This document shows, piece after piece, positions 1-64,000 of a stretch of DNA of 64,000 nucleotides. Source of the DNA: a virus; IMG/VR virus record IMGVR_UViG_3300006735_000018, positions 28,963 through 92,962 of that record. One strand, 5' to 3'. How positions within the stretch are numbered: position 1 is the stretch's first letter; each line of letters begins with the position of its first letter. The notes beneath the pieces were generated by a model, which was given only the letters and a program-made list of their open reading frames with translations, had not been told where the DNA came from and ran no database searches. The translations under genes and the position numbers were made by a program.

Positions 1-996
1 TGGGTATGGTGTTGGTCCGTAATTAGAGGTTAAATAACCATGTATGTCTAAACCACTATCCAAAGGTCCCCAATCAGAAGTTTCATAATCCATACTAACT
101 GGTGTTGAGAATCCTGGTGGGGTAAATGTGTAGGTTTGACCAGTATTAAAAACCCCAGCCCATACATCAGCTCCCGTTAAAAATGGTATAGCTACTTGGT
201 GTGACACTGAACTGGTACCCCAAGGTCCTACCATTCTAACATTTACAGTATAAACCCCATTATTTGTATAAGTGTGTACTACAGTATCTAATGGTGCTGT
301 TACAGTTACTGGTGCAGCTAAAGGGTCACCCCAATCTACAGTATATTGTATATTTTCTAACCATTTAAAAAATCTAAATTCAGTACTGTTTGTTAAACTA
401 ACCGTTTTTTTTGTTGGGTCAAGTGGGTCCCCAACCACAACAAAGTTAGAAAAATTGTCCGAATGTTCCATTTCACCATCCCACATAGAGTAATGACCTA
501 TATCGTTTAGGTCTTGGTCTAATAGTATGACTAACTGTGAATCATTACTATTTCTACCTGTTCTATTACAACATTTACACCAATCGTTTGGGTCTGTAAA
601 TGGGTCTGGTGCCTTTTGTATTCTTAGAGGAAATGATTTTTCTGTAAAAAGTTTTTTCTTAGCTCGTTGTGTTCTTTCTTCACATTTAAGGCAATATTCA
701 TTTTGTTTTTCAAAGTCTAAAGCATAAAATTTTTCACAATCATCTAAAATTAGTCCACAACAATTAGTATTTTTATCAGGACAACAAACATTTAAAGAAC
801 CAGCATAACAATCTAAACAAGCATCTATTACAGCTTGTGCGTTACCCAAATCACTACATGTTTTACAGTCTGGTGAAATTGGTGTTGGTGTTACTGGTAA
901 AGTTCTTCTAACCCCAACTAATTTTTTATCTTCACAAGGTTCTGTCCATTTTCCTGGTATATTACCAGTCCATATTTTATATCTATAAATTTCCAT
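1..996 (-). CDS. Partial Cys-rich, PKD-domain tail/baseplate protein
   Basis: The frame is open from the ATG at 996 to the window edge (332 codons), so the C-terminus is missing. The ATG shares one base with the stop of the preceding gene (TAATG). Residues about 20-150 hold more than a dozen cysteines, several as CxxC or CC pairs. Residues about 215-275 read as a PKD/Ig-like beta-sandwich, with the signature HTYTNNGVYTVNVRMVG, a fold common in surface-exposed phage and adhesin proteins. It is last in a run of overlapping structural genes. A tail-tip or fibre-attachment role is inferred from position; no specific family was recognised outside the PKD-like part. Confidence 0.65.
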   Translation of the reverse strand, partial: MEIYRYKIWTGNIPGKWTEPCEDKKLVGVRRTLPVTPTPISPDCKTCSDLGNAQAVIDACLDCYAGSLNVCCPDKNTNCCGLILDDCEKFYALDFEKQNEYCLKCEERTQRAKKKLFTEKSFPLRIQKAPDPFTDPNDWCKCCNRTGRNSNDSQLVILLDQDLNDIGHYSMWDGEMEHSDNFSNFVVVGDPLDPTKKTVSLTNSTEFRFFKWLENIQYTVDWGDPLAAPVTVTAPLDTVVHTYTNNGVYTVNVRMVGPWGTSSVSHQVAIPFLTGADVWAGVFNTGQTYTFTPPGFSTPVSMDYETSDWGPLDSGLDIHGYLTSNYGPTPYP

Positions 997-1925
997 TATG
1001 GGTTTATATATTCATAAAATTTTATAGGTGTAGTAAAATCTCCACCTACTTGAGGACCCAAACCACTATTAGCGTTATATAAATTTATATCGTATTCATT
1101 AAACATGTATGTAAAATCTGTAGGGTCAAAAGTTAATTGATAGTAATAGTATTCTGGAATACTTAGTTTGTAAGTATTTAGTGGTTGTATTTTATTTATA
1201 AATTTATGTATTTTTCCTGTTTCAGCATTAAAAAACTTACAAGACATATAGAATACATTATATTTTACTAATTCTCTATTCTTTAACCACTGTATATAAT
1301 AATTTTCGGTATTTCTACCTATAGATGCAAATTCAAACCTAGAGGATTCTAATTTATCATAGTAGTATGGTGGTCCATTATAGATACCATCTTGTAAATC
1401 TTCTATTTCTTTATCTCTATAAGCTAGTGGGTCATAGTTTATTGAGGTATCATCGTTAGATATTTCTAGTAATGAAGAATAAGGTCCTGTTTCGGTAAAA
1501 CTTTTTCCATTGTTAGCAGGATTTATTATAGAAAAATACAACCTTTGTCTTTGTGGGTCTGGTGTGTCATAAAAATCAAATTTAAAAAAACTTCTAGTAA
1601 AATTACTTTTTCTATCTATAATATCTGGGTGACTTATACCTACAACCGAATAATCTGGAATGTAATCTAGTGGGTCAGCTGTTGCTGTGGAAACCATACT
1701 AAATTGCATATCATAAAATATGTGTTTTTCTGGATGTTCGGTTTTAGGTGAATATCTAGTAGTTTCAAAATCTTGTGTTATATTAATATTGTCCTGCATT
1801 TCTGACCTTTCATACAGTTCAACTAATTGTTCTCTACCTAAAGATTCATCAAAATCATTAGCTATAGGGAATGAAACTTTTTTATCAGTTTCACTTCTTA
1901 ATATTCTCATTCTATTCACAGTCAT
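996..1925 (-). CDS. Structural protein of the baseplate cluster, unknown function
   Basis: 309 residues, rich in Tyr, Asp, Asn and Phe, with no signal peptide, membrane segment or catalytic motif that I can see. Its start overlaps the end of the upstream gene by 14 nt and its stop overlaps the next start by 1 nt, so it is translationally coupled inside the leftward baseplate operon. An internal Met at residue 6 is an alternative start. The composition suits a beta-rich virion protein. Function is not recognised; assignment to the virion rests on the neighbours. Confidence 0.55.
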   Translation of the reverse strand: MTVNRMRILRSETDKKVSFPIANDFDESLGREQLVELYERSEMQDNINITQDFETTRYSPKTEHPEKHIFYDMQFSMVSTATADPLDYIPDYSVVGISHPDIIDRKSNFTRSFFKFDFYDTPDPQRQRLYFSIINPANNGKSFTETGPYSSLLEISNDDTSINYDPLAYRDKEIEDLQDGIYNGPPYYYDKLESSRFEFASIGRNTENYYIQWLKNRELVKYNVFYMSCKFFNAETGKIHKFINKIQPLNTYKLSIPEYYYYQLTFDPTDFTYMFNEYDINLYNANSGLGPQVGGDFTTPIKFYEYINP

Positions 1926-3648
1926 CTGCCGGTAAACTTATATAAGGTGGTGTTAGGTAATCTTTATCGATAATTATTGGTTTTATCTTAAAAATTACAT
2001 TTGTGTATGGATAATGTGCCCCATTTACAAAAGGATAATTTACCCCATTAGTTTCAGATTCGTAAAAACCTATAGGTAACATTTCTCTCCATCTAAATTG
2101 ATTTTCGTAATTTGAGTAGGTTGCGTATTGTGAAACAAATTCAAAATTATCATGTACCGAAGGTGCTTCTGATAATTTTCTAATAGGTATTCTATGGTGT
2201 GGTTGGTAGTAGTACCCTCCTTGTATTTCATTAAAACTATTACCGTCTAGACCTGAATCGTAAAAAGAAAATCCGTCAGTTAAAATATCGTTATATGTTA
2301 ATTTATGATAAACTTCAGATACTATTCTTTCACCTATGTCCCATTTATTGTACTCTACAAAAGCACCCGTAAAGGTATCACCACTCTGTGGTAAGTTCCA
2401 AGGTGTTGTAAGATTTGGTTCTATGTTATTATTTGGATATGGGTCTACAATTCCTGTTGGTTTAAAGTTCCAATCCCAACCGATACCTACAGGACTACCA
2501 TTTTTAGTTTTCCAAATTCTAGTTTCATTAACAGCAAAAACACTTAAATATAAATCTAGAATAGGTCTTCCTAAGTTATCAGAATAATCACTAACATCTA
2601 AATCATTATTAAAATTCCACAAATATGATTTATAATCACTTTTAGTAACTATATGTTCTATACCTAGAGTTGGTGCATCTTCATCCCTAAAATTTTTTTC
2701 TCTTTTAGAAAAAATACCAAACTCAAAACCAGTCCTATCTAAAACATCGTCTGTTGGTTTTGTTAAAATTTTATGTGAATGAACATAATAATCTGATAGT
2801 GTTTCACTTACATTACTTGGGTCTATTAATCTTTTAAATACACCAAAGTCACTATTAGTAACAGTTATAGTAGAATCTTGTAGTAGAACAGTAAACACTT
2901 TTTGTTCACTACCTAAGGTTTCATCACCTAATGAAAAAATAGGTAATGTAGTTTTACCATTTAACATAGTGACCAAATTAACCCCACCCATTGTAGCGAT
3001 AGTACCTGTTGTCTGTAAAACGATGTATTCACCCTCATTTAGTCCATGATTTACTGGACAAGTAAACTTTACACCACTTTTACCTTGTATCTTAACATTT
3101 TCAACAAAAAATGGTATACCGTCACCAGCTTGAAATGTTATTCCAGAATAACTAACAACACCACTATCATCTTTTGATGAAATGGTATATTCCATTGGGT
3201 AGTCGGACACACTATCATGTATGTAAGATTCATATATTACCCAATTATCCTTTTTTGCTTTTATTTCTTGGTAGTTATGTGCTGAAGTTAATGCTGTATA
3301 TGTTATAAAGTCAAAAAAGCTACTTGCTGGATACCCACACGCAGCTGTAGATGCGGAAGGTATTATAGGGTCATAGTAAAGATGGTTAGAAACAAATAAT
3401 GGGTCATAACTACAACCAGAAATAACATTATCATATAAAACATTTATTTTACCATATAATCTGTAAATATAACTTTCTTCTCGTTCTCTAATATATTGGT
3501 CTGCTAAATTTAATACTAAATTTCTTTCCCCTTCAATTAAAGTTCTAGTAGTGGACTCTAAAGAATATGGAATTCTTAAATTCTTATCTTGAGCACCTAT
3601 ATATTTTTGGGAACCTCTAACTATATGTAAACTTTCTGGATATCTCAT
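1912..3648 (-). CDS. Large structural protein of the baseplate cluster, unknown function
   Basis: 578 residues. Aromatic- and Asn/Asp-rich composition with many short predicted beta strands, and no transmembrane segment. One stretch around residues 205-270 (motif YIVLQTTGTIATMGGVN) resembles a small beta-barrel module found in phage tail proteins, but this is impressionistic. It overlaps both neighbours by a few bases (ATG/stop overlap at 3648). The position downstream of gp6- and gp25-like genes suggests a peripheral baseplate or fibre-connector role. Confidence 0.55.
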   Translation of the reverse strand: MRYPESLHIVRGSQKYIGAQDKNLRIPYSLESTTRTLIEGERNLVLNLADQYIREREESYIYRLYGKINVLYDNVISGCSYDPLFVSNHLYYDPIIPSASTAACGYPASSFFDFITYTALTSAHNYQEIKAKKDNWVIYESYIHDSVSDYPMEYTISSKDDSGVVSYSGITFQAGDGIPFFVENVKIQGKSGVKFTCPVNHGLNEGEYIVLQTTGTIATMGGVNLVTMLNGKTTLPIFSLGDETLGSEQKVFTVLLQDSTITVTNSDFGVFKRLIDPSNVSETLSDYYVHSHKILTKPTDDVLDRTGFEFGIFSKREKNFRDEDAPTLGIEHIVTKSDYKSYLWNFNNDLDVSDYSDNLGRPILDLYLSVFAVNETRIWKTKNGSPVGIGWDWNFKPTGIVDPYPNNNIEPNLTTPWNLPQSGDTFTGAFVEYNKWDIGERIVSEVYHKLTYNDILTDGFSFYDSGLDGNSFNEIQGGYYYQPHHRIPIRKLSEAPSVHDNFEFVSQYATYSNYENQFRWREMLPIGFYESETNGVNYPFVNGAHYPYTNVIFKIKPIIIDKDYLTPPYISLPADDCE

Positions 3649-6600
3649 TATATTACTACGTAATCATCTGTGCTTTCTTTTTCTAATGGTACATACTTCT
3701 TAACAAATGTATCATAAGAAGTTGCTCCAGGTATTAAACCAAAATAATAATGATAACCCATACCTAAAGATACTCTAGATTGTGGTTGATTTGCTGTTAT
3801 AGGTGTTGTAGGTAAAGGTGTCCCGTTATTTGTTTGCCAAGTAAATATATCTTGTATGTTACCAAAAGCTATATCACTTTCGTTTGTTGCCCAATCCCCA
3901 TCATACCATTGGGTACTACCATACCCACCACCATTTTTATCCCAAGGAAAGAATGGTACTATTTGAGAGGTGTTGTTATTAACTTCAACTATACATTCTC
4001 TAATGTGTTCGGCTGAAGGATTTATAGTATCACCACTACTTAATTGTACTGTCATTTCAACACTATCGTCTGAAGAACCTCCAGCACCTGGTACACTTAC
4101 CGACCTATTTATCCAAGCGGCTTCTCCTTCAAATTGCCATCCAAGTTGCCAAGTTGGATTACTTGGACTTATTTGTGCTGTAGAAGGCCAACTACTGTCC
4201 CACATGGTAGAACCATTAGCCCATGTGTTTCCACCAGATGGTGGATAATCCCAACCCATGTTATCCGCTGTATATCTTGTAGCTGGGTCACAATCTGGCG
4301 GGTTACATAACACAGCAAAATAATTTATTTCAGCGGTATCTGGTGCTTCATATTCTACCACACCTACCTCATTAAATTGTGATAGTATAGAAGCCATACC
4401 ACCATTAAGTTCTCTTCTTCTACCTGGTTGTGACCAAGTTTCATTTCTTCTAAATGGTGTTCTTAAGTTTATTAAATCAAAAGCACTATTATTGTAGTTA
4501 ACTATTTCATTTATAGCGTCAAATAAAAAATCACCCGCTCCATTAAATGTAGTACTTCCAATATTAGGTGCGACAGAACAACCTTCACTAGCACCTCCAC
4601 TATTAGTACATATTTCACCTATATTAGTTTTTACTGGACCTAAATCCATTATTGTAGTTGGCCAATGTAGATTTCTATTATTTGCTCCAGCAGCCTTTTC
4701 CTGACCTAAAGTAGCCATATACCCTATTGGTCCACCTATTAAAAACCCAACTAATGGTGGTATACTAGCGTCAAAGAAAGGACTACCACGAAACACACCA
4801 GTTCCTGTGGCAAAATCATAACTATAAGGTGTACATCTATAATAATATTGTTGGTCCCTTGTATGGAAATATACTATTTCGTCACAATGTTGTGACCTAT
4901 ACTTACCCTCAACTTTACTAGGTCTAATTTTAGCTCTAAATTGAAATGCGTATAATACCCCACCAACATAGTTATTTGACCAAAAATAATTCATTAGTCC
5001 GTCACACATAGACCTAAATAAATTTTCTCTTTTTCTCCAATCTATAATCATAGCTACCTTTGTAGGTTCTGAATTAAAAATACTTCCTATAGCACTTAAA
5101 ATATTATCCCAATCAATACTATAACAACCTTGGTCTAAAGCTTTATCGTCATTTGTTGGTGTATTACACTCTAAGTAGTCATTATCGTCATCCCCTTCAT
5201 CGTCGCAACCCACTAAACCACCACAACAATCTTGGTTTGCACTACCATTTACAGCGGTAGTGTAACAACCACATTTATCACACTCTGGATATTTTGTTAA
5301 TCTTAAAAATAAACAACCAAAAATATCACTACAAGAAACACTTAAACCGTTGGCTGCTTGTTCACAAGGACATGTGTTACAAGTACAATGTCTCTTTCTT
5401 TTCCTTTTACTCCAAAAATAAATTACATTACAAAGAACACATATAATACCCATAACCACACGGTAAATTAAATCTATTATAATCATAATTATAGCAACTA
5501 TGGTACACACTAAAACCATAATAAAATATAGCATGGTGTATATTCCTTGTAAAAATCTTGTTATAAATTGATTGATTACAATTGCAAAATTAACATTTTT
5601 GTTAGCTGAGTTCATTGGGAATGGTGCTGCTTGTCCAGCACAACTATCTTCTTGTCTTGGTGCTATTTCTTTTACCCCTATAAAAGCATCTTTAGCTCTA
5701 TGTTTCCAATGGTTATGAAATGATGTTAGGGTATATACTTTAGAATATTCAAATTCATAAAAAACATCATTACATGATAGGATATCACCACTATCAACAG
5801 ATGCTTCCGCGTAATCATAATAATTTACAGAAAAAGCATAACTTCTTTGGTCTACAATTGTAGTTTGTGGTGGGTTTACACCTAAAATATTATATGGGAA
5901 TGTGCTAGTAAAATCGACACCTTCTTTTGAGTGTTCTTTAATTTGTGGAACTAAAAAAGCTCCTCTTTTTCTTTGTCTTGCTGTACCAGTTGTTTCTAAT
6001 GGTTTAATCCTAAATCTATATTTCCCTTTTGTTGGTATTCCTATTCCTGGTTTTTTAGATATTTCTTGTTCACCAAATTCGTTTGTTATCACATAATCTA
6101 AATTCATTGGTACGTTAACTAGAAAGGCTCCATTTTCATCAATTGTATACCCACCATTAATGTCAAATCTTTCTAAAACAGGCACCAATTCTGTTTGTCC
6201 TGGATTATTTGTATAACCAGTAGGTCTAACATCTTCTTTAAAAAATGGTGTCCACCTTATAGATTCTAAACTTCCTTGTGCGGGAGCTAAATTACAAAGT
6301 TCACCCATATCTCTTTTAGGTTTACAGTTTTTATTAACTGATGACCTTTCTGTGTCAGTAACTAGTGAACCCATAAAAACAGCTGTAGGTTTTATTTCTA
6401 CACTTCCAGATTCTCTTAAATCAAAATCGGCTCTAGTTATTGTAGCTCCACATCCAGAATCTGCATCACCCCACAAAGGTTTTACATCTATAGATTTTGA
6501 TAACATAACTATTTGTGGTAAAGCGTCTAGATTTGGGTCTGTTTTAAATTCTGCTCCATTAAAAGAAGCTTCTGGTTCTCCTTGTAATTTAAAATCTTCA

Positions 6601-7142
6601 GGTACCATTGAAAAACATCCTATGTCAGATAGGTCGACATTCATAACTAAAGTGTGTTCACCTAAAGGTACACCATAAATCATAAAGTCACCACTATCAT
6701 TTGTTTTGGCTGTGTATTTGTAATATTTGTCATACACATAAGAAACTTCTTGGTTAAGTAATGCGTTATCTAGGGATGGAAAACTACCTGTAGATTGGTG
6801 TCCGTTATAGTTTGGTACACTGGATAATAAATTATACCTATAACCTTCTTCATTTCTATAGTTTTGTGTTTTATAAGGATATAAGGCACTTATTACTGGA
6901 TTTTCTTCATCCTCACTATCTAAAGGTACGAATACAGATACTTTAGCGTTTGGTAGTCCGAAACCACCGTTAACTAGAACTCTACCACATACAACACCAA
7001 AATTAGAGCAGTCCTTTGGGTAAACATCTGTTTGATGTAACCTTAGACTTAATATTTCTAATAAATCAAAATCTTGATTTAAATCTAAAGTGATTTCTTT
7101 ATCTACACCGATTTCGGTTCTAACTCTTAAACTTTTTAGCAT
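3648..7142 (-). CDS. Giant baseplate-region protein with long hydrophobic core and Cys-rich segment
   Basis: 1164 residues. The N-terminal part (about residues 40-190) looks like a carboxypeptidase-regulatory-like beta-sandwich: GRVLVNGGFGLPNAKVSVFV early and YGVPLGEHTLVMNVDLSDIG later. Residues about 514-577 form an almost unbroken hydrophobic stretch long enough for two or three membrane passes, closed by a basic patch (KRKRKRH). A Cys-rich region with CxC, CxxC and CC pairs and an acidic loop follows, to about residue 670. A membrane-compatible segment in a tail gene suggests a part that enters the host envelope during injection; this is inference. TATTTAT lies 16 nt before the start. Confidence 0.7.
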   Translation of the reverse strand: MLKSLRVRTEIGVDKEITLDLNQDFDLLEILSLRLHQTDVYPKDCSNFGVVCGRVLVNGGFGLPNAKVSVFVPLDSEDEENPVISALYPYKTQNYRNEEGYRYNLLSSVPNYNGHQSTGSFPSLDNALLNQEVSYVYDKYYKYTAKTNDSGDFMIYGVPLGEHTLVMNVDLSDIGCFSMVPEDFKLQGEPEASFNGAEFKTDPNLDALPQIVMLSKSIDVKPLWGDADSGCGATITRADFDLRESGSVEIKPTAVFMGSLVTDTERSSVNKNCKPKRDMGELCNLAPAQGSLESIRWTPFFKEDVRPTGYTNNPGQTELVPVLERFDINGGYTIDENGAFLVNVPMNLDYVITNEFGEQEISKKPGIGIPTKGKYRFRIKPLETTGTARQRKRGAFLVPQIKEHSKEGVDFTSTFPYNILGVNPPQTTIVDQRSYAFSVNYYDYAEASVDSGDILSCNDVFYEFEYSKVYTLTSFHNHWKHRAKDAFIGVKEIAPRQEDSCAGQAAPFPMNSANKNVNFAIVINQFITRFLQGIYTMLYFIMVLVCTIVAIIMIIIDLIYRVVMGIICVLCNVIYFWSKRKRKRHCTCNTCPCEQAANGLSVSCSDIFGCLFLRLTKYPECDKCGCYTTAVNGSANQDCCGGLVGCDDEGDDDNDYLECNTPTNDDKALDQGCYSIDWDNILSAIGSIFNSEPTKVAMIIDWRKRENLFRSMCDGLMNYFWSNNYVGGVLYAFQFRAKIRPSKVEGKYRSQHCDEIVYFHTRDQQYYYRCTPYSYDFATGTGVFRGSPFFDASIPPLVGFLIGGPIGYMATLGQEKAAGANNRNLHWPTTIMDLGPVKTNIGEICTNSGGASEGCSVAPNIGSTTFNGAGDFLFDAINEIVNYNNSAFDLINLRTPFRRNETWSQPGRRRELNGGMASILSQFNEVGVVEYEAPDTAEINYFAVLCNPPDCDPATRYTADNMGWDYPPSGGNTWANGSTMWDSSWPSTAQISPSNPTWQLGWQFEGEAAWINRSVSVPGAGGSSDDSVEMTVQLSSGDTINPSAEHIRECIVEVNNNTSQIVPFFPWDKNGGGYGSTQWYDGDWATNESDIAFGNIQDIFTWQTNNGTPLPTTPITANQPQSRVSLGMGYHYYFGLIPGATSYDTFVKKYVPLEKESTDDYVVI

Positions 7143-7158
7143 TGCGTGGGTTTATATC

Positions 7159-7165
7159 ATAAATA
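7159..7165 (-). promoter_or_regulatory. TATTTAT element, 15-19 nt class
   Basis: Lies 16 nt upstream of the 1164-residue baseplate-region gene start, in the short gap after the gp6-like gene. Confidence 0.45.
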
Positions 7166-7215
7166 GTTGTTATTGCAAAACTAAGAATAGGTTTAGGATT
7201 AAATTATGTAAATAA

Positions 7216-9069
7216 TTATGAAAAGTTTGGCCTGTTGATTTGTTTAACACGTACACGAATATCAATATCTGGATATCTTACCTGTGGCATTTCATCTGGT
7301 TGGAAGAATAGTGTTTGGTCTACCACCCCTATTTGGTATGTAGAACTAATTGTGGAACCTGAAACTAGTGGTTGTGACGTGATTGAATTGGAGTACGTCC
7401 CACCTACTTCGTTGTATACTCTGATATCTATAACATTTAACACACCTGGTTGTTCCGACACTCTAGCGTAAAGATTACTAAGACTAATAGTTTCCCCTAA
7501 TTCATGAGAATCTATATCAAAAAAGTTTTTTACAGATTCTATAACATTAGAAACAACTTGTCCTTGATTTACATCGGTGGTTATTACTACATCTATATCT
7601 AAACTTAAATCGATTACTTTACCAGAAGATACTTCTATATAATCATTTAACATCCTATAGTTAGACAAATACTCAGATACGTTATTTTTTAAAGTAGAAC
7701 TAACATTAGATGTTAAAGCTCCATTAGGTGAGTAGGATAATAGACTAAGTTTTACTTTATTCTCTATTTCTGTAACACCAACTTTTGCTGCCGCACCAAA
7801 GTGAGCCGGCATTGTTCTTACTCTAGCTATATAATCATTTATAGTGACCGCTCTATTTTGTGCTGCAAAGTTAAAGGTAACATAATTTCTAACTTCTTCG
7901 GTAGACATTTGGTCGTCACCACCTAAAGCTGATGTTACGTTTGTAACTTGTAGACTATTAGATACGTTATTGTTAATTAGGGATACTGGTCCTGAAACTA
8001 CAAAATCTATAAGACCTAACGAATTTATCGCTCCAGCTCCTAAATTAGAGGCTTTTCCACCACCAACCCTATACTGTATGAATAGTGTACTATTTGGTTT
8101 TGGTATTGTACCTAAAGAAATATTATTTATAAATTTATTTAAATTTATATTAATCCCATATTTTGAAAACTCATCTAATAATTTTTGTGAATTGTTATTT
8201 CCACTACCAAAAGTTAAAAAAAAGAAACCTTCGGGAGTAAATTCCGTTATGAATTTATTATCAGTTCTTATATATTTACCAATTTTTAAACCAGGGTCAT
8301 CAGCTGGAGTCGATTCATCTATTTCAAAAACTTCAGATTCTGCCAATGCTTGCATTTCATACCATTTATTTTCTCTAGCTGTTATAAATTCTAAAGCTGA
8401 AGGTAAATTTGTATAACCTAAACCTTCTTTTTGTATTACAGAAGTCACACCAAGTACATTTCTTTCTGGTAAAAATAATTTTAAAAATGGTTTACTATCT
8501 ATATCGGTAATTTCTTTTTTAAACACTTTAGTTACACCATTTACAACCACCTCTCTTTTAGTAATTGTGTAGTTTTGAATTATACCATTACTATTATAGT
8601 TTGGTACTTTGGTTCTATTTACAGCCCCTTCTACATTGTATTGTGATGAAAAGTCACAATCATTTACCAATTCAAATACTTGACCACCACCTCTTACTTG
8701 AGCTCCTCTTCTTAAAAAACCTAAATATCTACTATCTTCTTTATCCCCTCTTGCTGGGACCACAATAGAAAAATCACATAATGTTATAGATGGTCTATTT
8801 CCTGGTATTTTAAGCCCATAAGTTCTAGCTATATTAAAAATAGAACTTCTTTCCTGTGCATAATCTAAAACAGTTTCTTGTAACGACCTATCAATACTAA
8901 AATGTAAATTGTCAGCTACAGCAGCATTTAAATCTAAAAATACTGAAAATATAGAAGCGTCATTAGAATTTTTTATTAAATCTGGATAATATATATTTGT
9001 TAGTCTAAGTAGTTCATTTCTTAAACCTAGAAAATCTCTTTCTGTGTAAGCTATTTTTTTCTCTGCCAT
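7216..9069 (-). CDS. Baseplate wedge protein, gp6-like (baseplate J family)
   Basis: 617 residues, close to T4 gp6 (660). The N-terminus (AYTERDFLGLRNELLRLTN, then DLNAAVADNLHFSIDRSLQE) matches the usual opening of gp6/baseplate-J proteins in T4-like phages. The later segment with DYIARVRTMPAHFGAAAKVG corresponds to the conserved baseplate-J core. gp6 dimers form the ring joining baseplate wedges around the hub. The preceding gene encodes the gp25-like protein, giving the T4 order 25-6 and a 1-nt gap that implies coupling. Confidence 0.85.
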   Translation of the reverse strand: MAEKKIAYTERDFLGLRNELLRLTNIYYPDLIKNSNDASIFSVFLDLNAAVADNLHFSIDRSLQETVLDYAQERSSIFNIARTYGLKIPGNRPSITLCDFSIVVPARGDKEDSRYLGFLRRGAQVRGGGQVFELVNDCDFSSQYNVEGAVNRTKVPNYNSNGIIQNYTITKREVVVNGVTKVFKKEITDIDSKPFLKLFLPERNVLGVTSVIQKEGLGYTNLPSALEFITARENKWYEMQALAESEVFEIDESTPADDPGLKIGKYIRTDNKFITEFTPEGFFFLTFGSGNNNSQKLLDEFSKYGININLNKFINNISLGTIPKPNSTLFIQYRVGGGKASNLGAGAINSLGLIDFVVSGPVSLINNNVSNSLQVTNVTSALGGDDQMSTEEVRNYVTFNFAAQNRAVTINDYIARVRTMPAHFGAAAKVGVTEIENKVKLSLLSYSPNGALTSNVSSTLKNNVSEYLSNYRMLNDYIEVSSGKVIDLSLDIDVVITTDVNQGQVVSNVIESVKNFFDIDSHELGETISLSNLYARVSEQPGVLNVIDIRVYNEVGGTYSNSITSQPLVSGSTISSTYQIGVVDQTLFFQPDEMPQVRYPDIDIRVRVKQINRPNFS

Positions 9070-9070
9070 G

Positions 9071-9577
9071 TTATAAATTTATAATTATAAAATCTCTTGT
9101 ACCAAACACATCATCTTTTATACTATAATCTATAAAAATTTTAGTAGTATATTCTTCAGTACCATCACCAGCTATTCTATATATTCTATCATCTAAGTCG
9201 GTGTCCAAGGTACTATCATTAGAAACTAATGATGGGTGGTTGGATGAATTATTTTTTCTTTCTTCTTCTCTAACGTCTTCCAAATTTTGTAATTTTATTT
9301 CATTAACAATTATATTTGGTATGTATTTTTGAATTACGTCTCTAAGTTCTGAGTCTATAGCTTGAAATGTTGTGGTGTCTAGTGGTTCAAAAATGTACTC
9401 GTATAATCTTGTACCAAAATCTGGTAAAAAGTACCTAGACCCCTTTCTTGTTAATATAAGGTGTATCAAATCAGCTTTAGTTTCTTCCGCTACTGTAGTT
9501 GTTGTTTTTAAAAAAAAACCACTATCACTATCTTGGAAGGGAAAAGCTATACCATATCTTTCTCTAGCTATTGTCAT
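9071..9577 (-). CDS. Baseplate wedge protein, gp25-like (GPW/gp25 family)
   Basis: 168 residues. The early block AFPFQDSDSGFFLKTT, then ETKADLIHLILTRKGSRY and FLPDFGTRLYEYIFEPLD, is the hallmark of gp25/GPW wedge proteins, which initiate sheath polymerisation on the baseplate. An extra loop (about residues 105-125) is Asn/Ser/Asp-rich. It directly precedes the gp6-like gene. TATTTAT lies only 5 nt before the ATG, so this gene may begin the baseplate transcript even though it follows the replication block. Confidence 0.88.
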   Translation of the reverse strand: MTIARERYGIAFPFQDSDSGFFLKTTTTVAEETKADLIHLILTRKGSRYFLPDFGTRLYEYIFEPLDTTTFQAIDSELRDVIQKYIPNIIVNEIKLQNLEDVREEERKNNSSNHPSLVSNDSTLDTDLDDRIYRIAGDGTEEYTTKIFIDYSIKDDVFGTRDFIIINL

Positions 9578-9582
9578 ATTAA

Positions 9583-9589
9583 ATAAATA
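9583..9589 (-). promoter_or_regulatory. TATTTAT element, 5-6 nt class
   Basis: Lies 5 nt before the gp25-like start; it would mark the switch from the replication block to the baseplate genes. Confidence 0.45.
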
Positions 9590-9601
9590 CTATAGTTTAA
9601 A

Positions 9602-9811
9602 TTATCTATTAACTCTTTGAAACATTCCTTCTAGGATTTCTTCTATTGCTGATATAACAGCGTACTCGTCATTACCCCAGTTGGACTTATGACGTTCAAT
9701 AAGTCTTTCAACTATATATTTAACGTCTTTATCTAATAATTCCCATTTTCTATCATCCTGGGGTTGCCAGTATGACTCCTCTCTTAATATTTTTTTAATT
9801 AGTTTGTCCAT
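9602..9811 (-). CDS. Small protein with propeptide-like N-terminus
   Basis: 69 residues from the ATG at 9811. An in-frame ATG six codons upstream gives only MIFIII extra and overlaps the previous gene further, so I prefer the shorter form. It starts MDKLIKKILREESYWQ, one of the short amphipathic N-termini ending in (I/L)-x-E seen in other proteins here. The rest is helical and acidic (VKYIVERLIERH, AVISAIEEILEGMF). Function unknown; possibly head cargo. Confidence 0.5.
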   Translation of the reverse strand: MDKLIKKILREESYWQPQDDRKWELLDKDVKYIVERLIERHKSNWGNDEYAVISAIEEILEGMFQRVNR

Positions 9812-10034
9812 TATTATTATAAATATCACATCTAAGTTCTTTATTTAACTTAAGGTGTGGTGGCCAAAAAGGACAGTGTCTACAACCACTACCACAACAA
9901 CTTCCTCTTCTTTTATGATACTCTTCTGTCATTACCATAACACCTCCTTCCCAATAAAAATCTTTAGGTTGTAATTTAGGTTTTAAAAATTCCTTATAGT
10001 GTAACTCACTAATCCAATCGTCATTCCTTTTCAT
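9795..10034 (-). CDS. DUF5522-type Cys-rich protein
   Basis: 79 residues. The core MVMTEEYHKRRGSCCGSGCRHCPF matches, at its central positions, the conserved YHLxRGxCCGxGCRHCPY signature of DUF5522 proteins, small probable metal-binding proteins frequent in Bacteroidota. The cysteines form a CC-x3-C-x2-C cluster with an adjacent His. It overlaps the zinc-ribbon gene upstream by 14 nt, so the two are likely co-translated. The function of the family is unknown; presence here suggests acquisition from the host. Confidence 0.65.
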   Translation of the reverse strand: MKRNDDWISELHYKEFLKPKLQPKDFYWEGGVMVMTEEYHKRRGSCCGSGCRHCPFWPPHLKLNKELRCDIYNNNGQTN

Positions 10035-10197
10035 TTTTCACTTCTTTTACTTCTTCTTTATGCCCACAACTAGGACAAGTTATTTTATTTTTTAATATGT
10101 CATTAGAAAACAAATGGTAGTCAGCAATTGACCACCATTTATTACACTTACCACAATTAAAGTGGTATAATATTTCTTTACTAAATTTGTGTTTCAC
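10021..10197 (-). CDS. Small zinc-ribbon protein (GTG start)
   Basis: 58 residues. The frame is closed by TAA immediately before the GTG at 10197, so GTG is the first possible strong start; it lies inside the 3' end of the ribonucleotide reductase gene. Two Cys pairs, CGKC near residue 15 and CPSCGH near residue 41, are spaced as in a zinc ribbon, with WWSIADYH between. It occupies what would otherwise be a 146-nt gap between two genes on the same strand. A nucleic-acid-binding or redox role is possible; nothing specific was recognised. Confidence 0.6.
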   Translation of the reverse strand: MKHKFSKEILYHFNCGKCNKWWSIADYHLFSNDILKNKITCPSCGHKEEVKEVKNEKE

Positions 10198-12100
10198 TTA
10201 GTTCTGTTTCTTTTTCGTTTTTTTCTAAAGATTTTAAATCAACGTCAATTTCACATTGGCCACCTGAACAAGCTAGTTCACCAGATAAATCTGTATTATC
10301 ATCTAACTCAACAACTTTAGTTAAATCTACATTAGTTAATGATTTCATCATTTCATTATATTTTTCTTTAGTAATATCTTCAAATGGTGCTTGAGTATAT
10401 GTTCCTCCATTATATGGTAAAACAGAAAGACCATTATAATATTTTCTATTTTCCCACATCCATTCACCAGCTGAATCCCATTCGTTTTCTCTTAATGAAA
10501 TAGTTGCTGATACATTGTGTGAGTTTGAACCTTTTCTGTGTCCACTTCTAACCCACTCTGTAGCAATTTTTTTAACTCTCTCTAACAAATCAAAAGGAGA
10601 TTCTGTTCTCATAATTGCACCTTCTGGGGCTTTTTGTGGGACAGATATTACTGCGGTATCATGTGGTCTAAAATATTCATCTTCAACCAGTTCTGGGTGG
10701 TTTAATTTTAAGTAAGTGTAAATAGCTTCATTCTTGCCAACTCTAACTCTTCTAATATAATAATCATTATGCCAAGCATGGATACCTGATGATGTACCTA
10801 AAGTTAAAGAGGTTGTTCCTGCGGGTTTAACAGTTGTTGTTCTAGCTGCTGGATTTATACCTAATAATTTAGAAACTCTAGTATTTTCTCTTTTTACTAA
10901 ACTTGCAGCTTTTTTAGTGTCATAATTAAGTACCTTACCAGAACCAATACCTGTCATCGACACACCTATAAGAGCATCTTTTTCAGTGGTTTCTCTCCAA
11001 ACATCTCTTAGATAGTGGAATGCTGTATACCCAGCTTGAAGTGTTCCGATAAATGCAGCTACTTTAACTCTTTCGTTTAAATCTTCTTGAGATTCTATAT
11101 TTGAAACATTTACCTCACACAAGTTACAGAATTGGTACGGTCTTAAAGCTATTTCACAACATGGATTAGTTCCCCAATCTTTATCATTATTTAGATAGAT
11201 TCCTGGTTCACCAGAATTAGATAACTCAACTCTTTTCCATAAGTCCATAAAAAATTCTTTAGTAATTTTATGTCTCATTAATACAGCGGAGTTGTTAGCT
11301 CTACCTCTTTGGGGGTTTAGTTCCCACCAATTACCAGCTTTACAACCAATCATAAGGTCATCATCAGCTGAAAATAAACTAATTAAAGCTGCACGTCTAA
11401 TACCACCCGCTAATACAGCATCTGCTATATAACATACAATATCATGGACTTCTATAGTTGTAAGTTGGTCTCCGTTTTCTTTACCAGATAATATACCTTC
11501 AATTTTTACTAAACATTCTTTTAATGGTTGTGGTCCTGGGGCTTTACCTCCTGATGTTATTAATCTTGCACCTTTTGCTCTAATATCAGAATAATCAAAT
11601 TCTATTCTTGAACCCCCACCATTCATATATGATTTCATAAGAACTTTAATAGAATCTGCCCAACCTTCAATAGAATCTCCAATTAAAAATCTTCGTTTTC
11701 TTTTTGGATATGGCTTTTGTATAACTGGTAATTTAGCAACGTGATGTTTTTGTACAGAGTATCCTACACCTGTTCCACCTAATAATAAGAACATACACTC
11801 ACTAAAACTATCGATATGGTCAATAGGCATATAAGCACAATTGTATATTCTATTAGGAGATATCTCAATTGGTTTTCCACCAAATTGCATTGACCTCATT
11901 GATGGTAATACTTTTTTATTGTACACAAATTTATACTTATCCTCTATTTCATCTTTTAGATGTGGATATTTTTTAATGTGCATATTTTTATTCCTAGTAA
12001 CTAACTCTTCCCAAGTTTCTCGTCTCTCTAGTTCTGGTAGATATTTTGCGTACTTCATGTAGACAGTAATATCAGATAAAATTTTGTTTGAAATTTCCAT
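10181..12100 (-). CDS. nrdJ: Adenosylcobalamin-dependent (class II) ribonucleotide reductase
   Basis: 639 residues. Reduces ribonucleotides to deoxyribonucleotides with a cobalamin-generated thiyl radical, supplying precursors for phage replication. Visible family features: RIYNCAYMPIDH near residue 85 (active-site disulfide Cys), LLLGGTGVGYSVQ, GGIRRAALISLFS, NPCCEIALRPYQFCNLCEVN near 312-332 (radical-site Cys region), and a C-terminal CSGGQC pair near residue 610 with the C-x4-C spacing of the reducing cysteines of monomeric class II enzymes. It is shorter than the roughly 740-residue Lactobacillus enzyme. The gene follows the helicase by 16 nt. Confidence 0.9.
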   Translation of the reverse strand: MEISNKILSDITVYMKYAKYLPELERRETWEELVTRNKNMHIKKYPHLKDEIEDKYKFVYNKKVLPSMRSMQFGGKPIEISPNRIYNCAYMPIDHIDSFSECMFLLLGGTGVGYSVQKHHVAKLPVIQKPYPKRKRRFLIGDSIEGWADSIKVLMKSYMNGGGSRIEFDYSDIRAKGARLITSGGKAPGPQPLKECLVKIEGILSGKENGDQLTTIEVHDIVCYIADAVLAGGIRRAALISLFSADDDLMIGCKAGNWWELNPQRGRANNSAVLMRHKITKEFFMDLWKRVELSNSGEPGIYLNNDKDWGTNPCCEIALRPYQFCNLCEVNVSNIESQEDLNERVKVAAFIGTLQAGYTAFHYLRDVWRETTEKDALIGVSMTGIGSGKVLNYDTKKAASLVKRENTRVSKLLGINPAARTTTVKPAGTTSLTLGTSSGIHAWHNDYYIRRVRVGKNEAIYTYLKLNHPELVEDEYFRPHDTAVISVPQKAPEGAIMRTESPFDLLERVKKIATEWVRSGHRKGSNSHNVSATISLRENEWDSAGEWMWENRKYYNGLSVLPYNGGTYTQAPFEDITKEKYNEMMKSLTNVDLTKVVELDDNTDLSGELACSGGQCEIDVDLKSLEKNEKETELSETQI

Positions 12101-12116
12101 ATTTTTTATTTTTATT

Positions 12117-13490
12117 TTATTTATTTAGTAGTTTTTCTCTTCTTTCTAGAGCGTCCATAACTCTTTTTCGATTTCTTTGTGTTTTGTCCTCTTCAAAACC
12201 TAAGAATGTTTGTGTAGATTCGGTATTAATTTCCAATGTAGCATTGTCAAATGTACAGTTTTCAAATATAATACCATCTTGACCTAATCTAGACTTAGTT
12301 ATAGCGATAGTAGCTAAACCAAGTTCTTTTTGTTGTAATGTTTTTGCCACTGAAATTATGACATGTCCAACTTGAGCTTTCTTTATAGACCCACCCATTT
12401 GGTCTGTAGTAACCACTTCTGAAGAAATAGAAGACCTATTACCTTGTGCTGCTGTCCAACCAACTAGATTTAACTCATGACACATAGCTTCATATTTTCT
12501 CATAACAGAACCTTCACCTTTCCATTCATCATTAAAACTTCTATCTGGGATTACACAATCTATGTAATCTAAAACTACAATATCTAAATTTACACCCTCT
12601 GAAGTTATTTTTCTAATTTGATTTTTTATTTGTGCGATAGTAAACTCGTCTGAAGCTAACTTTTTTAATATTAGTTTACCTCCATTTTTTTTCATCTCAT
12701 CAGCCTTAGAGAGTACTTTTTCTTTATTTTCACTAAGTTTTTGTGGTTCTATACCAGTCCAACAAGTAAAGTGCTTTCTTTGTATAATTTTAGGGTTGTC
12801 TTCAAAAAATATTTGTAAGACATTATATCCCATATTAAAAGCGGTATTAGCGAATCTTGTTAGTATTGTAGTTTTACCCACACCTGTTGGTGCTAATATA
12901 ACACCTAACTCACCTTTTGCTAGTCCACCATTCAATAAATTGTCGATGCCGTCTATGCCAGTAGGGATTGGGTGTCTATAATCATCTTTTAAAACATCTT
13001 CTAGATTTTGAAATACTTCTACCGTTCCTTCGTCACCCTCACCAATACTAATAGCTTCTCTTATATATTCCTCACACTTATCATAACTTTCAAATTCACC
13101 TTTTTCTAGTATAGTTTCTACTTTTCTAATAGCTTTTTTTAACTCTTGTTGTTTACAAAATTTTATAGTTTTTTCCTTTATAAATAAGTGGTCTTCAAAA
13201 GAAGCTTCCTTTACGTCCCTTAACATATCAATAACACATTTTTTAGCCATTTCAGAAGAAATTTCTAATTGTGTTAATTGTTCTATACCTTCAAAAGATG
13301 GAATACTCTGGTACTTTTCGTAATACTCTTTCATCATTTGCATAATTAATTTAAAGTATTGGTTATCAAAATATTTTGATTGTATACTATCAATTATAGA
13401 TTGTGCAAATAATTTATCTGTTATAATTAGATTTAATATTTTTAGTTGGAAGTTATATCCTAGGTATCCAAAATTCTCGGTGTTTGTCAT
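12117..13490 (-). CDS. Replicative DNA helicase, DnaB/gp41-like
   Basis: 457 residues, similar to T4 gp41 (475). RecA-type motor domain: Walker A APTGVGKTT near residue 200, Walker B LDIVVLDYID near residue 310, then a polar segment (WTAAQGNRSS) and MGGSIKKAQVGHVIISV, consistent with DnaB-family motifs H3 and H4. It unwinds duplex DNA ahead of the lagging-strand machinery. The N-terminal 170 residues are helical, as expected for the primase-interacting domain. It sits between a protein of unknown function and the ribonucleotide reductase, within the replication block. Confidence 0.85.
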   Translation of the reverse strand: MTNTENFGYLGYNFQLKILNLIITDKLFAQSIIDSIQSKYFDNQYFKLIMQMMKEYYEKYQSIPSFEGIEQLTQLEISSEMAKKCVIDMLRDVKEASFEDHLFIKEKTIKFCKQQELKKAIRKVETILEKGEFESYDKCEEYIREAISIGEGDEGTVEVFQNLEDVLKDDYRHPIPTGIDGIDNLLNGGLAKGELGVILAPTGVGKTTILTRFANTAFNMGYNVLQIFFEDNPKIIQRKHFTCWTGIEPQKLSENKEKVLSKADEMKKNGGKLILKKLASDEFTIAQIKNQIRKITSEGVNLDIVVLDYIDCVIPDRSFNDEWKGEGSVMRKYEAMCHELNLVGWTAAQGNRSSISSEVVTTDQMGGSIKKAQVGHVIISVAKTLQQKELGLATIAITKSRLGQDGIIFENCTFDNATLEINTESTQTFLGFEEDKTQRNRKRVMDALERREKLLNK

Positions 13491-13506
13491 ATAATGTTGT
13501 TTAGAA

Positions 13507-13513
13507 ATAAATA
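13507..13513 (-). promoter_or_regulatory. TATTTAT element, 15-19 nt class
   Basis: Lies 16 nt before the helicase start. This is the only clear case upstream of a replication gene, so it may be chance or a second promoter. Confidence 0.3.
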
Positions 13514-13526
13514 TTAAAATTACTAA

Positions 13527-13955
13527 TTAAAGTTGCTTATCTAGGTAGTAAGTCTCAGGATTTCTTAATGACAAAACGTCAGTTAACTCTCTTAATATAT
13601 AAGAAATTTGTGGTCTTATATCTACGGAGTATCTTACTCTTGGTGGATAAAGGTTGGCAGAGAATATTCTTTCCATTATTACATAGTTTCCTTTTTTAAT
13701 CGTTATCGTAAAAACTTCATTTTCTTCCTGTAATTTTGACACATCTTCTTTAAAAAATTCATCAATAACATCTATAGTTTTTGAGATTAATTGTTCGTTT
13801 ATGATTGTTTTTATGTATTTAACACTTTCATACAGGTCAACGGAACGAGTTGTTTTAGGGTTATGGTTTCTAACTGTAAAAAATCTTTGACATATAATAT
13901 TATCATTTATAGATAATACGAATTCAAACTTTTCTTTTTCTTCAAATTGTTTCAT
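13527..13955 (-). CDS. Duplicated-domain protein of the replication block, unknown function
   Basis: 142 residues in two similar halves. SINDNIICQRFFTVRN with RSVDLYESVKYI in the first half aligns with TIKKGNYVIMERIFSANLYPP and RYSVDIRPQISYIL in the second: a strand-turn-strand, an (R)(F/I)F patch, then SVD and a helix. It lies between the 5' nuclease and the helicase, 2 nt from the nuclease start. A DNA-binding or loader role is possible from context only; I do not recognise the family. Confidence 0.6.
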   Translation of the reverse strand: MKQFEEKEKFEFVLSINDNIICQRFFTVRNHNPKTTRSVDLYESVKYIKTIINEQLISKTIDVIDEFFKEDVSKLQEENEVFTITIKKGNYVIMERIFSANLYPPRVRYSVDIRPQISYILRELTDVLSLRNPETYYLDKQL

Positions 13956-13956
13956 T

Positions 13957-14967
13957 TTATAAAATTTTTTTAAATTTATTTTTTTCTATTCTAGTTAAAG
14001 TTAAAAATGGTTTAGTAAAATTTAAGAAAGATTCATCAGAATTTCCAATAAAATTAAATAAACCATCTTCCATCATCATCCTTAATAGATTTTTATATGA
14101 ACGCCCTTCTGGGTCCATGTTTTCATTTATTAATTGTTTAATTTCTATTTGTTCTTTTTTTGGTAACAACGATGTTCCCAAATCAACTAAAAATGTATTT
14201 CTAACAAAAAAATCTTCGCCTAATTCTCCTTCTTTTGTTATACCTTTTACAATATTTTTTAGTCTAAAATTTTTATCTCCTTTTTCGTATTTATTTTTAC
14301 AAATCGATAAAAACTCTTTAAGTTCTATTTTTTTATTTTTTATTTCAGGTACTAAATTAATTAATGTTTTTATACCAACATTTTTAATACCACTTATATC
14401 GTCAGATGAGTCCCCACATATAATTTTAATTAATTTTATATTTTCTACAGGAACTATATGTTTTTCAAATTTAATCTTATCACCTTTTTTAACTATTTCT
14501 AAATTGTTTAGTAGTTTTAAATTTGTGTTTGTGGATACTAGTTGGGTTAAATCTCTATCGTTAGATAATATTGTAATTTTTTCTTTAGTATTTTGTGAAC
14601 TGTAAAAAGCTATACAGTCGTCGGCTTCATGACCTTCAAATTCACACTGTCTAATAAAAATTTCTTCTAAGTATTGTTGTACTCTTACTTTTTGTAAGTA
14701 TAAAGATTCACGTTTTTCGTCAGTTAATCTTTTATTAATTCTTTTAGCTTTATATTGTGGATATAACTTTCTTCTACTTTCATAGTTTTTTTTACCATCC
14801 CAAGCAACAACAATTTTATTAAAATTATATTCTGTTATTAATTTTTTTATTGTATTAAGAAAATAAAATACGGCACCTAGATTAGTGTCTTTATTTTGGA
14901 AATTTTTTAGTCCGTGAAATCCTAATTGTAGTAATGAGTTTCCGTCAACAAGAAGAGTTTTAGTCAC
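13957..14967 (-). CDS. 5'-3' exonuclease / flap endonuclease (T4 RNase H-like)
   Basis: 336 residues, similar to T4 RNase H (305). Features of the FEN/PolI 5' nuclease fold in order: LLVDGNSLL (first metal Asp), VVAWDGKKNYESRRKLYPQY, EFEGHEADDCIAFY near residue 112, ILSNDRDLTQLV near 137, and the helix-hairpin-helix region GDSSDDISGIKNVGIKT near 190. It would remove RNA primers and flaps during lagging-strand synthesis. The gene follows the FKBP gene by 24 nt. Confidence 0.87.
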   Translation of the reverse strand: MTKTLLVDGNSLLQLGFHGLKNFQNKDTNLGAVFYFLNTIKKLITEYNFNKIVVAWDGKKNYESRRKLYPQYKAKRINKRLTDEKRESLYLQKVRVQQYLEEIFIRQCEFEGHEADDCIAFYSSQNTKEKITILSNDRDLTQLVSTNTNLKLLNNLEIVKKGDKIKFEKHIVPVENIKLIKIICGDSSDDISGIKNVGIKTLINLVPEIKNKKIELKEFLSICKNKYEKGDKNFRLKNIVKGITKEGELGEDFFVRNTFLVDLGTSLLPKKEQIEIKQLINENMDPEGRSYKNLLRMMMEDGLFNFIGNSDESFLNFTKPFLTLTRIEKNKFKKIL

Positions 14968-14991
14968 TTTTTTATAATTAAAGGTTAAACA

Positions 14992-15426
14992 CTATTTTTC
15001 TACTTCTAAAAGTTCTATTTCAAAATTTAAATCTTTACCAGCTAGTGGGTGATTCATATCTAAAGTTACCTCTGTTTTAGTAACTTCTAATATTGTAGCT
15101 GTAGCTGGTTTACCACTTTTAGTATTCCCCTTTATTCTTTCATCAATAATAAATCTAAAGTCTTTTGGGAATTCATTTCTTGGTGTTTTTAGTACAGCTT
15201 CTTCTAAGTATTCACCGTACGCGTCTTTAACTGGAATATGTATCTTTTTTTTATCACCAACAGACATAGTTCTTACAGTATTTTCAAAATCTTTTAAAAC
15301 TATACCATTACCAGTTGTAAACTCTAAAGGTTCTTTTCTTTTTATAGAATTGTCAAATTCAGAACCATCTTTTAATGTACCTACATAATGTACTTTAACT
15401 TTTTTACCTAAACCTATATTATTCAT
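14992..15426 (-). CDS. FKBP-type peptidyl-prolyl isomerase, SlyD-like
   Basis: 144 residues from the ATG at 15426; an upstream in-frame ATG would only add a Lys-rich stretch translated from the recA-like coding region. The FKBP core is clear: KVKVHYVGTLKDGSEFDNS, LEFTTGNGIVLKDFENTV, MSVGDKKKIHIPVKDAYGEY. An insert-in-flap domain follows (TATILEVTKTEVTLDMNHPLAG), as in SlyD. These enzymes isomerise prolyl bonds and act as folding chaperones. The start overlaps the UvsX stop by 8 nt (ATGAATAA), so production is coupled to the recombinase. No metal-binding His/Cys tail is present. Confidence 0.88.
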   Translation of the reverse strand: MNNIGLGKKVKVHYVGTLKDGSEFDNSIKRKEPLEFTTGNGIVLKDFENTVRTMSVGDKKKIHIPVKDAYGEYLEEAVLKTPRNEFPKDFRFIIDERIKGNTKSGKPATATILEVTKTEVTLDMNHPLAGKDLNFEIELLEVEK

Positions 15427-16423
15427 TTTCTTTTTCTTCTTTTGTATCGAATTCACCACCAACACCTAGTTGTTCAGACCAAAAGGTAGCGTATTCTTGT
15501 TTATATTTTTCTATTGATTTCTTTTCTTCCGAAGTTTCTTTGCCAGCTAAAAAACCGTGAGGTGTTATTAAAATTTTACCATCCTCATAACCTAAACCAT
15601 TAACATGATTTTTCATAATTGTTATTTTTGTTCTAGTTGCAAATTTAACTTTTCTTTTTTCTTTAACAGCTGAAATATTTGTTGTTCCAGCATTTTTTTG
15701 ATTTCCAAACCTAAATACTAATGTAGAATTTAACCACAAAGCTTCACCCCCTTTTGCTTTAATTTTAGGTTGACCAAAAGGGTTATCTGGTAATTCTACC
15801 CATGGTTGATTTACCACTACTAGTGTATTTGTATATTTTGAGTCTTCTCTTCTAGATTTACCAATCCTTTGGTTGATTCCCATACCAATCTTGTCCGCAA
15901 ATACGGCCGCGTTGTGCATTTTACCACCTTTTCCATCAAATGTCATTTTACATGGTATTGAACCTACGGAATCCCATAAAAATAATAAGTCGTAGTCTAG
16001 TTCACCTTTTTCTTGAGCGTCTAATAAAGAATTTATATAATCTGTAATTTGTTCTATATATTCAAAGTCGTTATTGAATAGAAAAAATCCTTCCCAGTCT
16101 ATTTCACCTGTACTTTCATCCACCACTTCCTCACAATCAAAACCTAATAACTTAGCGTAATTAAATCCCCACTTCTGTTCAGTTATTATTATTACTGGTA
16201 ATACACCTTTTTTCTGTGCATCAACAGCTGTTTTAATAAGTGCTGTAGTCTTACCGGTATCTGAATGACCTAAAAACATTTGTAAATGGCCCATAGCTGG
16301 ACCAGGTATTCCCGTTGCGTCAAGGAATGCTGGTCCTAGGTCAAAAAATTTGTCTGATTTAAATTTAGCCTTTTTAGAGAATTTACTCTTTATGTCTGAA
16401 AAACTTCTTTTCTTTAATGCCAT
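15419..16423 (-). CDS. uvsX: UvsX/RecA-like recombinase
   Basis: 334 residues (T4 UvsX 391). ATPase core: Walker A GHSDTGKTT near residue 56, VIIITEQKWG, Walker B YDLLFLWDSVGSIP near residue 149, then VVVNQPW and KAKGGEALWLNSTLVFRFG, matching RecA/UvsX strand-exchange proteins. It coats ssDNA for recombination-dependent replication and repair. The C-terminus is acidic (KEEKENE), as often seen in recombinases. It sits 11 nt after the gp32-like gene. Confidence 0.88.
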   Translation of the reverse strand: MALKKRSFSDIKSKFSKKAKFKSDKFFDLGPAFLDATGIPGPAMGHLQMFLGHSDTGKTTALIKTAVDAQKKGVLPVIIITEQKWGFNYAKLLGFDCEEVVDESTGEIDWEGFFLFNNDFEYIEQITDYINSLLDAQEKGELDYDLLFLWDSVGSIPCKMTFDGKGGKMHNAAVFADKIGMGINQRIGKSRREDSKYTNTLVVVNQPWVELPDNPFGQPKIKAKGGEALWLNSTLVFRFGNQKNAGTTNISAVKEKRKVKFATRTKITIMKNHVNGLGYEDGKILITPHGFLAGKETSEEKKSIEKYKQEYATFWSEQLGVGGEFDTKEEKENE

Positions 16424-16434
16424 TTATATATTTT

Positions 16435-17301
16435 TTAAAACGGTAAATCTTCGTCTGCTTGTTGGTTTGCTTGTGGGTCTGTAGTTGTATTTGTACTACT
16501 CATATCCACAGTACTATTTGTTTTAGCGTTTGGGTCATCGTAAGTGTATTTTTTTAATTCACTATCCCAAACTGGGTCTAACCCTTTAGAGATTGCCTCT
16601 AGGTACTCAACAGGTTTTTGTGAATAAACATCTTTCCAAGTTCTTTCATCAGAAGTCCATTCTGTACCCTTAGCGTTATCTTCTGTTAACTTACCTGGGT
16701 CTTCATACATTACCGAAGATACTGTTGTATATTCCCCTCTTCCTCCTGGTAATGGAACAGCTTGTAAAATAAGAATTAAATCTCTACCCTCATTAACATC
16801 TGTAATATCACCTTTATTTCTCCAAATAGGAATAATTTTATCGATTGGTCCGTCACCTTTCCAATTATGTTTAAATCTCCAAAATTTTACACCATCTTCC
16901 TCCTTATCTCTATCAATAACTTTTACTATGTAAAATTTTTGTGAACGATACTGTCTTGCTAATTCTTTTGATTGTTCGTCACCAGCTAATTTAAGTGCTT
17001 CTTCCACTTCATTTAATGGGCTTCTTTCACCTGTTGGTTTTCCAGAAGAATCTTTTCCTGGGTCATAAATTTTCATCCATCTACCTTGTACTTGTGTGTT
17101 GTGAAAAAACACTTCTTTAAATGGTGAACTACCATCTGTGGTAGGTAGAATTCTAATTCTTTTTTCACCTGATTTAACACCTTTAGGTAGTGCTACGGTA
17201 AAATATTGTTTTAATCTGTCTTCGTCTGACATTCTTGGTTTTGAAGATGTTGCCTGTTTGTTTTTTTCGTATTGGGCTAATACAGCGTCTAATGAACTCA
17301 T
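16435..17301 (-). CDS. Single-stranded DNA-binding protein, gp32-like
   Basis: 288 residues (T4 gp32 301). Residues about 25-215 form the OB-fold region (KRIRILPTTDGSSPFKEVFF, FYIVKVIDRD, VKFWRFKHNW), followed by a Ser/Thr/Asn/Gln-rich linker and an acidic tip ending DEDLPF, the protein-docking tail of bacterial SSBs. No Zn-binding Cys/His cluster of T4 gp32 is visible. It is first in the recombination/replication transcript and has its own host-type promoter, as expected for a protein needed in quantity. Confidence 0.82.
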   Translation of the reverse strand: MSSLDAVLAQYEKNKQATSSKPRMSDEDRLKQYFTVALPKGVKSGEKRIRILPTTDGSSPFKEVFFHNTQVQGRWMKIYDPGKDSSGKPTGERSPLNEVEEALKLAGDEQSKELARQYRSQKFYIVKVIDRDKEEDGVKFWRFKHNWKGDGPIDKIIPIWRNKGDITDVNEGRDLILILQAVPLPGGRGEYTTVSSVMYEDPGKLTEDNAKGTEWTSDERTWKDVYSQKPVEYLEAISKGLDPVWDSELKKYTYDDPNAKTNSTVDMSSTNTTTDPQANQQADEDLPF

Positions 17302-17336
17302 AATTTATATTTTTTTTTAATAATTAATTTCTTTAA

Positions 17337-17367
17337 TAAAGGTAACTAACTTATTCCGGGTTGTCAA
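17337..17367 (-). promoter_or_regulatory. Bacteroidota-type promoter for the ssb-uvsX-replication operon
   Basis: Read on the minus strand: TTG (17367-17365), 20 nt, then TACCTTTA (17344-17337), matching the -33 TTG / -7 TAnnTTTG layout with one change at the last base. It lies just downstream of the terminator of the previous gene and 35 nt before the SSB start, so it would initiate the replication block independently. Confidence 0.5.
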
Positions 17368-17389
17368 TTATATGGGTATAAATAATTCC

Positions 17390-17416
17390 ATAAAAAAAGC
17401 CCTTTGTTAGGGCTTT
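17390..17416 (-). terminator. Rho-independent terminator after the acidic coiled-coil gene
   Basis: Stem AAGCCCT/AGGGCTT with a 5-nt loop; on the minus strand it is followed by a run of seven T. It lies 27 nt past the stop of the 251-residue protein and before the SSB promoter. Confidence 0.8.
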
Positions 17417-17442
17417 AAATATATACTATTTTTTTTATAGGG

Positions 17443-18198
17443 TCAAACGTTAAAACTTTTTTGTATCTCTGTTTCAGAATAATTATCAACGTCTTCAGGT
17501 GTTAATATGTATTCTTCTTTACCTTGTTCTTTATATTTGTCTTGGTTATCATTCCAAAAATCAGATAGTGATTGGTCAAAAGGTCCAGAATCCTGTTTTC
17601 TTAAATCTAACTTTTCTTCTTCACTTTTTGGTCTATACTTTTCTATTTTTTGTTCTAGACTACTAATTTGATTCATTAGTTGGTCCATTCCTGTTAATTT
17701 TTCTTCCATACCATCTAACATAGACATTAAGGATTCTAACTTATCATTAGTTTCTGATGTATTTTTTTCCAAAGTTTCTTGATTACTAACTAAATCAGTA
17801 ACCTCAACTTCTGTAGTATTTTCATCTTCTTTTTCTGGAGCTCCTGGTATTGCTGGTGGAGGTGTAGTTGGTAGTGTAGTTGGTGCTGCTGGTGGAGTAG
17901 GTGGTGCTGCTGGAATATTCTCGTCTGTTGGGGCGTCACCTGTTTCCATCTCAACTTCAGCGTCACCTAAACCTAATTCATCAAAACTAGTAGTATCTTC
18001 ATCATCTTCAGTTTCAACATCAGCTTCAACATCTTCCTGTTCACCTAATTCTGTTTTACCTAATATTCTTTCAACATGACTTCCCATACCTAAATTACCA
18101 AAACCACCCAAGTTTTGTTCACTAAGATTTTGAGAATTATAACCAATTTGATTAAATCTTTTTAACTCATTTAATAATTTTTTTTCTAAATTATCCAT
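17443..18198 (-). CDS. Acidic, Pro-rich, coiled-coil protein with propeptide-like N-terminus
   Basis: 251 residues. It begins MDNLEKKLLNELKRF (an L-x-E site) with a second L-x-E|Q site at residues 26-28 (NLSEQNLGG). Then come an acidic zone (about residues 55-90), a Pro/Ala/Thr spacer (about 95-120), a coiled coil with heptad-like Leu/Met (about 145-195), and a charged C-terminus. The layout resembles phage scaffold or core proteins, or an elongated linker. It overlaps the previous gene by 8 nt and ends the long tail-gene transcript. Function not recognised. Confidence 0.55.
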   Translation of the reverse strand: MDNLEKKLLNELKRFNQIGYNSQNLSEQNLGGFGNLGMGSHVERILGKTELGEQEDVEADVETEDDEDTTSFDELGLGDAEVEMETGDAPTDENIPAAPPTPPAAPTTLPTTPPPAIPGAPEKEDENTTEVEVTDLVSNQETLEKNTSETNDKLESLMSMLDGMEEKLTGMDQLMNQISSLEQKIEKYRPKSEEEKLDLRKQDSGPFDQSLSDFWNDNQDKYKEQGKEEYILTPEDVDNYSETEIQKSFNV

Positions 18199-18430
18199 TT
18201 AATAATTGTTTTACTTGACCGTTAGGGGATTCAACTTTTACTTTTCTATTTACTCTAATTTCGTTTTCTACTCTCTCAATTAAACCATCTCTACTTCTTA
18301 TAGTGTAACAAATTCCAGTATCTAAATCACAAACTTCTTGACCTTCAGGTGAGTTACCATTTTCAACTATATTGTTTGTATTTTTACCTAAAAAATTACC
18401 TAATTTTTGTCTTAAATTGTCTGTTATCAT
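18191..18430 (-). CDS. Small hypothetical protein
   Basis: 79 residues, basic and soluble, with two cysteines close together (EVCDLDTGICYTI) and a C-terminal beta-rich segment (RVENEIRVNRKVKVESPNG). It sits between the giant hub gene and the coiled-coil gene, overlapping the latter by 8 nt. No family recognised. Confidence 0.5.
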   Translation of the reverse strand: MITDNLRQKLGNFLGKNTNNIVENGNSPEGQEVCDLDTGICYTIRSRDGLIERVENEIRVNRKVKVESPNGQVKQLLNG

Positions 18431-18445
18431 AATATTCTTTATTAT

Positions 18446-18452
18446 ATAAATA
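18446..18452 (-). promoter_or_regulatory. TATTTAT element, 15-19 nt class
   Basis: Lies 15 nt before the start of the 79-residue protein; a second copy is at 18461-18467. Confidence 0.4.
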
Positions 18453-18487
18453 TTGTTAATATAAATAAAATCTTTTATACTCTATAT

Positions 18488-21400
18488 TTAAACACTTTGT
18501 TCATTTCCAAGATAGTCACTACTAAAACTATTAGGGTTTAGATATGACTTAATTTCTTTAAGATTTTCATTTAACTGATACTTTATTATTTCATAATGTA
18601 AGTGAACACCAGTAGAATATCCAGTAGTACCCATAACACCTATTTTAGTATTTTTATTAATACTCGAATTTACACCACTATTTGTTATAGTTTCTTCTTT
18701 TATATGAGCTAATATAAATTTATATCGAGTAACCGCTCCCGCAACATATGCCGATAAATCAGTTGGTTTGATGAGAATTTTTTCGATAACTATATGATTT
18801 CCATAACCTCCACCACATTTTTTTGCTGTTGCACTAGAACCAGGTTTACACCCACTAATTTTACCTGTTATTATACCCGTTATTGGTGATAATAAGTCTA
18901 TGTCTGTACCTCTAAATTCTGATTTAGGTGAATAATCTATTCCTTTGTGTGGTCTTTGACCAATAACCGCACCCGTTGACTCATCAACAATGTCTCTTTG
19001 TACCCAGAATGATTGGGCTTCTGTTGGTGTTACTATTTTACTTAGGTCTACAGGGTCTACTACAGCAAAAGTTAAAGTACTTATATCATCATCACTAATT
19101 GTTAACTCTTCAGGTACTGTTAAATTGTGTGGGTCTAGGTGTGGTGTTGTACTAGATACTGGTGTTTCCTCTAAATCACTATCCATACTTTTAAGTAATG
19201 TTTCTTGTATTGAGGATATTAAATCTGTTATTTTAGGTAGACTAGGTATTCCCACTCTAACACCATTAAAAGTTGTTGACATATCATTAGGTGTAATAGT
19301 ATGGTTTACATCCATTATCAAATATGGGCCACTAAACATAGGTAAATATCTTAGTTGAAAGTATGTTGTTGGTTGTATTAAAGCGTTACCCATAGAAGTT
19401 ACTTGACATTTATAAGACCTAGATTTATATAGGTTAAATAAATTTAGTGAATTAGTGGAAACTTTGGACCCACTGGCCACCTTACCCATATCTTCTAAAA
19501 TTCTAAAAGATTCACTTGTGTTTGGAAATTCTGACTGGTCTAACCCAATACTTTCAAAAATTTGTTGATTTGGTATACCAAAATCTACAGCGAAGGCTAC
19601 AACCTTATTATTTAAATCTTTTTCTTCTTGCCCTTGTGGTATTGGTTGACATAGTGGGTTTGGACTTACCCTATTTAACACAAAGGTATCATTATTATAA
19701 CCGTAGGTTGATGTTTTCACATCTAGACTGGTTGATGGTGGTCCTACATATTGACAGAGATATTTAGGTGATGATAATGTATAGTCAACTGTTTTAAAAG
19801 CACCAAACATAGCGTTACCTTGACCCTGTGTGTCGTGTTCCTCCATATTATAAAAATTAACATAAGAAGGTAGGGGTATAAAATTAAAAAAGTTTTTAGC
19901 ACACAAAGTACTTACAAAACCACCTATAGTTTGTTTAACTGACGTAGATGGGTTATCTGTAAATGGCGTATCTAACCCTAAAAATTGGTATATGTCTATA
20001 ACCGCGTCATTACCAATATCTATATTACCCCTATCTAAGAACATAAATTTTTCAAATTGTGTATTATAAGAAGGTAGAGCCTTAGAGTTTGTTGGTGTTG
20101 GTGCATTCAAATCTTCTCCTTGAACTTGAGTACCTGATATCCATTTATCGTTAAATGTTTTAAATACTTGGTATAACTCTAATTTAAGATTGTCCGCAAC
20201 AATTTTAGGTCTACCATCATCTTTACCACCATCATTATTATTAGAATTATTTAATCCTTTTGTTGGGTCTAGTTTTGCTACCTGTTTGAATAATTCATTA
20301 ACATAGTATTTATCATAACTTATAAGATTATCTAAATAGGTATTTAATCTGTTAGAAAATTCTGATTTTGACAATCCGTTAACCGCTGTTGGGTTTGTAC
20401 GTAAAGTTTCTGTTAGATATTGTTTAAGTATTGGTGCGAATTGTCGTGCTAGGGTTGGTGAGATATTGAAGTTTTTAAAGAAGTCAAAACATATAGCTGT
20501 AGCGTTATTGTGTGCAATATCAATACCCACATCTCTTTTAGGTAAAACAGTTCGACTAATAATAAACGTAAAGGTAATATCAGGGGTACCACCCGGATAT
20601 AGTGATGCGTCATAACTTTTCAACTCCATTACTGGAATTAAAGGTGCTTTATCTAATATATAATACATTAATTGTTTTGTAGATATTTTAGGACCACCAG
20701 GTCCTGTAGGACTTACAACAATATCCCAACCATTAACAGAACCATGTTTATATATTACTTTTTGTTTTAAAAATATTCTACTTATAGTTAAGAAATTTTT
20801 ATACTGTGTTTTAGCAATATCTATAGTTTTATGTGTTAAATTACCGTTTGGTCTGGCGTCAATATCTACCTCAGCGTCTATACTATTTTTATCTACAACC
20901 ATTAATTTTTTAAATATAGATTTAAAGGTTGTAAACTCACCTTCTACTACTGTAGCGTTTGGATTTGTTGGTTCACAAAAATTTAAAAATTGTGTTTCAA
21001 ACTCATTTAAAACCTGTTCAGGAAAAATAGAAAGTATTTCTGTGATATCATCATAATTGGTGGTTGTATTATCAGTATTGTTAATATTCCAAGCTTGTTG
21101 ATTTGGTTGGGTGGTGTCTATTCTTTTAAAGTAATTACTGCTAGGTACTCTCCCATATAACCCACCATATTGTAATGGTATACTTCCTGGTTGTGTAACA
21201 TCAAACGCCCCATAACCAGCTCCACCCCATAAAAATCTTGCACTACCATCAAAACCAGCTGTATTTATATTGTCCTCCATGAAACTTAAATCGGTATTAA
21301 CTAAAGCACCAGCTGAAGGATATAATATATAATATGGGTCTGTAGCTGGGTCTATTTCTGTAATTCCTTGTGTACCCACATTAGTGGAGTCTATAAAAGT

Positions 21401-24400
21401 GGAATAAAAATTATATTCTATACCGTTTTTAGAAAAGGTTAAATCTTCTTCTTTTTCAAGTTCCATACCACCAGCTACTATACCTGTAAACATATTATTT
21501 ACATTAGTTGAACCTGGTACCCAACTACCAACACTAGGTAGTATAGTTTTATCAGTAACAATTGTATGTACAGCATTTATTAGTCTAGGCCAAAAACCTA
21601 AGGTTATTTCTTCAGTATTTAAACCTGGTAATATATTACCATTATATGACCAATCATACCAACCCATACCATTTGCAAATGATGGGTCCGCATACCACTC
21701 ATTACACCTAATATTACCATCTATTCCGGTTCCACCACCATCACCACCACCTAATCCACAAAATGTACTATTTTCAGGAGCTATAGGACCATTTTTATAT
21801 TCATGCCATATGGAACCTATTTTTAAAATAAACGAATATGGTAGTTCATGATAACCAGCTAATTGTTTTATAGCTTGAGCTACATAAGCTCCATATTGGT
21901 GTTTACCTTGGTATTCTGTTATTACTTTTTCTAATGTACTAGTAACTGGTAGAGAATTTAAAAAGAGGTATGCCGCATCTTTGTAGGGTTCTGGGTTACC
22001 AATTTGTTCTTCTGTAAAAGCTTTATATATTGCATTAGCAAACCAAGGTGTATTCATCATAGAAACTATTTGTGATGAAAATGAGTTTGAGGTATAGTTT
22101 ATACCGTCAGTAGTACTTTGTAATTCAATGGTAGGTTCTTTAGTTGTGTAGTATTGTTCCCAGTTATCAAAAGTGGTAAATGTACTAACATAATCCCAAT
22201 CACCCTCAACAACCTCTAACAAACTACCATAAACAGTATCTACATCCCAATTTAAATTAGTATAATATTGACATGATTTACGAAATCCAACGTCGTCTCC
22301 AATTGCTCTTGTCGCATAAACATTTGTTTGTGTGTCTATTTGTAAAACATCTATTTCAAAGAATTTTTCAGCGGTTACATTGGCTGAATCAGACAATTTG
22401 CTCCTTAAACTAGTTAAATTACCAATATTAAATGGATAAAAATCAAACCACCAATCTTGTGTTTTTTTACTTTCTAGAAAAAGTTTTTGATACTTTACAT
22501 AACTACCATTTTCAGTAAATATTTCAACAACACTAGATTCCGGGTACAACCCATAAGATGTGTCAATTATGTCGTTTGGTTTTGAATTAAAACTACTTAG
22601 ATATGGGGTGTTAATATGTCCATTTTCCCATAATAAAAATTTATCCTGTGAGTCTTCTGATAAAATATTTATTAAAGAATTATAGTCTATGTTATTATCT
22701 TTAAAAAATTCTTGTAAATTAAAATCACTTTCAATAGCCACCATTAAATTTTTAGCATCATTTTGTGCAGCTTCTAATAATGTATCAACAATTTGTGATG
22801 GTTTAGATTTATAACCTGTAATACCCACATAATTAGTGAAGTCACTTGCCCTATCTAATATTTCCCATAATATACTATTTTTAACAGTGTAACTATAAGC
22901 CTTTTCTATAAAAGGAAATTGTCTTACAGATAAAGCTATTTGTCCAGTATACCTTACTTCATTATCAGATTGAAATGGTACTTGGTTGACTCTGGAGTGA
23001 ATTGCTTTTGTATATTCTTCTATGAACTCTACTTCAGGCCACCATAAAGCATTTTGTGCGTTAGTTTCTGAAAGACTACCGGCAGCTCCTGGATATTGTA
23101 AAACATATCTATTTTCATTGTCGTCATATTGATAGTATTGTGGCCAAGGAAAAACCTCCTTACCACCCTTAACACTATCTTCATATCCTTTCTTATTTGT
23201 TATTACGGACTTTACCCTTTCTGGTGTTGTTCTCTGTTCAAACGCCTTTGTATGAACTCTATCCATCAACCTTAAATAGGTGTCAACACCTGCAATAACA
23301 ACACTCATTAAATTCCTAATTGATGGGTAAAATGATAGACTTTGTTGGAATACTGTTTTTAGTTTATCACTAGCTTCAGTTTGTGCTTTTTTATAATTTT
23401 TTTCAAATTCTTCCAATACTCTACCATAAACACCCCCAAAACTTTTTGGTGAATCAAATAAAACGTACCAACCTTTGGAGTCTGGTTTTAATTTACTAAT
23501 ATCGTTAGAATTTGTATTTACAGCTCTTTGGTTTTCTACAGTAAAATCTTTAATTAAATTTACAGCCTCTTTTCCAGTTAAACCAAAAGTAACATTATCC
23601 CCCAATTGTTTTTTGTAACCCTCTATTATATATTTTAATTTAGATTCAGCATTACTAATGTATTCATCTGTGATTTCTTTAAGTCTAAAAGCGTGAGCTA
23701 CTACTTTTTTATCATCACTATCTGGATTACCAGTAGAACCCAATGTCATATCTAATAATTCTTCACGACTTTCATCTATAAAGTTTTCCATCCAACCATT
23801 AGTACCTCTTATAGCGTTCCAAAAATTTTTTAAGTGTTCTTGATATGTTTTTTGGTCATTACTAAATCTTAAGTCTGCTTTACTAAAGTTTTTTTTAAGG
23901 TTATCGGTAAAACCCTCAACCTTACCTATCAATTCAAAAATTGTGAGGTGTGGAAAATCTTGTGGTATTAATTTCTTTTTTTTATATATCCCATAAACAT
24001 CATCCATAATTTTTCTACCTAATCCTTTAGGTGTTTCTTCATTGTTTGATTGTTTAACTACTGGGTATAGGTAAGGAGCTAACATAGCTTGTTGTAGATT
24101 AATATCATTTAATAAAGCTATGTGATTACCGATAAAAGTACCTGTAACATTATAGTCACCAGAATTACTATCAAAATTAGCTTGGAAGTTTGTCATAGCT
24201 AATTGATACTTTACAGCTTTACCGTAGTAACCCTTTACGGTTAACTCAAATTGTGGATAGGGTAAGTGAAAAAATGCTGTGTAAGGTGTGTTTGTCTCTG
24301 CTTGTTCAAATAAAGTTTTACCTCTAACGTCAGTAAAATTTATAGTAACTTGTGGGACAAATGAAGAACTTATTTTTATATCTATGTTTGTTATACCAAA

Positions 24401-24808
24401 ACCCTGAAAATCACTTTTATTTTCTATACTTTTAGTAAAAAAAGTTTGTCCTTGTTCGTTAGTATCTTCGGTACGTACTATTTTATTTACCGATGGGTCG
24501 GTAAACGCGTCTGTCCAATCACTATCTAAAGATTTTTTATTTTTAGGTTTTAAAAAGTTTATTTCACCATCAAATAAATCAACCTTAACTCCACTATCAG
24601 AAGCCCCCTTACCTTGAATTAGTTTAGACCTAGGTATTACTCTAGCTGTTAAATTTACATATATAACTAAGTCTTCGTGTCTAACTAGTCTATCTTCAAT
24701 ACTTTGTCCGTCAGCACTCTGTATCTTATTAGGGTCTATTAGAATTAGATTATCACAAACTTGTTTTGTATAAACACTTTCACTAGCGTTAAGAATATCA
24801 TCTGCCAT
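18488..24808 (-). CDS. Giant baseplate hub protein with C-terminal M23 peptidase
   Basis: 2106 residues. The N-terminal part contains VTINFTDVRGKTLFEQ, FELTVKGYYGKAV and YQLAMTNFQANFDSNSGDY, typical of hub proteins in marine T4-like phages. Around residues 1803-1843 (GNALIQPTTYFQLRYLPMFS, GPYLIMDVNHTITP) there is a hub/tail-tube-like beta domain. The C-terminus (about 1950-2085) is an M23 glycyl-glycine-type metallopeptidase: HKGIDYS with the first His and Asp, GYGNHIVIE, and the catalytic GVHLHYEI. It would digest peptidoglycan cross-links as the tail tip penetrates, the job lysozyme does in T4 gp5. The region between is unassigned. It overlaps the gp53-like gene by 11 nt. Confidence 0.8.
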   Translation of the reverse strand: MADDILNASESVYTKQVCDNLILIDPNKIQSADGQSIEDRLVRHEDLVIYVNLTARVIPRSKLIQGKGASDSGVKVDLFDGEINFLKPKNKKSLDSDWTDAFTDPSVNKIVRTEDTNEQGQTFFTKSIENKSDFQGFGITNIDIKISSSFVPQVTINFTDVRGKTLFEQAETNTPYTAFFHLPYPQFELTVKGYYGKAVKYQLAMTNFQANFDSNSGDYNVTGTFIGNHIALLNDINLQQAMLAPYLYPVVKQSNNEETPKGLGRKIMDDVYGIYKKKKLIPQDFPHLTIFELIGKVEGFTDNLKKNFSKADLRFSNDQKTYQEHLKNFWNAIRGTNGWMENFIDESREELLDMTLGSTGNPDSDDKKVVAHAFRLKEITDEYISNAESKLKYIIEGYKKQLGDNVTFGLTGKEAVNLIKDFTVENQRAVNTNSNDISKLKPDSKGWYVLFDSPKSFGGVYGRVLEEFEKNYKKAQTEASDKLKTVFQQSLSFYPSIRNLMSVVIAGVDTYLRLMDRVHTKAFEQRTTPERVKSVITNKKGYEDSVKGGKEVFPWPQYYQYDDNENRYVLQYPGAAGSLSETNAQNALWWPEVEFIEEYTKAIHSRVNQVPFQSDNEVRYTGQIALSVRQFPFIEKAYSYTVKNSILWEILDRASDFTNYVGITGYKSKPSQIVDTLLEAAQNDAKNLMVAIESDFNLQEFFKDNNIDYNSLINILSEDSQDKFLLWENGHINTPYLSSFNSKPNDIIDTSYGLYPESSVVEIFTENGSYVKYQKLFLESKKTQDWWFDFYPFNIGNLTSLRSKLSDSANVTAEKFFEIDVLQIDTQTNVYATRAIGDDVGFRKSCQYYTNLNWDVDTVYGSLLEVVEGDWDYVSTFTTFDNWEQYYTTKEPTIELQSTTDGINYTSNSFSSQIVSMMNTPWFANAIYKAFTEEQIGNPEPYKDAAYLFLNSLPVTSTLEKVITEYQGKHQYGAYVAQAIKQLAGYHELPYSFILKIGSIWHEYKNGPIAPENSTFCGLGGGDGGGTGIDGNIRCNEWYADPSFANGMGWYDWSYNGNILPGLNTEEITLGFWPRLINAVHTIVTDKTILPSVGSWVPGSTNVNNMFTGIVAGGMELEKEEDLTFSKNGIEYNFYSTFIDSTNVGTQGITEIDPATDPYYILYPSAGALVNTDLSFMEDNINTAGFDGSARFLWGGAGYGAFDVTQPGSIPLQYGGLYGRVPSSNYFKRIDTTQPNQQAWNINNTDNTTTNYDDITEILSIFPEQVLNEFETQFLNFCEPTNPNATVVEGEFTTFKSIFKKLMVVDKNSIDAEVDIDARPNGNLTHKTIDIAKTQYKNFLTISRIFLKQKVIYKHGSVNGWDIVVSPTGPGGPKISTKQLMYYILDKAPLIPVMELKSYDASLYPGGTPDITFTFIISRTVLPKRDVGIDIAHNNATAICFDFFKNFNISPTLARQFAPILKQYLTETLRTNPTAVNGLSKSEFSNRLNTYLDNLISYDKYYVNELFKQVAKLDPTKGLNNSNNNDGGKDDGRPKIVADNLKLELYQVFKTFNDKWISGTQVQGEDLNAPTPTNSKALPSYNTQFEKFMFLDRGNIDIGNDAVIDIYQFLGLDTPFTDNPSTSVKQTIGGFVSTLCAKNFFNFIPLPSYVNFYNMEEHDTQGQGNAMFGAFKTVDYTLSSPKYLCQYVGPPSTSLDVKTSTYGYNNDTFVLNRVSPNPLCQPIPQGQEEKDLNNKVVAFAVDFGIPNQQIFESIGLDQSEFPNTSESFRILEDMGKVASGSKVSTNSLNLFNLYKSRSYKCQVTSMGNALIQPTTYFQLRYLPMFSGPYLIMDVNHTITPNDMSTTFNGVRVGIPSLPKITDLISSIQETLLKSMDSDLEETPVSSTTPHLDPHNLTVPEELTISDDDISTLTFAVVDPVDLSKIVTPTEAQSFWVQRDIVDESTGAVIGQRPHKGIDYSPKSEFRGTDIDLLSPITGIITGKISGCKPGSSATAKKCGGGYGNHIVIEKILIKPTDLSAYVAGAVTRYKFILAHIKEETITNSGVNSSINKNTKIGVMGTTGYSTGVHLHYEIIKYQLNENLKEIKSYLNPNSFSSDYLGNEQSV

Positions 24809-25115
24809 AATATAAGAAATGTTTATCTAATTCACTTTTGTAGTCTTGTAAACTAACTGTTAGTGGGAAAGGTACTCTAATTATTCTACCGTCAGTTATA
24901 TTCCATTCTTGTCCACCATATTCTGGATTTGCTTGTAATATTAACCAACCAAAATAAGGTGTGTTGTATATTTGTTGAGATATTTTATCTAGTCTGCTTC
25001 GTCCTACTTTATAGACTAGGTATTTATCTGAACTTTTTTTAGGTATGTTTATCAACGGTACGGTTCTCGATTGTCCATTAACCTCAAAATCTTTATATCT
25101 GTTATAATATGACAT
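24798..25115 (-). CDS. Baseplate wedge protein, gp53/LysM-like
   Basis: 105 residues. The segment YLVYKVGRSRLDKISQQIYN, then TPYFGWLILQANPEYGGQEW and DGRIIRVPFPL, matches the LysM-like gp53 family of T4-like baseplates (a tyrosine-rich opening, a helix, then WLIL.ANPEYG). In T4, gp53 joins wedges to the hub. It overlaps the hub gene start by 11 nt and lies 1 nt from the upstream gene, consistent with a tight baseplate assembly cassette. Confidence 0.75.
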   Translation of the reverse strand: MSYYNRYKDFEVNGQSRTVPLINIPKKSSDKYLVYKVGRSRLDKISQQIYNTPYFGWLILQANPEYGGQEWNITDGRIIRVPFPLTVSLQDYKSELDKHFLYYGR

Positions 25116-25116
25116 T

Positions 25117-26208
25117 TTACGTAATACTTATATTTTTTCTTATTTTTAGGTTATAACTACTATTATTGGTACCCATAATTGTAGAATCGAAAAACCTTCT
25201 AACTAATGATAACTCACTATTACTTTGTGTAAAGGTAACTTCGAAGTTATCTACAGCTTTAGGTATAGATTTAACTTTTTCTAATTGTTCTGGAATTTCT
25301 GTTTTACCAAAATGTTTTTCGTATTTTTTTGTATCGTAATTTAAAAGTGTTATCGAAAATTTTAATAAATTTATTCTAAATTTTTCTGATATTTCTTTTT
25401 TTACCCCATCACTATATTTTCTTTTTACTTTGGTTAACTCTTTTATTAATTCATTATTTCTATAAAAAATTAAATTTTCAGCATAACTATATCTAACATG
25501 GGAATCCATATATCTAATAATTTCGTCAGTCATTAATTTATCCATAAAGAATAAGTATTCGTTTGGGTAGGTTAACTTATTTGTGTATTCTGGTGTTACA
25601 GAACCAAACATATAAGAACAAAAATTACCTATAGTATTTGTTGTTGCGGAAACATCACTTAATAAGTTAGTGGTGCTAGTTCCTGTGGTTAAAGTATAAC
25701 TTACCAAACCATTATTAGAACTACCAGTTAGATACCCACCAACATTTGCAAAAACTAAATTAAGTTTGTCTATATTTTTAGATAAATCTAATTGTCTATC
25801 TCTTAATTCTACTAAAAACTCAACTAATAAAGTTCTTAACTCTTTCCAAGAACTTTTAGAATGTTTTAATAAAACTTTTTTAACATATTCTCTGTCTAAA
25901 TCACTACTTCCAAAAGGTAGTTCTTGTTGTATACCTGTTGTTTCAGCTGTTATAGAGTTTTTTAATTCCACATATTTTTCATCTAACCTTTTTAAAGAAT
26001 CCTGTGGAAAACCTACTAGGTTTATACTCCTATTCATTATATTGCCCCATTCATAACTTACATATCTAAAAGTTTCTTCTAAAACACCATGTCCTTGTTG
26101 ATTGTATAAATCTATAAAACTAGTATTTAAAAATTCACTGTAATTTTTTGAGCTAGTTAAAAAATTATTATAAAGTACTTTATATTTTGATTCTCCTGTA
26201 AGTGCCAT
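25117..26208 (-). CDS. Tail/baseplate structural protein, unknown function
   Basis: 363 residues, mostly helical in the N-terminal 180 (ELRTLLVEFLVELRDRQLDL) with a Gly/Ser/Thr linker near 155-190, then a second helical part. There are no enzyme motifs and no membrane segment. The start shares one base with the previous stop and the stop is 1 nt from the gp53-like start. Position between the tube-cap-like and wedge proteins suggests a baseplate component. Confidence 0.5.
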   Translation of the reverse strand: MALTGESKYKVLYNNFLTSSKNYSEFLNTSFIDLYNQQGHGVLEETFRYVSYEWGNIMNRSINLVGFPQDSLKRLDEKYVELKNSITAETTGIQQELPFGSSDLDREYVKKVLLKHSKSSWKELRTLLVEFLVELRDRQLDLSKNIDKLNLVFANVGGYLTGSSNNGLVSYTLTTGTSTTNLLSDVSATTNTIGNFCSYMFGSVTPEYTNKLTYPNEYLFFMDKLMTDEIIRYMDSHVRYSYAENLIFYRNNELIKELTKVKRKYSDGVKKEISEKFRINLLKFSITLLNYDTKKYEKHFGKTEIPEQLEKVKSIPKAVDNFEVTFTQSNSELSLVRRFFDSTIMGTNNSSYNLKIRKNISIT

Positions 26209-29200
26209 TATTCTGTTTCTAGATGTCCTTCACCACCTCCTTCAGTATCCCCCTCAGAGGTTACTGTTGGTCCTTCTGGTTTTTTAAAGAAGTTAACGAA
26301 ATTATCAGCTATTTGGTCTAGTGACATTGTAGCCTCTGGTATAGTTTGAGGTTGAGCTCTTTCATCGTAAAGTTCTGTATTCGCAAAGTAACTAAACGAT
26401 AAAGCGTTTTGTAATTTACTAACTGGACCTTCAAGACTTTGTCCACCAATAAATTTAAAGTTAGTTTGTACACTAACAATCATTGGTTGTACCCCCACAC
26501 CTTCTGGGTTTAAGTCTAAAAGATTTTCATCATAAGAATAACTAACAGAATCAAATACAACTTTAGAATGGTAAAAATCACCTATTCTTAACACACATAC
26601 CGGTGGTGGTCCAAAAGCTGTGTTATCAGCATCTACAACACTAGTCCCTTGTTCTGTCACAGTAGGTATTGTTTTACCTGGTCTTACACATTGTAACATA
26701 AAAGTTAATCTAGAGTTAAGTCCTTCTGGTGTCATAGAATGAAAAGCTGGGTGAAAAAATTTCAAATTATCTCTTAGTGACTGGTATACAAAGGGGTATT
26801 GTTCTCTTAAAAAGGTAAAGTAGTTTGCTTCACCTAACAATTTTCTAATAACACTAGTTATGGTATTTCTTTTATCTTGTGCTCCAATTCTAAATCCACC
26901 AGTAACTGTACCTTGGTCTACATTATCAACATTAATTTGAGCATTTTCAGCATCAGTCTCTTGATTATTTTCTATATTCTGTGCTTCTTCTGTAGTTAAA
27001 TGACCACCCATATCTTGTTCTTCTGATAAATTATTTAAAACAGTATCCTCAGCGTCATTATGTACATCATTGGTAACCTCTTGGGACCCACCTACTACAG
27101 CTGTCTGTAAAGCGTTAAGTACATCTAAACCTATATTCGGGTATTGTTGTGCTAGTTGGTATATGTCAAATTTTCTACATCCAGCAAAAAAAGCTTCCAA
27201 TACAGCATCTGCCTCCGCATCACTCATACCTTTTAACTGCATATCCACTATAGCGTTTAGTGTTGATGGATGGTCAACAACTATCTTCCAAGATAACGTA
27301 CCTAACCTTTCTGTGTGGTTGTATGTGTATATAGGTTCCGGTCTACCTAAAAAATTAGTACTACTCCAACTAGCAGAGTTTGTATCCCCTACTTGTATAT
27401 CATATGGTGGAAACCACATTATTCTACCACCGTTTGGTCCTTTTTCTGAAGCTGGTAAATTGCTTTGTTCTCCGGTACCTCTCCATGATAAATTTTCAAT
27501 AGAGAACATATATTTTTTAACTTTAGTACCTTCAGGCATACTTGTAGATTTACCACCATCTCTATTTGTTGGTGCTATATTTAAATTAAATGTAGAATCT
27601 AATATAGAATTTGTATTTTTCCATTGATTACCTTCAGACCTAACTAAATTACTATATGTGGAATATGTTCTATCTTTAGTCCAAGCTCTACAATATTCCA
27701 CACAATTCCAAACTACCTCACCTGGTGTAAATGAAGTTACTCTAGAACCTTTAGATATGTTTTTATATCCATCATTAAATACCTTAGAAACTTGGTCTAT
27801 CGCGTTACCAGCATGTTTCCATTTTGCCCCACCGTAAGCCGGTGCAGAATCCATAAGATTTTGGGTGTAGTCTAATAATCCCCCCTTTTTCTTAGGTTTT
27901 AAATCTGACCTTGTTGAGTAGAATTGCATTGATTGTTCACCTGAAGATATTGAATTTCTTCCGTACCAAGTGAATCCACCCTCTATGGTACCACCATCTG
28001 TTAATGCTTTCCCTAAAGGCCCTATTTGGTAGTATCTCCATAAAGCTCTACCTTCCACATTATCAAACTCTTTATAAACTTCGGAAGGACCATAAACTAA
28101 AGCTCTAATTTCTCTACCAAAAACATCTTTAGGTGTAGCTTCTATAGGTGACTGTATTAGACTAGGTTCTGTATTTTTACTACCCACATAATAGTGAGCT
28201 ATTGGTGCTTTTACCGATGGGTCTACCTGTACTCTAGTGTAATCAGGTCTAAATATATTGTAGTTAAGATTATTAAATAACTGAGACTGTTGGTCTTTCC
28301 CCATAAATTCTATAAACTTGTCAGATGGTGAAGGTACACTAGATGGTGTGTTAGGTAATGGGTTAGACCCTGTTATACCATTCCATATACCATTTAAAAT
28401 ATTACCCGCTTGTGTAAAAAAGTCATCTTGTGAAATATTATTAGCTCCTTGACCAACAATACTATTAATATTTAAAGGCATGGCTGGTGTAGTATAAAAT
28501 CCTGGTATTGGTGATTGTATAGAGTATACACCTTCTAATCTAGATAGGTAGTCTGACTTTGGTGGTATTATTGACCCAGGTGATGTTGTTATATTTAGAG
28601 TAGCGTCACCATTTTCACTTATATTAAAATCAAACTTAGCTAGATTAAAACCTAAATTATCTTTTAAATATGGAAATGAAGACTTTATCAACATAGAGTC
28701 ATCCAAAACCATAGAATTTAAGGTCACTAATTGTCCATTATTACTATTAACGGATTGCATTATTTCAATAGCTGTGTAATCGGAATATCTAAAAGAATCA
28801 AAAGATAGCCCTGGAACAAACCCTTGTGGTTGTAGTGTGTTAGGACTTATGTATTGTAGTTGAGCTTCGGTAACTAAATTAACCACGTTTATTGATAGTG
28901 GGTCTCCGTAGCCACTTTGTGGCCCATATTTGTTTACTAAGAACTGTGTTTCCTTTAAAGGAATTCCGTTCATATCATTAACATCTTCAGGTATTGGGGA
29001 ATCTTTAACAGAAACCCAATTTTGTGATGACACAACTACACTACCTGGTTGTTGGTCACCGTTTGGTGGAATTGGGTTTCCTCTATTTAAATAAGAACCA
29101 TCGAGATTTCTAGCAAGTAAAGCTTCTCTAAGTTTTTGCGTACTTAAAACAGAAATATTAAAATCTCCTTGAGCAAATGGGTATGTGATTCCTGTATTTT

Positions 29201-29213
29201 TACCTACTGACAT
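26208..29213 (-). CDS. Large tail-tube/baseplate protein (possible tube cap)
   Basis: 1001 residues. The central part (about 570-680) carries FSIENLSWRGTGEQSNLP, IMWFPPYDIQVGDTNSASW, and LGRPEPIYTYNHTERLGTLS, then an acidic insert (about 710-760) rich in Glu/Asn/Asp. The C-terminal part has PPPVCVLRIGDFYHSKVVFD and LDLNPEGVGVQPMIVSVQTN, wording I associate with tube-fold proteins near the baseplate of T4-like phages (gp48/gp54 role). The assignment is tentative. The gene precedes the baseplate genes and follows the tape measure. Confidence 0.55.
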   Translation of the reverse strand: MSVGKNTGITYPFAQGDFNISVLSTQKLREALLARNLDGSYLNRGNPIPPNGDQQPGSVVVSSQNWVSVKDSPIPEDVNDMNGIPLKETQFLVNKYGPQSGYGDPLSINVVNLVTEAQLQYISPNTLQPQGFVPGLSFDSFRYSDYTAIEIMQSVNSNNGQLVTLNSMVLDDSMLIKSSFPYLKDNLGFNLAKFDFNISENGDATLNITTSPGSIIPPKSDYLSRLEGVYSIQSPIPGFYTTPAMPLNINSIVGQGANNISQDDFFTQAGNILNGIWNGITGSNPLPNTPSSVPSPSDKFIEFMGKDQQSQLFNNLNYNIFRPDYTRVQVDPSVKAPIAHYYVGSKNTEPSLIQSPIEATPKDVFGREIRALVYGPSEVYKEFDNVEGRALWRYYQIGPLGKALTDGGTIEGGFTWYGRNSISSGEQSMQFYSTRSDLKPKKKGGLLDYTQNLMDSAPAYGGAKWKHAGNAIDQVSKVFNDGYKNISKGSRVTSFTPGEVVWNCVEYCRAWTKDRTYSTYSNLVRSEGNQWKNTNSILDSTFNLNIAPTNRDGGKSTSMPEGTKVKKYMFSIENLSWRGTGEQSNLPASEKGPNGGRIMWFPPYDIQVGDTNSASWSSTNFLGRPEPIYTYNHTERLGTLSWKIVVDHPSTLNAIVDMQLKGMSDAEADAVLEAFFAGCRKFDIYQLAQQYPNIGLDVLNALQTAVVGGSQEVTNDVHNDAEDTVLNNLSEEQDMGGHLTTEEAQNIENNQETDAENAQINVDNVDQGTVTGGFRIGAQDKRNTITSVIRKLLGEANYFTFLREQYPFVYQSLRDNLKFFHPAFHSMTPEGLNSRLTFMLQCVRPGKTIPTVTEQGTSVVDADNTAFGPPPVCVLRIGDFYHSKVVFDSVSYSYDENLLDLNPEGVGVQPMIVSVQTNFKFIGGQSLEGPVSKLQNALSFSYFANTELYDERAQPQTIPEATMSLDQIADNFVNFFKKPEGPTVTSEGDTEGGGEGHLETE

Positions 29214-29229
29214 ATTTTATTCTTTTAAT

Positions 29230-29236
29230 ATAAATA
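29230..29236 (-). promoter_or_regulatory. TATTTAT element, 15-19 nt class
   Basis: Lies 16 nt before the start of the 1001-residue tail protein. Confidence 0.45.
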
Positions 29237-29255
29237 GATTAGGTTATAATTTTAA

Positions 29256-31436
29256 TTATGATGGTGTAGTAACATTTAAACCAGCTAGACTAGTACCTAT
29301 AGCCTGTATTACTGTTGGGTCTAGTGCTGACATTATTTGTTTTGGTGTTAGTCTTATTGTATTACCATCATACATAATTTCTAAAGGGTTGAATACGACG
29401 TTAACCGTGTTACCCCCACCACCAGTAGTACTGTTGTTTATATAATTAGATATAACGTTTTGTCCTTCTGGTGTGTTTTCTAAATAACTATTTATCATAT
29501 TAGGGTCATACCCTGGATAAGCTCCACCTGTGGCCGCCCCACCAGTAGAACTACCTCTTTCTGTATTTCTCATAGATTCATCAAGAGCTGGTGATACTGG
29601 ACTACCAGACATACCTGGAACTCTATCTAAGAAATTTGGGATAAATTCACCAAAATCACCCATTATGTCCACTAAATTATTACCAGTCGCTCCAGTTCCT
29701 GCGGTAACCCCACCTAAACCTTCACCAAGTAAAAAATTACCTAATCCAGATTGAGCTAGTTCACCAGCAAAATCTTTAGCTGTAGTACCTAATAATCCAG
29801 ATGCTGCAGCTTGTGTCATTAAATTTTGTATTATAGCTGTATTTGCTGCCATACCCTCTTGTACCGAAAGTTGGGCCTTGTTAACATCTTCTAGGTTCAT
29901 TGTATCCTTTTGGGATTGTTTTTGTATTTTTGCTAGTAGTTCTCCACCATCTTTCGCAAAAACCTCACCTAATTCATCAAAAGATAATTCTTTATCACCA
30001 AGAGTTAACGAAAACGTACCGTCAGGATTAATGTCAGCCATAGAAGCTATTAATTCTTTATCCTCTTGACTAAGTTCTGGTATACCACCTAATTTACCAA
30101 TTGCTTGTGTTCTTTTAGCGGCTTTAATTGCTGTTTCTGCAAGATTATTATAATCTTGACCTGTAGCTTCAGCTATAGATTTTAACCTCATTCTTTCCCC
30201 TGGTGATATACCAAACTCACCCGTTTCTTTATTAAAGGTTACCGCACTTTCTGCTGTTTTTACAATAGCATCCTGTAGACCCTCGACATCATTTTGAGCC
30301 ATATACATTAACTGGAATGGGTCTAATAGTTCACTAGCGGCACCACCAATCATTTGTAATTTTGAAGCCATTTCAATCGCACCTTCAGGTGTAAAAGCTT
30401 TGTCTGCCATCTGTAACGCGTTTTCGAAATTATAACCCAATACTTGAGCTTTAGCTACCATTTCAGATAAACCGTTTACACCGTTTTGAAAACCGTAAGT
30501 GTTTATCTTATCTATGTTAGCTTCTACTTGTGGTAAGAATTTTGAAACTACAGCACCAAATCTACCAGCTGTAGCTATAGCGTCTTTAGTAATTTCTACA
30601 GCTTCTTTGGAACCGATACCAATTCTATCAAACTGTGCTATAGTATTTGACATATCAATGTCGTATATTTCTTCTAGTTTTGCTGCACCGACTATAGCTT
30701 CTTTTGGTAATATAAAAGCCCTACCGGTATCTTCGGCTGTTTCTTTTAACATCTTCATAGCGTCGTTAGCGGTTAAAGCCCAACCCATAAAGTCCGCTGA
30801 AGCATCGGTTACAGTTTTTATAATATCATCCATGAAGACTTCATCCATCCCCATAGTGTTTATTATATCTTTACGCATTTGGTCGGTTAAAGATATAATA
30901 TCCAAGTATGTACCTAAAGCTTCAGTACTTTTAAACTCACCCTGGGCCCCTTGAGCAATTAAGTCAGTCATGTTTTGCATCATCTGCATAGACTCACCTA
31001 AAGTTAAATCAGCTTGACTTCTGGCTTGTGATAGTTCTTTTAACATTTTACCCAGTTCGGTAGATGTTGTAGAAAAATCATTGTAGTCTGACCTTCCAGG
31101 GTCATCAGTATCAATACCCTTTCTTCTTAAGTAATCTGCTACCGCTCTATCAAAACTAGACTGAGTTACTGTAACGTCACCACCACTTTCATCTTTTAAG
31201 ATTACTTGGTATGATGGTAATGGATTTTTTATTCCTAATTTTTTTGCTAATTCTAATGAAACTATATTACCTTTAGGTCCTAATTTTTTAATGGATTTTA
31301 CCCTAGCAGTATAATTTGGTTCATCTACTGTGTTAAAAATACCTAAGGGTACACCTAATTCTGGATGTGAGGCTAAATAGGGTTTACCGTGTGATAGAAA
31401 CCCCTCAATATGAAGTTGTTTACTTGTATTAAACAT
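29256..31436 (-). CDS. Tail tape measure protein
   Basis: 726 residues (T4 gp29 is 590). Long helical, Ala/Met-rich body with alternating hydrophobic stretches (about residues 100-560), Gly/Ala-rich membrane-active-looking segments near 545-590, and a Pro/Gly/Asn-rich C-terminal part ending in a small beta module (TVNVVFNPLEIMYDGNTIRL). It directly follows the tail tube and tail assembly chaperone genes, the canonical tape-measure position. It sets tail length and is ejected before DNA. No lysozyme or peptidase motif was seen. Confidence 0.75.
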   Translation of the reverse strand: MFNTSKQLHIEGFLSHGKPYLASHPELGVPLGIFNTVDEPNYTARVKSIKKLGPKGNIVSLELAKKLGIKNPLPSYQVILKDESGGDVTVTQSSFDRAVADYLRRKGIDTDDPGRSDYNDFSTTSTELGKMLKELSQARSQADLTLGESMQMMQNMTDLIAQGAQGEFKSTEALGTYLDIISLTDQMRKDIINTMGMDEVFMDDIIKTVTDASADFMGWALTANDAMKMLKETAEDTGRAFILPKEAIVGAAKLEEIYDIDMSNTIAQFDRIGIGSKEAVEITKDAIATAGRFGAVVSKFLPQVEANIDKINTYGFQNGVNGLSEMVAKAQVLGYNFENALQMADKAFTPEGAIEMASKLQMIGGAASELLDPFQLMYMAQNDVEGLQDAIVKTAESAVTFNKETGEFGISPGERMRLKSIAEATGQDYNNLAETAIKAAKRTQAIGKLGGIPELSQEDKELIASMADINPDGTFSLTLGDKELSFDELGEVFAKDGGELLAKIQKQSQKDTMNLEDVNKAQLSVQEGMAANTAIIQNLMTQAAASGLLGTTAKDFAGELAQSGLGNFLLGEGLGGVTAGTGATGNNLVDIMGDFGEFIPNFLDRVPGMSGSPVSPALDESMRNTERGSSTGGAATGGAYPGYDPNMINSYLENTPEGQNVISNYINNSTTGGGGNTVNVVFNPLEIMYDGNTIRLTPKQIMSALDPTVIQAIGTSLAGLNVTTPS

Positions 31437-31451
31437 ATAGTCCTTTAAACT

Positions 31452-31458
31452 ATAAATA
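31452..31458 (-). promoter_or_regulatory. TATTTAT element, 15-19 nt class
   Basis: Lies 15 nt before the tape measure start, immediately after the stop of the chaperone extension. Confidence 0.45.
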
Positions 31459-31459
31459 T

Positions 31460-31660
31460 TTACCTTCTGCTTTTATTACGAGCTTGTTCGATTTCTTTAT
31501 TTCTTTTCTCTATTTCTTCTACAAATTTATCTAAATAAAATCTCCTTTCAAATATTGGCATATTTAAAATATCTTCTCTAGTAAAATTAAAGTTTTTTGT
31601 TAAGTAGTAAATCTCTCCCAACAGGGCATACCTATAGCCCGAAGAAAGGACGAAAAAAGT
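31460..31660 (-). CDS. Tail assembly chaperone, probable frameshifted extension (T part)
   Basis: An open frame of 66 codons in the +1 (equivalently -2) frame of the upstream chaperone gene, running from just after an in-frame TGA at 31663-31661 to TAA at 31462-31460. Its peptide GYRYALLGEIYYLTKNFNF, then DILNMPIFERRFYLDKF, has the W/Y-helix-(M/L)PxxxRxxY shape of phage tail-chaperone C-terminal parts. The only ATG is at codon 34 and would cut the conserved region. The overlap with the upstream frame is 29 nt and contains a T6 run (31658-31653). The frameshift is inferred. Confidence 0.6.
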   Translation of the reverse strand, partial: TFFVLSSGYRYALLGEIYYLTKNFNFTREDILNMPIFERRFYLDKFVEEIEKRNKEIEQARNKSRR

Positions 31661-32390
31661 TCAAACCGAAATTAATATTGTATGTTATTTTTTCACCAGA
31701 AGGTGCGATAGCTACTTTACTAACATCTAAACCTGGTTCTACAGAAGTTAAAAACTTTTTAATTTCTTGAGCGTCTCTTAAAGGTAAAGTATGGATTGTG
31801 CTAGATATAGTCATTGGGTCTTTTTCACCACTAATTTCTACAATACTTTTTTCCAAACGTTTAGTAGCCATAGGTTTTACTTTCATACCTTCATAACTTT
31901 TTTCTAACTCTGATAATTCTAATTTATCTTGTGGTGTCAATAATCTTAATTTACAAACCTTACCTGAAACTGGTAGTTTATATTCAAATAAACCGTCTTT
32001 GTCTGGTTCTACAGTAACTTCTTTAGTTTTTAAAACAGATAAGTCTTCAACGTGTTCAAACTCTTTACCTGTTTTTGGGTCTGTTAATTTAAATCTATAT
32101 TCTGGACCAAAACCTGTATTTCTTAGAAAAACAAAAATAGCTTGTTTATCACATTCAGCTAAATTCATTACATCAACATCTTTATCTAAAACTTTTGCCT
32201 TTAATAGCGTATCCATTAACTCACCTGATTGGGATAGACTAGGTGATGTTAAAATATTTTCATCAGCTGCTGTTAAATAAGCTACCTTTAAAGTTTTTTT
32301 ATTATTAGCGTAAAAAATACCTTTAGATGGTAATTCTACAATATCGTAAGATATGTTAGGTGAAATTTCTGGTGTTTGCATGTTTTCCAT
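31632..32390 (-). CDS. Tail assembly chaperone (G part; gp26/gp51-like position)
   Basis: 252 residues from the ATG at 32390; other in-frame ATGs are at 32411 and 32381 and cannot be separated. An early beta segment (YDIVELPSKGIFYANNKKTL) is followed by a helical, charged body with a Cys-containing patch (LAECDKQAIFVFLRNTGFG). It sits between the tail tube and tape measure genes, where tailed phages encode the chaperone that coats the tape measure. The end FFRPFFGL, followed by TAG, overlaps the extension frame. Confidence 0.65.
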   Translation of the reverse strand: MENMQTPEISPNISYDIVELPSKGIFYANNKKTLKVAYLTAADENILTSPSLSQSGELMDTLLKAKVLDKDVDVMNLAECDKQAIFVFLRNTGFGPEYRFKLTDPKTGKEFEHVEDLSVLKTKEVTVEPDKDGLFEYKLPVSGKVCKLRLLTPQDKLELSELEKSYEGMKVKPMATKRLEKSIVEISGEKDPMTISSTIHTLPLRDAQEIKKFLTSVEPGLDVSKVAIAPSGEKITYNINFGLNFFRPFFGL

Positions 32391-32471
32391 TCTATATAGT
32401 TTTATTAACAATAATATAAAAATTATTTATTAAGTGAATAAAAATTCACAAATATCTACTATAAGTAGTAT

Positions 32472-32502
32472 AAAACAAAAAACCCACATAATTGTGGGTT
32501 CT
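32472..32502 (-). terminator. Rho-independent terminator after the tail tube gene
   Basis: Stem ACCCACA/TGTGGGT with a 4-nt loop and, on the minus strand, TTTTTTGTTTT downstream. It would isolate the highly expressed tube message from the chaperone and tape measure genes. Confidence 0.8.
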
Positions 32503-32525
32503 TTAAATATATTTTTAAAATTAAA

Positions 32526-33014
32526 TTAGTAAACTAATATACATCTATCTGGTCTTAATGTTGCTGCTATGTTAGCCATACCTTCATCACTATAAGATAA
32601 ATCGTTAAAATTAACATCGGTTAAGAAACAACCTTGTAATACCCATTTTTCTACAACAACACCTGTTGGGTCTAACATCTCTAAATCTAGATTCTTTTTA
32701 TATCCTGCAGCATAACCCATTCTACCAGTTACCGACTCAGCGTGTAATCTAACCCACTCCATAAGTGCTTGTGAAGCAGAAGGACCAATAGGGTCTCTAA
32801 ACGTAACATTTATTGTGTTCCAAGTAAATCTACCAGCTACGTAAGTTGATGTGTTTAGAAAAGGTATCTCTACGGAACCTATAGTAACTTGTGGTCTTGA
32901 TGTACTTTCTACGTACCATTCGTTAATACCCAGTGAAGAATCAAATCTCATTATAAACCTATTCTTTTTCTTTGGTTCATAAGGTACGGGCATTTTCATT
33001 AATAAATCGGCCAT
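32526..33014 (-). CDS. Major tail tube protein, gp19-like
   Basis: 162 residues (T4 gp19 163). The text KKKNRFIMRFDSSLGINEWY, STSRPQVTIGSVEIPFLNTS, then TWNTINVTFRDPIGPSASQAL and ENDING DVNFNDLSYSDEGMANIAATL is the gp19-family pattern: a four-stranded sandwich with an RP.....EIP.LN.....G motif. It polymerises as hexamer rings forming the tail channel. It has its own upstream region and downstream terminator, fitting strong expression. Neighbours: HAD-like gene upstream, tail chaperone downstream. Confidence 0.9.
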   Translation of the reverse strand: MADLLMKMPVPYEPKKKNRFIMRFDSSLGINEWYVESTSRPQVTIGSVEIPFLNTSTYVAGRFTWNTINVTFRDPIGPSASQALMEWVRLHAESVTGRMGYAAGYKKNLDLEMLDPTGVVVEKWVLQGCFLTDVNFNDLSYSDEGMANIAATLRPDRCILVY

Positions 33015-33047
33015 ATTGTTTTAATTTTTAATTTTTGTTATTTGTTA

Positions 33048-33093
33048 ATAAATATAATGTACTTTAATTATTTACTCTATATATCTATAAATA
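33048..33093 (-). promoter_or_regulatory. Upstream region of the tail tube gene with two TATTTAT copies
   Basis: Copies at 33054-33048 and 33093-33087 lie 33 and 72 nt before the tube start, outside the two usual spacings. The 100-nt gap is otherwise very A/T-rich; a longer leader for this abundant message is possible. Confidence 0.3.
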
Positions 33094-33114
33094 TATCGTT
33101 GCAGCAAAATAATA

Positions 33115-33975
33115 TTAATCATCTATTTTAGATACTATAATTTTGTTTTTTTCTCCTTTTGAGGTATCATATATAAAAAAGTTTACTCCAGGATATTCTA
33201 TTTGTAATTCTTTATCAATAAAATCAATAATAGCTTCTATATTTCTTCTATCGTCATCACTAAAACCAATACTTAATCTATCATATTCACCATTAGTTAG
33301 TTTTTTAACACCTTCTACTACTTTTTTAACATAATCTCTTAAAGCTATTTTTTTACCTTCTTCTGGTCTGTCAGCGTCAGAATCTAAACCAAATTTATCT
33401 TTAAATTCTGTGGATGTTACGGGAGAATAATCATTTTGTGATAAATAAAAATCTATTTTTTCTTCCATATTCATGTCTTGTGTTGATGGGTATGTTTTTT
33501 CTATGTTTTCTAACATAAATTTTACTTCTTTTGGTTCAAATGTCATTCCAATTAATAACCTAACCCCCTCTTTAATTGCATGTGGTGGTGTACCTCTAGC
33601 TGTTATTATTGAAAATGGATTAGCGTAAATTAACGACTCTTTAAATTTTTCAAAACTAGGGGCAAACTTTTTATCCTCTATTGCCTTTTTAACATCTGTT
33701 ATAAATGTTTGTGGCTCTGCAAAATCCATAAAAGAATAATCCGTCAATCTATAGTCTGAATCATCACGAACTATAGCAAAATCTTCAGTACTAACATTTA
33801 CCGGTACCCAGTCAAAACCATCTTTTTTTTCCATCTTAATTTCTGTAGGCATATAAAGGATATTATCGTCCCAATCAAAAGAGTATCCTCTTATTTTATC
33901 GGTTGTTATTACCTCACCAATCTCACTTACAAGTTTTGTAAATTGTTTTTCTGTTATTATTAGGTTTTTAGACAT
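33115..33975 (-). CDS. HAD-superfamily phosphatase with propeptide-like N-terminus
   Basis: 286 residues. Residues 1-18 (LIITEKQFTKLVSE) match the long form of the shared (L/V)-x-E helix. The HAD core follows: motif I YSFDWDDNILYMP with nucleophile D34 and acid D36, motif II SIITARGTPP near residue 124, a Lys-rich stretch (PEEGKKIALRD) before motif IV, and the Mg-binding GFSDDDRRNIEAI near 242. HAD enzymes hydrolyse phosphate esters; the substrate is unknown. It sits in the tail cluster between sheath and tube, between a terminator and the tube leader. Virion packaging is inferred. Confidence 0.75.
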   Translation of the reverse strand: MSKNLIITEKQFTKLVSEIGEVITTDKIRGYSFDWDDNILYMPTEIKMEKKDGFDWVPVNVSTEDFAIVRDDSDYRLTDYSFMDFAEPQTFITDVKKAIEDKKFAPSFEKFKESLIYANPFSIITARGTPPHAIKEGVRLLIGMTFEPKEVKFMLENIEKTYPSTQDMNMEEKIDFYLSQNDYSPVTSTEFKDKFGLDSDADRPEEGKKIALRDYVKKVVEGVKKLTNGEYDRLSIGFSDDDRRNIEAIIDFIDKELQIEYPGVNFFIYDTSKGEKNKIIVSKIDD

Positions 33976-33980
33976 ATACT

Positions 33981-33987
33981 ATAAATA
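33981..33987 (-). promoter_or_regulatory. TATTTAT element, 5-6 nt class
   Basis: Lies 5 nt before the HAD gene start and just downstream of the preceding terminator, so it is well placed as a promoter. Confidence 0.5.
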
Positions 33988-34000
33988 TTTTAAATAGATA

Positions 34001-34031
34001 AAAAAAAACGTGATGAAAAAACATCACGTTA
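34001..34031 (-). terminator. Rho-independent terminator after the Pro-rich protein gene
   Basis: Perfect stem ACGTGATG/CATCACGT with a 6-nt loop, followed on the minus strand by eight T. It separates the sheath/Pro-rich genes from the HAD and tube genes. Confidence 0.85.
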
Positions 34032-34057
34032 ATTTATTGGTATTTTATAACAATCCT

Positions 34058-34816
34058 TTAACCTTTAATTGGATTATATGCCGTCCCCGCTTTATTGACT
34101 CTATTAAACCATTTTTTCATGCCTCTAATCTCTGATTCTGAAATAGGGTTTGTAGTTTTCAATTTTCTACCTTCGTAAGTTACATTGCCTTGTGTTGGTG
34201 GCGTTGGTTTTCCCTTACAAGGTACTTCTGGACAAGATTTAGGACATTTTTTTCCAGGTACAAGACTGTATGGTTTTTGGCCTCTACATTTACAACACTT
34301 TTTCTTAGCAGATGATGTTGTTGGGTCTTCTGGGTCAAATCCATGTCCGTCAGTACTGCTTCCACGTCCACTTTTTGTAGCTTGTTCCCCCATTTCTATT
34401 GCATTTGTTACAAGTTCATCAGGGTTTAAAGACGAACACCCTTGTGGTGTCATTATTTGCCCAGGAGGACACGGAGCTTTTTGGCCAGTCAATGGTTTTG
34501 GTCTTGCTGGTGGAGTTTCACCAAATCCTTTAGGTTTTTCACCCATCTTACCCCTAGGTGTTGGGTCAGTTGGTGTTGGTTTAAGTGATGAAGGTTTTTT
34601 TCCCATTCTACCACCGATACCACTAGGGGTTGGGTTAGTAGGTGTTGGTTTATATATACTAGGTTTTTCGTCTCTTTTTTCGTTTATAAGTTTAATTAAC
34701 CTTTGTAATTGTTCTTCACTAACTACCACTTTTTGTTTTTTACCTTTAGTGTAAGTTTTTTTATTAGTTTTTGGTAAACCTACCTCCTCTGAAAGTAATC
34801 TTTTTTTAAATTTCAT
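34058..34816 (-). CDS. Pro/Lys/Gly-repeat protein with Cys cluster and two propeptide-like sites
   Basis: 252 residues. The N-terminus has MKFKKRLLSEEVG (L-x-E site) and a second long-form helix at about 31-50 (VVVSEEQLQRLIKLINEK). Then come degenerate repeats built on KPTPTxPTP and GxMGxKP (about 53-110), a Cys cluster (KKCCKCRGQKPY, KKCPKSCPEVPC; about 171-200) and a short C-terminal helix. No known family. It lies 9 nt after the sheath gene and ends at a strong terminator. An extended DNA-associated or decorating cargo protein is possible; this is inference. Confidence 0.6.
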   Translation of the reverse strand: MKFKKRLLSEEVGLPKTNKKTYTKGKKQKVVVSEEQLQRLIKLINEKRDEKPSIYKPTPTNPTPSGIGGRMGKKPSSLKPTPTDPTPRGKMGEKPKGFGETPPARPKPLTGQKAPCPPGQIMTPQGCSSLNPDELVTNAIEMGEQATKSGRGSSTDGHGFDPEDPTTSSAKKKCCKCRGQKPYSLVPGKKCPKSCPEVPCKGKPTPPTQGNVTYEGRKLKTTNPISESEIRGMKKWFNRVNKAGTAYNPIKG

Positions 34817-34825
34817 AATTGTCTA

Positions 34826-37800
34826 TTATATGTCTTCAAATGAAGCTCCTGTTGGAGTTATTAGGAATTCAATAAATATGAATTCTAGTGCTCTTGTTGG
34901 TTTGATGTAAATCTTACCGTTCATTTCATTTCTATCGATTTCTTCTGGGTCATCTGATAATACAACTCTAAAGTCTGTTAAACCTCTATCTCTTCTTATA
35001 GAGTCTAAAATTGGGTTAACTAAGTCTAGGAATTGTTGTCTTACCACATCATCATTTTGTTCGAATAGTAATCTAACCGCAACTGCTGAAATCAGTTTTC
35101 TAGTTTGTAATAACAATCTTCTTACATTTATTCTATCTAAAGCCGATTCTTTAACTTGTAAAGTCTTGTTACCAAATATAATCGGACCTACATCACTAAA
35201 TGTAGCGATTGGGTTAATTCTACCAACATATAACGTATCTCTATCGTCTAAAGTTAGTTTTGTTCTAGCTTTTATTGCGTTAACGATACCTCTAGTATAA
35301 CCAGCCGATGCGAACCATGGGAAAGCTATATTATCTGTTAATGCTAAGTTTCTAGTAACTTCAGCTGTTGGTGGAATATATAATTGTTTATTTGTGTTAT
35401 TATCTCTAACAAGTACCCAAGGATAGTAAGTCGCTGTATAGTTAGAATCTATAAAACTATCTTCTACATTGTTAACAGCTTCTGTTGGGTCAATTTTATT
35501 ACTCGCGTCTGAAGTAGTACTAACAAATAAGTTGTAATCTGGTGTTGTAGTGATATATAGTGAATCCGCTCTTTCGTTTTCAACCATATCTATAGTGTCA
35601 TTTACTAAAGCTAAGTTGTTAACATAATCAATTCCTGGTGTAGCGAACACATTAATATCTACAGCTTCAGGGTTTTCAAATTTATGAATCGCTTGTTTGT
35701 AAGCGTCATAATCTGTATTTGACTCTGTAGATGAAATCTTTTTAAACGACCCTAAACCACTAGCGTCAGTATATGTTGAGTCTGCACATGCTCCATATTT
35801 GTAACCTGTCATACCTAGTCTATAAGCGTCTTCGTTTGTTCTAGTCTTTCTATACTCATCCCATCCATCAAAACCACCATAAGGTGCTAATGTAAACTTT
35901 CTAGATTGTATCTTATAATAAGGGTTAGTTGTTGACGTTGGTTCTGATTTAAAGTCTGCTTCACCAACCATAAACATAGATTTACCACTTAAAGTAGATG
36001 CTGTTTCTGTTAAATAAGAACCTGAACCTGCTATAACCACTGTAGCTCCAGAATCCATATGGAATCCTTGTGTTAACACTGGCCAGTCACTACCAGTAGT
36101 ATCAGTACAAACTGAAGCTGGTGTTTTAAATCCTTTATATTCAAAGAAGTCAAAGTCAATAGCCGCACCATCTCCATCAGAGAATCCTAAATAATTTTTT
36201 CTAAGATTATCTCCCGCTGAAACAGAAGCGTTACTAAGATTACCCGCTGAATCATAATATGGGTCAAACACAACTTCACCTGGTGTAAAGTATTTAGTTT
36301 TCCATTTTGGGTACGGGTTTACTGTACTTGTACAAGATTCTCTAAATTTATAACCTTCGAATCCAGCCGGTAAAGCGTCTTTTAAGTCACCTTCAATAAC
36401 TGGGTCAGTTAATTCTAACATTGTGTAAGTAGACCTTAATTCGTATTCACCATCTGAAGTACCAATTTTTCTAGCTATAAAGTTTGGTGCTGTTGGGTCT
36501 AAACTACATCTAGTGTATTTTTCGAATACTATTGGGTTAGCGTCTGTATCATAAAAATCTCTAACGACAACATCGAATTCTACTCTTTCGAAAGAAATGT
36601 TAGTTATAGATATTTTATGTTCTCTATTTGCTGCTGAACCGTCTGAGATTGATATGAATCTAAATAATCTAGAAACTTCGTTACCTCGTAATTCAGAAAC
36701 AACATAAGGTGTTCTAGGTGTTTGCCACTCATTCATGTACCAACCTAAAGAAGTTCTTAGTGTATTGTTAAATCTAGCTGCTGGTCTGTAACATGTACAA
36801 CAGTTAATTCCTCTAATTTTTTGTCTTCTATATAGATACTTTAGTAAATTAGGGTATATTTCTTCTACAAAAATAGGAATTTCATTAGCTTCTCTATCAA
36901 ACACCTTTCTACCTAAAACTCTAGATAGATAATTTTTCTTAGTATTATCTAAGGATGCTGTAAATTTAGATATTACACCTTCATCTGTTTTTGCCGAAAT
37001 ACCAAAATTAGCAAATGGGTCTCTTAAAACATCGTTATATGTACCTGTACAATCAAAGTCTACATCACCTTGTTTGTAACCATCTCCCGTACTTGCACTA
37101 ATTTTATATACTGGTCCACCACTTGTAAGTGTACTTTCACCTCTGGACCTTAAAGTTGCAATTGTCATGTTATGATAATCAGTGTTTGCACTTACACAAC
37201 TATAATTTGCGTAAGCCCCACTTAATGTTAATCCTAAATAAGTTACAGCTGAACAACTTCCAGTGTAGAATGTTGTAAAGGCTGAAACTGAATTACCAGT
37301 AAAGAACCAAGAATCAGTAGCGTTAGTTGTTCCGGTTAAACCATTTGCTACAACCGAACCTGCTTTAAGTCCTGGAGAATATGTAAGTGAATTAGCAAGA
37401 CCATTAGTACTAGCGTCTCCTAGTAAACCGGTATTGGCAAATCCACTTAAGGTTACTTGTACCGCTGTATAAGCTGGAGAACTTCCACCAATGGACGTTC
37501 CTGCACAAGTTTGTAATTTATAATCTGATACAGCTCCTGAATACTGTGCTGCTGTAAATGTTGTTACAGCTGCAGATAACGTACTACCAGTACCATTTGA
37601 ACCTACGAAAGGATAAACTGTTGGTTGATAAGCGGATAAAGCTAATGGTCCTCCGTTTAGAGCACCTTCTGCGTTACCCCAAGATTCTGTTCCTGATGAA
37701 TATGAGAAGTAATTACCTGAAGAAATTTGTCCAGGTATATTATTACCACCGTTTGTAGCTGCACCGTAGAATGACCATTCAGACCACGATGATGCTGAAG

Positions 37801-38935
37801 TTGATGCTGTATAACCATTTAAGTTAACTACGTGAGTTGAACTACCTGGTTTAATTAAGTTAGGTAGTATAGCGTATACTGTTGTACTAGCTTTATCGTC
37901 TGATGAACCTGATACTCCAGTACTAACAGCTCCCTCAACATAAGTTGTAGCTGTAGAAGCTGAACTAACAAACATTGTAAACGCACCTCCTGAGTAACAA
38001 CTATTTGTACAAGAATCTACGTCATATTTGTAATCAAATAATGAGTTATACCAACCATCATTAGTATCTGCTGAAAAATCAGCACTTTTAATAGCTTCTG
38101 GTGCTGAAGCTCCAACACCTGTTGGTCCAGCTGTTAAGTTATTTGCTATACCTAATCTATTATATGAATCAACCGGTAAACCAGTTGTTCCTGTAATTCT
38201 TGCGTATTGTTGACTTGTTGTTGAAGAAGCTATAAAACCGTATTGGTAAAATTCTGTAGCTCCAGTTATATCAAATGAACTCTGGTCATTATCTAATGTA
38301 GCGTTAACAAAGTGAGCTATTTCATCTACTAGAGTACCAACAGCACTACCTTGACCATTATACCAAGTTTCACCTGTTATTTGTTCTGCTGTTCTAAATG
38401 GTCCATTAACACCAGCAATTGGTGAAACTGTTAAACCACTTAACGCATCTGCGAAAGCAGTACCGTTTGAGTAAGTTGTGTATATATTGGATGTGTTTAG
38501 TGTTCCACCTGTAAGTGGGACATATATCCTATCTTCCCAAGCAGATACGGTTTGTCCTGTAGAACCACTTGCTACATATAACTCATCTAATTCACCTATT
38601 GTTAATAACTGCCATGATGGTCCAGCGTCATAACCAGATAACCCTAACACTCTTGTCACAAACAATTGGTTAGATTGTGATAGGTAAGACCTAGCAATAA
38701 ATGATGTCTCATATTTAGGAATCTGTGATTCTGTGAACTTTTCTGGGTCCGTATCACCGAACCTTGTTCTAAATTTATCAAAAGAATCTATGAATATAGG
38801 TTCAAATGCTGGACCTTTTTTTGTTTCACCAGCAACCCCTAGGGTTGTTACTCCAACACTTTGTGCTACAAACGTTAAATCCTTCTCTGCGGTGTATACA
38901 CCTGGAGATACGAATACTTTTTGATTTTCAGCCAT
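34826..38935 (-). CDS. Tail sheath protein, gp18-like, with very large insertion
   Basis: 1369 residues, about twice T4 gp18 (659). The core is clear at both ends: N-terminal VFVSPGVYTAEKDLTFVAQS and VTTLGVAGETKKGPAFEPIF; C-terminal NPIATFSDVGPIIFGNKTLQ, INVRRLLLQTRKLISAVAVR, and TPTGASFEDI. Residues about 100-620 are a Ser/Thr/Gly/Ala/Tyr-rich beta-type region interrupting the core; the conserved body resumes near YLSRVLGRKVFD. Sheath contraction drives the tube through the host envelope. The insert probably forms an exposed decoration on the sheath surface. The nearest TATTTAT is 35 nt upstream. Confidence 0.88.
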   Translation of the reverse strand: MAENQKVFVSPGVYTAEKDLTFVAQSVGVTTLGVAGETKKGPAFEPIFIDSFDKFRTRFGDTDPEKFTESQIPKYETSFIARSYLSQSNQLFVTRVLGLSGYDAGPSWQLLTIGELDELYVASGSTGQTVSAWEDRIYVPLTGGTLNTSNIYTTYSNGTAFADALSGLTVSPIAGVNGPFRTAEQITGETWYNGQGSAVGTLVDEIAHFVNATLDNDQSSFDITGATEFYQYGFIASSTTSQQYARITGTTGLPVDSYNRLGIANNLTAGPTGVGASAPEAIKSADFSADTNDGWYNSLFDYKYDVDSCTNSCYSGGAFTMFVSSASTATTYVEGAVSTGVSGSSDDKASTTVYAILPNLIKPGSSTHVVNLNGYTASTSASSWSEWSFYGAATNGGNNIPGQISSGNYFSYSSGTESWGNAEGALNGGPLALSAYQPTVYPFVGSNGTGSTLSAAVTTFTAAQYSGAVSDYKLQTCAGTSIGGSSPAYTAVQVTLSGFANTGLLGDASTNGLANSLTYSPGLKAGSVVANGLTGTTNATDSWFFTGNSVSAFTTFYTGSCSAVTYLGLTLSGAYANYSCVSANTDYHNMTIATLRSRGESTLTSGGPVYKISASTGDGYKQGDVDFDCTGTYNDVLRDPFANFGISAKTDEGVISKFTASLDNTKKNYLSRVLGRKVFDREANEIPIFVEEIYPNLLKYLYRRQKIRGINCCTCYRPAARFNNTLRTSLGWYMNEWQTPRTPYVVSELRGNEVSRLFRFISISDGSAANREHKISITNISFERVEFDVVVRDFYDTDANPIVFEKYTRCSLDPTAPNFIARKIGTSDGEYELRSTYTMLELTDPVIEGDLKDALPAGFEGYKFRESCTSTVNPYPKWKTKYFTPGEVVFDPYYDSAGNLSNASVSAGDNLRKNYLGFSDGDGAAIDFDFFEYKGFKTPASVCTDTTGSDWPVLTQGFHMDSGATVVIAGSGSYLTETASTLSGKSMFMVGEADFKSEPTSTTNPYYKIQSRKFTLAPYGGFDGWDEYRKTRTNEDAYRLGMTGYKYGACADSTYTDASGLGSFKKISSTESNTDYDAYKQAIHKFENPEAVDINVFATPGIDYVNNLALVNDTIDMVENERADSLYITTTPDYNLFVSTTSDASNKIDPTEAVNNVEDSFIDSNYTATYYPWVLVRDNNTNKQLYIPPTAEVTRNLALTDNIAFPWFASAGYTRGIVNAIKARTKLTLDDRDTLYVGRINPIATFSDVGPIIFGNKTLQVKESALDRINVRRLLLQTRKLISAVAVRLLFEQNDDVVRQQFLDLVNPILDSIRRDRGLTDFRVVLSDDPEEIDRNEMNGKIYIKPTRALEFIFIEFLITPTGASFEDI

Positions 38936-39065
38936 TTTTAAACGATTTTATTTATTTTATATTTTATTAGATAAATATTGATTTCAATTCCAAAAGTTTA
39001 CTAATTAAACAATATAATTATATAGAGTAGGAATATTTTCTACCTTTTCTCTACCTTTAGCTAAT

Positions 39066-39212
39066 ATGAAGATAAAAAACCTTAAAATAAGACCAGAGTA
39101 TCACAAACTACTAAAAGACTATTGTAAATCTAATGGTTTGGTTATGTCTAGATTTTTAGAAAAGCTTATAAAAGAAAAATGTATTAAGAAAAAAGACATT
39201 TATGGTGAGTAG
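39066..39212 (+). CDS. Small ribbon-helix-helix DNA-binding protein
   Basis: 48 residues. KIKNLKIRPEYHKLLKDYC then LVMSRFLEKLIKEK matches the ribbon-helix-helix (Arc/CopG) layout: one strand with alternating residues, helix A, a turn, helix B. It stands alone on the plus strand among leftward tail genes and ends 2 nt from the convergent stop of the next gene. Such proteins are transcriptional regulators. The leader contains TACCTTTA at 39052-39059, but no matching -33 box was found. Confidence 0.6.
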   Translation: MKIKNLKIRPEYHKLLKDYCKSNGLVMSRFLEKLIKEKCIKKKDIYGE

Positions 39213-39214
39213 TT

Positions 39215-40327
39215 TTATGGGTAAATAAGTTCTTCTAAGACTATTTGGGAATTTGCTAAAGGACCTACTTCTTTAACTATAGTAACTTCAAGAACATCAC
39301 CTATATCTACTTCTATTTTACCTTGTGTTGTAGTTCCATTTATTTTATATACAACTGAAAGAACATTATCTGACCTAACTAATGTTACTGTGGCCTTATA
39401 AGCATATGTGACTGATTGGACTGTTCCAGTTGGAACATCCTCAAACCCAAAATCTAGTTTTCTTCTAAATTTATTTTTATTATATATATTAATTTGGTTT
39501 TGGTCTACTATGGAAGGACTTCCATTACCTGTTTTTTTATGAGAAGTGTTTGTATCAAAAAACAATAAAGACCTATTAATTGCTGGTTTAACTTCAAACT
39601 CATCTTCATCAATTAAAAAACCCTGTAGTTGGAACGAATAATTTTGTTGGTAATATCTTCTATCTTCAGTGTCTATTACACTTTCGTCACTTATACTTTC
39701 TGAGACTATTGGTATGTAGTGTCCTTTAACAAATGTATAAGCCTGTCTAGAACTGAATTTTTGCATTACAATTTTATTAAATTGATTTAGTTCTCTCATC
39801 CTATTACAAATTATCTTAACATCGTAGGTTATATCTACAGGTATTGGTTGTGGTATACTATATATGTCTACTCCTTTTCTATTTCCATCCCAAGTAGGTA
39901 CTTTCGCAAAATGAAATTGTTTTCTATCAGGAATTGTATATTGTAGGGATGGGTTAGTCCCGTAAACTACTTGTGGTTGTCTAACCACAACAATAAAAGG
40001 TAACGAAACATTTTTATCTTCAGTACTAAAACTCCAAGACTGGGAAAATTCACCCCACCTTTGTAATGTTAATATTCTATCTATTACAGGTATCTTTTTA
40101 CCTGAAGTACTAGTATCTAAATCATTTTTAACAAAATCTAACATGCCCCTATCCATATCAGCGTGTAATACTGATTTTGGTAAGTAGGTCCCATCCTCGG
40201 TTATAAGTTCACTTAATTCTCTTCTTCTATTAGGTGTTGTTAAACCATTATAACCAGAATCATATTGTGGTTGTGGTGGTCTAGGACTAATATTAATATT
40301 TGTTTTAAGTTTTTTAGGTAATGCCAT
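39215..40327 (-). CDS. Tail completion/neck structural protein (tentative gp15 role)
   Basis: 370 residues. It contains IPQPIPVDITYDVKIICNRM, FNKIVMQKFSSRQAYTFVKG, and DTEDRRYYQQNYSFQLQGFL, then DEDEFEVKPAINRSLLFF, a text I associate with tail-end proteins of T4-like phages of marine bacteria. The last 75 residues (VQSVTYAYKATVTLVRSDNV) look like a separate beta domain. It lies directly upstream of the sheath, the position of T4 gp13-gp15. Family assignment is from memory and uncertain. Confidence 0.45.
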   Translation of the reverse strand: MALPKKLKTNINISPRPPQPQYDSGYNGLTTPNRRRELSELITEDGTYLPKSVLHADMDRGMLDFVKNDLDTSTSGKKIPVIDRILTLQRWGEFSQSWSFSTEDKNVSLPFIVVVRQPQVVYGTNPSLQYTIPDRKQFHFAKVPTWDGNRKGVDIYSIPQPIPVDITYDVKIICNRMRELNQFNKIVMQKFSSRQAYTFVKGHYIPIVSESISDESVIDTEDRRYYQQNYSFQLQGFLIDEDEFEVKPAINRSLLFFDTNTSHKKTGNGSPSIVDQNQINIYNKNKFRRKLDFGFEDVPTGTVQSVTYAYKATVTLVRSDNVLSVVYKINGTTTQGKIEVDIGDVLEVTIVKEVGPLANSQIVLEELIYP

Positions 40328-40845
40328 TATATTCCTTTAAATTCATTAGGGCTCACATATGAGCAAGTTATTGTTCTATAGAAAGGTTTATAACCCCCTA
40401 TTGTGTGTGCTAAATCAGATGTGACCCTACCATCATTAGTTACAGTATAGTATCTCATTCTATCTTCTGTTTCCGCATAACCAACATAATCACCATAGGA
40501 AATATCAATATCTAATTCTTCTAAATGTTTCATATAAACACTTAATGTCATATTTCCAGGTTCCATTTGATTTACTAATCCTGAAGCGTAGGAAGAGTTT
40601 TTTGGTTCTGATATACTTACATAAGCATTAAACTCTACAGGTGCTTTATATCTAATCTCTTCAGGTCCAGCTTCACCATAAACATCATCATTGTCTGATT
40701 TCTCTCTATCAACTCTAAATAAAACTAAAGTAAAGTTCATATCACCATGTAGCCATTCCATACCCATTTCTTGTTCAAGACTAAAATCTTCCGACGCAAA
40801 AAATCTGGATATCCTTGTAATTGGTATTTTTTTCTGTTCTGCCAT
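40327..40845 (-). CDS. Neck/tail-completion structural protein, unknown family
   Basis: 172 residues of mixed alpha/beta composition (MEWLHGDMNFTLVLFRVDR, MKHLEELDIDISYGDYVGYA) with no catalytic motif. Its stop overlaps the next start by one base. It opens the leftward tail operon, with TATTTAT 6 nt before the ATG, and is divergent from the SNF2 helicase. Head-tail connector function is inferred from position. Confidence 0.45.
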   Translation of the reverse strand: MAEQKKIPITRISRFFASEDFSLEQEMGMEWLHGDMNFTLVLFRVDREKSDNDDVYGEAGPEEIRYKAPVEFNAYVSISEPKNSSYASGLVNQMEPGNMTLSVYMKHLEELDIDISYGDYVGYAETEDRMRYYTVTNDGRVTSDLAHTIGGYKPFYRTITCSYVSPNEFKGI

Positions 40846-40851
40846 ATAATA

Positions 40852-40858
40852 ATAAATA
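40852..40858 (-). promoter_or_regulatory. TATTTAT element, 5-6 nt class
   Basis: Lies 6 nt before the first gene of the leftward tail operon, back to back with the SNF2 promoter. Confidence 0.5.
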
Positions 40859-40863
40859 GTTTG

Positions 40864-40894
40864 TTGTCTATGTTATGCTTTTATATTATATTTG
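40864..40894 (+). promoter_or_regulatory. Bacteroidota-type promoter for the SNF2 helicase
   Basis: TTG (40864-40866), 20 nt, then TATATTTG (40887-40894), an exact TAnnTTTG -7 box. The ATG is 9 nt further, so the message would be nearly leaderless. Confidence 0.55.
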
Positions 40895-40903
40895 TAATAT
40901 TAT

Positions 40904-42643
40904 ATGGAACTAAATTTACCGGAAATAGAAGCAAAAAAACTACTTTCAGAATATTCTGGAGCTAATAACTATATACTACAATTAAAATATTCATATGAGA
41001 TATACAAATCTAAAACACTAACAAGGTCTCAAGCTGAATATATCATTAATAATTACGATAAGACACCTAAAGTAGCAAGGAAGTGGGTGGAAATAGATGA
41101 TTATTTTTCAGAAAGTTTAATGACTGATAATTTTTTAAGTGAAAAACCTAAATCTATTTGGGTTGAAAAAATATTATCGGAAAAGCCCAAGGCTTTTCAT
41201 ATATGGGGTAAAATATTAGAAAAACAAAAACTCTATAGTTTTTGGGTACCTAAAAATCAAATTATACCAAACACAGAAAGAAAGGTTACTGTAGATTTTT
41301 CACCATATTCACATAGAATGCCTTACGAACATCAAAAAACAGCTGTAGAAAAATTATTAGGTAATGATAAATTTATACTAGCTGATGATATGGGTGTGGG
41401 TAAAACTACAAGTGCTACTATAGCTGCTATTGAAAGTGGGGCAAAAAAAGTTTTAATAATATGTCCAGCTACCCTTAAATTAAACTGGAAAAGAGAGATT
41501 GAAAATTATTCTGATGATAAGATTTCTATAATCCAAGGTAAGAATTGGGAGTGTGGTAAGTTTGTTATTATTAATTATGATATTCTTAAAAACTTTCACA
41601 GTTTAGATAAAAAAGATGACATTACAACTATTTTAGATGAAAATTTTGATTTGGTTGTTATCGACGAAGCTCATTATATTTCTAATACAAAAGCACAAAG
41701 GACTAAATTGGCTAATGATATTGTGAAAAAGATAGGTAGGGTTTGGTTATTAACTGGTACCCCAATGACGTCACGTCCTATGAATTATTATAATCTTCTA
41801 AAACTAGTTGATTCTAGAGTAGCCAAGAACTGGGTTAGTTACGTTAAAAGATATTGTGAAGGATTTCAAATAAATAGAGGAGGTAGAAAAATCTGGTTAA
41901 CTCATGGTGCCTCAAATCTTGATGAATTGAGGGATAGGACTAAACAAAAGGTGTTAAGACGTTTAAAAGAAGAAATACTGGATTTACCTGATAAAATTAT
42001 AACACCTATATTTTTAGAACTTAATTCAAAAGAATATAAAAAGGAGGTTGGTGAGTATTTAGATTGGGCAAATGAAAATAAAAACGAAAGTCTTAGTATA
42101 CAATTAAATAAGTTAATGAAGGTTAGGCAAATAATAGCTAAAGAAAAACTAAATAATACTTTTGAATTAATTGACCAGTGTTTAGAACAAGATAAGAAAG
42201 TTATTGTTTTTACAAATTTTACAGAACCTCTAATGGAAATTTGGTCAAAATACAAAAAAATGGCTGTTCCGTTATACGGTAAAATGAGTCAAGAACAAAG
42301 ACAGGAAAGTGTAGATTCTTTTCAAAATGACCCAAAAACAAAAATATTTGTTTCAAACATAAAAGCTGGTGGTGTCGGTATTACCCTAACTGCTGGTGAA
42401 GTTGTTATTTTTAATGATTTGTCTTTTGTACCTTCAGATATGGCACAAGCAGAAGATAGGGCTTTTAGAATTGGTCAAAAGAAAAATGTATCTTGCTTAT
42501 ATCCAATATTTGAGAATACTTTAGAAAAGATAATATATAACATAGTACAAAAGAAAAAGCGTATCATCGATACCGTTATGGGTGACCACATAGAAGAAGA
42601 CGATTTGATGTTAAGTATTTTAGAAGAAATGCAATTACTCTAG
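40904..42643 (+). CDS. SNF2-family DNA helicase/translocase
   Basis: 579 residues. Superfamily 2 motifs in order: Q-like YEHQKTAVEKLL, motif I FILADDMGVGKTTSA, Ia IICPATLKLNWKREIE, II LVVIDEAHYI, III WLLTGTPMTSRP, then IV VIVFTNFTEPL, V NIKAGGVGITLTAG and VI QAEDRAFRIGQ. This is the compact SMARCAL1-like arrangement: a translocase able to remodel or re-anneal forked DNA. A UvsW-like role in replication restart is plausible. The N-terminal 140 residues are unassigned. It has its own host-type promoter and no operon partner of the same kind. Confidence 0.88.
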   Translation: MELNLPEIEAKKLLSEYSGANNYILQLKYSYEIYKSKTLTRSQAEYIINNYDKTPKVARKWVEIDDYFSESLMTDNFLSEKPKSIWVEKILSEKPKAFHIWGKILEKQKLYSFWVPKNQIIPNTERKVTVDFSPYSHRMPYEHQKTAVEKLLGNDKFILADDMGVGKTTSATIAAIESGAKKVLIICPATLKLNWKREIENYSDDKISIIQGKNWECGKFVIINYDILKNFHSLDKKDDITTILDENFDLVVIDEAHYISNTKAQRTKLANDIVKKIGRVWLLTGTPMTSRPMNYYNLLKLVDSRVAKNWVSYVKRYCEGFQINRGGRKIWLTHGASNLDELRDRTKQKVLRRLKEEILDLPDKIITPIFLELNSKEYKKEVGEYLDWANENKNESLSIQLNKLMKVRQIIAKEKLNNTFELIDQCLEQDKKVIVFTNFTEPLMEIWSKYKKMAVPLYGKMSQEQRQESVDSFQNDPKTKIFVSNIKAGGVGITLTAGEVVIFNDLSFVPSDMAQAEDRAFRIGQKKNVSCLYPIFENTLEKIIYNIVQKKKRIIDTVMGDHIEEDDLMLSILEEMQLL

Positions 42644-42644
42644 G

Positions 42645-42651
42645 TATTTAT
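42645..42651 (+). promoter_or_regulatory. TATTTAT element, 15-19 nt class
   Basis: Lies 16 nt before the lysin-phosphatase start, in the 24-nt gap after the SNF2 gene. Confidence 0.5.
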
Positions 42652-42667
42652 TAAAAAATATGCCTTA

Positions 42668-44311
42668 ATGAGTCTTATCCGAGAAGAAATAAATAGAGTT
42701 AGAGAAATAATGGGTTTACCTGTAATTAAAGAACAGGTAGAAATACCAGCTGACACTTCTCGTAATATGAAAAATAATGTCTATAAAGATTTCTGGAATA
42801 AATATGATACTATGACTTATTGTAATTTTTTAGAGTACTGGAAAAATAAATACAATGAAGAGTACAGTGAAAACAATGGTGGTAGTTATGAACAATCTGT
42901 TAAAGACGCTTTTGAAAAACATAAAACTTCAAAATTACCACTAAGACTCCTTAATACTTTTGCTTGGATAGAAAATCGTGGTCGTGAAAAAGGCGATAAC
43001 GGTCAAGGTTGTTGGGGATTATTTCAATATTGTAGACCTTATTGGTCGGATTATGGTATAACTAGTCAAGAGGATGCTGAAAATGCAGATATCGCTACAA
43101 GACAATTTGTAAAACACGCTACAAGTTTAGGTAATAGTTTTTCTAGTAGTATTGGGGTGGATGTTTTTACTCCAGAAAATCAGTGGTTATTATATCTTGT
43201 ATGGCAACAAGGTTCTGGTGGTATTAGAAGAATTTATAATAATTGTGAAGATACAGAAACATTTAAAGGTGATAAAATATTTGTAAAACCAGAACTGAAA
43301 ACCATAGGACCTAAAACAGTAGGAGATATTGAAATGGGCAAAGATACATTACAAAGAGGTGATAGTGGTGATTTAGTTAAATATGTACAACTTATGTTAG
43401 TTAACGACTATAGTATCGATTTAGGTGAAAGTGGTCCTATGAATGATGGTATAGATGGTAAGTTTTTAGATATTATGGAAGATGGTGTAAAAGAATTCCA
43501 AGAAAGATTTAATTTAGTGGTAGATGGTGTTGTAGGTAGGTGTACATTAGAAACTATAGTTAAGGGTAGAACCCCTAGATGTTGTAGAAAAAATGCTTGT
43601 AAAAAAGATAATTGTAAAGATTCTGTTTGGTGTAGTAAAATTAAAAAGGATAAAGAAAAAATAACTAAAAATAAGAAGAAGGACGACAAAGAGGTAAATG
43701 TGAATAATGTAACACCTGGTAATAAACTACCTGGTAACTTTGCTGAAATACCTGGTGGACAAGGAAACTTTAGATGTGAACAACCTACCCTTAAAGAGTT
43801 GGCCAAAGTATTTGAGGATTACCCCGATATAGAAAGGGTTGTTAGGATGAATAACGAAGAGGGGACCGGTGTTGAAAAACATGATGAAAAAGCATATGTA
43901 GAATCTACAGGTAGAGAATATATATGGTTTAATGCTCATGACCCTTATCGTGGTGGAAGAAACTATGAAACTGGTTACACCGGAGCTGTAGAAAAGGGAT
44001 TAAACGAACTTAATAAAGGTAACACTTTAATTCATTGTACACATGGTGCTGATAGAACTGGTTTTGTTGTAGCTGCCTACATTAAAGAAAGACTGGGTTG
44101 GTCTAATGAAAAGTTATGGGACTATACCACTCAATTTAATGGTTGGGATGGTGGTTATGATGGTTGTTGTGCTAATGCAAAATATAGGAGTAAATTAATT
44201 TGTAACGCTACTAATTTTGTTTACTACCTATCTTCCTTTTATCCTATAAAAGAGTGGTGTGAAGCTAAAGAAGCCAGAATGGATTGTAAAGTTTGTAAAA
44301 AATATAAATAA
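42668..44311 (+). CDS. Muralytic enzyme fused to a protein-tyrosine-phosphatase-like domain
   Basis: 547 residues in four parts. (1) Residues 1-22: helix ending PVIKE|Q, the shared propeptide-like site. (2) About 85-195: lysozyme/transglycosylase fold, NTFAWIENRG with candidate catalytic E102 and CWGLFQY at 115-121. (3) About 228-298: peptidoglycan-binding domain, LQRGDSGDLVKYVQLML then GVKEFQERFNLVVDGVVG. (4) About 370-530: phosphatase, with LIHCTHGADRTGF holding C457 and R463 of a C-x5-R loop, and AHDPY upstream that could supply the general acid. A Cys/Lys-rich linker (300-345) joins 3 and 4. The muralytic part suits entry or lysis; the phosphatase substrate is unknown. TATTTAT lies 16 nt upstream. 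Confidence 0.8.
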   Translation: MSLIREEINRVREIMGLPVIKEQVEIPADTSRNMKNNVYKDFWNKYDTMTYCNFLEYWKNKYNEEYSENNGGSYEQSVKDAFEKHKTSKLPLRLLNTFAWIENRGREKGDNGQGCWGLFQYCRPYWSDYGITSQEDAENADIATRQFVKHATSLGNSFSSSIGVDVFTPENQWLLYLVWQQGSGGIRRIYNNCEDTETFKGDKIFVKPELKTIGPKTVGDIEMGKDTLQRGDSGDLVKYVQLMLVNDYSIDLGESGPMNDGIDGKFLDIMEDGVKEFQERFNLVVDGVVGRCTLETIVKGRTPRCCRKNACKKDNCKDSVWCSKIKKDKEKITKNKKKDDKEVNVNNVTPGNKLPGNFAEIPGGQGNFRCEQPTLKELAKVFEDYPDIERVVRMNNEEGTGVEKHDEKAYVESTGREYIWFNAHDPYRGGRNYETGYTGAVEKGLNELNKGNTLIHCTHGADRTGFVVAAYIKERLGWSNEKLWDYTTQFNGWDGGYDGCCANAKYRSKLICNATNFVYYLSSFYPIKEWCEAKEARMDCKVCKKYK

Positions 44312-44781
44312 TGAATGACTTTGAAAGACTTATAGACGATTTGGACCCCGTAAAAGGTGGTCCCCTAACAACACTGACTAACCCAGAGAGACACGACGTG
44401 GCGAGGTTTATAGAGCAGCTTAGGTTGTGGGGTAAATATAATATGGTAATGACAGATTTAAGTCCGTTTCTAACTGATGCTAAATCTGTTATAGAAGGAG
44501 AACTCGCTCAAGAGATACTATTATATGCAAAAGAAACAGAAGAATTTCCGGTTAATATGTCAGAATTTATGGAAAATCAACCAGAATCATTACGATATAT
44601 TTGGGAAAACTCTCAAAAAATGAGAGATTTAATGACTAGAGCTACATTAAGATTTATGGAGTCACAAAATTTAGGTATGGACGATAAAAATATTAATGAT
44701 GTTTTTAAAATGTTATCTAGAAAAATTTATCAAAGTATTTTAAGAGGACCCTTTTTAAGTAGAATCCAATCAAAAAGCTAA
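44311..44781 (+). CDS. Helical hypothetical protein
   Basis: 156 residues, nearly all helical and acidic (VIEGELAQEILLYAKETEEF, MRDLMTRATLRFMESQ), with no motif recognised. The ATG overlaps the lysin-phosphatase stop by one base, so it is coupled to it. Its 3' end overlaps the convergent minus-strand gene by 12 nt. The 5' 150 nt are less A/T-rich than the surroundings. A partner of the upstream enzyme is possible. Confidence 0.55.
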   Translation: MNDFERLIDDLDPVKGGPLTTLTNPERHDVARFIEQLRLWGKYNMVMTDLSPFLTDAKSVIEGELAQEILLYAKETEEFPVNMSEFMENQPESLRYIWENSQKMRDLMTRATLRFMESQNLGMDDKNINDVFKMLSRKIYQSILRGPFLSRIQSKS

Positions 44782-45834
44782 AGATGGGAATGTGTTTCTA
44801 GAAATTTCTGGAAAATTATCAACCACATTAGTTTTTAACCAAGGACCCCAATTATCATAAATGTTTTCACTCCAACTCCAAAAATTCTTATAACTAATAG
44901 GTCCACTAATAGGTTTTGCTTGTTCTGGTTTAAAAGGTGTATTATTTTTCATAGACTCATATAAATTATTACTAGAACTATAAAGTAACATCATTAGTGG
45001 TAAATTTAACCCGTCCATTTCCATTTTACTCATTAATGTGCCAGTTTCTAATGAAAGTGGTACTAAATAAGACATGGTTTGTGGTTTTATCTTAAACTGA
45101 TTTAATTTTTGTTTTACGTTTTGTGGTTGTAAATCTAATTGTTTTACTAACTTATCTTCTATAATTTTTATAAGTTTATTAGATTGTATTTTTTTTATAT
45201 CACCTATTTTATCGTCACTATCAAACTTAGTTTTCATATTAATTTCTGGTACTGAATCCCCTTCTGTACTTTGTGAACTTTGTGTAGTTTGTGTAGTTTG
45301 TGTGTCTTGTGTTGTTTGTGGTTGTGATGTTTGTCTAGGTTCCGAAGTTGTATCTATAGGTTCTACCGTTGTTACTGTTGGTCTTGTTATTGGCCTTCTT
45401 CTAACTTCACCACTACATGGTGAATTACTTATACAGTCTCTTTGTGTGTTATAATAAGGAAATCCATAAAACAATGTTCTTTGTATACCAGCATCATCTC
45501 TAATTTGTTGACATCTTGGGAAATTTACGGGGTCTTTACATATCCATTTACCCATAAGTTCTCTTCTTTCTTGTTCTCTTTCCCTATCTTCTAAGTCTTC
45601 TCGTTCCCTTTCTTGTCTTTCTCTATCGTCTATTCTTTCTTCTTCTCTTTCCCTATCCTCCCTTTCTCTATCTTCTCTTTCACGTTCCCTATCCTCAATT
45701 TCTCTATCTTCTGGTTCTCTACTAGGGGTTTCCCTGTCTACTTCAACGTCACGTCTAAGGTCCATATCTTCAACGTCCTCTTTATCCCTAACCTGTTCTA
45801 ATATAACTTTATGTATGATATTCAATAATTTCAT
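44770..45834 (-). CDS. Propeptide-tagged protein with long Arg/Glu/Asp charged repeat
   Basis: 354 residues. Begins MKLLNIIHKVILEQVRD, almost the same N-terminus as the WYL protein. Residues about 20-90 are a run of E/D/R residues built on DRERE, likely one long charged helix. About 92-135 has four cysteines (WICKDPVNFPRCQQIRDD and others), and about 140-200 is a Thr/Gln/Ser linker with TQTTQ repeats. The C-terminal 150 residues form a helical domain without known relatives. TATTTAT lies 5 nt upstream. Packaged cargo is inferred. Confidence 0.6.
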   Translation of the reverse strand: MKLLNIIHKVILEQVRDKEDVEDMDLRRDVEVDRETPSREPEDREIEDREREREDREREDREREEERIDDRERQEREREDLEDREREQERRELMGKWICKDPVNFPRCQQIRDDAGIQRTLFYGFPYYNTQRDCISNSPCSGEVRRRPITRPTVTTVEPIDTTSEPRQTSQPQTTQDTQTTQTTQSSQSTEGDSVPEINMKTKFDSDDKIGDIKKIQSNKLIKIIEDKLVKQLDLQPQNVKQKLNQFKIKPQTMSYLVPLSLETGTLMSKMEMDGLNLPLMMLLYSSSNNLYESMKNNTPFKPEQAKPISGPISYKNFWSWSENIYDNWGPWLKTNVVDNFPEISRNTFPSLAF

Positions 45835-45839
45835 ATAAT

Positions 45840-45846
45840 ATAAATA
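45840..45846 (-). promoter_or_regulatory. TATTTAT element, 5-6 nt class
   Basis: Lies 5 nt before the charged-repeat protein start and just past the terminator of the outer-membrane protein gene. Confidence 0.5.
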
Positions 45847-45861
45847 CCTAGATTAATTGTA

Positions 45862-45890
45862 TAAAAAAACCCTGACCGTCGTCAGGGTTT
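45862..45890 (-). terminator. Rho-independent terminator after the outer-membrane protein gene
   Basis: Nine-base stem AACCCTGAC/GTCAGGGTT with a 4-nt loop; on the minus strand a run of seven T follows. It lies about 105 nt past the stop, leaving room for a structured 3' region. Confidence 0.85.
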
Positions 45891-45892
45891 TC

Positions 45893-45982
45893 GCAACTCT
45901 TAGTAATTTAAAATCCGTAATTAGTTTCCATTTTTTGGTTGCGGGAAAAAACTTTCACTAATTTGCAACCGTTCTAAATTAC
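45893..45982 (-). ncRNA. Candidate pseudoknotted RNA / structured 3' untranslated region
   Basis: Three nested or crossing complementary pairs in 80 nt: GTAATTTA (45903-45910) with TAAATTAC (45975-45982); AATTAGT (45919-45925) with ACTAATT (45957-45963); GGTTGC (45937-45942) with GCAACC (45965-45970). The last two interleave, as in an H-type pseudoknot, inside the outer stem. A further GCAAC at 45893-45897 could compete for GGTTGC. It lies between the outer-membrane protein stop and its terminator, so minus-strand transcription is the likely sense, though two G-U extensions would favour the plus strand. A/T-rich pairs can arise by chance. Confidence 0.35.
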
Positions 45983-45996
45983 CTAACCTGTCTTTT

Positions 45997-46431
45997 TTAG
46001 AATCTATATGATAAACCAAGATTGAAAGTGCCCTCTCTTTCTCCGTTCTCATCTTCTTTTAATCCCATACTGTAATTTGGTTCAACGTATAAACCATTCC
46101 ACACATTGTATGAATAACCTAAACCTAGCGTTAAGTTGTCCATCATTTCTTCTGTTGGAGCTTGAACTGATACATACACGTTTGCGTTCCAGTTGTATCT
46201 CCCCCAAAGGTCGTAAGACTTGTCACCTAATGAATCTTCTCCAGCTGTTACTAAACCAACAGTCCAAGTATCGTTTAATTTATAACCAATACCCATGTTG
46301 TCAGTTAAGTTAGACATTTCGAATGATTCACCATCTTCTGGTGAACTGTAAGTTGTTACTACCATGAAATTCTGTGCTGATGCAAATAATGTTGAAAGTG
46401 CTACAGCGGATGTTAAAATCAATTTTTTCAT
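45997..46431 (-). CDS. Outer-membrane beta-barrel protein with signal peptide
   Basis: 144 residues. The signal peptide has a basic start (MKKLILTSAVALSTLFASA) and likely cleavage at ASA|QN, as typical in Bacteroidota. The mature part has alternating strands with aromatic girdles (MGIGYKLNDTWTVGLVTAG, YDLWGRYNWNANVYVSVQ, LTLGLGYSYNVWNGLYVEP) and ends LGLSYRF, the terminal-aromatic signal for barrel insertion. About eight short strands would fit. A phage-made barrel could alter the host surface, for example to block further adsorption; function is inferred. Confidence 0.75.
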   Translation of the reverse strand: MKKLILTSAVALSTLFASAQNFMVVTTYSSPEDGESFEMSNLTDNMGIGYKLNDTWTVGLVTAGEDSLGDKSYDLWGRYNWNANVYVSVQAPTEEMMDNLTLGLGYSYNVWNGLYVEPNYSMGLKEDENGEREGTFNLGLSYRF

Positions 46432-46482
46432 TTTTTCTATTTAACTTTTTTTTATATTCTTTTTTATATTATTTCTCTTTTT

Positions 46483-46507
46483 AAAGATGGTGCGAATAAC
46501 CATCTTT
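46483..46507 (-). promoter_or_regulatory. Intergenic hairpin between two membrane-protein genes
   Basis: Nine-base stem AAAGATGGT/ACCATCTTT with a 7-nt loop, just after the stop of the 74-residue protein. Downstream on the minus strand there are only three T and then A-rich sequence, so it looks like a processing or attenuation hairpin rather than a full terminator. Confidence 0.45.
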
Positions 46508-46512
46508 TAGTT

Positions 46513-46737
46513 TTACTTCTTAACGAAGAATGACGTTAAAAGTACTAACACGATTAAACCTACGAAACCTCCTTCACCAAGTGAAGTGATAAGAGCAGAA
46601 AGATTTGCTACTACATCCATTCCGAAAACTGAACCACCTGTTAAGACGTACCACAAGATTGATACTGGAACTACAGCCATTAAAACTGAACCTAGTCCTC
46701 CAAAAAATCCTGTAATCATTTTCATTACGTTATCCAT
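46513..46737 (-). CDS. Small two-helix membrane protein (holin-like candidate)
   Basis: 74 residues with two hydrophobic segments (about 8-31, VLMAVVPVSILWYVLTGG; about 54-71, GFVGLIVLVLLTSFF) and a basic end VKK. There is a Gly-rich N-terminus and no signal peptide. Size and layout fit a class II holin or a small inner-membrane modulator. It is upstream of the outer-membrane protein and has a host-type promoter. The gene is less A/T-biased than its flanks. No specific family recognised. Confidence 0.55.
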   Translation of the reverse strand: MDNVMKMITGFFGGLGSVLMAVVPVSILWYVLTGGSVFGMDVVANLSALITSLGEGGFVGLIVLVLLTSFFVKK

Positions 46738-46802
46738 AATTAATTTTTTTTAAAGTTTATGATTACACCAAATTACGGTGTATTCGTTATGATAAATACC
46801 AC

Positions 46803-46833
46803 TAAATTTAGTCAAAATAACCAAAATTTACAA
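46803..46833 (-). promoter_or_regulatory. Bacteroidota-type promoter for the small membrane and outer-membrane protein genes
   Basis: Minus strand: TTG (46833-46831), 20 nt, TAAATTTA (46810-46803). The leader to the ATG at 46737 is about 60 nt and includes an ACACC/GGTGT inverted repeat (46765-46781), a possible operator. Confidence 0.4.
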
Positions 46834-46996
46834 TTATCTTTGTAGTTAAAAACCCTAAAAATGAAAAAATCACCTATATTAAACACCATACACAACAAAA
46901 ATTTAGCCGCTATTTTTTTAAAAAAAATTGTAATAATTTTAAAATTTAACTAAAAATTAACCACTTTTTACTAATGGATATTACTAATTTCATGTA

Positions 46997-47003
46997 TATT
47001 TAT
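46997..47003 (+). promoter_or_regulatory. TATTTAT element, 15-19 nt class
   Basis: Lies 17 nt before the 269-residue cargo-like gene. The surrounding GTATATTTATAATAAAAA is identical to that before the two-helix protein at 62672. The remaining 283-nt gap is A/T-rich without a convincing gene. Confidence 0.5.
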
Positions 47004-47020
47004 AATAAAAAGTATAAGTT

Positions 47021-47830
47021 ATGAATAGAAGAAAAGATGTTAAACTCTTAGAAAACGTAATCCGTAAAATGGTTTCTGAATCAAAAGCGGGTGATATTAA
47101 ACAAGAAGTACAAGCAGCTTATGACGCTGTTAAGGCTGTAAAAAATAAACTTAAGGGTATGGGTAAAACCAACAAAGACTTAAAGGTAATGAAAGCCGCT
47201 GCAAGAAAAATGGTTGATGAGTTAGAGGATTTGGAGGATTTAGACATGGAAGAGGAAATGACTGAAATGGATGATGAGACTGTTAAAAGGAATGAACAAT
47301 CTGAAGGTTATGGTACTTTTAAAGGTTTAGGTATGAATGAGAATAAAGTTATAAAGTTGTCTGAAAACGATTTAAACGTTCTTTTAAAGAATGTTGTAGC
47401 TAAAAAAAAAGATAAGTTAAGGGAAAACTTATTAAGAGACGTTAAAAACACTTATAGTTTAATAAGAGACAGAATTGTTATAGAAGGGGTACAAAACCTA
47501 AGAATCCCTAATTACACCCAATTAATTAACGAACAATCAGAATGGAGTGGTGGTCGTAATCCTGGTGCTTCAGCCGCTGATGGTATAGAGAATATATTAG
47601 ATAACCTAAAGAAAGCGTGGAGTATGATTAAAGATTCCACAACTAGAAAACAAATATCCAATACTTTAACTAAATTAAATAATTTTGCAACCTATACAGC
47701 TGAATTAATAGGTTCAGGACAAAGTCAATCAGCCCCTAGAAGTTACGAGCAATTAGCTGACCCATTACCTTACCCTGAATTAGACGAACCTGAAGATTTA
47801 GAAGATATTGACGATGAAATTTCTATGTAG
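47021..47830 (+). CDS. Helical propeptide-tagged protein, possible head core/cargo
   Basis: 269 residues. Begins with a basic helix ending RKMVSE|SKAG, and repeats the long-form helix internally (NKVIKLSENDLNVLLKNVVA, about 108-127), with a further I-x-E|Q site (QLINEQSEW, about 168). Charged helices, an acidic patch (ELEDLEDLDMEEEM) and an acidic C-terminus (DEPEDLEDIDDEISM) give a scaffold-like composition. Multiple potential cleavage sites are typical of T4 core proteins. Not recognised as a specific family. Confidence 0.6.
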   Translation: MNRRKDVKLLENVIRKMVSESKAGDIKQEVQAAYDAVKAVKNKLKGMGKTNKDLKVMKAAARKMVDELEDLEDLDMEEEMTEMDDETVKRNEQSEGYGTFKGLGMNENKVIKLSENDLNVLLKNVVAKKKDKLRENLLRDVKNTYSLIRDRIVIEGVQNLRIPNYTQLINEQSEWSGGRNPGASAADGIENILDNLKKAWSMIKDSTTRKQISNTLTKLNNFATYTAELIGSGQSQSAPRSYEQLADPLPYPELDEPEDLEDIDDEISM

Positions 47831-47835
47831 AATAT

Positions 47836-47863
47836 AAAAAGAGTCCTCTAGGACTCTTTTTTA
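47836..47863. terminator. Bidirectional terminator between convergent genes
   Basis: AAAAAGAGTCCT/AGGACTCTTTTTT: a near-perfect palindrome with A-run and T-run on opposite sides, serving the plus-strand gene ending at 47830 and the minus-strand gene ending at 47861. Confidence 0.85.
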
Positions 47864-48094
47864 TTTAATTATCTTACCACCGTTACCTAAAATTAATACT
47901 ACAATAAGTGGACATAATAATGGTGATTTTAAAAAATGTGTAAAAATATAGAAATTATACCAACCATTAGACGGGTTTCCATTACGTTTTTTTTCAAAAT
48001 TTAAATAATTTTCCTGAAGTTGTTTTTTATTAAGTTCAACAAAAGGTACCATTACTATTAATGAAAAAAGAATATATCCTAGTATGTATGTCAT
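47861..48094 (-). CDS. Small membrane protein
   Basis: 77 residues: N-terminal hydrophobic helix (YILGYILFSLIVMVPFVEL), a basic, polar middle (NFEKKRNGNPSNGWYNFY) and a second hydrophobic helix (LKSPLLCPLIVVLILG). No signal-peptidase site is evident. It is a single gene with its own promoter and a terminator at its end. Possible envelope modulator or antiholin; function not recognised. Confidence 0.55.
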   Translation of the reverse strand: MTYILGYILFSLIVMVPFVELNKKQLQENYLNFEKKRNGNPSNGWYNFYIFTHFLKSPLLCPLIVVLILGNGGKIIK

Positions 48095-48123
48095 GTTATT
48101 AGTATTTTAAGGTTTTTACTATA

Positions 48124-48157
48124 CAAATATACGAAAAAAAAATATAATTAGTTACAA
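48124..48157 (-). promoter_or_regulatory. Bacteroidota-type promoter for the 77-residue membrane protein
   Basis: Minus strand: TTG (48157-48155), 23 nt, then TATATTTG (48131-48124), an exact -7 box with a slightly long spacer. The ATG at 48094 is 29 nt further on. Confidence 0.4.
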
Positions 48158-48167
48158 TATATCGCAC

Positions 48168-48194
48168 AAAAAAGAGCCATATAGACTCTTTTTT
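48168..48194 (-). terminator. Rho-independent terminator after the 110-residue Cys protein
   Basis: AAAAAAGAG/CTCTTTTTT stem with a 9-nt loop; the T-run is on the 3' arm on the minus strand. Confidence 0.6.
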
Positions 48195-48210
48195 AATTTT
48201 ACCGCACTAT

Positions 48211-48235
48211 AAAATCCCCAAGGTTTGAGGATTTT
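48211..48235 (-). terminator. Second hairpin in the tandem terminator region
   Basis: AAAATCC/GGATTTT stem with an 11-nt loop, upstream of the stronger hairpin at 48168-48194. Only four T follow, so it may act as a helper. Confidence 0.4.
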
Positions 48236-48258
48236 AAATTTTTATGATGTTTTTAAAA

Positions 48259-48591
48259 TTATCTTCTTCTAATCTTTCTCATTCTTTTGTAACCTTCTTT
48301 CATCATCTCTACACCCATATCCATGTCCATTTTACCTCCACCTGCAGGAGTCATATCACTTGACATAGGACCCGATGGTGCCATAACCTTGTCGTCTTGT
48401 ACTAATGGTTTACAACATGAACAGTCTGATGATTGGTCTTGAAAATCTATAGTACCATAACAACCTTCGTCGTCACCACACTCACACCACCATTCTACAT
48501 CCTTTTCTACCAATAAAGGTTTTTTTGATTCCTTAATAACTCTAGCAATGATTGATTGTAGATTTTTTTCAGTTAGTCTAATTTTTTTCAT
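48259..48591 (-). CDS. Propeptide-tagged small Cys-rich protein
   Basis: 110 residues. Begins with the clearest long-form helix: IRLTEKNLQSIIARVIKE|S. Residues about 33-62 have seven cysteines (WWCECGDDEGCYG, SSDCSCCKP), suggesting a small metal- or disulfide-stabilised unit. A Met/Gly/Asp-rich segment (PSGPMSSDMTPAGGGKMDMD) and a basic tail (RMRKIRRR) follow. It stands alone, with TATTTAT 18 nt upstream and tandem hairpins downstream. The basic tail could bind DNA; inference only. Confidence 0.6.
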   Translation of the reverse strand: MKKIRLTEKNLQSIIARVIKESKKPLLVEKDVEWWCECGDDEGCYGTIDFQDQSSDCSCCKPLVQDDKVMAPSGPMSSDMTPAGGGKMDMDMGVEMMKEGYKRMRKIRRR

Positions 48592-48609
48592 AATAATATA
48601 TTTTTATTA

Positions 48610-48616
48610 ATAAATA
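48610..48616 (-). promoter_or_regulatory. TATTTAT element, 15-19 nt class
   Basis: Lies 18 nt before the 110-residue Cys protein start. Confidence 0.45.
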
Positions 48617-48691
48617 TGTGACAGTTTATAAAAAAACTTAGTTGGTATTTTGGTTTGTAAATTTAATATAAAATTATATTAGTTTAGATGA

Positions 48692-48698
48692 TATTTAT
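48692..48698 (+). promoter_or_regulatory. TATTTAT element, 15-19 nt class
   Basis: Lies 18 nt before the 384-residue gene. The flank ATATTTATATATAAA is shared with the element at 58380. Confidence 0.5.
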
Positions 48699-48716
48699 AT
48701 ATAAAACGGTATTACT

Positions 48717-49871
48717 ATGGCACAAGCACTAATTTCAGCAGCAAAAAGAGAAAAGTTATTTAGACAATGTAAACATATGTTAGGTGCTCCTATACGTGGG
48801 GTGGAATTATTAGATGAAATGATGGATACTGCGTTAGAAATAGCTATTTTAGATTACGGAATGTACGTACAGGATTGGTTAATTGAAAATCAATGGCAAA
48901 ATCTAGCAAATCAAGATTTAGATAATATTTCTTTAACTAACGCTTTTATGACGAAAGGTTTTGATTTAGAAACACAATACACATACGCTTATTCTAAAAT
49001 AGTAGGTTTACAAGCTGGTGGTCCATGGGAATTAAAACAAGACTTTATAACATTAGTTAACAATCAACAAGTTTATGAAATTCCAGCTTATAGAGAAGTA
49101 AATGAACTTATGTGGTACCAAAGAGCTGAACTAAATGAATCTTTTATCGACCCATTTTTAGGTGGGTTCGGTGGTGGTGGATTTGGTGGGGGTGGAACCT
49201 TTGGGTATGCTCAAATGGGATTACAAGGTTCTTACTTTATGATGCCTGCATTTGATATCCTCTTAAGAATGCAAGATAGAAACTTAAAAAATAGACTTAT
49301 AGGTGGTGATTTAACATATAGAATAACCGCTGGACCTGGTGGTACTGGAGGAGACCCTCACGGTGCAAAAAGAAACGTACACCTAATGAATGTTCCTGGT
49401 GGTAAATTTGATTTTGGTAATGTAGGTCAGGAAAGAGTTTACTATTGGTATTACGACACTTCTACTAGTGGTTCTACAGGTAGTAGAGAGGAATGTTTAA
49501 TAAAAAATAGAGATATAGCTTTATTACCTAGTGATATTAGATTAGATGAAATACCTTATGAAGAGTTGAATTCACCAGCCCAGTCTTGGGTTAGACGATA
49601 TTTCTTTGCGAAATGTAAAGAAATGTTAGGTAGAGTTAGAGGTAAGTTTGGTGGAGCTTTAAAGACACCGGACGCTGATTTAACTTTAGAGTACGATAGT
49701 TTATTAAATGAATCTAAGGAAGAAATTGCTAAGTTAATTGAAGAATTGTCCGAAAGATTAGTTAGAATGAAGGATACAACTCAAAAAGAAGAACAAGCTA
49801 GTAACGCTGAAACACTTAATAGAAGTTTAAGTTATAGACCTATGAATCCAGGACCTATCTATATAATATAA
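48717..49871 (+). CDS. Possible neck/head-completion protein (gp13-like role)
   Basis: 384 residues. The N-terminal helices (LFRQCKHMLGAPIRGVELLD, MMDTALEIAILDYGMYVQD) resemble the opening of T4-like neck proteins: LGxP...(V/I)EL.D......I..A. Then come a Gly-rich loop (FLGGFGGGGFGGGGTFG, about 148-164), a mixed domain and a C-terminal helix (AKLIEELSERLVRM). It begins a plus-strand pair with the S74 fibre gene, 6 nt away. Assignment is by resemblance and is uncertain. Confidence 0.45.
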   Translation: MAQALISAAKREKLFRQCKHMLGAPIRGVELLDEMMDTALEIAILDYGMYVQDWLIENQWQNLANQDLDNISLTNAFMTKGFDLETQYTYAYSKIVGLQAGGPWELKQDFITLVNNQQVYEIPAYREVNELMWYQRAELNESFIDPFLGGFGGGGFGGGGTFGYAQMGLQGSYFMMPAFDILLRMQDRNLKNRLIGGDLTYRITAGPGGTGGDPHGAKRNVHLMNVPGGKFDFGNVGQERVYYWYYDTSTSGSTGSREECLIKNRDIALLPSDIRLDEIPYEELNSPAQSWVRRYFFAKCKEMLGRVRGKFGGALKTPDADLTLEYDSLLNESKEEIAKLIEELSERLVRMKDTTQKEEQASNAETLNRSLSYRPMNPGPIYII

Positions 49872-49877
49872 TATAAT

Positions 49878-50840
49878 ATGGGATTTTATACACAAGTAGA
49901 TTATTCGAGACAATTAAAACAGTCATCTGCAAATACAGCTGTATTTTCAGGTTCATCAACACATTATGGCGATGTACGGGCGGCAAACCCAACTAGCTAT
50001 TCCTACAATAGGGGTTACACTCTAGATAACTATTCAGGTAGTTCTGGTTTTAGTTTTGTGGTACAAACATCTAACACATTAAGTGGTATGACTGATTATA
50101 GTGATGGTAGAACTTCTACTTATGGTGTTTCTATAACAGCTTATTCTGGACTTTCTAGTGGTAATACTGTCTTATCTATAGCTCAGGTACCTCTATTACC
50201 GGTTAATCCTGGAGCGACATCATTAACTTTAACAGCTAGTTGTTTACAAATAGCTACAGGTAATTTAATTTCTTCATCTTCTACAGATTTAGGTATTGAT
50301 ACTTTAGGTAATGTGGTAATTGATACGTCTTCTAGAAGATTTAAAGAAAATATAGAAGATATAGATTTTAAAAATTTAGATAAGTTATTAGAACTAAACC
50401 CTAGAAAATTTAAATGGAAATCAAATAAAAGTGATGATTGGGGTTACATAGCTGAAGAGGTGGAATCTTTAGGTTTAACTGATTTTGTAAATTATGAAGG
50501 TGGTGTACCTCACTCTGTAAAATATAAGAAACTTACAATTTTATTAATAGCTTATTTAAAAAAACACGGTTTAGGTAATAGTAAAACTGTTACTTGTGAC
50601 TGTCCTAAAGAAGAGTTTGTTGTTTTAACTAAAGACACAACATATCTTCTTGATAGTACAAAAGCAAAAAAATACATAATAAAATCTTTAGCTAATTGTA
50701 GTGTAGAACCTGATATGGGTTTAATAGACAATGAGTGGGATTCTTTGGATATGTTACCTGAAAGTTGTGTAGAATTTAGATTTTACGAACCTCTGTCCTC
50801 TTGGATGATTGTTTCTTCAGACGGTATTAAGGAGTCCTAA
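49878..50840 (+). CDS. Fibre/spike protein with S74 endosialidase-type chaperone
   Basis: 320 residues. The N-terminal 145 are Ser/Thr/Gly/Tyr-rich beta structure. The S74 intramolecular chaperone begins at TSSRRFKENIEDIDF (about 150) and continues WGYIAEEVESLGL and HSVKYKKLTILLIAYLKK to about 232; it trimerises and normally self-cleaves at the Ser before the RxKENI text. About 85 further residues follow (YLLDSTKAKKYIIKSLANC and others), which is unusual because the chaperone is generally terminal. It overlaps the convergent DNA polymerase gene by 24 nt. Confidence 0.78.
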   Translation: MGFYTQVDYSRQLKQSSANTAVFSGSSTHYGDVRAANPTSYSYNRGYTLDNYSGSSGFSFVVQTSNTLSGMTDYSDGRTSTYGVSITAYSGLSSGNTVLSIAQVPLLPVNPGATSLTLTASCLQIATGNLISSSSTDLGIDTLGNVVIDTSSRRFKENIEDIDFKNLDKLLELNPRKFKWKSNKSDDWGYIAEEVESLGLTDFVNYEGGVPHSVKYKKLTILLIAYLKKHGLGNSKTVTCDCPKEEFVVLTKDTTYLLDSTKAKKYIIKSLANCSVEPDMGLIDNEWDSLDMLPESCVEFRFYEPLSSWMIVSSDGIKES

Positions 50841-53546
50841 TTCCTCCATAAAATAATTTTCACTAGTATTTATTTTTTTCCAGTACATCTTTTCTTCTCT
50901 AGATAGTTCTAATATTTCATCTAAAGAGTCTTGGTCACCTTTTTTCCTACCTATACCATTTATTAAATTACATTGAGTTTTGGTGTAGTATTCTCTATCT
51001 TCTGGATTTTTCTTCAATAAACTATCTCTGACTTCTGGTTTAAAACAAACCAATAACGGTTCTACTCTTTTATTAAAACCAGAAATATATCTAGGTACAT
51101 TATATTCACCCATAGCACCGCTTTCTAAATCATTTTCAGATATTAGATAAGAATTTAAAATAATTTCTTCAGTGCCATCTTTTTTCTTTTTTCTTTGTAC
51201 ATCACCATGAGACATTACTTTACCATTGTTAACATAATATATAGTGTCACCCAAAGAAACGGTAATATTTTCTTTAATTATTAACTCCATATGTGCTTGT
51301 CTAGACATTAAATTACCAGCTTTTGTTCTTTGTGTACACCTTTTTTTATAAGCTTCTACTTTTTGTTTAACTCTAGCCTTATTAGCTATTTTAGCTAAAG
51401 GTATTTCTTTATTATATATTTTTGTTAAATATTCATAATAATACTCAACAAATTGACCACCTTTACCCTCTAGTAATAATCTTAAACCAACATCAATAAA
51501 TTCTTCTAAATAACCTTGTAATTTTTTAGATTTAATTGAGTTACCTGTGAGTTTAACTGTACCGTTAGGCATTAATAAAGCGTAGTTTTTTCTAGCTACA
51601 TTAATACAAGAAGGCCATTGACCGTCAGTATCTAACCCCATTTCACCCCTCATAAATAAATCATTATATTCAGCAACATCAGCTTCACTACCATTATATT
51701 CTTTATCTTTTTTTACTAATTCATTTTTACCTAAACCAATATATTTTCTATCATCAACATCTTCAGGACAAGAAAAGTTAACCCCATCTGTATCCATAAC
51801 TAAAGGGTCATAACCTCTACTCATAAAAAATCTAACCATTTGTCTTAAATATTGTCTAGCCGTACATGTTACCTTTTCACCCATATCCATATCACCCCAA
51901 GGAAAAACCTGTGGTGCTGATAGTGACCCAAACATTGAGTTAATGAATATTTTAATGGGTAGTTGTTTTCTACCGAACGATTCTGATTTTTTCTTATCTG
52001 TAGAATAATATTTAGATGCTAAATTTTTATATCTAATCCTAGTATCTCTAAAGTATTTTAACATGCCTTTCATAGCGTTTGTAACATCACACTCTGGAAA
52101 AACATCGTGGACTAGTTGTATTGATGGGTATAGTGAACTAAAATCTAATTTAAGGACATTTGTTGAATATCCAGTTTTGACAAGTCTAGATAGACCACCA
52201 ACAAATGGTCTTTTACTATTTTTAGCTGGTACAGCTAAACCTCTATGGTATGACCAAGCCAACATTAACATTTTCCAAAGAGTAGCTGTACCCATTGTAG
52301 AAACTCTTTCGTATGATGTAGGTACCATACTAGCTAATAAAAAAGAAGCTTGATTAAACTGACCGTCAACTTCTTGTGTTTCCCATAAATCGTCAATTAA
52401 GTACATTTCTACAATTTTTTCACCATTAACTTTTTTATAAACTTTTGGGTGTCTTTTGTCTAGTTTTTTTAATCCTGGTTCGTCTATAGATTTATATTTA
52501 CCATTTTCAATATTTAAATAGAACTCTTTATTTTCAGAATATGTCGATGCGATTTTATCACCCGGCACATAAACTCGGTTAGGTTTTTCAGACTTACTAA
52601 ATTGTGTTATATATTTTAACCCCCAACTTTTAATTTCAGAGTTGATTGTTTGAGCTCTTCTAACAGAGTGGGCTATATCTAAAGAATTGTAACCCCATAT
52701 TTTTAGTTGTTTATAATCTTCTATTTCCGCACCTAGTTTTAAAACACCATCTTTCATTTTATAATCCTCATTAGGGTTTAAAGTTTTAAACTCTTTTGTA
52801 TTCATACCTAGAATTTCAGCTCTTTTAAATAACCAAGGCCAGTCAAAATTAGATGAGTTATACCCACCAATTATACTGGGTTTTATTTCATCTATAATAT
52901 CAAAAAATTGATATATGGCTTCAATTTCTGATTCTGGTGTATCTTTTACTTCTATAACTTTTTCATAACCCCTATTATCTTTTATACCTATCATAAAAAT
53001 TCTTCCGTCTTCTGGGTCTAAAGCTGTTGTTTCTAAGTCAAAAACTAATCTATGGACATCATCATATTCGTCAAAACCTTTAAATAATCTTTTTCTTTTT
53101 TGTATTAAGTATTGTTCTATAGGTGGTAATATTTGAATACTACTTCTATTATCTTCACCCCAAGGATTTAAACCACCTTGTTTAAAAAAACTAACTAATT
53201 CTCTATATGACTTTGTTGTTTTAATTAAGTAAGTTAACCCATTTTCTAATCTTACATTTTCAGCTGTTTCTAATCTTTCAACAATAATACCGTATTTGGT
53301 CATCGCTGCTTTTTGTTTGTGTTTGTTGTTTTGGTAAAAGTTTTTTTTGCTTAGGTTACCTACCCAACAAAATGGGGTAAATGTGTCTGTTTCTATAATT
53401 TTACCTTTTACTGGACATTGTTTGATTTTATAAATCTTACCTGTCCTATAACCATATTCTAAAGCTACTATGTGTTTTTCTGGGTCTGAACCATGAAGGA
53501 ATTCATGGATTTCTTCTAATGTTGCGTTTTTTAAATTTTCTGTCAT
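50817..53546 (-). CDS. DNA polymerase, family B (gp43-like)
   Basis: 909 residues (T4 gp43 898). 3'-5' exonuclease: Exo I VFDLETTALDPEDG near 167 (D-x-E) and Exo II IGGYNSSNFDWPWL. Polymerase: motif A LKLDFSSLYPSIQL near 472, motif B KIFINSMFGSLSAP near 540, motif C PLVMDTDGVNFSC near 585. The phage replicative enzyme. It lies away from the other replication genes, in the fibre region, with its own leader containing a perfect inverted repeat. The 3' end overlaps the convergent fibre gene. Confidence 0.92.
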   Translation of the reverse strand: MTENLKNATLEEIHEFLHGSDPEKHIVALEYGYRTGKIYKIKQCPVKGKIIETDTFTPFCWVGNLSKKNFYQNNKHKQKAAMTKYGIIVERLETAENVRLENGLTYLIKTTKSYRELVSFFKQGGLNPWGEDNRSSIQILPPIEQYLIQKRKRLFKGFDEYDDVHRLVFDLETTALDPEDGRIFMIGIKDNRGYEKVIEVKDTPESEIEAIYQFFDIIDEIKPSIIGGYNSSNFDWPWLFKRAEILGMNTKEFKTLNPNEDYKMKDGVLKLGAEIEDYKQLKIWGYNSLDIAHSVRRAQTINSEIKSWGLKYITQFSKSEKPNRVYVPGDKIASTYSENKEFYLNIENGKYKSIDEPGLKKLDKRHPKVYKKVNGEKIVEMYLIDDLWETQEVDGQFNQASFLLASMVPTSYERVSTMGTATLWKMLMLAWSYHRGLAVPAKNSKRPFVGGLSRLVKTGYSTNVLKLDFSSLYPSIQLVHDVFPECDVTNAMKGMLKYFRDTRIRYKNLASKYYSTDKKKSESFGRKQLPIKIFINSMFGSLSAPQVFPWGDMDMGEKVTCTARQYLRQMVRFFMSRGYDPLVMDTDGVNFSCPEDVDDRKYIGLGKNELVKKDKEYNGSEADVAEYNDLFMRGEMGLDTDGQWPSCINVARKNYALLMPNGTVKLTGNSIKSKKLQGYLEEFIDVGLRLLLEGKGGQFVEYYYEYLTKIYNKEIPLAKIANKARVKQKVEAYKKRCTQRTKAGNLMSRQAHMELIIKENITVSLGDTIYYVNNGKVMSHGDVQRKKKKDGTEEIILNSYLISENDLESGAMGEYNVPRYISGFNKRVEPLLVCFKPEVRDSLLKKNPEDREYYTKTQCNLINGIGRKKGDQDSLDEILELSREEKMYWKKINTSENYFMEELGLLNTV

Positions 53547-53566
53547 TATCGTTTGTATTATTATCT

Positions 53567-53608
53567 TCGTGATTATTCACGAGTTTTACTTAACATTCGA
53601 TAAAAATA
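53567..53608 (-). promoter_or_regulatory. DNA polymerase leader: inverted repeat and weak promoter
   Basis: TCGTGA-TTAT-TCACGA at 53567-53582 is a perfect 6-base inverted repeat, 20 nt before the ATG. On the minus strand a TATTTTTA box at 53608-53601 lies just upstream, so the repeat would be in the transcript leader, the place where T4 gp43 binds its own mRNA hairpin. A role as autoregulatory operator is inferred. Confidence 0.4.
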
Positions 53609-53633
53609 TAATAAAGTTTTTTTGAGATATCAA

Positions 53634-54020
53634 TTAACAGACGCAAGAAGCTGAAACAAAAGAATCTGTAATGTTTATAAACAAGTCTTCTCTAATTGGG
53701 ACTTTGAGTTCACTGCATTCGTCGTGTAAAAATATAGAAAACATGGCTTGGTATCTACCTACTTTTTTAACATCTTTTTTTCTCCACCTATAATATATGT
53801 AATATTCTGTTGGTGCGTTAGGTGATAGTAGAATCTTTTGTACTAAACCAGCTGGTTGGTTTAATATTCTGTAGGTTCCGTCATCTACACTTTTCATCGA
53901 GAACCTTATTGTGGAATTTTCTAGTTTATCGTGTAAGGTATCAAATTCATTTCTACCATCTCTAACTAATTCCATTTTTAAAATGGGTTCTAATGAATCT
54001 TTTCTTATAAAAAATTCCAT
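53634..54020 (-). CDS. Small fibre-cluster structural protein
   Basis: 128 residues, beta-rich (DGTYRILNQPAGLVQKILLS, EYYIYYRWRKKDVKKVGRY) with an ending SASCVC. The layout resembles small beta-sandwich proteins at the base of fibres (BppU-N-like), but this is weak. It is last in the leftward fibre operon, 12 nt after the YadA-like adhesin. Confidence 0.5.
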   Translation of the reverse strand: MEFFIRKDSLEPILKMELVRDGRNEFDTLHDKLENSTIRFSMKSVDDGTYRILNQPAGLVQKILLSPNAPTEYYIYYRWRKKDVKKVGRYQAMFSIFLHDECSELKVPIREDLFINITDSFVSASCVC

Positions 54021-54032
54021 AATTAATTTGTT

Positions 54033-55241
54033 TTAATGTCCAGTCATGGCGATATACCCATCATCAACTAACCCTATTTTTGCCCAATGTGTTCCACCCG
54101 TATATACTCTTATATTGTCACCGTCAAAAAACATTAACCCTTTGTGGTTTATCTTATCTTGAGTAGTTCCGGAAATACCTGGGTCAAACTTAAACATGTT
54201 ATTACTATGGTCTTCAATTAATGGTAACATAAATCCTTGTGCGTTATGTCCAGCCCCGGAAAAGATTTGGAAAGCTGCTCCCTTTAAGAGTTTTGAGTCA
54301 TTAAATGTTTTACCAGAAGAAAGTACTGACACACCTGAATGAGCTACTGTTAAAGCGTTATTTAATGAAGCGAAACCACTACCTGCTGTTCCTGTACCAT
54401 TACCTACAACAAATAAATCTGAAGTCATATTTCCTCTACCCACAACAAAGTGTGATGTTCCTGACGCGGTTGTTGCACTTCCTGCTGCGAATGAAGCTAA
54501 TGCTGATGCGGTTGTTCCAGTTCCCATAGCAAATGAAGCGTCGGAACTTGATGTGTTACCCGTACCAAAAGCTGTAGACATTTGACCAGTAACATTATTA
54601 CCACCACCGAAACCAACAGCTAAGTTTCCAGAGACCGTATTTGCTGAACCAGCAGCAAATGAATATAGTCCTGTCGACGTTAGTACTTTACCTAAAGCGA
54701 AAGCTCCTGTACTATTGGTTACTGTATTTGCTGAACCAAAGGCTGCTCCAACTAAACCTGAAACATTATGTCCCTTACCAAAAGCTGATGAAAAAGTTCC
54801 ACCAATTGTATGACCAGAACCTACACCTATTTTTGTAGTACCTGAAATAACACCACCACCTGCTGCACCAGTACTATTTCCTGATACTGTTAAACAATCT
54901 TGTATGATTATACCACCACCAGCAGCATTACCTCCAGGAGATGTAAGACCACTTATAGTCCCGTTTACAACTATAGCTGCAAAAGCTGCGTCACCAGCTC
55001 CAGATGCTGTATACCCACCTGAGTATACTGTAACACCCGAATTAAATGTTGCATTACCAGAAACGGTACCACCACTTGCAAATAAACCTACTGGGTGAGT
55101 AAATCCGTCTGGATTTTTTATGTATAGTTCATACTGGCTTTGTGTACCGGTACCACTACTAGCATATAAAGCTGTATGTCCTGTTGGTGGATTGGCTATA
55201 TGAGCTGGTTGTTCTGTTAAAAGTCTAATGTACGATGGCAT
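54033..55241 (-). CDS. Trimeric adhesin-like fibre with YadA-type head repeats
   Basis: 402 residues. Residues about 115-295 are about a dozen 14-residue repeats of the YadA head type: (S/A)xAxGxxNTVSG, for example AFGSANTVTNSTGAFALGK and SFAAGSANTVSGNLAVGFG. These build a left-handed parallel beta-roll in trimeric autotransporter heads. The N-terminal region has the tail-fibre text PSYIRLLTEQPAHIANPPTG (residues 2-21), and the C-terminal 80 residues (FMLPLIEDHSNNMFKFDPG) form an adjoining beta domain. It probably binds a host surface receptor. Confidence 0.72.
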   Translation of the reverse strand: MPSYIRLLTEQPAHIANPPTGHTALYASSGTGTQSQYELYIKNPDGFTHPVGLFASGGTVSGNATFNSGVTVYSGGYTASGAGDAAFAAIVVNGTISGLTSPGGNAAGGGIIIQDCLTVSGNSTGAAGGGVISGTTKIGVGSGHTIGGTFSSAFGKGHNVSGLVGAAFGSANTVTNSTGAFALGKVLTSTGLYSFAAGSANTVSGNLAVGFGGGNNVTGQMSTAFGTGNTSSSDASFAMGTGTTASALASFAAGSATTASGTSHFVVGRGNMTSDLFVVGNGTGTAGSGFASLNNALTVAHSGVSVLSSGKTFNDSKLLKGAAFQIFSGAGHNAQGFMLPLIEDHSNNMFKFDPGISGTTQDKINHKGLMFFDGDNIRVYTGGTHWAKIGLVDDGYIAMTGH

Positions 55242-55297
55242 ATTCTATTTTTTTTGTTTAATTATCTTTATATATAATTATTTTGTTATTTACAAAA

Positions 55298-58200
55298 CTA
55301 CTTGTAAGTATTTCCTAATAATGTAACAATAGCATCTAAAGACTCATCCATTTTAATTATAACACATTCAAGAGTGTCTTCTGGGTTCATCCAAACAGGC
55401 ATTGTTACTTCAACTGCTACTTCTTGTTTAAATTTCTTATAAAATTTAACTGAAGATATATTTTCTTGTGTATACCCTCTAAATTTAACTTGGTTATCAC
55501 CACTGGTAAAGTATAAGTTATTAGATAAATATCCAAATATTGCTTTTATATCATACATATTACCCTCTGTTAGGTATAATGTTTGTGACGAATCACAAGC
55601 ATTTTTTGAACAGTTTTTTGTAAATTCACAATCTATTAAATTATACCTATCTTTATTAACTAAAAAGTTGTGATATATTTCATCAGCTTGTAGAGGTTTT
55701 GTATAATATCTTAATTGTGATATTCCACCCATCCAAGTTCCAGCAAAATTCTTTTCTATTAAAAGACCTAAATCATCTGGGTCTTGTTCTAAACGTTGTA
55801 TAGGTTCATCTAAAGTACAAGCTGTATAACTAGTAAACCCAGTACCACCACTAACAGTACTAAGGTCACAAGTATCAGTACTAAGTCCTGTTTCATCACA
55901 AGGTGACATCGTCATATTTTCTAATAGTCCTATTGAAGCACCACCCCAAGCTATATTATATGGTACACCGACTTGTAAATCTCTATGTTGGTTTAATGTT
56001 CTAGGTATTATTTCTTCAAAGTCTTCAACAACAAAGTGTCTTCTACCGTTAATATAAAAGACTAATTTACCCCGTCTATACTCATCATGTGACAACCAAG
56101 AACCGAAAGTTGTTGCTGCTGTAAAACAACAATCGTTTGCTGTTTTACCAGAAATACCCGAACAATCAAACTCATAATAACCATCTTCTGGTACTAAAGG
56201 TAATTCATCAAATACATTATTACATCTTGGGGCAGCCACTGCTGCCGTTATACCAGAAAAAAGATATAGTGGGTCTAGTAACCCACCTAATGAATATTCT
56301 ACCCCATTACCTAGACTTTGGGCACAACTTGTGCCTGTTATTAATGGGAAGTTCCTTTCGTAAGTTACAGCAACATGTATCCATGTGTCCTCACAAGTAC
56401 CTGAATTTATTATTGACGGACATATTACATCAGAATATTTTTCTTCAATATGGTAACCACAAACAAACGTATCTCCAGTTGTACAACCTGAACCTACAGC
56501 TGTACCCCCAGTAGTTTCACAAGTACCTGTATATCTTATAGTTCTATAACCTATTTTAAAATCTGGTGTTATTCTGAAACCTAAATTATTAGAAACAATG
56601 TCATTAGTCATTGAGGACATCGTAACTGTTGTTGACGTACCTCCTGTTGCTATATCAAATGGTGATGTAGCAATAACAGCAGGTCCTAAAGTGTGACCAC
56701 TTATTATATCCATACAACAGTTATAACCACTCATACTTGTACAACCAGTTTCGCTAGGAAATTCATTGTGGAATTTATTTTCGGCCCTAGTACCTGTATA
56801 AAAGAAGAAACCTGAGTTATTAGGGTAATCATCATTTACCGTTCTAGTGTCCGCAGTACAATTTAAATTTTGAGTTCTTGCTGTTAACCAGGTGTCTGTA
56901 CCATAATCATATCCCGTATATTTCATACCATAACATGCAGTATCCACACAATCACCCTCTGAATCTACAACATAAGAGAAATCATACACCTCACCTTTTG
57001 GTTCTTCTTGTGGTACATCAAAACCAGCTGTTTTACAACATAAGCATTGTTGGTCTTCTTTCATTTCTGGTTCAAAACAAACTCTCCTACAAAACTCTTC
57101 AACCCTAGGGTCTCTACACTTGTAACGAGCAGGGTCTTCATCACTAGAGTAATCAAAACACGAAAATTTTGTATAAAACTCCGTACAATCTACACTATCT
57201 GGTAATATAACACCTGACTCTGTAACTGTAACACCTGTATTCCAAATTGGGTGTGTGTAATATGTTGTAGGATTTGTTGATGCGTCATAACATCCATCCC
57301 CAGCGTTTACCCTTACATTTTTTTCAACATTATAGTTGGTGGAGAAACATGTACCACCGGTTGTAGTTCCAGTTGCTCTTAGTTTTAAAAGAGTTTCCAT
57401 AGCCCACCCTTCCTCAGCTCTATCAGGTAAAACATTATATGGGTAACCATAAAATTTATAAGTTCCTGTGTAATAACCACCATTTAATTCTTGGTAGTAA
57501 CCACTACTGTCTGTAGAAGAACTAATTGTGTATCTTCTGGTTCCAGACATGTTAAATTTACTAGAATCTTCTGGACCTGGATTGGTTGCGTCTCCTGAGT
57601 CAGGTCTTGCAAAGAATGAAAGAGACACATCTCTAGTTGTAGCTCCACTTTGTGATGGTGCTTGTGTATTAGCACTTACCTGCCACATTTTAAACCTACT
57701 ATCTTGTTCTGTTAATGTAAAAATACCAAAAGGACTAACATCTGAATTACCACTTATAGGTATAGCACCATTATGTAAAGTTATATGCCCAGTTGTTCTC
57801 ATATATGGGACAACACCAATATCAACATACGTTAATTTGTAATTTTCTATTTTATAAACACCTTCGTTACCTTGACTTGTATAACCAGTTCTTCCACCAC
57901 AAGTATCTCCACTATCACCAGTAAATTCACACTCCTCATAAGGACAATCACAATAAGAAAATGCCTGATTCCAATAATTTTGACTTATGATTGATTGTGG
58001 GTAAGCTGAAACACCAATATCTAAAGATGGTACAGGGTAATTAATCAGACCACCAGCAGAATTACCACCAGAAAAAAAACTAGATTGTTGTACAACACTA
58101 ACACCAGTTAAATGTGGTTGTATTGTACAGGCGGTATTATTTAAATCTATCCATAAGGGAAATGTATCACTTTGATTACCCACTTGTGGTGTTCTAGGTG

Positions 58201-58348
58201 TTGTATAACCTATAATGTTATCAGAATAAACAACTTCTCTTTGGAAATTTCGTTCATCAGAAGCTAAATAAAAATCATAATATTCACTATAATTTATTTT
58301 AGCGTCTAATCTTTTTCCGTAATTATTTAATAAATTTTGTGTTCCCAT
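55298..58348 (-). CDS. Large Cys-rich tail fibre protein with LamG-like domain
   Basis: 1016 residues. N-terminal part about 1-330 is Gly/Ser/Thr-rich. A Cys-rich middle (about 390-460: CRDPRVEEFCRRVCFEPEMK and QQCLCCKTAGF) suggests disulfides or metal sites. Residues about 640-900 look like a concanavalin/LamG sandwich: TWIHVAVTYERNF, GKLVFYINGRRHFVVEDFEE, and TWMGGISQLRYYTKPLQADE. Such domains bind glycans. A C-terminal segment (YLTEGNMYDIKAIFGYLSNN) follows. It opens the leftward fibre operon, with TATTTAT 5 nt upstream. Confidence 0.68.
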   Translation of the reverse strand: MGTQNLLNNYGKRLDAKINYSEYYDFYLASDERNFQREVVYSDNIIGYTTPRTPQVGNQSDTFPLWIDLNNTACTIQPHLTGVSVVQQSSFFSGGNSAGGLINYPVPSLDIGVSAYPQSIISQNYWNQAFSYCDCPYEECEFTGDSGDTCGGRTGYTSQGNEGVYKIENYKLTYVDIGVVPYMRTTGHITLHNGAIPISGNSDVSPFGIFTLTEQDSRFKMWQVSANTQAPSQSGATTRDVSLSFFARPDSGDATNPGPEDSSKFNMSGTRRYTISSSTDSSGYYQELNGGYYTGTYKFYGYPYNVLPDRAEEGWAMETLLKLRATGTTTGGTCFSTNYNVEKNVRVNAGDGCYDASTNPTTYYTHPIWNTGVTVTESGVILPDSVDCTEFYTKFSCFDYSSDEDPARYKCRDPRVEEFCRRVCFEPEMKEDQQCLCCKTAGFDVPQEEPKGEVYDFSYVVDSEGDCVDTACYGMKYTGYDYGTDTWLTARTQNLNCTADTRTVNDDYPNNSGFFFYTGTRAENKFHNEFPSETGCTSMSGYNCCMDIISGHTLGPAVIATSPFDIATGGTSTTVTMSSMTNDIVSNNLGFRITPDFKIGYRTIRYTGTCETTGGTAVGSGCTTGDTFVCGYHIEEKYSDVICPSIINSGTCEDTWIHVAVTYERNFPLITGTSCAQSLGNGVEYSLGGLLDPLYLFSGITAAVAAPRCNNVFDELPLVPEDGYYEFDCSGISGKTANDCCFTAATTFGSWLSHDEYRRGKLVFYINGRRHFVVEDFEEIIPRTLNQHRDLQVGVPYNIAWGGASIGLLENMTMSPCDETGLSTDTCDLSTVSGGTGFTSYTACTLDEPIQRLEQDPDDLGLLIEKNFAGTWMGGISQLRYYTKPLQADEIYHNFLVNKDRYNLIDCEFTKNCSKNACDSSQTLYLTEGNMYDIKAIFGYLSNNLYFTSGDNQVKFRGYTQENISSVKFYKKFKQEVAVEVTMPVWMNPEDTLECVIIKMDESLDAIVTLLGNTYK

Positions 58349-58353
58349 TGATT

Positions 58354-58360
58354 ATAAATA
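58354..58360 (-). promoter_or_regulatory. TATTTAT element, 5-6 nt class
   Basis: Lies 5 nt before the LamG fibre start; divergent partner of the element at 58380. Confidence 0.5.
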
Positions 58361-58379
58361 TCATTCTACTACAACTTAA

Positions 58380-58386
58380 TATTTAT
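58380..58386 (+). promoter_or_regulatory. TATTTAT element, 15-19 nt class
   Basis: Lies 19 nt before the 236-residue gene. With the minus-strand copy at 58354 it makes a compact divergent pair in a 57-nt gap. Confidence 0.5.
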
Positions 58387-58405
58387 ATATAAAGAATATT
58401 TAATT

Positions 58406-59116
58406 ATGGCAAAAAAAGAACCTATAGTATTATCTAAAAAAGATATGGAAAAATTACACAAAGACGGTAAATTAAATATAGATAATACGTTATTAGTTTA
58501 TAATGTTAATCCTAAATCAACAACTAAAAAAGACAATGAAGAAGAGATTGATGAGTTAGTTGATTATGATGGTTCTATTGTGGGTAGTAAAGTCCCTTTA
58601 GGTTGGGAAAACGTTAAAACTATGTCGGCAACTAAGACTACGGATGCTACTGTACCTATGAGTAGACAATCTGGTTTAAATGGTCAATATTCTAATGTTT
58701 TAAAGCGTTTTTGGGGTGAGTCTGTTGAGGAAGTTAGTGAACATGATATGAGTGATGTTTTAGGTTATGATGATACCATTTATATGGATGCTGATGAGAC
58801 TATAGAATACTTTAAAAAAGAACATGATATGGATGAAATTGAAGCTGAGGATAGGGCTGAAAGTATGGGTAAGACTGTTAATTTAGATAAAAAAGGTGAA
58901 GAGGGACATAATTTTCAGAGATTAGTTGAGGATGATGATGTTATAAAAATGTTAGAAATAATTTTAAGTAAAAAAGATAAGGATTCTGGTGTACAAAACA
59001 GTGTTAATTCCGAGATTCCTCAATACATAGATAAAAAACTTAGATTAATTCAAAAATACGCTAGAAATAACGGTATAGATATGGGTAGTATTATTAATAA
59101 ATTAAAAGATGAATAA
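58406..59116 (+). CDS. Acidic hypothetical protein, first of a plus-strand structural-like set
   Basis: 236 residues, strongly acidic (VEEVSEHDMSDVLGYDDTIY, EYFKKEHDMDEIEAEDRAES), with a Ser/Thr-rich stretch (MSATKTTDATVPMSRQSG) and a basic helical C-terminus (YIDKKLRLIQKYARNNG). There is no membrane or catalytic motif. It starts a tightly packed plus-strand group; its stop overlaps the next start by 8 nt. A head-associated role is possible from its company. Confidence 0.5.
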   Translation: MAKKEPIVLSKKDMEKLHKDGKLNIDNTLLVYNVNPKSTTKKDNEEEIDELVDYDGSIVGSKVPLGWENVKTMSATKTTDATVPMSRQSGLNGQYSNVLKRFWGESVEEVSEHDMSDVLGYDDTIYMDADETIEYFKKEHDMDEIEAEDRAESMGKTVNLDKKGEEGHNFQRLVEDDDVIKMLEIILSKKDKDSGVQNSVNSEIPQYIDKKLRLIQKYARNNGIDMGSIINKLKDE

Positions 59117-59576
59117 AGACCTTAAACATGACTTTTATAAATTACCTGATGAATTATTAAAAAGTTTACAAAGTAATTTAAAAAATTCTTCTAGTAAATC
59201 TAGTGGTTATGATAGACTTAGTAATTTATGTAAAAATAAAGGAGTAAGTTATGGTCAAGCTAAAAAAATAAAGCATGAAATGGAAAATGGTTTAAATCCT
59301 GAAGCTTACAAACTTGTAGGTGGTGAGGATTTAATTGATTGGATTAATGATACTTTGGGGAGAAATAGAAAAATATCTGATGGAAATAAACGGAGAAAAA
59401 TGAATGCTGGTTTAGAAAATCAATTTAAAAAAACTCACAGTAAAGATAAGAGTAAAAACCCTACAAAAGTTAGGTTAGTTAGCACCCAAAAAAATGCAGA
59501 CGAAATAATTAATAATAGAGCGGTTTACAATGAAGCGTCTCGAATTAGAGACATAATAAACAAAATAATAATATAA
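59109..59576 (+). CDS. Basic helical hypothetical protein
   Basis: 155 residues, Lys-rich (FKKTHSKDKSKNPTKVRLVS). The segment SKSSGYDRLSNLCKNKGVSY is followed by QAKKIKHEMENG, and could be a small DNA-binding helical unit. Coupled to the preceding gene (8-nt overlap) and 1 nt from the next. No known family recognised. Confidence 0.5.
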   Translation: MNKDLKHDFYKLPDELLKSLQSNLKNSSSKSSGYDRLSNLCKNKGVSYGQAKKIKHEMENGLNPEAYKLVGGEDLIDWINDTLGRNRKISDGNKRRKMNAGLENQFKKTHSKDKSKNPTKVRLVSTQKNADEIINNRAVYNEASRIRDIINKIII

Positions 59577-59577
59577 A

Positions 59578-59925
59578 ATGGCAGATTTTAATCAAAAAAA
59601 GGCAGGTGAAAAATTAACAGACATCTCAGCCAAAACTAGAGAACAATTAATTACCAGAAACACTTATAAAAGTAATAATACTTATAGTGCTAATCACCCA
59701 AACGCTTTAGCAGATGGAGACCCTAAAGGTAAAGGGAACGCACAATACTTAAATGTTTACGATGAAAGTACGGGTGGTAGTTTAGATATTTTAGGTAATG
59801 GTGAAGCTAATAGTGGACGTGTAGGTAATATAAAAAATAACCTATATAATAAATCTAATGAATATTCAGCTGGTAACATGGACACCGGAAATGGATACGC
59901 ACCTACAGTTAGTGAACCAAGATAA
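59578..59925 (+). CDS. Small Asn/Gly-rich structural-like protein
   Basis: 115 residues, rich in Asn, Gly, Ser and Tyr with little predicted regular structure (NTYKSNNTYSANHPNALADG, AGNMDTGNGYAPTVSEP). Such composition is typical of flexible virion proteins. In the plus-strand group, 1 nt after its neighbour and 5 nt before the WYL gene. Function not recognised. Confidence 0.5.
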   Translation: MADFNQKKAGEKLTDISAKTREQLITRNTYKSNNTYSANHPNALADGDPKGKGNAQYLNVYDESTGGSLDILGNGEANSGRVGNIKNNLYNKSNEYSAGNMDTGNGYAPTVSEPR

Positions 59926-59930
59926 CATAA

Positions 59931-60326
59931 ATGAAACTTTACAATGTCATATCAAACCTTATACTTGAGCAAGCATCTCAATCAGAAATTATAGATGCTA
60001 TAAAAAATAAACATGTCTGTGAATTAGAGTATGAGGATGATATGAGTATAGGTCCAGGTAAACGAGTAATACAACCTGTAGCTTTTGGTGAATCTTTAAG
60101 AAATAATAAAGTTATTAGAGCTTATCAAACATCAGGACCATCATTAAAAGTAAATGAAGAGGGTATTCCTCTACCAGATTGGAGATTATTTAGATTAGAT
60201 AGGATAAGTAATTTTAAACCAATTAAAGGTGAGGATTCTGTTTTTGAGACTTTTACTGAACCACCTATGTATAATCCGTTTGGTGATAAATCTATGAACA
60301 GACTTTTAGTTAATTCAAAATTTTAA
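59931..60326 (+). CDS. WYL-domain-like protein with propeptide-like N-terminus
   Basis: 131 residues. N-terminus MKLYNVISNLILE|QASQ matches the short form of the shared helix and nearly equals that of the charged-repeat protein. The remainder reads as one WYL domain: IIDAIKNKHVCELEYEDD, then KRVIQPVAFGESLRNNKV, IRAYQTSGPS, and DWRLFRLDRISNFKPI, corresponding to the R-x-x-x-P, Y-L-x-A-Y and F-R-L-D-R-I positions. WYL domains usually sense ligands or nucleic acid and control regulators or defence enzymes. No helix-turn-helix is present. Virion delivery is inferred. Confidence 0.65.
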   Translation: MKLYNVISNLILEQASQSEIIDAIKNKHVCELEYEDDMSIGPGKRVIQPVAFGESLRNNKVIRAYQTSGPSLKVNEEGIPLPDWRLFRLDRISNFKPIKGEDSVFETFTEPPMYNPFGDKSMNRLLVNSKF

Positions 60327-60330
60327 AAAT

Positions 60331-60936
60331 ATGAGTGGATTCGAAGCTTTACAACAAAAACTTATTCAAGCAAAAGCTGTGATGAATAAAGTAGATGGGA
60401 TGCCGTCTAAAATGAATGGTACACAACAAACAATGACAGAGTCATCTAATCCTAATTTACCACCTGTTTCTAATAATTTTAATGCTGAAAGTATTAATAA
60501 TGTTATTAGTTCTAATAGTGGTTTACAAAAACCAGTAATTACAGAAGAAAAGGTAAAAAACTCAAAGTTACCTGATGCGATAAAAAAACTTATGATTGAC
60601 CACCCAATTCCTGAAGTAAGTTTTGGTAATAATATACCGGATTCATTAATTGAGGGTGCTGCTGAAAAAATGAAAAAATTATCAGGTTTGGGCACTTCTG
60701 AACCATCTTTTAGTACAAATAAAAAACAAACCTCAAAACCTAAAACACAAAAACTAACTCAAAGTTCACTTAAAAACTTAGTTAAAGAAACTATTAAGGA
60801 ATCTTTAGATGAGTTAATCGAAGAAAGAATAACAAAAAGAATTGTAGAAAGTAATAATCTAAACGAGTCTATTCGGTTAGTTGTTGGTAATACCGTTTTT
60901 GAAGGTAAGATATTAACTACTAAAAAAATTAACTAG
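60331..60936 (+). CDS. Helical protein with internal propeptide-like helix
   Basis: 201 residues. Low-complexity Ser/Asn/Pro stretches (about 30-75), a central part with HPIPEVSFGNNIPDSLIEG, and near the C-terminus SLKNLVKETIKE|SLDELIEE (about 146-168), the long form of the shared helix but not at the N-terminus. An ending RLVVGNTVFEGKILTTKK forms a small beta hairpin. It closes the plus-strand group. A scaffold- or core-like role is possible. Confidence 0.5.
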   Translation: MSGFEALQQKLIQAKAVMNKVDGMPSKMNGTQQTMTESSNPNLPPVSNNFNAESINNVISSNSGLQKPVITEEKVKNSKLPDAIKKLMIDHPIPEVSFGNNIPDSLIEGAAEKMKKLSGLGTSEPSFSTNKKQTSKPKTQKLTQSSLKNLVKETIKESLDELIEERITKRIVESNNLNESIRLVVGNTVFEGKILTTKKIN

Positions 60937-60978
60937 TCTACCTTTGACTATATCAATCGTTAGTCTTATTCTTTTGTT

Positions 60979-62214
60979 ATGAATAAACCAAAGTATAAAA
61001 TTTTAGTATTACCTAGTGATAGAACTGGGGTAAGTAAATTTAGGTCGGTAGACCCTCATGTTCATTTACAAAAAATGTATCCTGAAGAATTTTGGGTTGA
61101 TGTCGATTATCAACCAAAATTAGAAGACGAGAACTGGTTGAGTCAGTATGATTTAGTGTTATATCACAGGTCTTTGACTCCTGATTTTGCTAGGTCACAT
61201 GAAGCTGTTAAAAGATTAAAAAAATTAGGAATTCCTTCTATTTGTGATTTAGATGATTATTGGGCACCAACAGTGGACCACCCGGCTCACGCAATTGTTA
61301 AACAAAATCAACTAGACCACCATATAAAAGAAAGTTTAAAAGCAGCAGAAAACATTTCAACAACAACAAAAGTTTTTGCTCAAGAAATGAAAGGATTTTG
61401 TGATAATATATTTGTATTTCCTAACGCTATAAATCCAACTGAAAAACAATTCCAACCTAAAAAAATAGAGTCTAATCGTGTTAGAGTTGGTTGGTTGGGT
61501 GGTTCTTCACATTTAGCTGATTTAGAAATTTTACGTGGATTACCGGGTAAATTAAATGGAACACATAAAGATAAGTTTCAATTTGTTTTATGTGGTTATG
61601 ATTTAAGAGGTAATGTCACAATGATTAACCCAGAAACTGGACAACAACAAACTAGAGATATAGAACCTCACGAATCTGTATGGTATTTGTTTGAAAAAAT
61701 ATTTACCGATGATTTTAGAATTTTATCAAAAGAATATAGTGAATTTTTACATAAATGGAAAAAAGGTAAGTTTGTTAATGAGGAAGATTCTCCTTATAAA
61801 AGAGTTTGGACTAAACCTATTACCACATATGCTGCTAACTATAATAATTTTGATATTTCTTTAGCCCCATTAAAAGAACACATGTTTAATAAAGTTAAAT
61901 CACAATTAAAAGTTATTGAAGCTGGGTTTCATAAAAAAGCTTTAATAGCCCAAAACTTTGGTCCATACCAAATAGATTGTATTAACGCTATAGAAAGAGG
62001 TGGTGGTATAAATAGTAAGGGTAATTGTTTACTAGTTGACTCACATAGAAACCACAAACAGTGGTACCAATACACTAAAAAATTAATAGATAACCCTTCA
62101 CTAGTAGAGGACTTGGGTGAAAAATTATATGAGGCTGTAGCTCCAAAATACCACATAGATGTGACTACAAAATATAGAGCTGAGGTTTATAGAGAATTAA
62201 TAAGAAAATCATAA
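60979..62214 (+). CDS. Glycosyltransferase (GT-B fold)
   Basis: 411 residues. The N-terminal Rossmann-like half (YKILVLPSDRTGVSKFRSVD, YDLVLYHRSLTPDF, GIPSICDLDDYW) and C-terminal half (NRVRVGWLGGSSHLADLE, FDISLAPLKEHMFNKVKSQL, VIEAGFHKKALIAQNFGPY) fit a GT-B glycosyltransferase of the GT4 type; the K-x-x-(x)-K-x-x-E pattern (KVKSQLKVIEAG) contacts the nucleotide-sugar. It may modify phage DNA, virion proteins or host surface sugars. Upstream, TACCTTTG at 60939-60946 is a possible -7 box without a clear -33 partner. Confidence 0.75.
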   Translation: MNKPKYKILVLPSDRTGVSKFRSVDPHVHLQKMYPEEFWVDVDYQPKLEDENWLSQYDLVLYHRSLTPDFARSHEAVKRLKKLGIPSICDLDDYWAPTVDHPAHAIVKQNQLDHHIKESLKAAENISTTTKVFAQEMKGFCDNIFVFPNAINPTEKQFQPKKIESNRVRVGWLGGSSHLADLEILRGLPGKLNGTHKDKFQFVLCGYDLRGNVTMINPETGQQQTRDIEPHESVWYLFEKIFTDDFRILSKEYSEFLHKWKKGKFVNEEDSPYKRVWTKPITTYAANYNNFDISLAPLKEHMFNKVKSQLKVIEAGFHKKALIAQNFGPYQIDCINAIERGGGINSKGNCLLVDSHRNHKQWYQYTKKLIDNPSLVEDLGEKLYEAVAPKYHIDVTTKYRAEVYRELIRKS

Positions 62215-62224
62215 AAATTAAAAA

Positions 62225-62404
62225 ATGGCAGTAGAAATTAATATTATGGAAAATGGACCAATTTTGGTCAAAGGTGAAACCACAGTAAAAAAAGGTGGTA
62301 AAGAAGTAACAGTAAGTGAAAATTACGCGTTGTGTAGATGTGGCAAATCTAAAAATCAACCAATGTGTGATGGAGCACATAAAGAAACTAATTTTAAAGG
62401 ATAA
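62225..62404 (+). CDS. CDGSH-type iron-sulfur protein
   Basis: 59 residues. YALCRCGKSKNQPMCDGAH is the full CDGSH signature C-x-C-x2-(S)-x3-P-x-C-D-G-(A)-H, whose three Cys and one His bind a redox-active 2Fe-2S cluster. The N-terminus (INIMENGPILVKGETT) is the usual beta part. It lies between the glycosyltransferase and a small protein gene with spacings of 10 and 4 nt. A role in redox or Fe-S supply for phage enzymes is possible; the host equivalent is common in bacteria. Confidence 0.85.
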   Translation: MAVEINIMENGPILVKGETTVKKGGKEVTVSENYALCRCGKSKNQPMCDGAHKETNFKG

Positions 62405-62408
62405 AAAT

Positions 62409-62639
62409 ATGTACTATCAAGCAATCGTAGCGTTCGACACCGGAAATGTCGATAACAATGGAAACCCCAAAGTTAAAAAATTTAAATATGTTGTAGAATC
62501 AGAGTCAGTTTTTGAAGCTAACAAAAGACTAGCTCATTATTTATCAGAGGATACTAGAGACTCAGAAGTTATATCAGTAGTTAAAGCTCCTTATGAAGAT
62601 ATTTTACATCCAGAACTAACACCAAACTACTATAAGTAA
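62409..62639 (+). CDS. Small protein, possible half of a DUF4494-like fold
   Basis: 76 residues from the ATG at 62409; a longer in-frame start would run through the CDGSH coding region. YYQAIVAFDTGN, FKYVVESESVFEANKRLAHY and SEVISVVKAPYEDIL form a strand, strand, helix, strand unit like one half of the Bacteroidota DUF4494 proteins. This resemblance is weak. Function unknown. Confidence 0.5.
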   Translation: MYYQAIVAFDTGNVDNNGNPKVKKFKYVVESESVFEANKRLAHYLSEDTRDSEVISVVKAPYEDILHPELTPNYYK

Positions 62640-62648
62640 ATTAGAGTA

Positions 62649-62655
62649 TATTTAT
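62649..62655 (+). promoter_or_regulatory. TATTTAT element, 15-19 nt class
   Basis: Lies 16 nt before the two-helix membrane protein. Confidence 0.5.
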
Positions 62656-62671
62656 AATAAAAACAATTATT

Positions 62672-62962
62672 ATGAATTTCTTTAAAAACATGTTAAGTAG
62701 TGAAGGTAAAGTCTCTAGTAAGAGATTTGTTACTTTCGTATGTCTTCTATTTATGTTAATAGGATACACAGCTAATCTATTCTGGGATTTTACTATCGAG
62801 GAAAATTTATTTCAATCACTACAGTGGATTGTAATGGCTGGTCTTGGTTTTACAGCTGCAGAGAATTTTTCACCTAAAGGTGAGGAGGTTGTAGAAGAAG
62901 AACCAGAACCAACTAGAACAACTGTGACTCACGAATATTATGATGATGAAGAAGACTACTAA
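62672..62962 (+). CDS. Two-helix membrane protein, holin-like
   Basis: 96 residues. A basic N-terminus (KVSSKR), helix 1 (FVTFVCLLFMLIGYTANLFW), a short loop, helix 2 (SLQWIVMAGLGFTAAENF), then an acidic tail (EEVVEEEPEPTRTTVTHEYY). Size, topology and charged tail fit a class II holin or spanin-like accessory. It has its own upstream element and a strong terminator. A lysis function is inferred and not proven. Confidence 0.6.
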   Translation: MNFFKNMLSSEGKVSSKRFVTFVCLLFMLIGYTANLFWDFTIEENLFQSLQWIVMAGLGFTAAENFSPKGEEVVEEEPEPTRTTVTHEYYDDEEDY

Positions 62963-62967
62963 AAAAC

Positions 62968-62998
62968 AAAAACCACTCGAAAGAGTGGTTTTTTTATT
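62968..62998 (+). terminator. Rho-independent terminator after the holin-like gene
   Basis: Stem AACCACTC/GAGTGGTT with a GAAA tetraloop and a following T-run, at the end of the plus-strand group. Confidence 0.88.
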
Positions 62999-63013
62999 TA
63001 ATATGGTTTTTGT

Positions 63014-63079
63014 TTAACAGTCACAACACGTACAATCACAACTTGTTTCACATTTACATTTTTCACAATTACATTTCAT
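63014..63079 (-). CDS. Cys-rich micro-protein, metallothionein-like
   Basis: 21 residues, of which nine are cysteines in CxC, CxxC and CC spacings: MKCNCEKCKCET, then SCDCTCCDC. The remaining residues are Lys, Glu, Asp, Asn, Ser, Thr and Met, with no hydrophobic core, as in metallothioneins. It is 13 nt after the stop of the 88-residue gene on the same strand. A zinc or other metal-buffering role is inferred; a chance reading frame cannot be excluded given its length. Confidence 0.5.
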   Translation of the reverse strand: MKCNCEKCKCETSCDCTCCDC

Positions 63080-63092
63080 AATATTTACTTTT

Positions 63093-63359
63093 TTAATTTA
63101 CTGAATCACAATAGTATCTAACTAAAGTCATAACATCCCCGTGACATCTTGCACAACTTCTATTACCTACCATTTTTTCTTCTTTATTAATTTCTGGACA
63201 TAATTTATCTAACTCACCTAAAAATTCATTATCTGTCATTGATTGTTTAATTTTACCAGCAATATTTCCTGGAATCATATTTGGCCCGGTAAGTATCTGT
63301 TCTTTTACTATTTTTTCTATAGTATTTATCAATTCTGATTCTTTTAATTTAATATTCAC
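63093..63359 (-). CDS. Propeptide-tagged small protein with CxxCH motif
   Basis: 88 residues. Begins with the long-form helix, LKESELINTIEKIVKE|QILT. A short region (GNIAGKIKQSMTDNEFLGEL) follows, then four cysteines including NRSCARCHGD. CxxCH is also a haem c attachment motif, but no export signal is present, so metal binding is more likely. It shares IEKIVKEQ with the neighbouring upstream gene, suggesting duplication of the tag. Its start overlaps the previous stop (ATGA). Confidence 0.6.
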   Translation of the reverse strand: MNIKLKESELINTIEKIVKEQILTGPNMIPGNIAGKIKQSMTDNEFLGELDKLCPEINKEEKMVGNRSCARCHGDVMTLVRYYCDSVN

Positions 63360-63997
63360 CTTAAATATTTTTTTAAATTTTGTTTTAGTATGTTTTCAAA
63401 TATACCCATACCGTCAGCTGTATAATCTGGGTCTGCTGATTGATTCGATATGTTTACATTATATGTAGTTCCAGTAGTATCGTCTTCATCTAACTCATCT
63501 TCCCCCAAATCATACTTATCAGTTGGTTTTGCGATACCTAAACCCATACCTTGATTATTACCGAACCCTAACATCATTTGTTCTTTTACAATTTTTTCTA
63601 TTGTATCTATTAATACTGACTCCCTAACTTGGATTATGTCCGTTTCTTCTTCCCACCAATCAACTGGAGAACCCTTTCTATATGAAAAGTCATAATCATC
63701 ATCTTCCCACCTATCAACTGGGGAACTCTTTCTATCACCTGACCACTCTAAACACCTATTAACACCCGGTTTGTAACCATGGTTTTGATTTCCGTTGTGT
63801 CTTATACAACGATTATTACCACCGTCATATATACTATCTTCTGGTTCAGTATCTAAACATTCATTATATGACATACATCCAGGTGTACCACTATGTGAAC
63901 CGTCTCTTGCCATTCTACAAGCAGTTCTACCACTTCTTCCTCTATTCCAACACTCAAACCTTTCATTAATTATACTTTCACTTATTGACTTATCCAT
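63356..63997 (-). CDS. Cys-rich protein with internal propeptide-like helix (possibly 5'-truncated)
   Basis: 213 residues from the ATG at 63997; the frame stays open to the window edge, so an upstream start is possible. N-terminus MDKSISESIINE|RFECW has an I-x-E site. Residues 16-90 carry six cysteines with Gly/Arg/Asn (CWNRGRSGRTACRMARDG). SPVDRWEDD and SPVDWWEEE are a duplicated unit near 92-120. A long-form helix follows at about 125-143 (SVLIDTIEKIVKE|QMML), then an acidic C-terminal domain. It could be a cleaved two-part cargo protein. Confidence 0.55.
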   Translation of the reverse strand: MDKSISESIINERFECWNRGRSGRTACRMARDGSHSGTPGCMSYNECLDTEPEDSIYDGGNNRCIRHNGNQNHGYKPGVNRCLEWSGDRKSSPVDRWEDDDYDFSYRKGSPVDWWEEETDIIQVRESVLIDTIEKIVKEQMMLGFGNNQGMGLGIAKPTDKYDLGEDELDEDDTTGTTYNVNISNQSADPDYTADGMGIFENILKQNLKKYLR

Positions 63998-64000
63998 TGA

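What the first reader, a model, noticed from the sequence alone, without database searches (positions are those of the whole stretch)
42668..44311. Lysozyme-like domain, peptidoglycan-binding domain and tyrosine phosphatase in one protein
Seen: an NTFAWIENRG/CWGLFQY muralytic core, a peptidoglycan-binding repeat domain, and a C-terminal HCTHGADRTGF loop with C457 and R463 in C-x5-R spacing, plus the PVIKE|Q tag. Established: C-x5-R loops define protein-tyrosine and dual-specificity phosphatases. Inference: one ejected protein could open the wall and then act on a phosphorylated host target (protein, lipid or nucleotide). I do not know this domain combination from described phages.
Basis: partly seen in the sequence, partly recalled or inferred. 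Interest (0 to 1): 0.8.

Follow-up and report, generated by a model that had tools for sequence, protein, structure and literature searches.

The report
Phage entry enzyme with phosphatase domain
An uncultured contractile-tailed phage encodes one protein that joins a putative cell-wall-cutting enzyme, a wall-binding domain and a tyrosine-phosphatase-like enzyme behind a probable 'pack me into the virus head' tag, and related phosphatase domains have joined wall-attacking modules several separate times in phages known only from environmental DNA, suggesting an undescribed enzymatic step at the cell envelope.

Summary
The 547-aa ORF is real and intact. PG_binding_1 (236-296) is secure. The C-terminus is a PTP/DSP-superfamily phosphatase: a confident model (pLDDT 88.8) matches PTP folds in the PDB, and C457, R463 and D462 are invariant in 40 aligned relatives. 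The N-terminal lysozyme-like domain is supported only remotely, through the SLT domain of a phage tape-measure protein; E102 is conserved, but the structure model failed. The protein is not a one-off. Related domains (HCxHG[AS]DRTG) occur in dozens of IMG/VR phage contigs; no convincing relative was found in 50,697 cultured-phage records. They are fused to lysozyme, M23 or PG-binding modules (at least 4 changes on the tree), to a baseplate-linked carrier whose neighbouring paralogue bears a tail lysozyme, or are secreted alone. Most non-secreted members carry N-terminal tags ending [LIV]-x-E (19/23 against 3.1 expected), like the T4 prohead-protease motif, and 12 of 15 large phage records of the family encode a gp21-type protease. 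Best explanation: a head-packaged, ejected entry enzyme whose phosphatase acts at the host envelope, probably with the P-loop Asp as acid. Substrate unknown. Packaging, cleavage, catalysis and target are untested.

The parts
42668..44311 (+). Whole gene, 547 aa: tag + SLT/lysozyme-like + PG_binding_1 + Cys-rich linker + PTP-like phosphatase
   Evidence: syntenic homologues L001, L002
42668..42733 (+). N-terminal tag, residues 1-22, ending IKE|Q: putative capsid-targeting propeptide
   Evidence: IKEQ kept in L002 although the preceding residues differ; tag shared with L016, whose next domain differs; [LIV]xE in 19/23 family members against 3.1 expected; T4 motif L/I-X-E. Cleavage itself is inferred
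42824..43330 (+). SLT/lysozyme-like putative muralytic domain, residues about 53-221; candidate catalytic E102 at 42971-42973
   Evidence: Remote profile match to the SLT domain of the phiR1-37 tape-measure protein; E102 invariant in three homologues; fold not modelled
43373..43555 (+). PG_binding_1 domain, residues 236-296
   Evidence: Pfam PF01471, E 1.6e-8, above cut-off
43568..43723 (+). Cysteine- and lysine-rich linker, residues 301-352
   Evidence: Sequence; least constrained region against L002, dN/dS 0.67
43724..44308 (+). PTP/DSP-superfamily phosphatase domain, residues 353-547
44033..44062 (+). P-loop H456-C457-T-H-G-A-D462-R463-T-G465
   Evidence: Invariant H, C, H, G, A, D, R, T, G in 40 aligned members; Asp kept in 53/53 places found with a pattern that left it free
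44770..45834 (-). Another putatively tagged protein: MKLLNIIHKVILE|Q
   Evidence: Shares its N-terminus with 59931-60326 but not its body
59931..60326 (+). Another putatively tagged protein: MKLYNVISNLILE|Q
48259..48591 (-). Another putatively tagged protein: MKKIRLTEKNLQSIIARVIKE|S
   Evidence: Same tag type on other proteins in L001, L011, L027, L028, L042

Best explanation
A virion-borne entry enzyme. (1) The N-terminal helix plus I-x-E motif targets the protein to the prohead and is removed by a T4 gp21-type protease after E22 (inferred). (2) The protein is ejected with the DNA into the envelope (inferred). (3) The SLT-like domain cuts glycan strands with E102 while PG_binding_1 holds the protein at the wall (inferred from families). 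(4) The C-terminal PTP-fold domain removes a phosphate from an extracytoplasmic host molecule near the entry site, such as a phosphoprotein, envelope lipid or phosphorylated glycan. It would use C457 as nucleophile, R463 for phosphate binding and probably D462 in the P-loop as general acid, as in MptpB and myotubularins (fold and residues shown; chemistry, location and substrate inferred).
For: PTP fold with pLDDT 88.8 and Foldseek probability 1.0. P-loop C, D and R invariant; Asp at this position is catalytic in MptpB-type enzymes and myotubularins (PMC3091653). PG_binding_1 secure. The fusion recurs with different wall modules: M23 in L043, PG_binding_1 in 9 of 41, weak Muramidase in L010 and L012; wall label needs 6 changes on the tree, at least 4 forced by strong branches. 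Relatives on a baseplate-linked carrier whose adjacent paralogue carries Phage_lysozyme2, with gp25 genes nearby in L014 and L064. Nearest relatives L019 and L021 have export signals; bacterial relatives L025 and L026 and TpbA are exported types. Tag motif in 19/23 members against 3.1+-1.6 expected; six tagged genes in a row in L067; Peptidase_S77 in 12 of 15 large phage records of the family.
Against: No virion proteomics, no activity data. G000 is a fragment in which no prohead protease or gp23-type capsid gene was found, and the bare motif is not enriched in it. SLT assignment is remote and its fold model failed. Some family members have neither wall module nor export signal, and T4 internal proteins act in the cytoplasm. 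Export signals were judged by eye; the orientation of the membrane-segment members L054, L057 and L062 is not known.
Confidence: 0.45

Rival explanations
1. Head-packaged effector acting inside the cell: after the N-terminal half opens the wall, the phosphatase reaches the cytoplasm and dephosphorylates a host protein, nucleotide or RNA 5' end, for example to counter defence or take over signalling, as T4 internal proteins act in the cytoplasm.
For: Tag of the T4 internal-protein kind. The single-sequence PDB search ranks RNA 5'-triphosphatase P-loops (HCTHGxNRTG) first, and they are among the fold matches.
Against: Closest relatives are exported single-domain proteins and the partners are wall modules. 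The P-loop has Asp where the RNA triphosphatases have Asn. A wall-anchoring domain on the same chain would hold the phosphatase at the wall unless it is cut off.
Confidence: 0.22
2. Ordinary endolysin or lysis protein that happens to carry an extra domain: it is made late, crosses the membrane through a holin and opens the wall at the end of infection.
For: PHROG endolysin matches; only PG_binding_1 protein in the record; small membrane proteins at 46513-46737 and 62672-62962 could be holins (not tested).
Against: The PHROG matches cover mainly the PG-binding repeat. An endolysin needs no capsid tag and no phosphatase; the tag is kept in L002 and shared with unrelated proteins; related phosphatase domains sit on baseplate-linked carriers.
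Confidence: 0.15
3. The C-terminal domain is a catalytically dead PTP fold used for binding a phosphorylated envelope molecule as an anchor or receptor contact.
For: No Asp is conserved in the usual general-acid (WPD) loop across the family.
Against: C457, R463 and D462 are invariant in the aligned family, and D occupies the acid position of MptpB-type phosphatases and myotubularins, where it is needed for catalysis.
Confidence: 0.08

Closest known systems
TpbA, periplasmic DSP of Pseudomonas aeruginosa
   Same: PTP fold; aligned over profile positions 14-132 at E 5e-7 to 1e-6; HCxHG P-loop start; exported enzyme
   Different: P-loop HCKHGNNR lacks the Asp; its proposed acid is Asp105 in the acid loop (PMC4409338); single domain, host protein, no wall module
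MptpB / atypical lipid phosphatases (HCXXGKDR)
   Same: Asp at P-loop position 6 and no conserved WPD-type Asp; Y_phosphatase3 match just above cut-off
   Different: The signature Lys is replaced by Ala (or Ser in the family); single-domain phosphatases of bacteria; low overall similarity
RNA 5'-triphosphatases (capping enzyme, baculovirus phosphatase)
   Same: Very similar P-loop HCTHGxxRTG[FY] and PTP fold
   Different: Asn instead of Asp in the P-loop; similarity by sequence centres on the loop; TM-score only about 0.4-0.47 on the query
Phage tail lysozymes and virion-associated peptidoglycan hydrolases
   Same: SLT-like/lysozyme + PG-binding parts; in L009 a Phage_lysozyme2 paralogue stands beside a phosphatase paralogue on the same N-terminal carrier
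   Different: Known ones are not described with a phosphatase domain in the collections and papers searched
T4 internal proteins with capsid targeting sequences
   Same: Short N-terminal segment ending [LI]-x-E on unrelated proteins; gp21-type protease in large phages of the family
   Different: Tag is longer (22 residues against about 10 needed in T4 IPIII); packaging and cleavage not shown; protease and capsid genes not found in the partial G000
Mycobacteriophage PTPc / dual specificity phosphatase proteins (GenevaB15, Aziz; phrog_10650)
   Same: PTP superfamily in phages
   Different: Only 18% of the query matched at E 0.5; the PHROG match covers only the P-loop region; not shown to be the same family, and their domain layout was not examined

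Membership tests
Cys-based PTP/DSP superfamily | HCx5R P-loop between a strand and a helix | tested here: met
   C117/R123 of the model lie after strand 113-117 and before helix 122-136; invariant in 40 members
Cys-based PTP/DSP superfamily | PTP fold | tested here: met
   Foldseek E 4e-7, probability 1.0
Cys-based PTP/DSP superfamily | phosphatase activity | not testable with these tools
   needs a bench assay
MptpB-type atypical lipid phosphatases | P-loop HCXXGKDR with Lys and Asp | tested here: not met
   Asp present, Lys replaced by Ala (HCTHGADR); so it is not filed as a member
TpbA-type periplasmic DSP | acid-loop Asp (Asp105) and HCKHGNNR loop | tested here: not met
   loop is HCTHGADR and no acid-loop Asp is conserved in the family
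SLT transglycosylase / lysozyme superfamily | catalytic Glu in the I/L-E-[SN]-x-G context and G-x-x-Q motif | tested here: met
   E102 and GLFQ conserved in three homologues and aligned to the phiR1-37 SLT domain
SLT transglycosylase / lysozyme superfamily | family profile match or fold | tested here: inconclusive
   no Pfam hit of its own; remote profile link only; fold model failed
PG_binding_1 | Pfam match above cut-off | tested here: met
   E 1.6e-8, 35 bits, cut-off 23
T4-type internal protein with capsid targeting sequence | N-terminal tag ending [LI]-x-E | tested here: met
   IKE|Q; enriched in the family, 19/23 against 3.1, but not by the bare motif in G000
T4-type internal protein with capsid targeting sequence | gp21-type prohead protease in the same phage | tested here: inconclusive
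   12 of 15 large relatives yes; partial G000 no
T4-type internal protein with capsid targeting sequence | found processed inside the head and ejected | not testable with these tools
   needs virion proteomics
Endolysin | wall hydrolase released by a holin or export signal for lysis | tested here: inconclusive
   PHROG endolysin matches mainly through the PG-binding repeat; no export signal seen; candidate holins not tested

The most novel reading that the evidence does not exclude
Phages of uncultured lineages deliver a dedicated extracytoplasmic phosphatase (HCxHG[AS]DRTG family), paired again and again with wall-cutting enzymes and loaded either in the head or on the baseplate, because dephosphorylating an unknown envelope molecule is a step of entry or of blocking later phages: an enzymatic step of infection not previously described.
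Probability: 0.3. Interest if true: 0.9.

Novelty: new variant of a known kind. Interest (0 to 1): 0.7.

Why it matters
Virion enzymes known to act on the envelope are mainly glycosidases, peptidases, esterases and lyases (general knowledge). A phosphatase repeatedly joined to wall-entry proteins would point to a phosphorylated envelope molecule that matters to infection in bacteria whose phages are uncultured, and it gives a compact, testable protein and a clear family motif with which to find it.

Tried and rejected
Mycobacteriophage lysin A hits were rejected as support for the lysozyme half: the two examined share only the PG-binding repeat. N-terminal structure prediction from three sequences failed. 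PF03420 and PF07068 searches in the partial records were empty and PF04586 found nothing. The bare [LIV]xE[QSAGT] motif count in G000 was not significant. The genome-contig scan gave only two distant bacterial relatives. NCBIfam had no model for the window domain. Paper searches for phage phosphatase-hydrolase fusions found none. SGNH-like domains (L012, L027, L032, L035, L046, L063), HExGH peptidase-like domains (L033, L072), the L016 lysozyme-like domain and the signal peptides or lipoboxes were recognised by eye only; Pfam did not confirm these domains where scanned.

Full report
Context. The window is bases 28963-92962 of a 92,962-base IMG/VR virus record. It belongs to a contractile-tailed phage with T4-like parts: sheath, tube, baseplate wedge and hub, UvsX-like recombinase, replicative helicase. 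Its DNA polymerase matches cultured phages only at about 24-29% identity, best in Salinibacter phages, so it is a deep uncultured lineage.

Observation. The ORF 42668-44311(+) encodes 547 aa with all quoted motifs. PG_binding_1 is above its cut-off; Y_phosphatase3 is just above and DSPc below theirs. Gene order (helicase, this gene, a 156-160-aa protein) is kept in L001 and L002. The phosphatase core is under purifying selection (dN/dS 0.09 against L001, 0.25 against L002).

Phosphatase domain. A 14-member profile finds PTP structures at E 3e-7 to 1e-6, with TpbA aligned over most of the domain. AlphaFold2 on a 40-row alignment gives pLDDT 88.8 and pTM 0.87. The fifty best Foldseek matches listed are PTP-superfamily folds: plant and fungal DSPs, SIW14, RNA triphosphatases, TpbA, PTPMT1 and others. 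A DNA pattern that fixed GNT[LF]-[IMV]-HC-x-HG but left the next residues free found 53 viral places; all read HCxHG[AS]DRTG. Asp before Arg is the position of the catalytic Asp in MptpB-type phosphatases and myotubularins (PMC3091653), unlike TpbA's HCKHGNNR (PMC4409338). No Asp of the usual acid loop is conserved in the family, so D462 is the likely acid (inference).

Muralytic half. There is no direct Pfam hit. tblastn finds weak matches (E 0.3-0.4) to the tape-measure protein of phiR1-37 and to ORF18 of phage GX1, next to an internal virion protein. A profile of the domain matches both (5.5e-7 and 8.5e-5, in a small set to which they had been added after the fact), and Pfam calls SLT in the first (2.1e-9), with the catalytic Glu aligned to E102. 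The fold could not be modelled.

Family. ORFs with HCxHGADRTG came from 66 viral stretches. Searches with the window domain and with a second member (L057) found no convincing relative in 50,697 cultured-phage records. Partners include M23 peptidase + PG_binding_1 (L043), PG_binding_1 (9 of 41 members) and weak Muramidase matches (L010, L012). L016 keeps the tag, PG-binding and phosphatase domains but has a different N-terminal enzyme-like domain. In L007-L009, L013, L014, L017 and L064 the phosphatase sits on another N-terminal carrier. In L009 the adjacent paralogue (54% identical in that half) carries the tail lysozyme Phage_lysozyme2 instead, and L014 and L064 lie near gp25 baseplate wedge genes. 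Others (L019, L021, L036) are single domains with a signal peptide or lipobox (by eye), or have a membrane segment of unknown orientation (L054, L057, L062). On the domain tree the wall-fusion label needs six changes, at least four forced by strong branches; the baseplate-carrier label needs one; the window clade is sister to the secreted L019/L021 (support 85, quick tree). Changes can be gains or losses.

Tag. Window and L016 share an N-terminal tag before different enzyme domains; L002 keeps IKEQ though the preceding residues differ. In 23 non-secreted, non-baseplate members, 19 have [LIV]xE plus a further residue of a chosen set within residues 7-34, against 3.1+-1.6 for random internal stretches (the residue set was chosen after looking, and related sequences are not independent). 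In L067 six consecutive genes begin with tags of this kind. In the window 44770-45834 and 59931-60326 share a tag but not bodies. T4 gp21 cleaves after L/I-X-E and such propeptides target proteins to the head (PMC9026906). Peptidase_S77 is found in 12 of 15 phage records (154-373 kb) of the family, not in the partial G000. In G000 alone the bare motif is not enriched.

Mechanism. Best supported: head-packaged, cleaved, ejected; wall cut and held; phosphatase acting outside the cytoplasm. Shown: phosphatase fold, invariant residues, PG-binding domain, recurrent fusion, two virion-type contexts by gene content. Inferred: packaging, cleavage, ejection, muralytic activity, phosphatase activity, location, substrate. 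The substrate remains the main gap. Rivals are a cytoplasmic effector, an ordinary endolysin and a dead, binding-only phosphatase fold.

Novelty. The parts are known kinds; the combination and its recurrence were not found in PHROGs, the cultured phages or the papers searched. I rate it a new variant of a known kind (virion-associated wall enzymes), with a categorically new entry step possible.

Noticed in passing
L067:889-4473: Six consecutive genes with unrelated bodies begin with similar N-terminal tags ending [IL]-x-E or similar (MNLQENIQRIREMMG.., MNLKESIRKVLNE.. and so on), looking like a cassette of head-packaged proteins in an uncultured phage.
   Followed up: partly
L009:7423-10172; L013:2476-6576; L014:8792-12129: Tandem paralogues share one N-terminal carrier domain (..ENSPHxxLPDPC..) but have exchangeable C-terminal domains: phosphatase, Phage_lysozyme2, weak glucosaminidase or SLT matches, unknown.
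   Followed up: partly
34826-38935: Tail sheath protein of 1369 aa; its best PHROG sheath match covers only residues 1055-1366, so most of the chain is extra sequence.
   Followed up: no
46513-46737 and 62672-62962: Two small membrane proteins that could be holins; not tested.
   Followed up: no
9795-10034 and L019:1509-1835: Small proteins sharing the motif KRGxCCGSGCRHCPF in two phage contigs.
   Followed up: no
45997-46431: Short protein with a signal peptide resembling outer-membrane proteins of Bacteroidota (by eye); a homologue is in L001.
   Followed up: no
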